IMG/VR virus record: IMGVR_UViG_3300047509_000152
Span: 1 to 43,912 of that record
Source of the DNA: a virus
DNA length: 43,912 nucleotides
Direction: 5' to 3' (one strand)
This document shows positions 1 to 43,912 of the stretch, piece after piece. The notes beneath the pieces are model-generated. The model was not told where the DNA came from. It did no database searches and worked only from the letters and a program-made list of their open reading frames with translations. Position numbers and translations under genes: made by a program. The number at the start of each line of letters is the position of its first letter. Within the stretch, counting starts at the first letter, position 1.

Positions 1-36
1 CCGGCGCGCGAGGTTCCGCAGAATTGAGGTTTTCGC

Positions 37-1278
37 ATGTTGGCTGATCTGACGACCCTGGACGCGCTGAAGCCGGACCCGGCGAACCGGCGGAAACACA
101 ACGCGCGCAACCTCGACATGATCGCGACGGCCCTCAAAGACGTCGGCGCGGCGCGATCGATCGTCATCGACGAGGACAACGTCATCCTGGCCGGCAACGG
201 CGTGACGGCGGCCGCGGCCGCGGCGGCGGGGATCTCGAAGCTCCGGGTGGTCGATGCGGCCGGCGACGAACTGATCGCGGTGCGGCGGTCGGGCCTCACC
301 GCCCAACAACAACAGAAGCGGGCGCTGGCGCTCTACGACAACCGAACCGCGGAACTGGCCGAATGGTCGGTCGCGCAGCTCCAGGCGGACCTGACGAACG
401 GGGAAGACCTGACGGCGTTCTTCCTGCCGGCGGAATTGAAGGCCCTGTTCGGCGTGAAGCCGGGCGAGACCGATCCTGACGCCACCCCCCCCCCCCGACC
501 GACCGGCATCGTGGTGGGCGACCTCTTCGAGCTAGGGACACACCGCCTCCTCTGCGGCGATTCGACGACGTCGGGCGACGTGGCGCGCCTCATGGGTAAC
601 GTCGTGCCATTCCTGATGGTCACCGACCCGCCGTACGGCGTGGCGTACGACCCAAAGTGGAGACTTGAGTCTGGGATCAACAAGTCTCACCAGAAGCGAG
701 CGGAGGGCGTGGTCGCCAACGATGACCGGGCGGACTGGTTGCCGGCGTGGCAGCTCTTCCCGGGGGACGTCGCGTATGTCTGGCACGGCGGCCTCCACGC
801 GACGGTCGTGAGCACGGGCCTCCTCGCGGCCGGCTTCGACGTGCGCAGCCAAATTATCTGGGCGAAGCCGAGCCTGGTCATCGGCCGCGGGCACTATCAC
901 TGGCAGCACGAGCCCTGCTGGTACGCGGTCCGGAAGAGCGCCGCCGCGAAGTGGGCGGGCGATCGGAAACAGGCGACCGTGTGGGCGATTGCCAACATGC
1001 ATCGCACGCAGGGGAACGTCGACGACGGCAAGACCGATCACGGCACACAGAAGCCGGTCGAGTGCATGCTCCGGCCGATTCGCAATCACGGCGGCCCTGA
1101 CGATCACGTCTACGACCCGTTCGTCGGATCGGGTACCACGCTGATCGCGGCGGAGCAGGCCGAGCGCCGGTGTTTTGCGATGGAGCTCACGCCGGCATAC
1201 GTGCAGATGGCGATCGACCGTTGGGAAGCCTTCACGGGATCCACCGCCGTCAAGGTCGGCGAGGCGGTCCGTTCATGA
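37..1278 (+). CDS. ParB-domain/DNA methyltransferase fusion
   Basis: Residues 1 to about 110 look like a ParB/Srx-type N-terminal domain (KPDPANRRKHN, then VILAGNGV). Residues about 160-400 are a DNA methyltransferase with the catalytic motif DPPYG near residue 198 and the SAM-binding motif DPFVGSGTT near residue 360. The DPPY-before-FxGxG order is that of beta-class N6-adenine/N4-cytosine enzymes. Such fusions are common next to phage terminase genes and probably modify phage DNA against host restriction. A GAGG ribosome site lies a few bases before the ATG. A run of ten C (485-494) codes for prolines in the linker between the domains. The stop overlaps the next start as ATGA. Target base and site cannot be read from the sequence. 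Confidence 0.9.
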   Translation: MLADLTTLDALKPDPANRRKHNARNLDMIATALKDVGAARSIVIDEDNVILAGNGVTAAAAAAAGISKLRVVDAAGDELIAVRRSGLTAQQQQKRALALYDNRTAELAEWSVAQLQADLTNGEDLTAFFLPAELKALFGVKPGETDPDATPPPRPTGIVVGDLFELGTHRLLCGDSTTSGDVARLMGNVVPFLMVTDPPYGVAYDPKWRLESGINKSHQKRAEGVVANDDRADWLPAWQLFPGDVAYVWHGGLHATVVSTGLLAAGFDVRSQIIWAKPSLVIGRGHYHWQHEPCWYAVRKSAAAKWAGDRKQATVWAIANMHRTQGNVDDGKTDHGTQKPVECMLRPIRNHGGPDDHVYDPFVGSGTTLIAAEQAERRCFAMELTPAYVQMAIDRWEAFTGSTAVKVGEAVRS

Positions 1279-1742
1279 GAGGCCGCAAACCGATCCCGCG
1301 TGCGATTCATATCCTCCGCGGCAACCCCGGCAAGCGCCCGCTCTCCCCAGACGAACCGCAGCCCGCCGTGACGGTCAGGCTCCGCGCGCCGTCCTGGCTC
1401 GACAAGGAAGCGAAAAAGGAATGGCGCCGCCTCGCGCCGCTGCTCGAGCGGCTCGGCGTGCTGACCGAGACGGACACCGGCGCGCTCACCGCGTACTGCG
1501 AGGCCTGGGCGACCTGGAAGGGCGCGACGCAGAAGATCCGTGAGTTCGGCCTGGTCATCAAACATCCGACCGCGGGGAAGCTGCCGGTGGTCTCGCCCTA
1601 CGTGAAGATCGCCGACAACGCGCTGACCCAGATGCGCGGGCTCCTCGTCGAGTTTGGGATGACGCCGAGCTCGCGGGCGCGGATCCACGTGCCGAAGAAA
1701 GAAAAGCCGGTCGAGTCCAAGTGGGCTGGCGCGTTCAAGTGA
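1275..1742 (+). CDS. terS: Terminase small subunit, P27 family
   Basis: 155 residues starting MRGRKPIPRAIHILRGNPGK, the typical opening of P27-family small terminases, followed by a helical region rich in W, R and K. It binds the packaging start on phage DNA and recruits the large subunit. The ATG at 1275 overlaps the methyltransferase stop by 4 bases, which is why I prefer it to upstream in-frame starts. The large terminase follows directly. Confidence 0.9.
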   Translation: MRGRKPIPRAIHILRGNPGKRPLSPDEPQPAVTVRLRAPSWLDKEAKKEWRRLAPLLERLGVLTETDTGALTAYCEAWATWKGATQKIREFGLVIKHPTAGKLPVVSPYVKIADNALTQMRGLLVEFGMTPSSRARIHVPKKEKPVESKWAGAFK

Positions 1743-2638
1743 AAGAGTCCGCCGGCGCGCGCGCCGTTCGGCTGATCAACAACCTGACCCACACGGCGGG
1801 GCCGTTCGCGCGGAAGCCGTTCGCGCTGCGCCCGTGGCAAATGCAGAAAATCATCAAGCCGCTGTTCAAGCTGCGGCCGGACGGGCTGCGCCTGTACCGC
1901 ACCTGTCTCCTGATGCTGCCGCGGAAGAACGGCAAGACGGAACTGGCGGCGGCGCTGGCGCTGTACTTCCTGCTGTTCGACGGCGAGATTGGCGGCGAGA
2001 TCTACTGCGCCGCCGGCGACCTCGAACAGGCCTCGAAAGTCTTCGACGCGATGATCGTGATGATCGAGAACGACCCGGAGCTCGACGCCCAGGTCGAGAT
2101 CATCCGGTCCCAGAAGCGGATCGTCCATCGGGCGAGCGGCAGCTTCGTGCGCGCCCTGTCCGCGGAGGCATACACCAAGCACGGCCTCAACGCCTCGGTC
2201 GTCATCTACGACGAGCTGCACGTCGCACCGAACCGGGATCTCTGGGACGTGCTCGCGACGTCGATGGGCGCGCGCTTGCAGCCACTCCTGATGGCGATCA
2301 GTACCGCCGGCTACGACCGGCATTCGATCTTGTGGGAGCTGTACGACCACGCGCAGAAGGTCCTCGAAAACCCCAGCCTCGATCCGACGTTCCTGCCAAT
2401 CCTGTTCGAAGCGCCGATCGGCGCGGACTGGACCGACGAGAAGGTCTGGAAGCTGGCGAACCCGGCGCTCGGCGACTTCCGGAGCCTCGACGAGATGCGC
2501 GTGATGGCCGCCCGGGCGCAAGCGATCCCCGCACAGGAGATGACGTTCCGCCGGCTGTACTTGAACCAGTGGACGGAGAGCGCCGAACGCTGGATCTCGC
2601 TCGCGGCCTGGGACGCGTGCAACGTGGTGGCGGCATGA
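1739..2638 (+). CDS. terL: Terminase large subunit, ATPase half
   Basis: About 299 residues holding only the packaging ATPase of an HK97-type large terminase. Walker A is LPRKNGKTE near residue 62 and Walker B is VVIYDELH near residue 157, followed by the coupling region SMGARLQPLLMAISTAG. The frame stops at 2636-2638, where the nuclease domain would normally begin, and the nuclease is a separate ORF starting in the overlapping ATGATG. I chose the GTG at 1739 because it makes a GTGA overlap with the small subunit; a GTG at 1721 is also possible. The usual single protein is about 550 residues. Confidence 0.88.
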   Translation: MKESAGARAVRLINNLTHTAGPFARKPFALRPWQMQKIIKPLFKLRPDGLRLYRTCLLMLPRKNGKTELAAALALYFLLFDGEIGGEIYCAAGDLEQASKVFDAMIVMIENDPELDAQVEIIRSQKRIVHRASGSFVRALSAEAYTKHGLNASVVIYDELHVAPNRDLWDVLATSMGARLQPLLMAISTAGYDRHSILWELYDHAQKVLENPSLDPTFLPILFEAPIGADWTDEKVWKLANPALGDFRSLDEMRVMAARAQAIPAQEMTFRRLYLNQWTESAERWISLAAWDACNVVAA

Positions 2639-3288
2639 TGACGCGGGCCCAGTTTCGCGCGCGGTTGAAGGGGCGGCGGTGTTATGTCGGGCTCGACCTC
2701 GGGTCGACGAAGGACCTGACGGCGACCGTGGGCGTCTTCCCCGACGACGTGGGCCCAGGCTTCGACGTCCTCGCGCAGTTCTTCATGCCGGACGACAACA
2801 TCTCCGAGCGCGTGCGGCGGGACCGCGTCCCGTACGACCAATGGAAGCGCGACCAGTTCCTCATCGCCACGCCGGGCCCGGTCACCGACTACGAGTACGT
2901 GCGCGCGTCGCTCCACGCGTGGGCGGACGAGTTCGACATCCGCGAGCTCCCCTACGACCCCTGGAATGCGACCGACCTGGTGTCCCGGCTCCTCCAGGAC
3001 GGCCTGCCGTGCGTCCCGATCCGCCAGGGCTTCGTCACGCTGACGGCGCCGACCAAGTCCCTCGAGACGGCCATCCTGTCGAAGCGGCTGCGGCACGACG
3101 GGCACCCGATCCTCCGCTGGAACATCGGGAACATTGTGGTCGAGCTGGACGCGGCCGGAAACTACAAGCTGTCGAAGGCGCTCAGCACGGAACGGATCGA
3201 CGGCGCGGCCGCGCTCGTGAACGCGATCGATCGGATGGACCGGCATAGCGACGCGCCGGCCGCGGATCCCGTCCTGGTGACCGCATGA
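2635..3288 (+). CDS. terL: Terminase large subunit, nuclease half
   Basis: 217 residues matching the C-terminal RNase H-like nuclease of large terminases. It has GLDLGSTKDLT near residue 19 (first catalytic Asp), YDPWNAT near residue 107, and a C-terminal acidic stretch DGAAALVNAIDRMDRH. This nuclease cuts the concatemer at packaging start and end. It begins in another frame from the ATPase half, at ATGATG, so translation could restart on the upstream stop. The split falls exactly between the two domains. A single-base error that breaks one gene in two cannot be excluded. Confidence 0.85.
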   Translation: MMTRAQFRARLKGRRCYVGLDLGSTKDLTATVGVFPDDVGPGFDVLAQFFMPDDNISERVRRDRVPYDQWKRDQFLIATPGPVTDYEYVRASLHAWADEFDIRELPYDPWNATDLVSRLLQDGLPCVPIRQGFVTLTAPTKSLETAILSKRLRHDGHPILRWNIGNIVVELDAAGNYKLSKALSTERIDGAAALVNAIDRMDRHSDAPAADPVLVTA

Positions 3289-3301
3289 AAGGGGACGCCT
3301 G

Positions 3302-3568
3302 ATGGAGATCGTGGATCCGCGCGTCGACCCGTCGCTGGTCCCGGCCGGCTCGCGCGCGATCGTGATTGCGGAACATCAGGACGAGTATCGCGACCTGCCG
3401 TCGGTCGTGACCCCACGCGGCCAGGTGATCACCCGCTGGGCGCTCACCCTCGAGGAGCGCGCGGCGATCGTGCGCGGCGAGGACATCTACGTCACGCTCC
3501 TGACCGCCGGCGCGATCAATCCCTTCTTCGTCACCGTCGGCCCGGTGAATTGGGCGGCCACGCCGTGA
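3302..3568 (+). CDS. Conserved-looking small phage protein
   Basis: 88 residues, not recognised. Mixed alpha/beta composition with a run VIAEHQDEYRDLPSVVTPRGQ and the ending VTVGPVNWAA. No membrane segment, signal or cysteine. It lies 13 bases after the terminase nuclease and its stop overlaps a GTG that starts the next small gene. The position between terminase and portal suggests a packaging or head accessory role, but that is only context. Confidence 0.65.
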   Translation: MEIVDPRVDPSLVPAGSRAIVIAEHQDEYRDLPSVVTPRGQVITRWALTLEERAAIVRGEDIYVTLLTAGAINPFFVTVGPVNWAATP

Positions 3569-3744
3569 AGCGTGCGCCCGGCCACCCACCGCTCGACGAC
3601 CACGACGTCAGCGTGCCGGTGTGCGTGAAGATGCCGGCGAAGCAGTTCGACGAGACCGAACGCCGCGCGAAGGAGGCGCGGGTGTCGATGCCCGAGCAGA
3701 TCCGCCGGGACATGCGCGAAGCGGAGAAAAGATATCTGAAATAG
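3565..3744 (+). CDS. Small ribbon-helix-helix-like protein
   Basis: 59 residues from a GTG overlapping the previous stop (GTGA). The centre reads VPVCVKMPAKQFDETERRAK followed by SMPEQIRRDMREAEKR. The pattern of a beta strand and two helices with EQIRRD resembles ribbon-helix-helix DNA-binding proteins. No direct evidence of its target. An ATG at 3550 would give 64 residues. Confidence 0.55.
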   Translation: MKRAPGHPPLDDHDVSVPVCVKMPAKQFDETERRAKEARVSMPEQIRRDMREAEKRYLK

Positions 3745-3778
3745 GTACCGCCGGCGCCGGACCCCACGCTAGGACTTT

Positions 3779-3898
3779 ATGGACCCGAAGTCCCCTCCCC
3801 CGAACGGTCCGGCCCCGAGCACGACGCAGCACCGGCCGGCCGGCGTCCCCGACGCGAAGCCGAGCACCTTCAACACGCCGCGCCCGAAGGGCAAGTGA
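3779..3898 (+). CDS. Very small proline-rich ORF
   Basis: 39 residues from ATG at 3779, preceded by AGGA at 3771-3774. Rich in Pro, Ser, Thr and Lys, with no recognisable motif. It fills an otherwise empty stretch between two small genes. It is kept because of the ribosome site and the compact gene order; it could be chance. Confidence 0.4.
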   Translation: MDPKSPPPNGPAPSTTQHRPAGVPDAKPSTFNTPRPKGK

Positions 3899-3920
3899 GC
3901 CCGCGTGTGGGTCGCTAACT

Positions 3921-4148
3921 ATGCGCTGGCTCTTCTGGTGGCGTCCGCCGGCGTTGCTCCGGCGCGTCATCGTGAACCTGCGCCACGACCCGACCGAAGC
4001 GATCGAGGGGCTGCTCTCGTCCAGTCGCGGGCCGTGGCTGATCCTGACCGACGCGACGGCGATCAAGGCGGGCCAGGTGCCTGTGAAGCTGGTCGGCGAG
4101 GCGCACATCGATCGCGCGAACGTGGCCTATCTGCAGGTGGCGCCGTGA
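3921..4148 (+). CDS. Small protein before portal
   Basis: 75 residues starting MRWLFWWRPPALLRRVIVNL, a basic amphipathic N-terminus, followed by a compact alpha/beta region (GPWLILTDATAIKAG, VKLVGEAHIDRANVAYLQV). The stop overlaps the portal GTG by 4 bases, so the two are probably coupled. Function unknown. Confidence 0.6.
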   Translation: MRWLFWWRPPALLRRVIVNLRHDPTEAIEGLLSSSRGPWLILTDATAIKAGQVPVKLVGEAHIDRANVAYLQVAP

Positions 4149-5617
4149 TCGTCCGCACGCTCGCCGGGCTGCAGGCGTTGACGTCTCCGGCGCCTGCCTG
4201 GCAAATGTCCGGGCACAGCGCCGGAGGCCTCGACCTCTACACCGGGTCGATGCAGACCTACGCGGCCATTTATAAGAGCCAGCCCAACGTCCGCATTCCC
4301 GTCGACTTCCTCGCGCGCAACGTTGCGCAGCTCGGGCTCCCCGTGTTCCGGCGGGTGAGCGATACCGACCGCGTGCGCCTCCCCGATCACGACCTGGCGC
4401 AGTGGCTCGAGCACCCCAACCCCGGGACGACGCGCTATCGCCTGATCGAAGACACGCTCCAGGACTACCTGGTGTACTGGCATGCCTACTGGCTGAAGAT
4501 CCGCACGACCCCGATGGGCCTCGTCCGGCTCCCCGCCGGCCAGGTCTCGATCGTCGGGACGCTGCTGCCGACGGCGTTCGTCTGGACGCTCGAGAACGGC
4601 GCGCAGCAGACCTTCGATCCTTCTGAGATCGTGCACTTCGGGGCGCTGCGCGGGGTGTCGCCGCTCGAGACGCTGCGGCGCATTCTCGCGGAAGAGGCAG
4701 CCGCCGGCGACTACCGGCAATCCCTCTGGGGCAACGCCGGCCGCATGGAAGGCGTGATCGAACGCCCGCCGACCGCGCCGAAGTGGACCGACAAACAAAA
4801 ACAAAGCTGGCGCGAGCAGTGGCAGGCCGCCTACAGCGCCGGCGGGTCGCGGCCCGGCGCGGTCTCCGTGCTCGAAGACGGCATGGTCTTCAAGCCGATC
4901 AGCTTCAGCGCGAAGGACGCCGAGTTCCTCGCCGCGCGCAAGTTGACGCGCGAAGAGTGCGCCGCGGCGTACCACATTCCGCTCCCGATGGTCGGGATCC
5001 TCGACCACGCGACCTATTCGAACGTGCGCGAGATGCGCAAGATGCTCTACAGCGACTGCCTCGGGCCGACGCTCGAGATGATCCAGGCCGAGATCGAACG
5101 CCAGCTGCTGCCAGACTGCCGGGACCACGATCGCGTCTACGTCGAGTTCAACATCGCGGAAAAGTTGAAGGGGAGTTTCGAAGAGCAGGCCCAGTCGCTC
5201 TCGCTCGCCGTCGGCAAGCCGTGGATGAAGGTCAACGAAGCGCGCGCGCTCCAGAACCTCCCGGCCGACGACGACCCCACCTCCGACGAGATCGCCGCAC
5301 AGCAGGGCGGCCCCGCGGCGCCGGCGGACTCCGGCGACCCCGCCGTCCCGTTCACACCGACGCCGAAGCCGGGCACCGCGGACGCCGGCGCCGTCGCCGC
5401 GGCGATCCAGAAGACCGAGGCCCGCATCCGGGCGCGCACGGCCAAGCTCGCGGGGTTCGTCACCGCGTCGTTTGACACGAACCGCGATCGCTGGGTCGCG
5501 GAACTGGCCGGGGACCTGACCCCGCTCCTCGGACAGGACGAGGCAGGCCTCGTGGCCACCCAGACGCTCGCGTCGCTGCGCCAGCGCCTCGAAGTGGAGG
5601 ACCTCCATGCCGCTTGA
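4145..5617 (+). CDS. Portal protein, HK97 family
   Basis: 490 residues from a GTG in a 4-base overlap. Features typical of HK97-like portals: YKSQPNVRIPVDFLARNVAQ near residue 44, HPNPGTTRY, the middle region EIVHFGALRGVSPLETLRR, and AYHIPLPMVGILDHATYSNV in the second half. It forms the dodecameric ring at one capsid vertex through which DNA is pumped and to which the tail connector binds. The C-terminal 100 residues are Ala/Pro-rich and then helical. It lies between terminase and capsid protease, as expected. Confidence 0.93.
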   Translation: MIVRTLAGLQALTSPAPAWQMSGHSAGGLDLYTGSMQTYAAIYKSQPNVRIPVDFLARNVAQLGLPVFRRVSDTDRVRLPDHDLAQWLEHPNPGTTRYRLIEDTLQDYLVYWHAYWLKIRTTPMGLVRLPAGQVSIVGTLLPTAFVWTLENGAQQTFDPSEIVHFGALRGVSPLETLRRILAEEAAAGDYRQSLWGNAGRMEGVIERPPTAPKWTDKQKQSWREQWQAAYSAGGSRPGAVSVLEDGMVFKPISFSAKDAEFLAARKLTREECAAAYHIPLPMVGILDHATYSNVREMRKMLYSDCLGPTLEMIQAEIERQLLPDCRDHDRVYVEFNIAEKLKGSFEEQAQSLSLAVGKPWMKVNEARALQNLPADDDPTSDEIAAQQGGPAAPADSGDPAVPFTPTPKPGTADAGAVAAAIQKTEARIRARTAKLAGFVTASFDTNRDRWVAELAGDLTPLLGQDEAGLVATQTLASLRQRLEVEDLHAA

Positions 5618-5816
5618 ACTCAAGATCATGATGGACGACGCCGGCCAGGTCACGATGTCCGGCCCGATCGAGAACAAGATCCTCTGTTACGGCCTGCTCG
5701 AGGTCGCGCGCGACGGGATCGCGGAGCATCACGCGAACGCGGCAAAGCAGCTCGTCCAGCCAGCCGGCCCCTTGCGGTTCCCGCCGCCGCCGGCGAGAGG
5801 GAACGGGCATGGCTGA
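5607..5816 (+). CDS. Small protein between portal and protease
   Basis: 69 residues, MPLELKIMMDDAGQVTMSGP then IENKILCYGLLEVARDGI. The first half looks like two beta strands with a turn and the second like a helix; the tail is Pro-rich. It overlaps the portal end by 11 bases and the protease start by 8. Small proteins of this look are common in phage head operons, but I do not know its role. Confidence 0.6.
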   Translation: MPLELKIMMDDAGQVTMSGPIENKILCYGLLEVARDGIAEHHANAAKQLVQPAGPLRFPPPPARGNGHG

Positions 5817-6777
5817 TCGCTACGCCCACGTCCTCGGCTTTGCGCTCGAGACGCCGTGGGCGGTGTCGCGGCCGATGCTCGCGGTGATCGCCGGCATCAT
5901 CGCGAGCCACGTCGCCGGACAACACGCGACCGAGACCGAGATCGCCGCCGCGCTGGTCAACCGCAAGAACCTGCCGCAGCCGACCGCCGGCGGCGGCGTC
6001 GCCGTGATCCCGATTTCCGGCGTCATTGCGCCGCGGATGAACCTGCTGTCGGACGTCAGCGGCGGCGCGACGTTCGAAGGGTTGTCCGCGCAGCTGCGCG
6101 AGGTGATGGCCAACAAGGCCGTCAAGACCGTCATCCTCGACATCGATTCCCCGGGCGGCAGCGTCGCCGGGATGACCGAGTTCGCGAACGAGGTGATGGC
6201 AGCCCGGACGAAGAAATCCATCATCGCGCAAATCCAGTACCTCGGCGCGAGCGCGGCCTACGGGATCGCGGCCGCGGCCACCGAAATCGTGGCGGCCCCC
6301 TCCGCGATGGTCGGCTCCGTGGGCGTCTACGGCGCGCACGACGACATCAGCGCGTCGCTCGAGAAGCTCGGCGTCAAGCGCACCTACGTCTCGGCGGGGA
6401 AGGGCAAGGTCGACGCGCTCGACGGGCCCCTCAGCGACGAGACGCGCGCCCGGATGCAGACCGTGATCGATGCCGCGTACGGCCGCATGGTCGGCGGCAT
6501 CGTCAAAGGCCGCGGCAAGGGCACGACGGCCGACCAGGTCCGCAACGACTGGAAGGCGCTCGTCTACGGCGCCGACGAAGCCCTCGCGCTCGGGATGATC
6601 GACGCGATCGCTACGTTCGACCAAACCCTTGCGCGCGTGATGACCACGCCGCCCAATCCCGGCACGTCGGCGCTCGACACGGCCCAGGAGCTGGCAACAG
6701 CCACGGCCCAGGATCGAACGACGGATGTGGCCTGGCAGAACGGCATCGAGGCCGCGCTGCTCGAACTCGAACTCTGA
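5809..6777 (+). CDS. S49-family capsid maturation protease
   Basis: 322 residues of SppA/ClpP fold. VAVIPISGVIAPR at 64-76, DIDSPGGSVAGM near 111-122, and the nucleophile region YLGASAAYGIAAAA with Ser148; the candidate Lys general base is K198 or K200 in YVSAGKGK. In phages this enzyme cleaves scaffold or the N-terminal delta domain of the capsid protein during head maturation. It lies directly before the major capsid gene. The C-terminal 40 residues are less conserved and may act as a scaffold tail. No signal peptide, unlike cellular SppA. Confidence 0.9.
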   Translation: MADRYAHVLGFALETPWAVSRPMLAVIAGIIASHVAGQHATETEIAAALVNRKNLPQPTAGGGVAVIPISGVIAPRMNLLSDVSGGATFEGLSAQLREVMANKAVKTVILDIDSPGGSVAGMTEFANEVMAARTKKSIIAQIQYLGASAAYGIAAAATEIVAAPSAMVGSVGVYGAHDDISASLEKLGVKRTYVSAGKGKVDALDGPLSDETRARMQTVIDAAYGRMVGGIVKGRGKGTTADQVRNDWKALVYGADEALALGMIDAIATFDQTLARVMTTPPNPGTSALDTAQELATATAQDRTTDVAWQNGIEAALLELEL

Positions 6778-6790
6778 CGGAGATCCCCTC

Positions 6791-8392
6791 ATGGATAGAA
6801 TCCCGCTCTCGCGCGCCGTCCCGATCTACCTGGCGGCCGTGATCCTGGCCATTGCCGGCCAGCCGCTCAACGTCTACGACTTCCATGCGCGAGGCCTCGG
6901 CACCGAGACGTTCGAGCCGTGGCGCACGACGATCTCCGCCGGCATCACGCGGGTCACCAGCGCGCTGCGCGTCCTCGGCCAGTTCCTCTGGCCCCACCGC
7001 CAGGCGCTCGCCGGCGCCGCCGCGCTGCTCGCCGTCGTGATCCTCGTGCCGCATCCCGCGCACGCGCACGGTCTGACGCTCGGCCTCATCGGCGGCCGCG
7101 CCGTCACGCAGATCGAAAGCGATCTGAAGGCCGTCTCGGCGAAGGCGAAGGCCCTCCTCGAGACCCAGATGCGCGCCTGCGCCGAGGCCGTGGTCACGCC
7201 GGCGTCGGCGGACGGGAGGACGCCCGCCGTCCTCGGCCGCTTGCGCACCGACGCGGAACGCGCCGAGGTCCAGGCGATCCTCGACGAGGGGAAAGCCCTC
7301 CGGGGGCAGCTCGATCGCGCCCAGGGCGACGCGAACCAGACCGCCGAGATCGGCCGGCTCCTCGAGGGGATGGTCCCCAATCAGACGCAGGCCGGAGACG
7401 GTCGGCAGCCGGCGATGAAGTCGCTCGGGACGCAGCTCGTCGAGAACCCACAGTGGCAGGCGTTCATCAAGAGCGGCGGCCACCGGGCGGGCTCCGCCTG
7501 GGCCTCGCCGTCGATCGAACTGATGGCCACGACCCTCGACACGACGTCGGGATCGGGCGGCCAGTTGATCATCACCGACTACCAGCCGGGGATCCTGCCG
7601 CTGCTCTTCAAGCGGCTGATGGTCGCGGACCTCATCGCGCCGGGCACGACCATCGCGAACTCGATCACGTACTTCAAGGAAACGACCTTCACGAACGCGG
7701 CCGCGGCCGTGGCGGAAGGGACGACCAAGCCGGAGTCCACGCTCGTCTTCGCGCAGCAGACCGACAACGTCCACAAGATCGCGCACTGGCTGCCGGTGAC
7801 CGAGGAAATGCTCGAAGACGTCGAGCAGATCCGCTCCTACGTCGACATGCGGCTGCGGCTCGGCGTCGCGCTGGCCGAAGAGGATCAGCTCCTCAACGGC
7901 GCCGGCACCGGCGCCAACATCCAGGGCATCCTGCTGCGGATCGGCCTCACGCCGGCGCAGGCGCGGGGCGCGGACACGAACGCGGACGCGATCTTCAAGC
8001 AGATCACGACGATCGCCACGACCGTGTTCATCCAGCCCGACGGGATCGTGATGAACCCGGCGAACTGGCAAACGATCCAGCTGATGAAGACCTCGACCGG
8101 CGCGTACTACGGCAGCGGGCCGTTCGGGATGGCGCAGGGCGGCATCGGCACCGACGGCGTGCTCTGGGGCCTGCCCGTCGCGCGCACGCCCTCGATCGTC
8201 GCGAACACCGCGCTCGTCGGCGCGTTCCGTCAGGCGTCGCAGTTCTTCCGCAAGGGCGGCCTGCGCGTCGAAGCCTCCAACAGCCACGCGGACTTCTTCG
8301 TGAAGAACCTCGTGGCGATCCGCGCGGAAGAGCGCGGCGCGCTGGCCGTCTATCGGCCGGCGGCGTTCGGGACCGTCACGGGCCTCAACTAG
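6791..8392 (+). CDS. Major capsid protein, HK97 fold, with extended hydrophobic N-terminus
   Basis: 533 residues. From about residue 220 it is a standard HK97-type capsid protein: TSGSGGQLIITDYQPGILPL, then AVAEGTTKPES, HWLPVTEEMLEDVEQIRSYV, and PVARTPSIVANTALVGAFRQ near the end. Residues about 100-210 form a helical delta-like domain. The first 95 residues are odd: two hydrophobic stretches (IYLAAVILAIAG and LAGAAALLAVVILV) with a signal-like end PAHAH. HK97 capsid proteins are usually near 400 residues and have no membrane segments. GGAG lies 8 bases before the ATG and no good internal start is seen, so the extension appears to be translated. It may be removed by the upstream protease. Confidence 0.9.
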   Translation: MDRIPLSRAVPIYLAAVILAIAGQPLNVYDFHARGLGTETFEPWRTTISAGITRVTSALRVLGQFLWPHRQALAGAAALLAVVILVPHPAHAHGLTLGLIGGRAVTQIESDLKAVSAKAKALLETQMRACAEAVVTPASADGRTPAVLGRLRTDAERAEVQAILDEGKALRGQLDRAQGDANQTAEIGRLLEGMVPNQTQAGDGRQPAMKSLGTQLVENPQWQAFIKSGGHRAGSAWASPSIELMATTLDTTSGSGGQLIITDYQPGILPLLFKRLMVADLIAPGTTIANSITYFKETTFTNAAAAVAEGTTKPESTLVFAQQTDNVHKIAHWLPVTEEMLEDVEQIRSYVDMRLRLGVALAEEDQLLNGAGTGANIQGILLRIGLTPAQARGADTNADAIFKQITTIATTVFIQPDGIVMNPANWQTIQLMKTSTGAYYGSGPFGMAQGGIGTDGVLWGLPVARTPSIVANTALVGAFRQASQFFRKGGLRVEASNSHADFFVKNLVAIRAEERGALAVYRPAAFGTVTGLN

Positions 8393-8408
8393 AGGCGATC
8401 GCTTCACT

Positions 8409-8436
8409 GGCGACGGCGCCGCGGGGCGTCGTCGCC
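8409..8436 (+). terminator. Possible hairpin after the capsid gene
   Basis: GGCGAC at 8409-8414 can pair with GTCGCC at 8431-8436 around a GC-rich loop, followed by a mixed stretch ending in CTTTT at 8453-8457. It lies 16 bases after the capsid stop. It could be a partial terminator or RNA-stabilising hairpin. The T run is short and distant, so confidence is low. Confidence 0.3.
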
Positions 8437-8470
8437 GCGGCTTCTGGTTGTGCTTTTAGGAGAAACAGAC

Positions 8471-8932
8471 ATGGGAACTCGCTATGACGGCGGCCTCAAC
8501 CGCTACGTGTATTCGGACAGCGCGGTGCCGGTCCTGTTGTCGCTGCGCACGCGCGTCACGCTGGCGCAGCTCAATGCCGGGATCACCCTGCTGCCGGCGC
8601 TGACCAACTTCAGCTATCGGCTCAAATCCGTCGCGATGATCGCGGTCGGGGGCGCGGCGGCGGGTGGCACCTCGGCCAACGTCATCGGCACGCGCGCGGC
8701 GTCGCCCGTGCAGCTCATCGTGGCCGCGGTGGCGCGGCTCACGCAGAGCCTGATGGCGGTGTGCGGCACGCCGTTCGCGACGGCCGGCGCTGAAACGCTG
8801 ACCACGTTGGCCGACGGCGCCTCGTGGGCGGCGCTCGACGTCAACACACCGATCACGTGCATCACGGTCGGCTCCGCGATGACGACGTTGACGAACCTCG
8901 ACGTCTTGCTCGACTTCTTCATCGACGGGTAA
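8471..8932 (+). CDS. Putative head decoration/structural protein
   Basis: 153 residues starting MGTRYDGGLNRYVYSDSAVP, with AGGAG at 8459-8463 upstream. Ala/Gly/Thr-rich with alternating hydrophobic segments (VQLIVAAVARLTQSL, NLDVLLDFFIDG), consistent with a beta-rich virion protein. The position just after the major capsid gene is where decoration proteins are found. No family motif recognised, so the role rests on context. Confidence 0.6.
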   Translation: MGTRYDGGLNRYVYSDSAVPVLLSLRTRVTLAQLNAGITLLPALTNFSYRLKSVAMIAVGGAAAGGTSANVIGTRAASPVQLIVAAVARLTQSLMAVCGTPFATAGAETLTTLADGASWAALDVNTPITCITVGSAMTTLTNLDVLLDFFIDG

Positions 8933-8967
8933 GTCCCCGTCGACGACGCGCACCTCTCGATTCGCTT

Positions 8968-8998
8968 GGACGCGCGCGGCCCCGCGTCGCGCGCGTCC
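8968..8998. repeat. Strong GC hairpin between structural genes
   Basis: GGACGCGCGCG at 8968-8978 is the exact reverse complement of CGCGCGCGTCC at 8988-8998, with a 9-base loop. There is no T run after it, so it is not a standard terminator. In the mRNA it could protect the abundant capsid message or lower read-through. It lies in the 102-base gap before the next gene. Confidence 0.5.
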
Positions 8999-9034
8999 CG
9001 CTCGTGAACTCGTCACGTCACAGGAGACCGTCAC

Positions 9035-9202
9035 ATGAACGACCAGCCTGGATCCTCAAACGCCCCCGCCGACGCCGATCCGTTCGGGCGCAACGACGAC
9101 GGCACCATCAAGAACCCGCAGCCGGCGCATCCCGATCACGTCGCGTCGGCGAAGGCCGAGGCGGAGAAGAAGCCCGACGCGCACGCGGACGAACCGAAGT
9201 AG
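9035..9202 (+). CDS. Small hydrophilic protein
   Basis: 55 residues with a good ribosome site (CAGGAG at 9021-9026). Sequence rich in Asp, Ala, Lys, Glu and Pro, ending KPDAHADEPK, with no hydrophobic core. It is probably disordered. Lies in the head operon; function unknown. Confidence 0.55.
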   Translation: MNDQPGSSNAPADADPFGRNDDGTIKNPQPAHPDHVASAKAEAEKKPDAHADEPK

Positions 9203-9206
9203 CCCC

Positions 9207-9446
9207 ATGTTCCGTCAGGACCCCGGCCCCTGTCCGATCTGCGGCCAGGCGCATAGCGCCTGCACGACGGACAGTGGGCCGATCACCCAGGTGCAGCTCC
9301 CACAGCGCGACGCGCTGCAGCTGCAGGACGCCACGGCGCCGCCGGCGGAGCTCGCGCCGGCGCCCGTCGAGTCCGAGTCGGTGCCCGTGCCGTTCTCGAC
9401 GGCCGAGTACAGCCGCGCGAAGCACGGCCCGACGAGGCGCCATTAG
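9207..9446 (+). CDS. Small zinc-knuckle-like protein
   Basis: 79 residues. The N-terminus has CPICGQAHSAC, which could bind one zinc ion, followed by a Pro/Ala/Glu-rich linker and a basic end KHGPTRRH. It starts 4 bases after the previous stop, and its TAG overlaps the GTG of the connector by one base. Role unknown; short cysteine-knuckle proteins recur in this genome. Confidence 0.6.
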   Translation: MFRQDPGPCPICGQAHSACTTDSGPITQVQLPQRDALQLQDATAPPAELAPAPVESESVPVPFSTAEYSRAKHGPTRRH

Positions 9447-10519
9447 TGCCCTTCATCCAGCCGCCGTTCTGGTCGCGCGATCTCAACGCCTACGGTGGGC
9501 GCTGGCCCCAGCACGTCTCGGTGAGCCTAGTCACGCCGGCGGCGGCGGAACCGCTGACGCTCGCGGAGGCGAAGAGCCAGGTCCGCCTGGACCCCTCGGC
9601 CGCCGAGCCTGGACCCGCGACCCCGCTCACCGTGGCCCTGGCCGGCCTCGGCGCCGGCGTCTGCGACAACGGCGCGCATCGCGTCGCCTGTTCGTTCGTC
9701 ACGGCCGCCGGGGAAACGCCGCCCGGGCCGTTGTCGGCCCCAATCACCATCGTCGACAAGACCGTCAACGGCCAGATCGCCGTCTCCGGGATCCCCGCGG
9801 GGAGTCCCGCGGTGCTGACCGTGAAGTTGTGGATGACGGCGATCGCCGGCGCGCTCGGGCCGCTGCTCTACGCCGGCGTCGTGAATAACGGCGTCACGAC
9901 GGCCACGATCAACCTGGCCGACGGAAGTCTCGGGGCGTCGGCCCCGGCCGTCAACACCGCCCTCGATACGAGCGAGCTGGCGAAGTGGATCTCGGCCGCG
10001 CGGATGGACACCGAGGTCTACACCAGCTGCTGCTGGATGCAGCAGGGCGTCGACGTGCGGTTCTCGCATTTCCCGTTTGACCGGAGTCCGCTCGTCCTGC
10101 CGATCCGGCCCCTCGTCCCCGGCGCGACGGTCAGCATCGACTACATCGACGCGAGCGGCGCGCCCCAGACGCTCGACCCGGCGACCTACGTCGTCGACGC
10201 GTCGGCGCCGATCGGCGGCGTGCCCGAGCCGGGCCGGATCATGCTCGCGTTCGGGACGTTCTACTGGCCGTTCCCGCCGGCGATGCGCGTGATCAACGGC
10301 GTCACGGTGCACTGCACCGTCGGCTACGGCGCGAGCGCCGCCACCGTCCTGCAGCAGCAGGCCGCGGTCCCGGCGACGGCGAAGACCGCGATGCAGCTGC
10401 TCCTCGCGAACTGGTGGCTCAACCGGGAAGCGGGCCAGATCATCCGGGGCTCGGCCGACATCCTGCCGTACGGCGTCGACCGCGTGCTCGATCCCTATCG
10501 CCTCGAGGCGGTGGCCTGA
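9446..10519 (+). CDS. Head-tail connector with inserted Ig-like domain
   Basis: 357 residues. Residues about 30-50 (EPLTLAEAKSQVRLD) and about 172-300 (TSELAKWISAARMDTEVYTS, VLPIRPLVPGATVSIDYIDA, VTVHCTVGYG) match gp6-like connectors that bind beneath the portal and are normally near 200 residues. Residues about 53-171 are an extra beta-rich domain (SFVTAAGETPPGPLSAP ... LADGSLGASAP) inserted in the first helix region. The same domain recurs in the tail hub protein at 18067-21825, including 18 identical bases (acggccgccggggaaacg). It starts with GTG. Confidence 0.85.
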   Translation: MPFIQPPFWSRDLNAYGGRWPQHVSVSLVTPAAAEPLTLAEAKSQVRLDPSAAEPGPATPLTVALAGLGAGVCDNGAHRVACSFVTAAGETPPGPLSAPITIVDKTVNGQIAVSGIPAGSPAVLTVKLWMTAIAGALGPLLYAGVVNNGVTTATINLADGSLGASAPAVNTALDTSELAKWISAARMDTEVYTSCCWMQQGVDVRFSHFPFDRSPLVLPIRPLVPGATVSIDYIDASGAPQTLDPATYVVDASAPIGGVPEPGRIMLAFGTFYWPFPPAMRVINGVTVHCTVGYGASAATVLQQQAAVPATAKTAMQLLLANWWLNREAGQIIRGSADILPYGVDRVLDPYRLEAVA

Positions 10520-10845
10520 TGCCGACCCCGATCGGCCTGCGTCGCGAACGCGTCCGCCTCGAGCAGCTCGTGTCGGTCCCCGACGGCCAGGGCGGGCACT
10601 GGTGGGGCTGGGCGCTGCGCGCCGTCGTGTGGGCGCGCGAAGAAGCCCTCACCAGTCGTGAGGCGCTCATGGCCAAGGCCCTGACGTCGGTCCTGCAGAC
10701 CGCGTGGACGATCGCGTATCGGACCGACCTCAGTATCACGGATCGGCTGGTGGTGGGGGCGCGCGTGCTGACCCTGAGCTCGTATCAGGACGTCGAGGGG
10801 CAGCGCGCCGAGCTCCGTCTGCTCGCGGCGGAGGTCCAACGATGA
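10519..10845 (+). CDS. Head closure / head-tail adaptor protein
   Basis: 108 residues starting MPTPIGLRRERVRLEQLVSV, then PDGQGGHWWGWALRAVVWAR and ITDRLVVGARVLTLSSYQDV. This is the pattern of the small beta-barrel SPP1 gp16/HK97-type head-tail joining proteins, which close the connector and hold DNA in until tail docking. The ATG overlaps the connector stop and the stop overlaps the next ATG. Confidence 0.82.
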   Translation: MPTPIGLRRERVRLEQLVSVPDGQGGHWWGWALRAVVWAREEALTSREALMAKALTSVLQTAWTIAYRTDLSITDRLVVGARVLTLSSYQDVEGQRAELRLLAAEVQR

Positions 10846-11285
10846 CGGCCTCGGCGCTCGCGCCCGTCTCCGCCGCCGTCTTCGCCGCGCTGAACGTCGC
10901 CGCGCTGCTGGCGCTCGCGCCGGGCGGCGTCAGTGACGCCATCCCGCAGCCCGCGACCTATCCGCTGGTGTTCTTCGAGGTCAGCACCAGCAAGCAACTG
11001 GGGGGCTTCGGCACGTATCCGGGCCACAAAGACGTGCCCGAGTGCGAGCTGCGGATCCACGTGTTCAGCGCACAGCCGAATGTGAGCGAGGCGCAGGGGA
11101 TTGTGAATGCCGCGCTCGGGTTGATCTACGTGCCGGGCGCGCTGAGCGTCGCTGGCTATACGGTCTGCGCGAACCAGCCCATGACCGACGTCCAGATCCT
11201 CAACCTCGGGGACCAGGTGATCGCCAACGTGGTCGTGCACGAAGAGGTCGCGATCGTCCGGCTCATCGTGGAGAACAACACATGA
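10842..11285 (+). CDS. Tail terminator/completion protein, DUF3168-like
   Basis: 147 residues: ALAPVSAAVFAALNVAALLA, then QPATYPLVFFEVSTSKQLGG and a C-terminal strand HEEVAIVRLIVE. This matches the DUF3168-type tail terminator proteins that cap the tail tube end and join it to the head. Position after the adaptor and before the tube protein supports it. Starts in ATGA overlap. Confidence 0.75.
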   Translation: MTASALAPVSAAVFAALNVAALLALAPGGVSDAIPQPATYPLVFFEVSTSKQLGGFGTYPGHKDVPECELRIHVFSAQPNVSEAQGIVNAALGLIYVPGALSVAGYTVCANQPMTDVQILNLGDQVIANVVVHEEVAIVRLIVENNT

Positions 11286-11482
11286 ATGAGGACGATGCCC
11301 GGCGGCCCGGTCTCGTGGATGCGCAAGGGCACCCAGTGGGTCGCCGGACGGCTCCAGGGCCCGCGTCGTGCCCCGCGTGCGGCGGCGCGCGACGTCGACG
11401 CTCGAGCAACTTCGGCGAGTGGCACGACCTCTGTGCGGACTGCGGGCACGACTTTCACGGAGAACGGACGGCCGATGAGTGA
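11282..11482 (+). CDS. Small zinc-ribbon protein
   Basis: 66 residues with two cysteine pairs, CPACGG and CADCGHDFH, about 20 residues apart, a four-Cys zinc ribbon. It begins in a 4-base overlap with the tail terminator gene. Role unknown. The frame ends 3 bases into the next gene. Confidence 0.6.
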   Translation: MNEDDARRPGLVDAQGHPVGRRTAPGPASCPACGGARRRRSSNFGEWHDLCADCGHDFHGERTADE

Positions 11483-11663
11483 TGACCTGAACGGCAAGGA
11501 CTATCGCGCGGCGGTCCGCCTGTCGACCAAGGACGACGAGACCCTGGCCGAGGTGGGCGAGACGTGCGAGCGCGTGCCCGTCGTGAGTCTCGCGCCGCTC
11601 CTCGCGAGCCGAAAGATCGTGCCGATCGCCGCCGCGGCGTCGGCTGAGGAACCAACAGCATGA
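11475..11663 (+). CDS. Small protein before tail tube
   Basis: 62 residues: MSDDLNGKDYRAAVRLSTKD, then VPVVSLAPLLASRKIVPI. Charged first half, hydrophobic second half. Overlaps both neighbours. Unknown; it may assist tail assembly. Confidence 0.55.
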   Translation: MSDDLNGKDYRAAVRLSTKDDETLAEVGETCERVPVVSLAPLLASRKIVPIAAAASAEEPTA

Positions 11664-12649
11664 GCGGGAAAGTCGGCTCCGCGGATTTCGGCGCCCTCTA
11701 CGTGGACGGGTACGACCTGCTCGCGTCGAAGCTCCAGGGCTTCACGCACAAGGTGGCCTCGGGGATGACGCCGACGCATGGCCTGGGCGACAAGACCTCG
11801 GCGAAGAGCCCGACCGGCGTCAGCACGCTCACGATCACGCAGTCCGGCGGGTTTTTCGACGACAGCCAGAACGGGGCCCATGTCCTGCTCGCGCCCGTCG
11901 CGAATCTGCAGGTGAGCCGGCTGCTCGCGGCCGCCTTCGCCGGCAACGCGATCGGCAAGGAATTCCTCGGGGCCTCGGGCGTCTATGGCATGACCTACGA
12001 GGTCCTCGGGCAGATCCCGCAGCTGACGAAAGCCAACGTCGGGTACGAGGTCGCGGGCACGCTCGACCGCGGCGTCATCCTCAACCAGGCCGTCTCGAAG
12101 GTGGCGAGCTGGAACACGAAGACCGACGGCTTCTCGGTGGACTACGCCCTCGATCCGTCGCAGCCGACCATCCCGATCGTCTCGAACACGCTCGCGAATC
12201 CGACCGTGATCACGACCGCCCTCCCGCATGGGCGGACGACCGGCGACCTGATTCTCATCACCGGGAACATCACCTCGAGTCCGTCGATCAACGGCCCCAC
12301 CACCTACGCAGTCACCGTGCTCTCGCCGACCACGTTCTCGATTCCGGTGAACTGCACGACCGGCGGCACGGGCGGATCGTTTGTCCGGGCGAACAGCGCG
12401 AACGGCGGCGCCGGCATCCAAATGATCCCCGCACTGGCGGGCTTCACCGGCTTCGTCGGGAAGATTCGCGATTCCCCGGACGACATCACCTACGGCGATC
12501 TCCTCACGTTCACGAACGTCACCGCGGCGCCCGCGGCTGAGCGGCTGACCAACGTCGCCGATACCGTGGTTGATCGCTATCTCTGTTACACGGGCACGCC
12601 CACCGGCGCCGGCAGCGTGACCGCGTTCGTCGGCTTCGCGCGGGCGTAA
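11660..12649 (+). CDS. Major tail tube protein with inserted FCCH-like domain
   Basis: 329 residues. The N-terminal part (SADFGALYVDGYDLLASKLQ, residues 7-26) and the C-terminal part (IQMIPALAGFTGFVGKIRDS, then TAAPAAERLTNVADTVVDRY) look like a single siphovirus tail tube protein. Residues about 168-245 are an insert reading IVSNTLANPTVITTALPHGR, then TGDLILITGN and SPTTFSIPVN, the pattern of the E1_FCCH beta-barrel domain found as repeats in phage tail proteins. The insert would probably decorate the outside of the tube. Starts in ATGA overlap. Confidence 0.8.
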   Translation: MSGKVGSADFGALYVDGYDLLASKLQGFTHKVASGMTPTHGLGDKTSAKSPTGVSTLTITQSGGFFDDSQNGAHVLLAPVANLQVSRLLAAAFAGNAIGKEFLGASGVYGMTYEVLGQIPQLTKANVGYEVAGTLDRGVILNQAVSKVASWNTKTDGFSVDYALDPSQPTIPIVSNTLANPTVITTALPHGRTTGDLILITGNITSSPSINGPTTYAVTVLSPTTFSIPVNCTTGGTGGSFVRANSANGGAGIQMIPALAGFTGFVGKIRDSPDDITYGDLLTFTNVTAAPAAERLTNVADTVVDRYLCYTGTPTGAGSVTAFVGFARA

Positions 12650-12685
12650 ACCGTTTTCTTTGTGTAAAGGCAAGGGGGTAGCGAC

Positions 12686-13111
12686 ATGGCGACCGGCAAA
12701 CACGGCCCAGGCGAAATCACCATCACGTATGACGATGGCCCCGGCGGCAGCCCGCGGCTCATCACCGGGTTCGTGCTGACGTTCGGGGGCGTGAAGATCA
12801 CCTCGAAGATGCAGGCCTCGACGGCCTACGGCATGACCGTCACGGCGAAACTGCCGACCGGGATCTCGGAGCTCGCCGATATTCCGATCACGGGCTTCTG
12901 GGACGACACGACGGTCACCGGCCCGCATGTCGTCTTCCTCGCGCCCGATACGTCGCCCCAGGCCGCCACGCGCACGCTGGCGATCGTCTTCGGCAACGCG
13001 AAGACCTGGACGTCGGAAGGGTACCTCGTGGACTACGAGGTGATCGGGAAGGTCAACGCGCTGACCGAGTTCAAGGCGACGCTCTGCCAGAACTCCGGCG
13101 CCTGGTCGTAA
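12686..13111 (+). CDS. Second tail tube-like protein
   Basis: 141 residues: IVFGNAKTWTSEGYLVDYEV and VNALTEFKATLCQNSGAWS at the end, with a beta-rich body. The size and gene position, between the large tube protein and the tail chaperone, fit a tail tube or minor tail protein. Preceded by a purine-rich site (AAGGCAAGGGGG). With two tube-like genes, one may be the main tube subunit and the other a decorated version or a tip component. Confidence 0.6.
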   Translation: MATGKHGPGEITITYDDGPGGSPRLITGFVLTFGGVKITSKMQASTAYGMTVTAKLPTGISELADIPITGFWDDTTVTGPHVVFLAPDTSPQAATRTLAIVFGNAKTWTSEGYLVDYEVIGKVNALTEFKATLCQNSGAWS

Positions 13112-13115
13112 CCGC

Positions 13116-13574
13116 ATGGCGAGCCCCTTCGCCTCGCAGTCGATCGAGACGATCCCGATCCCGGCGGACCCGAGCGCGACGGTCACGATCCGGAAACTCA
13201 CCGGCGGCGAGCTCGACGCGGCCCAGGCGGCGCACCTCAAGTCGACGCTGGCCGGCCAGTGGGCGCCGCACGGCTGGGCGGCCCGGTTCCAGCGGCAACT
13301 CGCGAAGGGGATCGCCACCGTGGCGGATGTCGCGGCGGGGCTCGCCGACCCGCTCAACGGCTACGACCGGCTCGCGCTCGTCACGGCGGGCCTGGTGGCG
13401 TGGAGCTACACGGATCCGCCGCTGTCGCCGGCGGCGATCGGGGATCTCGACGACGAGAGCCTGGAGTACTTCGCGCGCGAGATCCTCCGTCGGACGAAGC
13501 CGGCGCTCTTCCAGACCCCGGAGGTTGCGAAGGCCGACGAAAAAGAGTTGCCGGCGGCTGCATCGCTGGCTTGA
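13116..13574 (+). CDS. Tail assembly chaperone, G-type
   Basis: 152 residues, helical: VTIRKLTGGELDAAQAAHLK, then LDDESLEYFAREILRRTKPA. This matches the first tail assembly chaperone (lambda gpG equivalent) that coats the tape measure during tail assembly. The ORF ends at 13574, and a well-formed second ORF continues in another frame, the usual G/GT arrangement. An A-run in GACGAAAAAGAG (13536-13547) lies just before the ORF end. Confidence 0.75.
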   Translation: MASPFASQSIETIPIPADPSATVTIRKLTGGELDAAQAAHLKSTLAGQWAPHGWAARFQRQLAKGIATVADVAAGLADPLNGYDRLALVTAGLVAWSYTDPPLSPAAIGDLDDESLEYFAREILRRTKPALFQTPEVAKADEKELPAAASLA

Positions 13575-13863
13575 GGCCGGGTCGGAGCAGTCGCCTGCGT
13601 TGCACGTCTCGCCGTTTACGTACTACGTGAGCCGCCTCTGTGACGAGTTTCCGGGGCGGCTGCCGACGGAGATCTTCGCCGAGCGGGATCGGCTCCCGGT
13701 CGGGTTCCTCGAGGAGGTGATCGCGTCGCGCCACTTCGCGCGGGCTGTCGCGACCTATCAGCAGAACCCGGCGGCCAGGAGCGGCCTGATCGACCTGGTG
13801 CGGGAATTCGACTTCGAGCTCGGACAGATCGCCGTCGACGACGCGACGAACACACATGAATAG
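13543..13863 (+). CDS. T extension of tail chaperone (frameshift product)
   Basis: About 106 residues after the shift, in the +1 (equivalently -2) frame relative to the upstream chaperone: RRLHRWLEAGSEQSPALHVS, then SRLCDEFPGRLPTEIFAERD and HFARAVATYQQNPAA. There is no ATG or GTG with a ribosome site at its head; a TTG at 13600 is the only local alternative. This fits programmed frameshifting giving a long GT protein that binds tape measure and tube. The exact slip site is inferred, so the start given is approximate. Confidence 0.6.
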   Translation, partial: KSCRRLHRWLEAGSEQSPALHVSPFTYYVSRLCDEFPGRLPTEIFAERDRLPVGFLEEVIASRHFARAVATYQQNPAARSGLIDLVREFDFELGQIAVDDATNTHE

Positions 13864-14275
13864 CATCACGTTCGACATGGACGCCACGAAGCTGCTGGCG
13901 GCCTTCGATTTCGTCACGGAAGCGATCCGGCTCCCGACGCTCGAAGCCTGCCACGTGACGGCCGACAACATCGCGACCGAAGCCCGGGCGCGGGTGGCCC
14001 GACGGGGTCCGAATCCGACGCAGGCGCAACTCGCGCGGCCGCCGATCGAGGACTTGATCTTCGTCCAGCCGATGCGGAACGGGACCGGGTATGTCGTGAT
14101 CGTCCAAGTGCCCGGCGAGGATCCCTATTTGCCCTGGCAGCTGGAGTTTGGCACGCAGGACATGGCGCAGCGCCCGTTCTTCTTCGCGCCGGCCGTGCTC
14201 GAGCAAGCGGCACATCTCCGGCGGCTCCAGGACGCGCAGCAAGCCGGCATCGATGCCGTGGGATTGGGGGCCTAG
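13856..14275 (+). CDS. HK97 gp10-like tail component
   Basis: 139 residues: LEACHVTADNIATEARARVA, then YLPWQLEFGTQDMAQRPFFF. The ending LEFGTxxMxxRPFF is the signature of HK97 gp10-type tail completion proteins. Its place is unusual: these genes normally lie between head closure and tail terminator, here it is between the chaperone and the tape measure. The ATG overlaps the T ORF by 8 bases. Confidence 0.75.
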   Translation: MNSITFDMDATKLLAAFDFVTEAIRLPTLEACHVTADNIATEARARVARRGPNPTQAQLARPPIEDLIFVQPMRNGTGYVVIVQVPGEDPYLPWQLEFGTQDMAQRPFFFAPAVLEQAAHLRRLQDAQQAGIDAVGLGA

Positions 14276-17263
14276 ATGGCGACCGATCCCCAGATGTTCA
14301 TCAAGATCGCCGCCAACATCGAGGACCTGAAAACCGCGATGGCGCAAGCGCGGCAGGCGGTCCTCGACCAGACCGAGGCCACGAAGGCGGCGACCGCGGC
14401 AAGCGGCGGCTGGTCGTCCATCCTCGACACCCTCGGCGGGAGCTTCGTCGCGCGCGTGGCGGAGGGGCAACTCCTGCGCGATGCCATCCGCGAGATCCTC
14501 AGCGGCGTCGTCGACCTGGTCGAAGCCTTCCCGCACCTCCTGGAGCACACCATCGCGGTCGGCAACTCCCTGTTCGAAATGGCGATGAAGACCGGGTCGT
14601 CCGTCGAAGGGTTGAGCGCGCTGCGCTACGTCGCGAGTCAGACGGGGATCGACTTCAACACCTTCGGCACGACGATCGCGATGCTCGAGAAGAACCTCGG
14701 GGCGACCGGCGCCGCGGGCGACAAGGTGAGCGTCGCGCTCAAGGGGATGGGCCTCGATCTCGGCACGGTGAAGAATCTGCGGCCCGACGAGGCGTTCATC
14801 ACGGTCGCCCAGGCGCTCTCCCAGGTCAGCAACAACGCCGACAAGGCGCACGACGCGGCGCTGCTGATGGGCAAGGGCGCGAAAGACATGGGGGCGCTCT
14901 GGCACGAGAGCATCAACCCGATGATCCAGGAGGCGAAGGATCTCGGCCTCGTGATGTCGACCGAGACGGCCGCGGGCGCGCACCTGGCCGAGATCGGCTT
15001 CCAGTCGCTCCAAATGCAGCTCGAGGGCCTCGGGATGCACATCGCGTCCGCGTTCCTCCCGGCCATCATCGGGATCGAAGGCGATCTCGGCACCGGGCTG
15101 CACGACGCCGTCACCACGCTGAACGGGTCACTCGGCGATCTCGGCGGCGAGAGCGGTGGGTTCGCACTCGTCGCCCGCGCGATGGGGAAGGGCGCCGACG
15201 CGACGAAAGCCCAGCTCGCGATTTACGACGACCTAAAGGCGGGGCTGATCGGCGTGGTCCGGAATGGCCTCGAACCGCTCGTGACCGGGTTTGCGTACGG
15301 GATGGTGCTCTTCGATGCGACGAAGGTCCTCGTCGGCGACGTCGTCCAGGTCATCAACTATCTCGCGCTCGGCTACGAAAAAGCCATGCTCGCGCTCGAG
15401 GAGTTCACCCGCCTCGGGACGTCGGGCGCGGCGCGGCAGACCTTCGACATCCAGATCGCCGGGACGCAGGGCGTCATCGACGGGCTGCAAAAAGAGATCA
15501 CCGCGCGCGGCGCCTCGATCGCCGCCGACAAGAAATCCGAGGGCGACTGGCTCGACTGGTCGATCACCGCGCACGCCGCGATCGAAACCTCCCTGACCGC
15601 CATCGGGAAGGCGCACACGGACGTCGGGACAAAAATGAAAGAGATGGCCGACGTCAGCCGGGCCTCGTACGGTTCGGCCGGCGCCGACGTCGACACGCTC
15701 AGCAAGAAGGACCAGGCCGCGCACACGGAGTTCCTGAAGCTGCAGGCTGACTACGCGGATGCCGTGATCAAGCGCAGCGGCACGACGACCGAGATCGAGA
15801 TCGCGAACATCGACAAGACCTACACGAAGCTGATCGTGTCGCTGCAGGCCAGCGGGAAATACAGCGACGAGGTCGCCGCGCAGGTCGCGATCAACTGGGC
15901 ACAGGCCCTGAACGGCGTCGGCATCAACTGGGCGGATCTCCGGAAGCACGCCAGCGACGAGCTCGTGGACCTCGCGGGTCGCGCGCACGCGACATACGAC
16001 GCGGCGCTCGCCGATTCGGGCAACTTCTCGAACAAGGCGATCCTCCACTTCCATGATCTGAAGGTGGCCGCCGATGCCGCTCTGAATGGCATCGTGATCG
16101 ACTGGAAGGCGCTCGACACGACGGCGATCCAAACCCTGCAGGACACCCTCGCCAACGCTCAGGCGACCTTCGATGAAGCGACCTCCGGCTCGCGCGCCTT
16201 CTCGGCGGCGTCGATCCAGCATTTCCGCGACGTGCGCGATGCGGCGATCTCGGCGCTCCATGAAACCGCCGACGAACACCAGGCGATGTTCGTCCACATG
16301 CGCGACGACGTCGACAAGACCAGTTTTGAGTACCAAAGCTGGCTCGCGAACGTGGCGACGGCCGCCGACAAGGCCGCCCTGGCGCTGAGCGGGATGAAAG
16401 GGCAGACCTCCGATGCGGCGCAGGCGGCGCAGGATGCGCTGATCGAGGCGTCGGGGATGTACACGCTCGACGACAAGGGCCATGCCCACAAGGTGCAGTC
16501 GATCACGACCACCCTCACCGGGAACGTCACGCCCGTGTCGGACGCCGAAGCCGGGAACAAGTCGCAACTGCAGACAGCGATCGATGCGCTCACGCGGATG
16601 ACGGCGGCATGGAACGGAGCCCCGCCAATCAATGCGGAGGGGCTCACCGCCGACAACTATTCCCAGGCCGCCGCCGCCCAACGAGCCGCGATCCAGGCGC
16701 ACGAGGATCAGGTCGCGCAGCTGGCCTATCTGCAGAAGTTGTTCGCGATCGCGCCGGCCGCGGCCACGACGCCGGCGGCGGCGACGACCCCGGCAACGAC
16801 GCCGACCTCGACGCCGGCGCCCCTCGCGGTCGGTGGCGCGGGGGCCTCCTTCTACCCGACCGGCAGTACGCCGTGGGACGAACTCAACGCGGAGCAGGCG
16901 CAGCTCTTCCTGGCGGGGCAGCAGAACACGCCGGCGTACAAACACCTCATCAACCTCATGATCCCGCTGTGGCCGGCCGCCGGGTACGGCCCGCCGCCGG
17001 CGCCGTTCCCGGGGTATGCCGGCGGCGTGCAGAACGCGCCCGGCGGGTGGTCGATGATCGGCGAGCGCGGGCCCGAACCGATGTATGTCCCGCCGGGCGC
17101 GAACATCTACCCGACCGGGAGCGCGCCCGGCGGCACGAGCATCAGCATCGTGGTGCAGGTGACGCAGCCGCTCGGGACACCGGACGCGATCGGGCGGGTC
17201 GTGCTGCCCGCGGTGATGACCGCGCTGCGCAATCAGGGCGTGCGGCTCGGGGTGGGGATCTAA
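14276..17263 (+). CDS. Tail tape measure protein
   Basis: 995 residues, the longest helical ORF of the tail region. The N-terminal third has long helices and hydrophobic stretches (ILSGVVDLVEAFPHLLEHTI). The middle has coiled-coil-like repeats (AHATYDAALADSGNFSNKAI resembles AQATFDEATSGSRAFSAASI). The C-terminus is Ala/Thr/Pro-rich and ends in GGWSMIGERGPEPMYVPPGA, typical of tape measure ends. It sets tail length: by the common rule of about 0.15 nm per residue, near 150 nm. Directly follows the gp10-like gene. Confidence 0.92.
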   Translation: MATDPQMFIKIAANIEDLKTAMAQARQAVLDQTEATKAATAASGGWSSILDTLGGSFVARVAEGQLLRDAIREILSGVVDLVEAFPHLLEHTIAVGNSLFEMAMKTGSSVEGLSALRYVASQTGIDFNTFGTTIAMLEKNLGATGAAGDKVSVALKGMGLDLGTVKNLRPDEAFITVAQALSQVSNNADKAHDAALLMGKGAKDMGALWHESINPMIQEAKDLGLVMSTETAAGAHLAEIGFQSLQMQLEGLGMHIASAFLPAIIGIEGDLGTGLHDAVTTLNGSLGDLGGESGGFALVARAMGKGADATKAQLAIYDDLKAGLIGVVRNGLEPLVTGFAYGMVLFDATKVLVGDVVQVINYLALGYEKAMLALEEFTRLGTSGAARQTFDIQIAGTQGVIDGLQKEITARGASIAADKKSEGDWLDWSITAHAAIETSLTAIGKAHTDVGTKMKEMADVSRASYGSAGADVDTLSKKDQAAHTEFLKLQADYADAVIKRSGTTTEIEIANIDKTYTKLIVSLQASGKYSDEVAAQVAINWAQALNGVGINWADLRKHASDELVDLAGRAHATYDAALADSGNFSNKAILHFHDLKVAADAALNGIVIDWKALDTTAIQTLQDTLANAQATFDEATSGSRAFSAASIQHFRDVRDAAISALHETADEHQAMFVHMRDDVDKTSFEYQSWLANVATAADKAALALSGMKGQTSDAAQAAQDALIEASGMYTLDDKGHAHKVQSITTTLTGNVTPVSDAEAGNKSQLQTAIDALTRMTAAWNGAPPINAEGLTADNYSQAAAAQRAAIQAHEDQVAQLAYLQKLFAIAPAAATTPAAATTPATTPTSTPAPLAVGGAGASFYPTGSTPWDELNAEQAQLFLAGQQNTPAYKHLINLMIPLWPAAGYGPPPAPFPGYAGGVQNAPGGWSMIGERGPEPMYVPPGANIYPTGSAPGGTSISIVVQVTQPLGTPDAIGRVVLPAVMTALRNQGVRLGVGI

Positions 17264-17529
17264 TGGCGAGCCTCCGCCGGCACGAAGGGTATCTCCTCCT
17301 CGACAACTCCGTCTCGGGCGGCGCGCGCGTGGAGTCGGCGACGATCACCTGCGCGCACTGCCACGCGATCGTCGTCCTGAACCCGCAGCGCACCCGGCCG
17401 CGGGCCTACTGCCAGAAATGCGATCACTACGTCTGCGACAGCCTCCGCTGCGCGACGGCGTGTGACCCGCTGAACCACGTCTTCGACCGGCTGCAGAACG
17501 CCGCCGCGCGACATCTCGGAAAGGAATAG
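17263..17529 (+). CDS. Zinc-binding tail-region protein
   Basis: 88 residues with CAHCH near residue 30 and CQKCDHYVCDSLRCATAC, giving several possible Cys/His zinc ligands. The start overlaps the tape measure TAA. Small cysteine-rich proteins of this type occur after tape measure genes in other phages, but I do not know the function. Confidence 0.65.
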   Translation: MASLRRHEGYLLLDNSVSGGARVESATITCAHCHAIVVLNPQRTRPRAYCQKCDHYVCDSLRCATACDPLNHVFDRLQNAAARHLGKE

Positions 17530-17538
17530 GGACATCAC

Positions 17539-18042
17539 ATGGCCAAACGATCCTTCAAGTTGTCGGGGTGGACGCCCGTCGGCGTGCTCGACACGGCGAA
17601 CTACACCGACAACGGCTACCAGGCCCTGATCGGCGGCTCGACGACGCAGCGCATCAACATCATCGAAGTCGAGATCGGGGGCTTGGCGAGCGTGACCTCG
17701 CCGTGCCCGATGATCCTGGCGCGCGATTCCACGGTCGAGATCACGCCGACCGCGCTCGGGGCGGGGCAGTCCGATGCGTCCTTTGATCCGGCCTCGGCCG
17801 CGCTGGCGGCGCCGCCGATCGCGTTCACCGCCAGCACGACGAAGCCGCAGCGGAGCGCGACGCTCGGGCTCCTGGCGCTCGCGTTCAACGCCTTCGGTGG
17901 CGTCGTGCGCTGGCAGGCGGCGCCGGGCGAAGAGATCGGGCTGCTCGGGAACACCGCGTCCTTCGGCGAGGTGAGCCTGAGCTGCTACACCGGCGGGACG
18001 CCGGGCCTGGTCGCGAGCCACATCATCTACGAGCCCCTCTAA
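17539..18042 (+). CDS. Putative minor tail/virion protein
   Basis: 167 residues, beta-rich: WTPVGVLDTANYTDNGYQAL, then RSATLGLLALAFNAFGGVVR and GEVSLSCYTGG. No charged helical regions and no signal. Lies between tape measure and tail hub. Probably structural; family not recognised. Confidence 0.6.
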   Translation: MAKRSFKLSGWTPVGVLDTANYTDNGYQALIGGSTTQRINIIEVEIGGLASVTSPCPMILARDSTVEITPTALGAGQSDASFDPASAALAAPPIAFTASTTKPQRSATLGLLALAFNAFGGVVRWQAAPGEEIGLLGNTASFGEVSLSCYTGGTPGLVASHIIYEPL

Positions 18043-18066
18043 CGCCGCGGCTGCGGATCTTCCGGC

Positions 18067-21000
18067 ATGGCGATTGCGCTGCTCGCGTCGGCGACGGGTC
18101 AAGGGGCGAATGCTGCGACCAGCGCCGCGATCGACACGACCGGCGCGACGCTGCTCGTCGCGGTGGTGGGGTGGGATCTCGGGACCACGCCGACGATCGC
18201 GGATAGCAAGTCGAATAGCTGGACCGCGTGCACGATCCGGTCGAGCAGTATCGGCAGCGTCTGCATCTTCTACTCGACGCCGACCACCGTCGGCGCGAGT
18301 CACACCGTCACCGCGACCGCGAGTGGCCTCGAACCCGGGATCGCGGTCGCGGCGTTCTCGGGGGCCGCGGCGAGCTCGGTCTTCGATCAGGAGAATGGCG
18401 CCGCGAACGATGCGAGCGCCACGCTGGCCACGGGGAGCGTCACGCCCGGGCAGGCGAACGAACTCCTGATCGCGGGCATCGCGACGGTCGGGTCGAATAC
18501 CCCGTCGAGCATCGACACCGGGTTCACGTTCGATGGAAAGTCGAGCGACGCGGGGTTCACCCATACCGGGATTGCCCACCTCATCGAGACCACCGCGACC
18601 GCGAAAAACCCCACCTGGACGCAGGGGGGCGCCTCGAATATTGCCGTCGCGATCGCGACGTTCAAGATGGCCGTGGTCGTCCCGCTCCCGGCCGGGGGCG
18701 CGATCTTCACGCCGCCGGTGCGCGCGGTCCCGCGCCCCAGCTACGGCTTCCTGTCGTCGCTCAACCTGCCGCTCGTCCTCTATGTCCCGCCGCCGCCGCC
18801 GGCGATCGCGACCTACGGCTGGCATTGGCCCAATCCGATGCGCGTGCCGAACACGACCGCCGCGCAGCGCGGGTTCGTGCAGAGCCTCAACATCCCGTTG
18901 CTGGCCGACTACTTCTATGCCCTGGTCTACGTGTCGGTCGGGGGGATTCCGCGGGCGCAAGGGCACACGGGCGCGGGCTCGATCGACTTCGAGACGCTGA
19001 CGATCACCGACATCCTGGATGAGACGCCGAACACCTGCACGTTCACGGCGCGGGGGTTTGTGCCCGTGGCCGGCCAGGAGGTGATCGTCACGCTCGGCTC
19101 AGCGACCCGCCAGAATCCGGCGCGGCTCTTCGCGGGGACGATCCTCAACGTCACGCCGGACTACAGCGGCGGCCCGCTCAACACGTTCTATACCGTGAAC
19201 TGCATCGACTGGACCTGGCAGTTGAACCGGCGCAAGGTCAACGCGCGGTATACGACCACGCCGGTGTGGGCGATCGCGCAGGACCTCATTGCGAACAACG
19301 CGCCAGGCTTCACGGCGGCCGGCTGCACGTCGGCGTACGTGATCGATGTCATCACGTTCACCAACCAGGACCTCTCGGCGTGTTTGACGCAGCTCGCGCG
19401 GCGCGCCGGCGTGCCGTGGAACATCGACGCGTACAAGGATTGCCGGATGCCCGCGACGGACGGGACCGTGCCGATCCCGCTCACGCCGGCGCATCCCTCG
19501 CTGACCGCGTTCAGCAGCCGCAGCGATCTGGGGCAGTGGATCACGCGGACGTTCTCGGAAGGCGGTGGCGGGACGGCCGCGGCCGCGGTCGCCGTCGGCG
19601 AAACGATCCTGCCTGTGACGGACGCGTCGTGGTACGAGGATGTCGTCGGGGTCGTGGCGTGCGGGCCGCAGCGGATCGTCTACGCCGGCCGGACGCTCGG
19701 CGGGGGCGGCGGCCTGGTCGGGCCCGGGGCGTCGCCGACGGCCGCGCCGGCGATGGCCATCGCCGGCGGCGGCGGCGTCGAGACAGGCAGTCACGACTAC
19801 GCGGTGACGTTTGTCACGGCCGCGGGCGAGTCGATTCCCGGTCCGCGTGCGACGATCGCCGTCGGCACGATCGCGGCGCCGGCGAGCGCCCCGACGCCCG
19901 GTTCGCCGACGGCGGGCGGGTCGCTCAACGTTACCGACGGCGATCACCGCTATGCGGTCACCTTCGTGACGGCCGCCGGGGAAACGACCGGCAGTCCCTT
20001 GAGTGGGATCGTGACGGCCCACACGGACACCGGCACGACGATCACCGATCCGGCGACGGCGCCGACGGTGGGGACGCCCGGGACCGGCGGCGCGCTCGAT
20101 ACGGGATCACATGAATGGGTCGCCACCTTCGTCGGGGGGGCGGGCGAGACGCTGGCCGGCCCGGTCAGTAGCGCCGTGGCGGTGGGCGCCCCCGCGCCAA
20201 CGGTGGCGCCGACGTTCTTCCAGAGCGCGGGCCTGAGTTCGAACGGCCCGTATACCCCGAACACGCCGACGCTCCGCTACACGTTCATGTACGGCTCGGT
20301 GGAATCCCTGCCGACCGCGGGCGTCGCGATCTCCCTCGACGGGACGCACGGCTGGACGGTGACGATTCCCACCGGCGGCGCCGGGGTCACGTCGCGGCGG
20401 GTGTACGTGAACGCGCCCGGCTATACGACCGGGGAGCGGTTCCGCGACCTCGGGAACAATACGACGACCGGCCTCAACGACTTTTTCTATGCGGGCGACA
20501 GCGCCGGCTCGCCCCCCTCGACCGACCAGTCGACCGCGAGTGTGCCGCTGACGAATATTCCCACCAGCGCGCAGAGCATCACGAGCCGCAAGCTCTATCG
20601 GCGGTTCAACGGCGCGGGCACGTTCAAGTACGTCGCCACGATCAGCGGGAACGCCACGACGACCTACACCGACACGGCCGCGAACAGTGCGCTCGGCGCC
20701 GACGCGCCCTCGTCCAACACGACCGCCGGCTCGGTCGATTACAGCGTCGTGCCGTTGACGGGGATTCCGATCGGCGGCGCGCTCGTGACGTCGCGCAAGC
20801 TGTACCGCACGCAGGCGGGCGGCTCGCAGTTGATGCTCGTGGCGACGATCGCGAACAACACCGCGACGACCTACAGCGACAGCACGCGCGACGGCCTGCT
20901 CGGCGCGAACATCCCGACGTCGAACACGGCGGCCGCGAATCAGGTGGCGGTGTCGGCCATCCAGATCGGCGGGGCGACCGTCACGAGCCGCAAGGTGTAT

Positions 21001-21825
21001 CGCACCGCGGCGGGCGGGTCGCAGTTGAAGCTCCTCACCACGCTCGCGGACAACACGACCACGACCTACGCCGACAGCACCGCCGACGCGAGTCTGGGCG
21101 CGAACGTCCCGGCGGGGGATACCTCCGGCCTCACGCAGCCCAACGGCCAGGTGGCCGCCGGCGCGACGACGCTGATCGTCGCCGGCACGAGTGCGTTCGC
21201 GGCGGGCGGCGGGTGGGCCGTCATCGGGAACGGCCAGCAAGTCATCCGCTATACCGGCGTGACGGCGACGGGGCTGACCGGGATCCCCGCCGTCGGCGCC
21301 GGCGCGATTGTCGCGAGCATCGGCTACAACTCGACCGTCACCGCCGCGCCGCAGCTGATCGGGATCCCGGCGAGCGGACCCGGATCCATCCTCTACGCGA
21401 TCGTCAAGGGCGATCCGGTCAACCTGGTCGTCCAGGTCGACGACGTGGCCGGCCAGGCCGCGCGCTCGACCCTGCTCGATCCGTTCAACCTCCTCGGCGG
21501 CGCCGCGGGCATTCAAGAGGATTACCAGCAGGACGGGCGCATCGGGCACGCGGAAGCCGTGGCCCGCGCCACGGCGCGCCTGCAGCTGCAGGGCGCGATC
21601 GCGGTCAGCATCAGTTACACCGTGCGCGATCCCCTGCAGCAGTCCGGCCGGTTCCAAGCGGTCGATTTGCCGGCGCCGACGAGTGTCACCGGCACCTTCA
21701 AGATCCAGCAGGTGGTGATTTCGCAGTTCTCGGCCTCGCCGTTGCTCTTCCCGACTTATGTCGCGAGCGCGTCGACGGCGCGCTATTCCTTCGAGCAGCT
21801 GCTCGCGTCCTTGAGAACCCCATGA
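18067..21825 (+). CDS. Tail hub protein with inserted Ig-like repeats
   Basis: 1252 residues. Residues 1-205 are a Ser/Thr/Ala-rich beta domain. Residues about 284-490 and about 1105-1252 look like one tail hub/tip protein (IDFETLTITDILDETPNTCT, DLSACLTQLARRAGVPWNID; ending RFQAVDLPAPTSVTGTFKIQ). Between them, at about 540-1075, lie tandem beta-sandwich units: YAVTFVTAAGES, YAVTFVTAAGET and WVATFVGGAGET, then four units beginning TSRRVY, TSRKLY, TSRKLY and TSRKVY, each 60-70 residues. The repeats probably project from the tip and bind cell-surface glycans. The same unit is inserted in the connector at 9446-10519. Confidence 0.82.
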   Translation: MAIALLASATGQGANAATSAAIDTTGATLLVAVVGWDLGTTPTIADSKSNSWTACTIRSSSIGSVCIFYSTPTTVGASHTVTATASGLEPGIAVAAFSGAAASSVFDQENGAANDASATLATGSVTPGQANELLIAGIATVGSNTPSSIDTGFTFDGKSSDAGFTHTGIAHLIETTATAKNPTWTQGGASNIAVAIATFKMAVVVPLPAGGAIFTPPVRAVPRPSYGFLSSLNLPLVLYVPPPPPAIATYGWHWPNPMRVPNTTAAQRGFVQSLNIPLLADYFYALVYVSVGGIPRAQGHTGAGSIDFETLTITDILDETPNTCTFTARGFVPVAGQEVIVTLGSATRQNPARLFAGTILNVTPDYSGGPLNTFYTVNCIDWTWQLNRRKVNARYTTTPVWAIAQDLIANNAPGFTAAGCTSAYVIDVITFTNQDLSACLTQLARRAGVPWNIDAYKDCRMPATDGTVPIPLTPAHPSLTAFSSRSDLGQWITRTFSEGGGGTAAAAVAVGETILPVTDASWYEDVVGVVACGPQRIVYAGRTLGGGGGLVGPGASPTAAPAMAIAGGGGVETGSHDYAVTFVTAAGESIPGPRATIAVGTIAAPASAPTPGSPTAGGSLNVTDGDHRYAVTFVTAAGETTGSPLSGIVTAHTDTGTTITDPATAPTVGTPGTGGALDTGSHEWVATFVGGAGETLAGPVSSAVAVGAPAPTVAPTFFQSAGLSSNGPYTPNTPTLRYTFMYGSVESLPTAGVAISLDGTHGWTVTIPTGGAGVTSRRVYVNAPGYTTGERFRDLGNNTTTGLNDFFYAGDSAGSPPSTDQSTASVPLTNIPTSAQSITSRKLYRRFNGAGTFKYVATISGNATTTYTDTAANSALGADAPSSNTTAGSVDYSVVPLTGIPIGGALVTSRKLYRTQAGGSQLMLVATIANNTATTYSDSTRDGLLGANIPTSNTAAANQVAVSAIQIGGATVTSRKVYRTAAGGSQLKLLTTLADNTTTTYADSTADASLGANVPAGDTSGLTQPNGQVAAGATTLIVAGTSAFAAGGGWAVIGNGQQVIRYTGVTATGLTGIPAVGAGAIVASIGYNSTVTAAPQLIGIPASGPGSILYAIVKGDPVNLVVQVDDVAGQAARSTLLDPFNLLGGAAGIQEDYQQDGRIGHAEAVARATARLQLQGAIAVSISYTVRDPLQQSGRFQAVDLPAPTSVTGTFKIQQVVISQFSASPLLFPTYVASASTARYSFEQLLASLRTP
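19780..21125 (+). repeat. In-frame tandem Ig-like repeat region
   Basis: Coding repeats in the tail hub gene. Three FVTAAGE-type units lie at about 19780-20170 and four SRKLYR-type units begin near 20389, 20580, 20788 and 20983, spaced about 190-210 bases. Units are diverged at DNA level but keep short identical blocks, which makes copy-number change by recombination possible. Confidence 0.7.
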
Positions 21826-22100
21826 CCGATACCCGCACCTATTACGCGATCTCGTTGCTCAGCAGCCGGACGTTCTGGTTCAACGCGGCGACGCTCGTCC
21901 TCGCGGCGCTGCAGCTCACGGAGGTCGTCACGCTGATCCCGCCGCGGTTCCTGCCGCTGCAGCTCGCGATCGTCGCCGTCGGCAACGTGTGGCTGCGGAC
22001 GCTGACGGTCCGGCCGGCCGCCTTCATCGCGCCGGGGACGACCACTCCTGTGGCGGTGGTGAAGATGGACGCCGGCGCGCCGGCGGCGTTGAAGGATTAA
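21822..22100 (+). CDS. Small membrane protein, holin-like
   Basis: 92 residues. SSRTFWFNAATLVLAALQLT and FLPLQLAIVAVGNVWLRTLT form two likely membrane segments, followed by a loop and a polar tail. Phage proteins of this pattern next to muralytic enzymes are usually holins or holin-like. It overlaps the tail hub stop by 4 bases and is followed by a coiled-coil membrane protein and a transglycosylase, so it opens the lysis module. Confidence 0.6.
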   Translation: MTDTRTYYAISLLSSRTFWFNAATLVLAALQLTEVVTLIPPRFLPLQLAIVAVGNVWLRTLTVRPAAFIAPGTTTPVAVVKMDAGAPAALKD

Positions 22101-22105
22101 GCCCA

Positions 22106-22729
22106 ATGCCTGAACAGCCCACCGCAGACACGGACGTCGTGACCCGGCTGACGCGGGTCGAGACGGTCGTCGACGAGCGCGATCGCCTGTATGACACGCG
22201 GTTCAAGGCCGCCGAGACGGCGGTGGCCGCCGCGCTGGCCGCCCAGGAAAAGGCCGTGGGCGCCGCGCTGGCCGCCCAGGAGAAACAGACCGCGTCGTCG
22301 TTTCTGGCCTCGGAGAAAGCGATCGTGAAAGCGGAGGACGCGCAAAAGGATTACAACTCGCGGTCGAACGAATTCCGCGGGCAACTCGACGACCAGGCGA
22401 AGACCCTCATGCCGCGCACCGAAGTCAACACGATGATTCGCGCGCTCGAAGACAAAATCGTGACGGCCGACACCGATCGCGAGAAGAAATTCGACATCGT
22501 CACCAAGGACATCGCCGCGCTGCGCGAGTCGCGATCGAATCTCGACGGCCGGCTGATGGTGATCGGCATCGCCGGCGCCGCGCTGATCGCCATGCTGGTG
22601 TCGCTCGTGTCGGCCGGGGCGCTCACGTTCTTTCGATCGAGCCCGGTGCCGCCCCAGGTCGTGATCGTGCCGGCGACGGCGACCCCAGTCCCGCCGGCGT
22701 CGACGACGACGACCACGGTGCCGCGATGA
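22106..22729 (+). CDS. Coiled-coil protein with C-terminal membrane anchor
   Basis: 207 residues. A long helix with an 11-residue repeat (AAALAAQEKAV then GAALAAQEKQT) and many K/E/A, then a membrane segment near residues 153-178 (MVIGIAGAALIAMLVSLVSA) and a Pro/Thr tail. The DNA repeat has a 33-base period at about 22229-22285. It lies in the lysis module. It could be a spanin-like or holin-associated protein; the single C-terminal segment with a short outside tail does not settle which. Confidence 0.6.
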   Translation: MPEQPTADTDVVTRLTRVETVVDERDRLYDTRFKAAETAVAAALAAQEKAVGAALAAQEKQTASSFLASEKAIVKAEDAQKDYNSRSNEFRGQLDDQAKTLMPRTEVNTMIRALEDKIVTADTDREKKFDIVTKDIAALRESRSNLDGRLMVIGIAGAALIAMLVSLVSAGALTFFRSSPVPPQVVIVPATATPVPPASTTTTTVPR

Positions 22730-23229
22730 GCGCCTATCGCGCGGAGATCGAAACCGCCGCGGCCGCGCACGGGCTCGACCCGGATCTCGTGCAAGCCGTG
22801 GTGGAGCAGGAGTCCGCGTACAAGTTCTTCGCCTACCGCTTCGAGCCGGCGTTCTTCACCCGGTACCTCGCGAGTCACGTCGCGTACGCCAGCCGCGAGC
22901 CGCTGGAAGTCTCGGCGTCGTACGGCCTGATGCAGATCATGTTCTCGACGGCGGTGGAGCAGGGCTACACGGGGGATCCGTGGGGGCTGTTCGCGCCGGC
23001 CGTCTCGCTGGAATTCGGCTGCCGCCTCCTCGCGGCGAACGTCGAATGGGCACGGCAAACGTATACCGGGCTGACGACGATCGCGGACACGAAGATCCGC
23101 GCCTCCGCGCTGGCCGCGTACAACGGCGGCCGCGGCGGCAACGCGCCCGATGACCTCCTCGATCGCAATCACGGGTACGCCGACCAGGTGATCGCCCGGT
23201 ATCTGCGGATCCGCCAGAGGGCCGTATGA
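22726..23229 (+). CDS. Lytic transglycosylase (endolysin)
   Basis: 167 residues of the SLT/lysozyme-like fold: LDPDLVQAVVEQESAYK with catalytic Glu29, SASYGLMQIMFSTA, and ALAAYNGGRGG. These are the three standard motifs of family 1 transglycosylases. It cleaves the glycan strands of peptidoglycan. No signal peptide, so a holin would release it. Given its place after the holin-like genes, an endolysin is more likely than a virion muralytic enzyme. Starts in ATGA overlap. Confidence 0.88.
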   Translation: MSAYRAEIETAAAAHGLDPDLVQAVVEQESAYKFFAYRFEPAFFTRYLASHVAYASREPLEVSASYGLMQIMFSTAVEQGYTGDPWGLFAPAVSLEFGCRLLAANVEWARQTYTGLTTIADTKIRASALAAYNGGRGGNAPDDLLDRNHGYADQVIARYLRIRQRAV

Positions 23230-29625: not shown

Positions 29626-30792
29626 GCTGCGTAAGTGCCGGCGCCGGCGCCCCTTGCGGGCCGGGACAGCTTTCGGGGACAGCTTTCGACCCGTCGCCCG
29701 CCCGCCGAGCTGCACGCGGGCGACCGCCGCCACGTTCACCGCCGCATGCGCGGCCGCCGTGTAGCGTGAGGTCACCGGCGACCCGGGCGCGTGCATGCCG
29801 AGCCGTCCCACCGTCGCCGTGTCGCGGGTCGCCAGGTACAGCTGCCCGAGAAACGAGTGCCGCAAATCGTAGATGGTCAGGTGCTCGGTCACGCCCGCGC
29901 GCCGCGCCGCCCGCTGAAACGATCGGTTGAGCGCCGAGGCGGCGAACGTGCCGTAGGCGTGCGCCTGGTCGAACGCCACGAGCGCCGCGCGCCCCTCGGC
30001 CGACAGCGGCAGCGTGCGCGCCTCCACGCCGCCGGCCTTCAACCGCCGTTCGAGCCGCATCGTCGACGGCCGGGTCCGCAGCTGCACGTCGCCGGGCTGG
30101 AGATCGCCGAGCATCCCGGGCGGGATCCCCGCGTAGGCGATCACCGCCGCGCGCAGCGGCGCGAGGCTCAGCACCTTCGGTGCGCCACGCGTCACCGACC
30201 GATACGTCGGCATCGCCGCCAGGATCGTGGCGATGGTCCCGTAGTCGGTGCCGCGCAGTTCCGGTTTCGCCGCCGCGATCGAGAACGCGCCGCGCACGGG
30301 GTTCGCGCCGCCTTTCCCGTTCAGCACCCGGAAGAACGAGCGCAGCGTCGACCGGCGCTTCAGGACGGTCTGATCGCTCAGGCCGTCGGGCCCGACCGGG
30401 CGGCCGCGCGGCGCCGGCGGCGGGCGGGTGGTCAGCCAGGCGTTCAGAACGATGTCGATCTCGGTCGACGTGATCGAGTGCGGCGAGCGGTCGCGCCCGA
30501 GCGCCGCGGCCCACAGGGCCATGTGCGCCAGCATCTGCGTGGCTGTGGGCTTCGCGGCGATGCGCTGCCCGAAGATCACGATCGCCGCAGCGAAGGTCCC
30601 GCGCTCGACGCGCCGGCCGCCGCCGAAGTGCTCGCGCTGCGTCTTCAGTCGCCAGGCGCGGATGGTCTCGAGCGGTTCGTCGGGCCCGTAGTCTTTGTGG
30701 TACTGGACCCCGCGGACTTTGATGTAGCCCTGTAGCCCGCCCTTCCACGGACGGATCCCGCGCTCGAGGCGACGGGTCTTGCGGCGGGTCAT
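29617..30792 (-). CDS. int: Tyrosine integrase
   Basis: 391 residues. N-terminal arm-binding part (RRLERGIRPWKGGLQGYIKV), core-binding helices about 65-165, and a catalytic domain from about 180 with Lys252 region, TIYDLRHSF (Arg311, His312), LGMHA (His334) and TSRYTAA (Tyr344 nucleophile). At the place of the first catalytic Arg the sequence is AGIPPGML, with Pro instead of Arg, as I recall in some phage integrases. It inserts and excises the phage at the tRNA-Glu site. Stop lies within the attP core; start overlaps the preceding gene (ATGA). A longer overlapping minus-strand frame is only a shadow. Confidence 0.88.
   Translation of the reverse strand: MTRRKTRRLERGIRPWKGGLQGYIKVRGVQYHKDYGPDEPLETIRAWRLKTQREHFGGGRRVERGTFAAAIVIFGQRIAAKPTATQMLAHMALWAAALGRDRSPHSITSTEIDIVLNAWLTTRPPPAPRGRPVGPDGLSDQTVLKRRSTLRSFFRVLNGKGGANPVRGAFSIAAAKPELRGTDYGTIATILAAMPTYRSVTRGAPKVLSLAPLRAAVIAYAGIPPGMLGDLQPGDVQLRTRPSTMRLERRLKAGGVEARTLPLSAEGRAALVAFDQAHAYGTFAASALNRSFQRAARRAGVTEHLTIYDLRHSFLGQLYLATRDTATVGRLGMHAPGSPVTSRYTAAAHAAVNVAAVARVQLGGRATGRKLSPKAVPARKGRRRRHLRSAS
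29663..29687. repeat. Right arm-type direct repeats of attP
   Basis: Two tandem copies, GGGACAGCTTTC (29663-29674) and GGGGACAGCTTTC (29675-29687), inside the 3' end of the integrase gene. They mirror the pair at 29434-29456 across the tRNA-like core. Confidence 0.5.
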
Positions 30793-31028
30793 CCGGAGCG
30801 CCCCCGTTCGCGATCGATCGTCGACAGCATGTCAGCGACGAGGTTTGCGAGGACGTGCAGCGCGGCCGGCCGTTCGCGCGCGAGCCGCTGCAGGAGATTG
30901 CCGAGCCGCTCGGGCGGCACGACGCGGTTCTTCCACTCCATTAGCACGCTCAGCGTCGCGCGTGGCCTGCTCGAACTCCGCCCGGAGCCGCGTCGTCGCG
31001 CCGGCGGGAAGGGGAGCACCGTGGCCAT
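30789..31028 (-). CDS. Small helical protein upstream of integrase
   Basis: 79 residues from ATG at 31028, with AAGGGG 9 bases upstream. Basic N-terminus MATVLPFPPARRRGSGRSS, then helices LERLGNLL-like (PPERLGNLLQRLARERPAAL) and HVLANLVADMLSTIDRERGR. Its stop overlaps the integrase ATG, so the two are coupled. It overlaps the end of the repressor ORF in another frame. It may be a separate gene or the true C-terminus of that ORF after a frame break. Confidence 0.55.
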   Translation of the reverse strand: MATVLPFPPARRRGSGRSSSRPRATLSVLMEWKNRVVPPERLGNLLQRLARERPAALHVLANLVADMLSTIDRERGRSG

Positions 31029-31518
31029 GCGGTGCGGCCCCTTTCGCATGATCGCGGCCGTCGCGTTTGACTGGCGATTTCGCCGCCCCGTGCGACCCTG
31101 ACACAGCGGCCGCGGCGAATCGCGTCGCGCCACTTGCAGAATCCGCCGCCGTGCCGCGCGCACGGAGCACCATCGCCACGTTCGACCGGACGTAGGTCCG
31201 TTCGGCGGCCGTAAACGTCGGCCACGCGCGCAAGAGGGCCTGCACCACCGGGTCACTCACCCGTTTCTCGGGCCCGTAGAGCGCCTCGATCAGATCCGCG
31301 ATCGCGCCCTTGTGCGCCGCCCGGAGCACCGTCGACGCGGATTCCCCGGAGACCTGCGCGAGCCGCAAACAATTCTCGACGTTGAACGCGGTGTGCTTGT
31401 CGGTGCCGTTGAGCGCGCGGCTCAGGCGCGACGCGTTGAGGTCGAGCGCGGTCGCGAGCGCCTGGCGCGTGGGAAACCGGGCGGCGATCTGATTGAGGAG
31501 CGCGGTGAAGTCGGGCAC
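30832..31518 (-). CDS. HTH repressor candidate (CI role)
   Basis: 228 residues from GTG. Residues 1-65 form an XRE-type helix-turn-helix: FPTRQALATALDLNASRLSR, then NVENCLRLAQVSGESASTVL. Residues 80-125 are helical; the last 60-70 residues are Ala/Arg-rich and overlap the next gene, so the true end may be earlier. It is divergent from the early + strand operon and upstream of the integrase, the usual place of a lysogeny repressor. A promoter-like pair, TTGCGG and TAGATT, lies only 5 bases before the start, suggesting a leaderless mRNA. Confidence 0.65.
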   Translation of the reverse strand: MPDFTALLNQIAARFPTRQALATALDLNASRLSRALNGTDKHTAFNVENCLRLAQVSGESASTVLRAAHKGAIADLIEALYGPEKRVSDPVVQALLRAWPTFTAAERTYVRSNVAMVLRARGTAADSASGATRFAAAAVSGSHGAAKSPVKRDGRDHAKGAAPHGHGAPLPAGATTRLRAEFEQATRDAERANGVEEPRRAARAARQSPAAARARTAGRAARPRKPRR

Positions 31519-31627
31519 GGCTCAATCTACGGAGCGGCGTGCCCTAGCCGCAACGCGCAGCCGCGCCGTCCGGGCGGCTAGACCCGTCGTAGTTGACAGT
31601 ACGGACAGATTAGAGGTAGGGTGCCGC
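31519..31627. promoter_or_regulatory. Immunity region: divergent promoters and GACAG repeats
   Basis: 109 bases between the candidate repressor and the early operon. Minus strand: TTGCGG (31553-31548) and TAGATT (31529-31524), spacer 18. Plus strand: perfect -35 TTGACA (31593-31598) with no good -10 (best TAGGGT at 31617-31622). The pentamer GACAG occurs at 31595 and 31604 here and again at 31639 and 31652, within two longer copies GTACGGACAGAT and GTACCGACAGAT. These are candidate operators. Confidence 0.5.
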
Positions 31628-31897
31628 ATGGCCGTACCGACAGATGCGCGTGACAGTGGAGACACGATCGACCGCCTCGCCGCGCTGCGGCTGGACCGTG
31701 ACTGGTCCTACCGCCAGCTCTCCGACGACATGGCGCGCGTCGGGGTCCGTGCGTCCCAGCAGACCTTGCACCAGATCCTCAACGACCGATCGCTGACGCC
31801 GTACGATCGGACCCTCCACAAAATCCGCGTCTACCTCGACACGCTCGACGCGGAGCGGTCCGGGAAGCGGCGCCGCAAATCGGGGCGTGCCGCGTGA
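31628..31897 (+). CDS. HTH protein (Cro-like position)
   Basis: 89 residues. IDRLAALRLDRDWSYRQLSD and ASQQTLHQILNDRS form an XRE-type helix-turn-helix, followed by a basic tail KRRRKSGRAA. First gene of the early + strand operon, divergent from the repressor, so a Cro-like role is likely. GGTAGGG lies before the ATG. Confidence 0.65.
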   Translation: MAVPTDARDSGDTIDRLAALRLDRDWSYRQLSDDMARVGVRASQQTLHQILNDRSLTPYDRTLHKIRVYLDTLDAERSGKRRRKSGRAA

Positions 31898-32241
31898 GCC
31901 CCACGGTAGATCCCCGCCTCGCTGGTCTGCAGCCCAAGATGCTAGCGATCACGAGCGAAGCCGTCGGCAAGCCGCTTGCGGGGCGGGACTGGCGCCGGCA
32001 CATCGGCCAGACGATCGAGCGCGCGCTCGAGCTCGCGCACCTGACGAAGCAAGGCGTCAGCGGGGCGATGGGCTACCAGGATCAGGGCTCGCTGTCGCGC
32101 TGGATCTCGGCGGTCGAGCGGCCGCACTTCGACAAGCTGTTCGCGGTCGATCGGTTCTATGACGCCTGGGTCATCGCCTGCGCGGAGAGCAACCCGCGGC
32201 TCGAGGTGGACACCCTCATCCGCGTCCGGAGAGTGGCGTGA
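31894..32241 (+). CDS. HTH regulator, CII-like position
   Basis: 115 residues from GTG in a GTGA overlap. The middle reads RHIGQTIERALELAHLTKQG then YQDQGSLSRWISAVERP, a helix-turn-helix of XRE type with the recognition helix GSLSRWIS. Second regulator of the early operon. Confidence 0.6.
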   Translation: MSPTVDPRLAGLQPKMLAITSEAVGKPLAGRDWRRHIGQTIERALELAHLTKQGVSGAMGYQDQGSLSRWISAVERPHFDKLFAVDRFYDAWVIACAESNPRLEVDTLIRVRRVA

Positions 32242-32423
32242 TCGCCAGCGTCGACCAGGCGGCGATCGCGCGGAAGACCGACAGCGCGCCGCCGCGGACG
32301 CCCTGCCCGTGGTGTCCGGACTGGATCCCTGATCCCGTCTTCGCGGGCCAGAGCCACGGCATGTGCGACGCGTGCGCCGCGCGGCTCAACGCCGACCTCG
32401 ATCGACGGGAGGCCAGCCGATGA
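32238..32423 (+). CDS. Small zinc-ribbon protein
   Basis: 61 residues from GTG (GTGA overlap). CPWCPDW and CDACAAR form a four-Cys ribbon. Charged end RLNADLDRREASR. Function unknown. Confidence 0.55.
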   Translation: MIASVDQAAIARKTDSAPPRTPCPWCPDWIPDPVFAGQSHGMCDACAARLNADLDRREASR

Positions 32424-32620
32424 AGTGCTACACCGTGGCGCAACTGCTCATCATGCTCGAGATGTCGCGGTCGACGTTCTTCGGGCTCAAGGCGACCGGG
32501 CAACTGCCGTTCCTCGAGGAGCTCCGCCCGCGGCTCGGCCGCCGGCTGCGCTTCCGCGCGGACTTGGTCGATCGCTATCTCCAGGGCGACGGGCTGCGGC
32601 TGATCCGCCGGAGCGCGTGA
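32420..32620 (+). CDS. AlpA/excisionase-type HTH protein
   Basis: 66 residues: CYTVAQLLIMLEMSRSTFFG, then RRLRFRADLVDRYLQGD. This is the winged MerR/AlpA-like fold of excisionases (helix_turn_helix_17 type). It could act as excisionase or as a transcription factor. Several other genes here have the same fold. Confidence 0.68.
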   Translation: MKCYTVAQLLIMLEMSRSTFFGLKATGQLPFLEELRPRLGRRLRFRADLVDRYLQGDGLRLIRRSA

Positions 32621-32787
32621 ATCGTATGACGCCGCTCGCCGCCTCCCTCGTTGGGTACGGGCTCGGCGTGCTGACCGCGCTGATCGTCGCCGCGATCTGG
32701 ATGATTGTCCGCGGGGGCCAGGACGTGCGGGACTCCGACGATCGCCGGCGCGCCGATCGGTTGACGAAGGGACGGGGAGGCTGGTGA
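32617..32787 (+). CDS. Small membrane protein
   Basis: 56 residues from GTG. One membrane segment (LVGYGLGVLTALIVAAIWMI, residues 9-28), then a charged tail RDSDDRRRADRLTKGR facing the cytoplasm by the positive-inside rule. Function unknown. Confidence 0.55.
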   Translation: MNRMTPLAASLVGYGLGVLTALIVAAIWMIVRGGQDVRDSDDRRRADRLTKGRGGW

Positions 32788-33032
32788 TGATGGGTGAGTG
32801 GCGTCGACGGATCGACCAGCTCGCCCGCGGATCGCTCCGCCGGCAACCGTTTCCGCCGGTGAAGGCGCCGCGGCCCGCTGCTTCTCAGAGTTCTCAGAAG
32901 TCGGCGCCTGGAGGCAAGCAATGGGACGTCGTCCGCGGCGTGCTGGTGCCGGTGGGCGGGCGCGAACGGAAGCGGCGGCGGAAGGCGCGGGGTCGGCGAT
33001 TACGCGGACGTGGAGTCGTCAGCCGCGCGTAG
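32784..33032 (+). CDS. Small basic protein
   Basis: 82 residues. GTG at 32784 overlaps the previous stop; ATG codons at 32787 and 32790 are equally good starts after GGGGAGG. Ser/Gln/Pro-rich middle and a very basic end (RERKRRRKARGRRLRG). Could bind nucleic acid. No family recognised. Confidence 0.5.
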   Translation: MMMGEWRRRIDQLARGSLRRQPFPPVKAPRPAASQSSQKSAPGGKQWDVVRGVLVPVGGRERKRRRKARGRRLRGRGVVSRA

Positions 33033-33143
33033 AACGGAAGGCGGGAAGGCGGCACAAAGGGCAGAGGCCCGGCGGGCGGCAGGGATGCTAACCCGCAGGG
33101 CCCCTGGTGGTACGACAGCGACGGGGTAGGAGCCCGTCGTGCC

Positions 33144-33470
33144 ATGCGCGCTTCACATTTTAACAGAGGAACCACAAGGCCTTGTGTCCAACCCTTCCAT
33201 CCTCCGCGAGCGATTGGGGTCCAGGACTTCTCGCAGCGCTGGGTCGCCGAGCATCGGGACCATGCGACGGCCGGCGCGGCGTCGGCGTTCTCGGCGTTTC
33301 GGGACAGCCTCTGGGGTCCGTGGCGAGTCTGGTGCAAATGCGGCGCCTCGATGGTGACGTCGCGCGCGTCGTGTCAGCTGATCTGTCGAGTGGGTCGGCC
33401 GAAGGTGCTCCGGATGGAGATCGATAAATGGAAGGCGAAAACGGGCGATCAAAAAGCGGCCGTCTGGTAA
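33144..33470 (+). CDS. Possible small protein in a gene-poor gap
   Basis: 108 residues, the best frame in a 514-base gap (33033-33546). The second half is more protein-like: FSAFRDSLWGPWRVWCKCGA, then RVGRPKVLRMEIDKWKAKTG. GGAG lies about 11 bases before the ATG. The rest of the gap holds no other gene I trust. A 14-base palindrome, CACAAGGCCTTGTG, lies at 33173-33186 inside it. Confidence 0.35.
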   Translation: MRASHFNRGTTRPCVQPFHPPRAIGVQDFSQRWVAEHRDHATAGAASAFSAFRDSLWGPWRVWCKCGASMVTSRASCQLICRVGRPKVLRMEIDKWKAKTGDQKAAVW

Positions 33471-33546
33471 TGAATCTTATGTCAACCGCCCTTACTCCCC
33501 GACGAAGTCGCGCGCCGATGATACCGCGTTTGCGAAAGGATCGACC

Positions 33547-33762
33547 ATGAAAGTCACTGTGACGGAGCGCGTCGGCAAATGTCGGTGGTGTGGCTGCACG
33601 GACGATCAGGGCTGCGACATCGGCTGCTCATGGGCGAATCGCCACGCGACGCTCTGCTCGGAATGCGTCGAGCTCGATCGCCTGGTGCGGTCCGTCAAAG
33701 GGCGGCAAACGATCGCGCAGGTCTATAACGACTCGGAGCGGTTCTCGTTAGGAGGCCGATGA
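33547..33762 (+). CDS. Cysteine-rich zinc-binding protein
   Basis: 71 residues: KCRWCGCTDDQGCDIGCSWA, then CSECVELDRL. The CxxCGCTxxxxC...CxW...CxxC pattern is common in small phage proteins. Stop overlaps the next ATG. Probably binds zinc; function unknown. Confidence 0.68.
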   Translation: MKVTVTERVGKCRWCGCTDDQGCDIGCSWANRHATLCSECVELDRLVRSVKGRQTIAQVYNDSERFSLGGR

Positions 33763-34001
33763 GACGCACCGCCCTGCGCCTCGATCCGCTCCAGGTATCC
33801 CAAGCCGATCTCGATCGCGCGAAGCGCTGGCCGATCGGGCAGGGGGTGACCGTCACGACCGACGACGGATCCGTGGTCGAGACGCAGACACGATCGGCGC
33901 CGTGGCAAACCCTGGTCGACCGCCGCCTGGTCTGGGTGATTCTGCTGGACGTGGGCGGGATGGGGACCTGTCCGCTCGCGCGGGTGGCGGAACGATCATG
34001 A
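33759..34001 (+). CDS. Unknown small protein
   Basis: 80 residues: LQVSQADLDRAKRWPIGQGV, then RSAPWQTLVDRRLVWVILLD. Starts and ends in ATGA overlaps. Mixed alpha/beta; no family recognised. Confidence 0.6.
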   Translation: MRRTALRLDPLQVSQADLDRAKRWPIGQGVTVTTDDGSVVETQTRSAPWQTLVDRRLVWVILLDVGGMGTCPLARVAERS

Positions 34002-34426
34002 TGACCGACGCGAACGATCGCGTGGCGTTCGGATCCGCGTTGACGAGGGCCGACGACGTCGAGGTGTGGCGCGCGGGGGCGCTCCTGGAATGCGGCGATC
34101 CGAGTGACCCGGTCTGTCAGATGTTCTTCCACTTCCAGGCGGACCTGGTGCGCTACGACGGCGAGGCGCTCGCGTGTGGCTACACCCGGGACGACCTGCT
34201 CGTCCTGCTCGGCGCGACCGCCAGCCCGCTGCCGGTACCGGTGCGCTGCGGCGACCCCGTCATCGCGCCGACCGGTGAACTGGACGCGTTCGGCCTCTCG
34301 CCGATCACCGGCGACGTCTGGGCGTTGTCACCCTCACTGAACCTCCCCGGCGTGCTGCATGGCTTCGTCGTGCTCTACGGCGTGCCGACGCCGGCGCCGT
34401 GGGAATCGCGGATCCTCCTGCCATGA
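33998..34426 (+). CDS. Unknown early protein
   Basis: 142 residues, acidic: VEVWRAGALLECGDPSDPVC, YTRDDLLVLLGATASPLPVP, LPGVLHGFVVLYGVP. No zinc, membrane or DNA-binding motif. The stop is followed at once by a short copy of the start of the gene at 34720 (see repeat entry). Confidence 0.6.
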   Translation: MMTDANDRVAFGSALTRADDVEVWRAGALLECGDPSDPVCQMFFHFQADLVRYDGEALACGYTRDDLLVLLGATASPLPVPVRCGDPVIAPTGELDAFGLSPITGDVWALSPSLNLPGVLHGFVVLYGVPTPAPWESRILLP

Positions 34427-34439
34427 CCCCCGACGACGA
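34423..34439 (+). repeat. Duplicated start of the gene at 34720
   Basis: ATGACCCCCGACGACGA at 34423-34439 is identical to 34720-34736, the first codons (MTPDD) of a downstream gene. Here it runs into TAG after six codons. It looks like a relic of a duplication that shifted or replaced the genes in between. Confidence 0.55.
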
Positions 34440-34469
34440 ATAGGTGACCGATGCCAAAGAAAAAGCGCG

Positions 34470-34646
34470 GTGTCGAAGGTCGAGTTCGAGGGCGGCGATG
34501 GTGACGTGCTCACGATCACGTTGCGCGGTCCATCGACGATGGTCGTCGGCGTGCTCGTGAGCGGGATGCCGCCTGCCGCGCTAGAGAAGTTGTCGAGCGA
34601 GATCGACAAGATCGCGGCGAAGCGAACGGCGCGGAGGAAGTCGTGA
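34470..34646 (+). CDS. Small protein, start uncertain
   Basis: 58 residues from GTG at 34470: SKVEFEGGDGDVLTITLRGP, then PPAALEKLSSEIDKIAAKRT. An ATG at 34451 after GGTGA reads MPKKK and then stops in another frame; a +1 shift after AAGAAAAAG would join it to this ORF as MPKKK-AVSKVEF. So either the GTG is used, or a frameshift or indel in the A-rich run joins the two. Confidence 0.5.
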   Translation: MSKVEFEGGDGDVLTITLRGPSTMVVGVLVSGMPPAALEKLSSEIDKIAAKRTARRKS

Positions 34647-34719
34647 GGCGCCAGACGGTGAACGCGGGGGCAACGCCCTCCGACCAGGGCGCCCCGGGAT
34701 CCGCGAGAAAGAATTTCTC

Positions 34720-35061
34720 ATGACCCCCGACGACGAGAACCGGCGCCTCGCCCTGGCCTACGACAAGCTCGAGATCGCCCTCGCGGCGATCGGGGACGCC
34801 ACGAGCCGCGACGCCTGCCGGGAGCATGATCGGGCGCTCGCCGCGCTCGAAGTGCGGGCCGCGATGGCCGCAATCCAAGAGGTGCAGCGCGCCCGCACCG
34901 AATACCTCACGAACGCCGACGTCTGGACCGTGCTCGACCTGATCGTCGCGGAGTTCACGTCGGACCCGAAGTGCCATGCCTGGTTCGATGAACGCCTGGT
35001 CGCGCGCGCGATCGTCTTGAACCGCGAGCACCGCCGCGCCGCACCGGAGGTCCCGGCATGA
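34720..35061 (+). CDS. Unknown helical protein
   Basis: 113 residues: LALAYDKLEIALAAIGDATS, then VRAAMAAIQEVQRARTEYLT. Largely helical, charged. Stop overlaps the next ATG. Its first 17 bases recur at 34423. No family recognised. Confidence 0.6.
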   Translation: MTPDDENRRLALAYDKLEIALAAIGDATSRDACREHDRALAALEVRAAMAAIQEVQRARTEYLTNADVWTVLDLIVAEFTSDPKCHAWFDERLVARAIVLNREHRRAAPEVPA

Positions 35062-35942
35062 CGATCGCCCGCGTCAGCACCCAAAATGAACTCGATGTGG
35101 CGCTGGCTACGCCAGCCCCACATGAAATCTGGATCTGCGGCACCGGAGACTTCGTCCTGCGCGACAGCGCGCAGCACTTCGTTCGAGCCACCGACACGTC
35201 GCACGTCGTGGCCCGGGAGAGTTCGCACGTCGAGGCCCGGGGGAGTTCGCACGTCGTGGCCCGGGGGAGTTCGCACGTCGTGGCCTGGGGGAGTTCGCAC
35301 GTCGTGGCCCGGGAGAGTTCGCACGTCGAGGCCTGGGAGAGTTCGCACGTCGTGGCCTGGGAGAGTTCGCACGTCGAGGCCCGGGAGAGTTCGCACGTCG
35401 AGGCCTGGGAGAGTTCGCACGTCGTGGCCTGGGGGGCGGTGCTGGTCCGCGCGCGCGATCGCGCGAACGTGAAGGCGGCGTCGACGTTGATCGTGATTAT
35501 GAATCACGCGACGACGACGTCAATTGAGGGCGGCACGGTTGTGCAGGTCCCTCCGGTGACGACGGCTGAGGCCTGGTGCGACTACTACGGCGTCGAGGTG
35601 CAGGACGGGATCGCGATGGTCTATAAGGCCGTCAACGATGCGTACCGCAGCGGCTACGACTTTCCCTACACGCCGGGGTCGATCCCAGTCGCGTCCGATT
35701 GGGACGGGGGCCGCGCCGAATGCGGGGGCGGCCTGCACTTCTCACCCACGCCCATCGCGGCAAAGGATTTCAATAACGGCGCGACGCGCTTCCTCGCCTG
35801 CCCGGTCCGGCTCACCGACATCCGCGCGCCCAAGGCGAACGACAGTCACCCCTCCAAGATCAAGGCGTCGGGGTGTTGCGGGCCGGTCGTGGAAGTCGAT
35901 CTTTGGCGGCAGCCGATGGTGCGCGCGGGAGGCGCCGCGTAA
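35058..35942 (+). CDS. Octapeptide-repeat (beta-helix-like) protein
   Basis: 294 residues. Residues 1-46 lead into ten tandem octapeptides (SSHVVARE and variants) at 47-126, which probably fold as a small right-handed beta-helix like pentapeptide-type proteins. Residues 150-285 form a separate domain (WCDYYGVEVQDGIAMVYKAV, YRSGYDFPYTPGSIP, TRFLACPVRLTDIRAPKAND), a pattern I recall in small phage proteins of unknown role. Only three positions of the octapeptide vary (V/E, R/W, E/G). No signal peptide. Confidence 0.72.
   Translation: MTIARVSTQNELDVALATPAPHEIWICGTGDFVLRDSAQHFVRATDTSHVVARESSHVEARGSSHVVARGSSHVVAWGSSHVVARESSHVEAWESSHVVAWESSHVEARESSHVEAWESSHVVAWGAVLVRARDRANVKAASTLIVIMNHATTTSIEGGTVVQVPPVTTAEAWCDYYGVEVQDGIAMVYKAVNDAYRSGYDFPYTPGSIPVASDWDGGRAECGGGLHFSPTPIAAKDFNNGATRFLACPVRLTDIRAPKANDSHPSKIKASGCCGPVVEVDLWRQPMVRAGGAA
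35196..35435 (+). repeat. 24-bp tandem repeat, ten units
   Basis: Ten in-frame 24-base units containing AGTTCGCACGTCG. Apart from the first unit they differ almost only at three bases: GTG/GAG, CGG/TGG and GAG/GGG. Copies are nearly identical, so the array is young and may change length by slippage without breaking the frame. Confidence 0.8.
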
Positions 35943-35945
35943 GCC

Positions 35946-36155
35946 ATGACGCCTATCCTGCGCTCCCTCACCCCGCTCGAAGTCGATACGCTCCGCGTCG
36001 CGCTGGCGCTGCTCTTGGTGACGCCGACGTCGAGTCTCGATCTCCTGGACGCGCGGGTGACGGAGGCGGTGGGCGCGATCGCGAGCGACGAGGTGACCGC
36101 GCAGCTCCTAAACGAGCTCGCCGGCGCCCAGGTCGACGTCAGGCGGGCCGCGTGA
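35946..36155 (+). CDS. Unknown small protein
   Basis: 69 residues, helical: LTPLEVDTLRVALALLLVTP, then LLDARVTEAVGAIASDEVTA. Stop overlaps a GTG that opens the next gene. Function unknown. Confidence 0.5.
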   Translation: MTPILRSLTPLEVDTLRVALALLLVTPTSSLDLLDARVTEAVGAIASDEVTAQLLNELAGAQVDVRRAA

Positions 36156-36427
36156 TCCGGAACGTGATCGGCACCTGGAATACGTGGGTGATCGTCGTCG
36201 GCTGGATCGTCCTGGTGCTCGTCTGCGCCTCCACGTACGTCGTGGAGCGCCGGCAGAAACGGCGGATTCGCGACGCGATCGCGCGCGTCGACCGACTCGA
36301 TGCGGAGTACGAGGCGCTCCGTGTGAAGAACGCGGAGAAGTTGAGAGCGGTAGCGCGGCCCGGGGCAACGGTCGCGCTGTCACTCCACCGACGCAACGGC
36401 GAACCGACGGAGGAGGGGAGAAGGTAG
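36152..36427 (+). CDS. Membrane-anchored coiled-coil protein
   Basis: 91 residues from GTG. A membrane segment (WVIVVGWIVLVLVCASTYVV, residues 12-31) followed by a charged helix RRIRDAIARVDRLDAEYEAL. Topology suggests a cytoplasmic coiled coil. Function unknown. Confidence 0.6.
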   Translation: MIRNVIGTWNTWVIVVGWIVLVLVCASTYVVERRQKRRIRDAIARVDRLDAEYEALRVKNAEKLRAVARPGATVALSLHRRNGEPTEEGRR

Positions 36428-36439
36428 GAGTAGGTAGGA

Positions 36440-36634
36440 ATGCGATTCGCCGCCGACTGCGTTCCCAGCCGCGCGTGCGAGCGAGCACCGTTCGATCGGA
36501 ATTCCAAAGGACGCGACCACGGCCAAGCCCTGAGAAGCAACCACCGTGATCGGCGTCCTTGTGCTCGGAGTACTAGGGTGCCAACTATTTTACACACGCC
36601 CGCGGCCGATCGTCTGTCGGGGACCCGACAGTGA
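36440..36634 (+). CDS. Possible small ORF before replication gene
   Basis: 64 residues with a good ribosome site (AGGAG at 36426-36430), overlapping the next GTG by 4 bases. Arg/Ala/Cys-rich with no recognisable motif. Spacing argues for it, composition against it. Confidence 0.35.
   Translation: MRFAADCVPSRACERAPFDRNSKGRDHGQALRSNHRDRRPCARSTRVPTILHTPAADRLSGTRQ
36614..36631. promoter_or_regulatory. Operator-like palindrome at the replication gene start
   Basis: CTGTCGGG and CCCGACAG separated by GA, ending on the G of the GTG start codon at 36631. The half-site GACAG also recurs in the immunity region. A repressor bound here, or an RNA hairpin hiding the start, could control replication. Confidence 0.5.
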
Positions 36635-37851
36635 GTGCCGCGGCTGAAATCTACGCGAGGACCGTCCTGGTGAAAGGCAGCGCGCGCGCGCTGCTCGAGG
36701 CGCTCGCACAACTGATTCCGGAGGGGCAGACGACCACACCCTTGATCGGCATGGACGCGCTCGCGGACCGCGCACGGTGCACCCGACGGACGGTGCTGAC
36801 CCAGCTGCAGGTGTTGGTCGAGGCCGGCGAGCTCGAGGTGGTCGATGGCGGCTCGGGTCGGATCGCGCGCTACACCCTCGTGCACGTGGATGGGGCGCGG
36901 CCGATGACGCCGGCGCCGCTGCCGCTGCTCGGGACCGCCCCGCCGCCTCGCGTGTCGAGGCCGAGTACGTCCCCCTCGTCGTCGACGCCCGACCTGTTCG
37001 ATCTGCCGGCGCCGTCGACGTCAGGCGATCAAACAGCGATCAACCTGCGCAATTTTTTCACAGGTTGGGTCCGCGAACCTGTGATCTTTTTTCACAGGTT
37101 GCTCGGAGGGCTCGCGACACCTGTGAAGAAATTGCGCAGGTTCACCAGGGCCGAGCGATCAAATGGCGATCAACCTGCGCAAAAAGATCACAGGTTGACC
37201 CCGATCGAGCGATCAGATCGCGAAGAACCTGTGAAAAAAGATCACAGGTTGGCCGACGTAGTACGTACAACAACAACTACGAGTACAACAACCGCGCGCG
37301 AGACGACGAACGCGCCGACGTGCGGTCCGTGGCATGCCTGGTGCGGCGGTCGTGTCCACGTCCCCAAGAATCAGCACAAGGAATTCCTCCGACGCCTCAG
37401 CCGACAACCCGGCGAGACGGACGCGGCGCTCGAGGCGCGGGCCTTCGCCTGCTACGCCGCGGAGCTGGCCACGATCCCCGACGACCAGTCGATCGCCATT
37501 AAGAGCGAGTTCGACTTCTGGCGGCCGCGGTTCGCGACGATGCTGGCCGCGGCCGCGCCGGTGCGCCGCGACCCGACGATTCACCAGGTGGCCGCCGGCG
37601 ACGTCTGGGCCGACGTCCTCCGGGTGATCGACCTGAAGGTGAACCGCCACGCCTTTCACTCCTGGTTCGTGCCGACCGCGCTCGTCGAGGACCGGGGGAG
37701 CGTGATCGTCATCGCCGGTCCGGCCGCGCACGGCGATCTCTTCGTCGACTGGATCGAGAAACACTACGGCGACGTCGTGCGTGAGGCGGTGGAGGCCGTC
37801 CGCCCGGGTACGCGGATCGAGTTTGTACGACAACAGAGAAAGTCCGGATGA
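36631..37851 (+). CDS. Replication initiator with DnaA-N-type domain
   Basis: 406 residues. N-terminal winged helix-turn-helix at about 30-95 (GMDALADRARCTRRTVLTQL, VEAGELEVVDGGSGRIARYT). A Pro/Ser linker and a repetitive section at about 135-210. C-terminal residues about 325-400 match DnaA domain I (VWADVLRVIDLKVNRHAFHS, then LFVDWIEKHYGDVVREAVEA), which in DnaA contacts helicase. Likely it opens the phage origin and brings in host helicase. The repetitive section is encoded by iteron-like inverted repeats (37041-37251), so the origin is probably inside the gene, as in lambda O. Confidence 0.75.
   Translation: MSAAAEIYARTVLVKGSARALLEALAQLIPEGQTTTPLIGMDALADRARCTRRTVLTQLQVLVEAGELEVVDGGSGRIARYTLVHVDGARPMTPAPLPLLGTAPPPRVSRPSTSPSSSTPDLFDLPAPSTSGDQTAINLRNFFTGWVREPVIFFHRLLGGLATPVKKLRRFTRAERSNGDQPAQKDHRLTPIERSDREEPVKKDHRLADVVRTTTTTSTTTARETTNAPTCGPWHAWCGGRVHVPKNQHKEFLRRLSRQPGETDAALEARAFACYAAELATIPDDQSIAIKSEFDFWRPRFATMLAAAAPVRRDPTIHQVAAGDVWADVLRVIDLKVNRHAFHSWFVPTALVEDRGSVIVIAGPAAHGDLFVDWIEKHYGDVVREAVEAVRPGTRIEFVRQQRKSG
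37041..37251. repeat. Iteron array, candidate origin of replication
   Basis: Five inverted-repeat units made of AACCTGTGA or AACCTGCGCAA, a short A/T-rich spacer, and the inverse (TCACAGGTT or TTGCGCAGGTT). Units begin near 37042, 37076, 37118, 37172 and 37226, the last ones exactly 54 bases apart. A/T runs of six lie in several units. The bases that follow (37259-37290) are richer in A/T and low in complexity, as in a DNA unwinding element. They lie inside the initiator gene. Confidence 0.7.
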
Positions 37852-38048
37852 AGTTCAACAAGGGTGATCGCGTGGTGGAGAACGCCCAGGCGCCGCGATC
37901 GAAGCGCCGGATCCGGGACGACGTGTTCCGGGTCGGCACGGTCGTGGGATTCTCGCATTCGCCTCACCTGGTGCGCGTGCGATTCGACGGCCAGAAAACC
38001 ATCCACAGCTGCCACGTGTCTTTCCTCAACACGGTCGCCCGCGCATGA
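37848..38048 (+). CDS. Small SH3-like protein
   Basis: 66 residues: KFNKGDRVVENAQAPRSKRR, then VGTVVGFSHSPHLVRVRFDG. GDxVxE and GxVxG ... VRVxFDG form the usual small five-strand barrel (SH3/KOW-like). Overlaps the initiator stop by 4 bases. Might bind RNA or DNA. Confidence 0.6.
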   Translation: MKFNKGDRVVENAQAPRSKRRIRDDVFRVGTVVGFSHSPHLVRVRFDGQKTIHSCHVSFLNTVARA

Positions 38049-38662
38049 GCACCCACGACGACTCGGTGAAGCGGTTCCCGCTCGAGTGGCCCGCCGGCTG
38101 GAAGCGCACGCCGGCGCCGAACCGCGTGAACGGTCCCTTTCGCACAAAGGAATCGAACTGGCTCTCCGTGACGCAGGCGACGGCGCGACTCGAGACGGAG
38201 CTCGAGCGGCTGAACGCGAAGTCGCCCACCCTGTCGACGAACGTCTCGCTGCGCCTGGACGGCCGGCCACGGTCCGACGAGAATCCAAAGGATCCCGGCG
38301 CGGCGGTCTACTTCACCTTCCGCGGCCGCGCGACGGTGCTCGCGGCGGATCGCTACCGCCTGGTCGCGGACAACATCGCGGCGATCGCGGCGCACATTGA
38401 ATCGTTGCGGCGCATCGAACGGCACGGCGTCGGGACAATGGAACAAGCGCTCGCCGGCTATCGATCGCTGCCGGCCGACACCGCCGCGAACTGGCGCGCG
38501 GTGTTCGGGTTCGCCGCGGACAGCACGCCCACACTCGACCAGGTCGACAAGGCCTACAAGGCGGCCGCGCGACAACACCATCCCGACGCCGGCGGCAGCG
38601 ACATCAACATGGCGCACGTGAACCGGGCGCGCGACTACGCGCTGATGGAGTTGCAACCATGA
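38045..38662 (+). CDS. J-domain protein (DnaJ-like)
   Basis: 205 residues. FPLEWPAGWKRTPAPNRVNG at the start and VAD-N-IAAIAAHIESLRRIER near residue 120 are typical of a phage family I recall with a C-terminal J domain. The J-domain part has AYKAAARQHHPDAGGSD with the HPD motif that activates DnaK. Placed right after the replication initiator, it may recruit host DnaK to remodel the replication complex, as lambda P needs DnaJ/DnaK. Direct evidence for that is lacking. Confidence 0.8.
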   Translation: MSTHDDSVKRFPLEWPAGWKRTPAPNRVNGPFRTKESNWLSVTQATARLETELERLNAKSPTLSTNVSLRLDGRPRSDENPKDPGAAVYFTFRGRATVLAADRYRLVADNIAAIAAHIESLRRIERHGVGTMEQALAGYRSLPADTAANWRAVFGFAADSTPTLDQVDKAYKAAARQHHPDAGGSDINMAHVNRARDYALMELQP

Positions 38663-38973
38663 ACATCGAAGCCGCCACCATGACCGTCGATCGCAGCATC
38701 GCCCGCGCGCACTTACCAGGCATATCGGACGGCCATCAAGAGCGGGAAGGCGACGCGCGACGACGTGATGCTCTACAAGGGCTATCGCGCGCTGCTCCGC
38801 GGCCAGAAGGTGATCGACATCGTCGCGGCGATCGGCGGCGGCGGCCTCGACGCCCAAACACCAATCTCCCGGCGGCCGACATCCGGCGGGCGATCGACGC
38901 CGGCGAACTGAAGGCGCGCAAGACCGGCCGCGGCGGCTGGCGCATTCGGCGCCGGGACCTGGAGGCGCTGTGA
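38659..38973 (+). pseudogene. Mosaic/frameshifted gene: small phage protein fused to AlpA-like end
   Basis: Three natural pieces in two frames. The start MNIEAATMTVDRSIARA is in frame 1. YQAYRTAIKSGKATRDDVML and LLRGQKVIDIVAAIGGGGLD are in frame 2 (38714-38855), a known kind of small phage protein. Then NLPAADIRRAIDAGELKART-like sequence ending GGWRIRRRDLEAL is again in frame 1 and is the last half of an AlpA-type HTH whose first half is missing. This looks like an indel plus a deletion that fused two genes. The whole frame-1 ORF is not a normal protein. Confidence 0.55.
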
Positions 38974-39209
38974 AGGACGAGATCGCCGAATTGGTGAAGC
39001 ACGGGCGCATCCGGAATCAGTTGCTGACCGCACGCACTGTGGAGTGCGAACTGAGCGAGGCCGCGCGGCGTGTGGTGCGACTGTCGAAGGCCGGGACGCC
39101 AGAGCGCATGCTCACATTGGCGGCCGTCGCCGACGAATCAGGGCTCTCGGCGGGCGCCATCGTGAAGGCCATCATTCAAGCCCAGCGGCGGGACCTGGAG
39201 CAGCTCTGA
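38970..39209 (+). CDS. HTH protein with shortened wing
   Basis: 79 residues from GTG. LTLAAVADESGLSAGAIVKA is helix-turn-helix-like, directly followed by QAQRRDLEQL. The ending RRDLEQL is the same as in the neighbouring AlpA-like genes, but the wing between is absent. It may be a recombinant of two genes. Confidence 0.5.
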   Translation: MKDEIAELVKHGRIRNQLLTARTVECELSEAARRVVRLSKAGTPERMLTLAAVADESGLSAGAIVKAIIQAQRRDLEQL

Positions 39210-39517
39210 TGGCGACGAAGAGGGCGACGCGAAGGGACAGCTTGCCGCCGACCCGTCACCGCAACCCGCAGCCTCCGACGAACGCGCACCGAGACCGCGC
39301 CGCAGAACGAGAGCGTAGCAGCGCGTGGTGGCAGCAGCGGCTCGCGCGCGGGATTTGCGCCGCATGTCGACGTCCACTTCCTGACGACTGGCCAACAAAC
39401 TGGCCTGTTCATCGCGCCTGCGGTCGACTGGCCGCCCGGGGCGTCCGCTACGCCGCGATTCGACAGCTGACGCCAGCGCAAATCGAAGAGCAAGCTCGAC
39501 CTCTGGGGCCGCGGTGA
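39209..39517 (+). CDS. Zinc-binding small protein
   Basis: 102 residues. CAACRRPLPDDWPTNWPVHR ends in HRACG, giving a C-C-H-C zinc site; basic N-terminus (ATKRATRRD). Start overlaps the previous TGA, stop overlaps the next GTG. Function unknown. Confidence 0.55.
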   Translation: MATKRATRRDSLPPTRHRNPQPPTNAHRDRAAERERSSAWWQQRLARGICAACRRPLPDDWPTNWPVHRACGRLAARGVRYAAIRQLTPAQIEEQARPLGPR

Positions 39518-39849
39518 TGTGTGAACAGATGCCGATGCCAGGCGGCGGGGTCGCGATCGTCTGCGGCGGGCATAGTCGGACGCCGCGCTGCCGCTGCGGG
39601 CGCCTGTCCCTCGTGCTTTGCGACGGCCCTGGGAAGCCACGCCGCGGCCTCAAGTCCGTCACGTGCGATCGTCCGCTCTGCGCCCGCTGCCGCATCCACG
39701 TGCCCCCAAATCAGGATTTCTGTCGGGACCATCGGCAACACGCGAAGGAAGCCGCCGCGCAGCTCCAGCTCTTCGATGGCGCCGAGCCACCCGCGTCCGA
39801 CCCCGCGGGGGCAACCAAGGCCGACGCACACCCAGCGGAGTCCGCGTGA
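39514..39849 (+). CDS. Cysteine-rich protein, paralogue 1
   Basis: 111 residues from GTG at 39514 (ATG at 39517 possible). MPMPGGGVAIVCGG, CRCGRLS, SVTCDRPLCARCRIHVPPNQ and DFCRDHR give six or more zinc ligands. A clear paralogue is at 40304-40597. The C-terminus is Ala/Pro-rich. These small proteins may bind DNA; role unknown. Confidence 0.62.
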   Translation: MMCEQMPMPGGGVAIVCGGHSRTPRCRCGRLSLVLCDGPGKPRRGLKSVTCDRPLCARCRIHVPPNQDFCRDHRQHAKEAAAQLQLFDGAEPPASDPAGATKADAHPAESA

Positions 39850-40013
39850 GATCCGTCTCCGACCGCCGCGCCCTGTTTCTCACCGTCGAAGAGGCGTCGG
39901 CGCTGACCGGGCTGACGCAGGCGTACCTGCGGCGGGCGATCGAGGGCGGGACGCTCAAGGCCATCAAGGATCGGGGCTGGCGGATTCGGCGCCGGGATCT
40001 GGAGCAGCTCTGA
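39846..40013 (+). CDS. AlpA/excisionase-type HTH
   Basis: 55 residues from GTG in a GTGA overlap: LFLTVEEASALTGLTQAYLR then GGTLKAIKDRGWRIRRRDLE. Complete small winged HTH of the excisionase/AlpA type. Its 3' end matches those at 38973 and 39209. Confidence 0.65.
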   Translation: MRSVSDRRALFLTVEEASALTGLTQAYLRRAIEGGTLKAIKDRGWRIRRRDLEQL

Positions 40014-40303
40014 TGATCGACAAGGCGCTGCGTGACGCCATCCATCGGAACTTCAAAGGGCTCAGCGGGAGTCAGACGTTCTGCCTGTTGTGGAACGACA
40101 AGATGGTCGACGAGGTGATCCCGATCATACAGATGGGGCTCGCGGTCTTCCTGGATAAACCAATCGTTGTGTTGATGCCCAAGGGCGCGACGCTCTCGGC
40201 GAACGTCCGCGCGATGGCGACCGCGATCGAGGAGTTCGATCCCGACAACGAAGCATCAATGAACGCCGCGGTCGAGCGCCTCGTGCGCAGCGGGAAGATG
40301 TGA
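40013..40303 (+). CDS. Rossmann-like small protein
   Basis: 96 residues: VDEVIPIIQMGLAVFLDKPI then VVLMPKGATLSANVRAMATA. The pattern of a helix holding xxQMGLA then DKPIVVLxPxG resembles the core of nucleoside deoxyribosyltransferase/TIR-like Rossmann folds, seen in short phage proteins. No catalytic Glu can be assigned with confidence. Could handle nucleotides, or be a degenerate fold. Confidence 0.55.
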   Translation: MIDKALRDAIHRNFKGLSGSQTFCLLWNDKMVDEVIPIIQMGLAVFLDKPIVVLMPKGATLSANVRAMATAIEEFDPDNEASMNAAVERLVRSGKM

Positions 40304-40597
40304 ATGTGTGAACGCGTGCCGATGCCGGGCGGCGGGGTCGCGATAGTCTGCGGCGGGCGCCACCGTCGTCACCGGCCCTGCGCGCACTGCGGGCAGCCAT
40401 CCGCGTTCGCATGTGACGGGCCGCGGCGGCATCATGCTGGAAAAAGCGTGACCTGTGACCGGCCGCTTTGTCGATCGTGTCGCATCCACGTGCCACCGAA
40501 CCAGGATTTCTGTAAGGCCCATCGGATCCAGGCGAAGGACGCGGCCGCGCAGCTCCGGCTGTTCGACGGCGCCGCCTCGTTCGAGCGGGTGAAGTGA
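40304..40597 (+). CDS. Cysteine-rich protein, paralogue 2
   Basis: 97 residues. Shares VPMPGGGVAIVCGG, SVTCDRPLC, CRIHVPPNQDFC and AAAQLRLFDGA with the protein at 39514-39849, plus CAHCGQP. The two genes have arisen by duplication with about 790 bases between their starts. Stop overlaps the next GTG. Confidence 0.62.
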   Translation: MCERVPMPGGGVAIVCGGRHRRHRPCAHCGQPSAFACDGPRRHHAGKSVTCDRPLCRSCRIHVPPNQDFCKAHRIQAKDAAAQLRLFDGAASFERVK

Positions 40598-40896
40598 AGT
40601 ACGCCGTCACGATCGACGAAGGCCAGCGGCAGTTGCTACTGCTCGCCCTGGCCAAGCTCTCGATCGAGGGGCCCGGTTGGCACTGGACGCTCGGCGAGCT
40701 CGCCGAGGAGTTTTCCGGGCGCGCGCTATTCGAGCAGTTCCGCAAGATTCATAACGCCTCGAACGTCGACGCGCTCATCGTTGCAGTCCGGGCGCTCGAT
40801 CCCGCCGCGGCCGACGACAAACCCTATCGCGATTGGGATGCCGCGAAGTGGGCCGTGTTCAACGCGGCCGTGCGATTCGTGAAGGAGCAGCCCTAA
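40594..40896 (+). CDS. Unknown small protein
   Basis: 100 residues from GTG: YAVTIDEGQRQLLLLALAKL then ELAEEFSGRALFEQFRKIHN. Helical, acidic. Part of the same overlapping gene series. No family recognised. Confidence 0.6.
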   Translation: MKYAVTIDEGQRQLLLLALAKLSIEGPGWHWTLGELAEEFSGRALFEQFRKIHNASNVDALIVAVRALDPAAADDKPYRDWDAAKWAVFNAAVRFVKEQP

Positions 40897-41222
40897 TGGC
40901 CTTCTGGGGAAAGTCCACCGACGCGCAGCGCGAGTTCCTCGTCGCGGAGATCGTCCGCGCGCTCGAGCACTCGGCGATCCCGCGGCATCTCCGCGGGGGG
41001 TTGGCCCGGTACTTCTCGGACGGGATATTGCCCGGCGCGTTCCTCCAGGCGGTGCTCTGTAACGACCTCACGCAGGCAGTGACACGGACCGGGCCCGGAT
41101 CCGAGTTCGCGCTCCCGGCCCTGATCGACTTTCTCCTGGAGCATGCGCCCGCAACGGCGTGGGGCTCGCGCGAGGCGGTGCTCGCCTGGACGACGACGCC
41201 GCTGTCGCTGGAGATCAAGTGA
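40896..41222 (+). CDS. Unknown small protein
   Basis: 108 residues: STDAQREFLVAEIVRALEHS then ALPALIDFLLEHAPATAWGS. Mostly helical. Starts one base into the previous TAA. Function unknown. Confidence 0.6.
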   Translation: MAFWGKSTDAQREFLVAEIVRALEHSAIPRHLRGGLARYFSDGILPGAFLQAVLCNDLTQAVTRTGPGSEFALPALIDFLLEHAPATAWGSREAVLAWTTTPLSLEIK

Positions 41223-41509
41223 GCATCCCCGACCGCCGCGCGCTCGACGCGATCGCGAAGCTCCTGAACGCGCGGCGGCACCCGAACGACATCGCCGCAG
41301 CCTTGATGCTCCTGGTTGAAGTCGGGGGACGTGTGCGCGAGACCGGCCGTCGAGTATCTCGACAGCGGCACCGGCGACGGGTGCGGATCGTCCCGCGCGC
41401 CGAGCAGCAGCTGCGCGACGCCGTCCTACGCTTACTCCGGCAGGATTACGACGTGCCGACCATCGCCCACATCGTGCTCGACGCGCAGGGGCTGCTCGAT
41501 GATCAATGA
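41219..41509 (+). CDS. Unknown helical protein
   Basis: 96 residues from GTG: SIPDRRALDAIAKLLNARRH, a basic middle (RETGRRVSRQRHRRRVR), and LRDAVLRLLRQDYDVPTIAH. The last part could be a helix-turn-helix-like pair. GTGA overlap with the preceding gene. Confidence 0.55.
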   Translation: MSIPDRRALDAIAKLLNARRHPNDIAAALMLLVEVGGRVRETGRRVSRQRHRRRVRIVPRAEQQLRDAVLRLLRQDYDVPTIAHIVLDAQGLLDDQ

Positions 41510-41660
41510 TGAGCGATGCGTGTGCCCGGAGGACCAATGGCGCAACAACCGGCAGTTCTGCGAATATCACCAGCGGCTCTGGTGCCTCGTCTGTGACGGA
41601 CGCTGCCCGGAGTGTCGCTATGATGATCCAGAGGACGACGATGAGGCCGACGAGGAGTAA
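41499..41660 (+). CDS. Small zinc-binding acidic protein
   Basis: 53 residues: CVCPEDQ, CEYHQRLWCLVCDGRCPECR, then an acidic tail DDPEDDDEADEE. Several cysteines suit one or two zinc sites. Last gene of the early + strand series; convergent with Ku. Confidence 0.55.
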   Translation: MINDERCVCPEDQWRNNRQFCEYHQRLWCLVCDGRCPECRYDDPEDDDEADEE

Positions 41661-41701
41661 ACAGCGACGGATCCGGGCGAAGCGTCTGCGAGAAGCGCGC
41701 G

Positions 41702-42526
41702 TCAGGCGACCGATTTCCGCTTCGACCCCGTCGCCTTCGCCGGCCGTTTCTTCGCGGCGCTGATCGCCGCCACGCTCCGCAGGAGGTCCTCGAGGAGGCT
41801 GCCCGAACGCAGCGCGGGACTCGGCGCCGGCGTCACGATCGCCTCGCCGGCGACCTTCGCCTCAATCAGCTTCCGCAGCCCCGCCTGGTAGTCATCGGTG
41901 AAGTCCGCCAGGTTCAACGGGCCGGTGAAGGCGGCGATCACCTGGCGGGCGAGCCGGACGTCTGACGCCTTCGCCCTGTGGACGATCTTCAGTTCGTCGA
42001 ACGCGTCGGGCGATCGCAGCTCGCCGGCGTGGTGCAGCGTGTGCAGCACCAGCACCCGATTCTCGAGCACGCGGACCGCGACCAGATACTCGCGCCCATA
42101 CAACGCCACCTTCCCGATCCCGACTTTCCGATGCAGCGCGGCCGTCAGGACCGCGTACCCGGTCCCGGCGCCATCCGGGGCGAGGTAGTAGGTCCGATCG
42201 ACGTACATCGGATCGAGCGCGTCGACGTCGGCGAAGGCCTGTAGGTCGATCACCCGCGCGGAGTCCGTCCGGACCGATTCGAAGTCGCTTTCCTTGAACA
42301 GCACGTACTGGCCGGCCGCGAATTCGAAGCCCTTCACGATCTCGTCGTAGGGCACCTCGCGCGCGCAGGTGGCGCACCAGCGTTTCTGTTCGACCCGCGT
42401 CTGGCATTTCTCATGGAGCTGGTTGAACTTCAGCGGCTCGTCGGCATTCGTGGCGGGGAAGACCTTGATCGGGATCGTGACCAGGCTGATCTTCAGCACG
42501 CCCTTCCAAGTCGGCCGCGCGCTCAC
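41702..42526 (-). CDS. ku: Ku DNA end-binding protein
   Basis: 274 residues, normal size for a bacterial Ku: ARPTWKGVLKISLVTIPIKV at the start, CQTRVEQKRWCATCAREVPY, EIVKGFEFAAGQYVLFKESD, YYLAPDGAGTGYAVLTAALH, and a basic C-terminus (AAKKRPAKATGSKRKSVA) that in Ku binds DNA. Ku forms a homodimeric ring that threads onto DNA ends for non-homologous end joining, usually with LigD, which is absent here. Mycobacteriophages Corndog and Omega also encode Ku, for joining their genome ends. GTG start in a 4-base overlap with the preceding minus-strand gene. Confidence 0.9.
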   Translation of the reverse strand: MSARPTWKGVLKISLVTIPIKVFPATNADEPLKFNQLHEKCQTRVEQKRWCATCAREVPYDEIVKGFEFAAGQYVLFKESDFESVRTDSARVIDLQAFADVDALDPMYVDRTYYLAPDGAGTGYAVLTAALHRKVGIGKVALYGREYLVAVRVLENRVLVLHTLHHAGELRSPDAFDELKIVHRAKASDVRLARQVIAAFTGPLNLADFTDDYQAGLRKLIEAKVAGEAIVTPAPSPALRSGSLLEDLLRSVAAISAAKKRPAKATGSKRKSVA

Positions 42527-42747
42527 GAGGCGAACTCCCAGCCGCCAGCCCACGGCAACGGCGCTCCGACCGGAGCACTGCGTTTGATGCGGTCTCGGCA
42601 GCCCACGCACCACGAGCGATAACCCTGAACGACATGTGACGGGTCCAGCAGACAGCCGCCGCAGCCTTGACAGTGGGTGTGTCGCTGGTGGTCCAACGCG
42701 AAGATCTCGAAGTCGGTCAGCGACTCCAGCGCGTCACGGCGATTCAT
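42523..42747 (-). CDS. Zinc-binding small protein before Ku
   Basis: 74 residues: HCQGCGGCLLDPSHVVQGYR, then SWCVGCRDRIKRSA. Two cysteine pairs suit one zinc ion. It overlaps the preceding HTH gene by 14 bases and Ku by 4, so all three form one operon. Function unknown. Confidence 0.6.
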   Translation of the reverse strand: MNRRDALESLTDFEIFALDHQRHTHCQGCGGCLLDPSHVVQGYRSWCVGCRDRIKRSAPVGAPLPWAGGWEFAS

Positions 42748-42994
42748 GGTGGCCGTTCCCGTTGCCGTTCGACGTCCGGTTGGCGTCGATGAACGCCTTC
42801 AGGTCGAGGGGATCGATCCGCCAATGCCCGCCGAAGCGAATCGCGTGGAGCTGCTTCGCGCGGATGCGCCGGAGCACCGTCTCATGGCTACAGCGCAGCT
42901 TGTAGGCGACCTCGTGGACCTCGAGGAGACGATCCGGGTGCGCGTCGTGGGGCTCGATCGGCATGCGGTGTTCAGGGATTGTGCCGCCCTTCAC
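42734..42994 (-). CDS. Excisionase-type HTH protein, first gene of Ku operon
   Basis: 86 residues from GTG (an ATG at 42964 would give 76). LLEVHEVAYKLRCSHETVLR then LHAIRFGGHWRIDPLDLKAF is the standard excisionase/MerR-type DNA-binding domain. It could be the excisionase or the regulator of the minus-strand operon. Gly/Asn/His-rich end. Confidence 0.7.
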   Translation of the reverse strand: MKGGTIPEHRMPIEPHDAHPDRLLEVHEVAYKLRCSHETVLRRIRAKQLHAIRFGGHWRIDPLDLKAFIDANRTSNGNGNGHHESP

Positions 42995-42997
42995 GGT

Positions 42998-43033
42998 ATT
43001 TTAGCCGACGACGCGGCACGACTCGGCACGACT
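42998..43033 (-). promoter_or_regulatory. Candidate promoter and operator of the Ku operon
   Basis: Minus-strand TAAAAT (43003-42998) is a good -10 only a few bases before the first possible start. Upstream are two tandem copies of a 10-base repeat, CGGCACGACT on the + strand (43014-43023 and 43024-43033), which could be operator sites. No clear -35. Confidence 0.4.
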
Positions 43034-43158
43034 GCGCGCTACTTGACCCACCCGACCGTCCGCGACCCGACCGACTTCGCGCCACACTCGGCGGTACGGC
43101 GCGCGTCCGTCCTGGGCCCCCGCCTCTCGTCCCAACCGTTTCAGGGAACCACCGCCGC

Positions 43159-43527
43159 ATGCCGAGGCCGTCACGCACCACCGACGACCCACGCTTCCGC
43201 CACGGCCTCCGCGTGCGCGTGGGCGGCGCCACCGGCGCCAAAGGGATGTTGCTCCGGTGCGAGAGGCGCGACGGCACCGGCCACTACTGGAAGGTCCGGC
43301 TGCAGAGCGGCGCGTGGGTCTGGCCTGACGGACTAATCCTCGACGGCGTCGGCGACCAGGTCGCGGTCTGCGAACAGTGCGGGCTGCGGTTCATGACGAC
43401 CAAGGTGGGCGATGGCCTGCTCTGCGCGCGCTGCGATGAGGAGTTGTTCGGCACGCAGACCCGAGCCGTCGAGCCGCGCGACGATCTCATTGGACGTGCG
43501 CAGCGCGCGCGTCGGGGTGCCCGCTGA
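43159..43527 (+). CDS. Zinc-ribbon protein before HNH nuclease
   Basis: 122 residues: FRHGLRVRVGGATGAKGMLL, YWKVRLQSGAWVWPDG, then CEQCGLRF and CARCDEELFG. A small beta domain and a four-Cys ribbon, with a basic end. Overlaps the HNH start by one base. The 164-base gap before it holds the Ku-operon promoter. Confidence 0.6.
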   Translation: MPRPSRTTDDPRFRHGLRVRVGGATGAKGMLLRCERRDGTGHYWKVRLQSGAWVWPDGLILDGVGDQVAVCEQCGLRFMTTKVGDGLLCARCDEELFGTQTRAVEPRDDLIGRAQRARRGAR

Positions 43528-43865
43528 TGGCGCTGGCGCCGCCCCGTCCCTGCCCGCATCTAGGGTGCGCGCGCCTGGTCGTCGGTGGTGGGCGCTGTCC
43601 TCATCATCCACGGCCGAGCGCGTCTCAACGTGGCTACGACAGTCGATGGACGGTCTACGCGAGCAACTGGCTCGCGCGCTTCCCGTGGTGCGGCATGCGG
43701 ATCGACGGGCAGTTCCATGCCGAGCACAGTGCGTGCGCGCGTCGCGGCCAACGCGTCGCCGCGCGCGTCGTCGATCACATCGTGTCGATCGCGCGCGGCG
43801 GCGCGGTGTTCGATCCACTGAATCATCAGTCGCTCTGTCGCAGCTGCAACGTCGTGAAGGGATGA
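43527..43865 (+). CDS. HNH endonuclease
   Basis: 112 residues. An N-terminal Cys/His cluster (CPHLGCARL, CPHHP), RGYDSRWTVYASNWLARFPW, then the HNH core VVDHIVSIARGG (Asp83, His84), LNHQSLCRSC (Asn99, Cys104, Cys107). The usual final His is Asn108, a known H-N-N variant. HNH nucleases next to terminase are needed for cos cutting in HK97-like phages. It is the last gene before the sequence end and would lie beside the methyltransferase/terminase genes on a circle. Confidence 0.82.
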   Translation: MALAPPRPCPHLGCARLVVGGGRCPHHPRPSASQRGYDSRWTVYASNWLARFPWCGMRIDGQFHAEHSACARRGQRVAARVVDHIVSIARGGAVFDPLNHQSLCRSCNVVKG

Positions 43866-43912
43866 GGGGTGGGGGGGCATCGCAATCACCAGCGATTCCG
43901 GCGCCAACAGAC
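43866..43912. other. End of sequence, no gene
   Basis: 47 bases after the HNH stop with a run of seven G. Together with bases 1-36 they would make an 83-base gap on a circular genome, the expected neighbourhood of a packaging site. I cannot identify a cos sequence. Confidence 0.4.

Follow-up and report, generated by a model that had tools for sequence, protein, structure and literature searches.

A possible second lineage of phage Ku, related to Acidobacteriota Ku, near the packaging genes of cos-type soil phages

The phage Ku proteins most pertinent here are those of Omega and Corndog, which are linked to 4-nucleotide 3′ ends and to circularization by non-homologous end joining (NHEJ; PMC3706429, PMC4351075). 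A 2025 survey recovered only 11 viral Ku proteins, every one from actinobacteriophages (PMC11936186), and another study did not find NHEJ transfer between phages and bacteria (PMC7719229). In other bacteria, the minimal C terminus of Ku serves LigD binding or the stimulation of ligation (PMC9638933). A more distant counterpart is Mu Gam, a Ku-related phage protein that binds ends and for which protection of linear phage DNA has been proposed (PMC1378119).

Here we analyse a Ku gene in a soil phage, using an IMG/VR record of 43,912 bp that is classed as linear and is taken whole as the window. The sequences point to an independent Ku lineage from another phylum, retained by soil phages in about 20 contigs whose cos ends appear ordinary. 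If this is true, phage Ku requires a second explanation beyond the closure of short ends, most simply that it protects or repairs the DNA of the infecting phage, and would represent a clear bacteria-to-phage transfer of an NHEJ gene.

The phage genome and its HTH-led Ku operon

The window holds a tailed-phage gene set that includes the small and large terminase subunits, a major capsid protein, an integrase and a replication initiator. The integrase gene (29617–30792, minus strand; PHROG_1, 1.9e-8; PF00589, 27.9 bits on the genome) is of the tyrosine type and suggests a temperate lifestyle. Iteron-like repeats (AACCTGTGA...TCACAGGTTG, 37025–37251) lie within the DnaA_N-like replication initiator gene (36631–37851) and resemble an origin located in an initiator gene, and a 24-nucleotide tandem repeat array of about ten or more units (35151–35500) sits in an open reading frame (35058–35942) that matches PHROG_15773, a family with no assigned function. 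Runs of small genes in which an ...RRRDLEQL end is followed by a GPGAALM-like start occupy 38659–41222, and the same pattern recurs in L002 (12100–13500).

Ku is encoded on the minus strand at 41702–42526, from a GTG at 42526 to a stop at 41702, as a frame of 274 residues with no internal stops and a GC3 of 0.88. Its match to PF02735 (E = 3.8e-38; score 131.7 bits, cut-off 25; profile positions 2–176 of 190) covers the β-barrel core over the whole domain, the match to PHROG_4873 (‘Ku-like DNA end binding’, 4.5e-43) spans residues 4–266, and the alignment to solved bacterial Ku chains is nearly full length (residues 4–265). The C-terminal motif L-x3-L-x2-S and a lysine-rich tail are retained, giving the minimal C-terminal region with a basic extension that is characteristic of bacterial-type Ku. 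Leu244, Leu248 and Ser251 are invariant across the aligned phage proteins and most carry the basic tail, with little tail in L095, L010 and some others. Neither ATP-dependent nor NAD-dependent ligase families were matched in the 22 Ku-positive virus records, comprising the window and 21 others. The original prediction of a full-length, bacterial-type Ku without a ligase is therefore borne out.

Ku is the last gene of a three-gene minus-strand operon with short overlaps, in which it is preceded by a helix–turn–helix (HTH) gene and a gene for a small CxxC protein. The HTH_17 or excisionase-like DNA-binding protein (42734–42994, with a second possible start at an ATG at 42964; Pfam 4e-9; PHROG_66, ‘excisionase and transcriptional regulator’, 1.4e-7) is likely to be the operon regulator. 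The middle frame (42523–42747, from the list of open reading frames) encodes 74 residues with zinc-ribbon-like C-x2-C motifs and overlaps the Ku start by 4 nucleotides; it matched no Pfam or PHROG family, the fetched contigs yielded no convincing relative, and a conserved zinc protein beside Ku was rejected. The predicted operon thus stands for the HTH gene, Ku and the overlaps between genes, and less firmly for its zinc protein. Just upstream, two tandem copies of the 10-bp repeat CGGCACGACT (43014–43033) adjoin a minus-strand TAAAAT, together a possible operator or promoter, and a scan of the operon for sigma-70 promoters and terminators returned no consensus match.

Relatives of the HTH gene lie directly upstream of Ku in 11 other Ku-positive contigs. 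The same gene in four Ku-less relatives (L097, L099, L100 and L128) is followed by a different conserved protein; since the HTH gene precedes either Ku or another protein, it appears to lead a cassette in which Ku is sometimes the cargo. The alternative occupant of the Ku slot, on the minus strand in L097 (7898–8293), L099 (4012–4509) and L128 (4009–4509), is 53–66% identical among these contigs and scored above the cut-off for no Pfam or PHROG family. An apparent HTH–Ku fusion in L226 (9703–10818) was rejected, because the Ku start (PRHLERRPPDQ...) is out of frame in the combined reading frame, which indicates a frameshift and excludes a fusion.

Virion ends and the position of Ku

The small terminase subunit (1170–1742, plus strand; Pfam Terminase_4, 8.9e-31; PHROG_83, 5.8e-51) is followed on the same strand by a large subunit divided between two genes, an ATPase half (1721–2638; PHROG_9, 3.2e-91) and a nuclease half (2635–3288; PHROG_2699, 1.4e-61 for the frame, and sequence), so that 1721–3288 encodes the halves joined by an ATGA overlap. 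A single large-subunit gene at 1834–3288 was rejected, the ATPase half being a separate overlapping gene. Among relatives, the halves are in different frames in several and in one frame or with insertions in others; the insertion in L112 and L113 is about 0.87 kb. A ParB-domain DNA methyltransferase (37–1278) separates the cos end from the small terminase gene; it is in the same place in some relatives and absent from others.

A scan with the terminase ATPase returned 283 relatives, and among the best 80 of these together with the window (81 contigs) 23 start within 2 nucleotides of one motif, which lies shortly before the small terminase gene or before the methyltransferase that precedes it. 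The first base of the window falls exactly at this motif (CCGGCGCGCGAGGTTCCGCAGAAT, 1–24). Because 16 of the 23 contigs served to train the motif matrix, the weight rests on the clustering of the starts, which is visible in the raw sequences. At the right end, a poly-G tract followed by ...GGCGCCAACAGAC (43869–43912) corresponds to the right ends of L112, L139 and L152 and to contigs that span the junction. An HNH endonuclease gene (43527–43865, plus strand; Pfam HNH, 1.8e-5; PHROG_144, 1.2e-15) belonging to the packaging module ends 47 nucleotides before the right end. The resulting order, HNH–cos–TerS–TerL with fixed ends between HNH and the TerS side, is a cos-packaging layout, and the ends of the window look like real virion ends.

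Junction-spanning relatives bear on the overhang. L112 (56,629 bp) has both edges and is 99.96–100% identical to L113, which spans the junction and has exactly nine extra bases, CGCTGAGCA, between the right and left edges of L112; for L139, L141 and L142 there are ten such bases, CGCTGGAGCA. Bases missing at both ends would follow from a 3′ overhang removed by end repair during library preparation, whereas fill-in of a 5′ overhang would make the overhang bases appear twice. We infer a 3′ overhang on these grounds. Measured against its nearest relatives, L095 and L096, the stretch missing from the window would be 8–10 nucleotides, so the overhang is probably about 8–10 nucleotides and absent from the contig, and the virion molecule would have cos ends with a 3′ overhang of that length. 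The relatives thus depart from an atypically short, 4-nucleotide overhang, at 9 nucleotides in L112/L113 and 10 in L139/L141/L142. An element made up of the poly-G tract and then (C)GGGAAACCGC, or a close variant of it, is present in most junction-spanning Ku-positive contigs (L005, L007, L008, L098, L212, L213, L216, L220, L221, L223, L225 and L226). It is also found in Ku-less relatives, of which L099, L107, L112 and L139 have the same cos element and terminase as the Ku-positive contigs.

The HTH–CxxC–Ku operon begins about 0.9 kb from the right end, in keeping with the predicted closeness to the genome ends, which look physical. All 16 non-redundant Ku-positive relatives with a terminase in the same fetched locus have Ku upstream of, and divergent from, the terminase, with an HNH gene between the two in 11. 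The terminase is further off in L002 and L009, likewise on the strand opposite to Ku; in L214 and L217 it was looked for within 10 kb only.

Ku lineage and presumed host

Apart from the window, three IMG/VR scans yielded 23 contigs that encode this Ku, at least about 20 after removal of near copies. In an annotated phage collection, the only Ku relatives are about 26–32% identical, nearly all from mycobacteriophages. The proposed comparison with bacterial and phage Ku was carried out in two trees and roots a phage clade in Acidobacteriota Ku. Nine viral proteins form one clade (100/94) within Acidobacteriota Ku in the first tree, far from mycobacteriophage Ku, which falls among Actinomycetota Ku, so that the tree gives no common descent of the two. 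The larger tree, whose bootstrap had not settled, contains 21 viral proteins. A supported clade (100/96) unites 18 of them, the window Ku among these; the full 21 fall to one side of a branch that has weak support (85/0), and some of the viral proteins sit on long branches. It is safest to read this as one main phage lineage that derives from Acidobacteriota (Vicinamibacteria-type) Ku, in which the placement of L002, L004 and L009 is less certain. Among the phage genes, pairwise dN/dS is 0.20–0.52 and lowest in the closest pair, values that are rough because synonymous divergence is high for many pairs; they indicate that phage Ku is under purifying selection.

From the Ku tree only, the host would be a Vicinamibacteria-type acidobacterium. 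Of the 32 genomes encoding the related bacterial Ku, 31 have the ligD_pol domain; none of the ten Ku-positive phage contigs tested has it. The suggested check for host ligD therefore comes out positive for the nearest bacterial Ku group, and host LigD is probably available to a phage that encodes none. The presumed hosts already encode both Ku and LigD, so the phage copy could be redundant. Terminase relatives occur in 7 of 193 genomes of the Vicinamibacteria class at 33–43% identity, and integrase matches in these genomes are at most 35% identical; the terminase and integrase searches found no prophage of the window type in the class, and the short loci returned had no Ku near a terminase.

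Possible roles of the phage Ku

The reading that we favour, if tentatively, is that Ku is an accessory end-binding factor, probably recruiting LigD, that protects or repairs phage DNA. The 3′ cos overhang of 8–10 nucleotides would anneal and be sealed by an ordinary host ligase, leaving Ku dispensable for cos closure. By analogy with lambda-like phages, the right end, to which Ku is proximal, would be the first to enter the cell. Ku dimers would thread onto free phage DNA ends, whether these are injected or come from breaks that host defences make, bridge them and guard them against exonucleases of the host, and the conserved C-terminal region would recruit host LigD to reseal the breaks. The ordinary ends, the Ku-less relatives, the conserved C terminus and the LigD of the host group together favour this role. 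The fuller proposal, that a second, independently acquired phage Ku lineage acts from the first-entering end to shield or reseal defence-attacked DNA through host LigD, we put forward with less confidence than the role itself.

Circularization as suggested for Omega and Corndog, in which injected ends are bridged by Ku and sealed by host LigD, was the model named in the original prediction. It accords with a Ku gene near the ends, the lack of a phage ligase, LigD in the host group and a retained LigD-contacting C-terminal region, and with the company that Ku keeps with 4-nucleotide 3′ ends in the cluster J and O mycobacteriophages (PMC3706429, PMC4351075). However, we consider it unlikely here. 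Sticky ends of an ordinary 8–10 bases fit poorly with short-end closure as an explanation of phage Ku, and L099, L107, L112 and L139 have the cos element and terminase but no Ku, so that closure in this group does not in general depend on Ku. It is therefore improbable that Ku is strictly required to close the ends, and the occurrence of the same cos element with and without Ku weakens the model. Long cohesive ends, named at the outset as a result that would count against it, are largely what the relatives have, provided that 9–10 nucleotides is long relative to the 4 of Omega and Corndog.

Rather less probable is a gene expressed in the lysogen, as the original prediction also suggested, and under HTH control, a moron that would boost double-strand break repair of host or prophage. 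The strand opposite to the lytic genes, the operon’s own HTH gene and the tyrosine integrase in 8 of 22 Ku-positive records (the window and seven relatives, mostly long ones) are consistent with this, but the gene stays near the packaging module and away from the integrase, and Ku and LigD are already encoded by the presumed hosts.

We give still less credence to an end blocker that acts without LigD and only protects linear DNA from host nucleases, for which the Ku relative Mu Gam, as a protector of phage DNA ends (PMC1378119), and the closeness of Ku to the presumed leading end provide the case. The LigD-linked C-terminal region, whose loss one would expect in a pure blocker, is kept, with the basic tail in most. 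Gam is not known to have the LigD-contacting C terminus of bacterial Ku.

Chance capture of a recent host gene without function, a decaying pick-up against which the original prediction was to be judged, finds a footing in the nesting of phage Ku in the bacterial tree but is highly improbable, being rejected by the intact frame and invariant residues, the long-diverged clade, the conserved position and the dN/dS values indicative of purifying selection. We thus favour protection or repair over short-end circularization, lysogen repair and Gam-like blocking, in that order, while recognizing that these readings overlap.

Set beside the known systems, the window Ku resembles those of Omega (cluster J) and Corndog (cluster O) in being a single-domain protein of a tailed phage that has no LigD and is presumed to use that of the host. 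It differs in sequence (about 26–32% identity), in its place among Acidobacteriota rather than Actinomycetota Ku, in a genome of 43,912 bp compared with 70–115 kb, and in virion ends put at about 8–10 nucleotides in the window type compared with 4-nucleotide 3′ ends in those phages (PMC3706429, PMC4351075); placement of Ku beside the terminase, as in the window lineage, is not shown for Omega and Corndog. Mu Gam (PMC1378119) is likened to the window Ku by description. Closest are the chromosomal Ku proteins of Acidobacteriota (L011, L013, L016, L019 and L062), which are 55–58% identical over the full length with the same domain layout and C-terminal motif; they have no phage neighbours among the window proteins, and the phage copies group apart from them.
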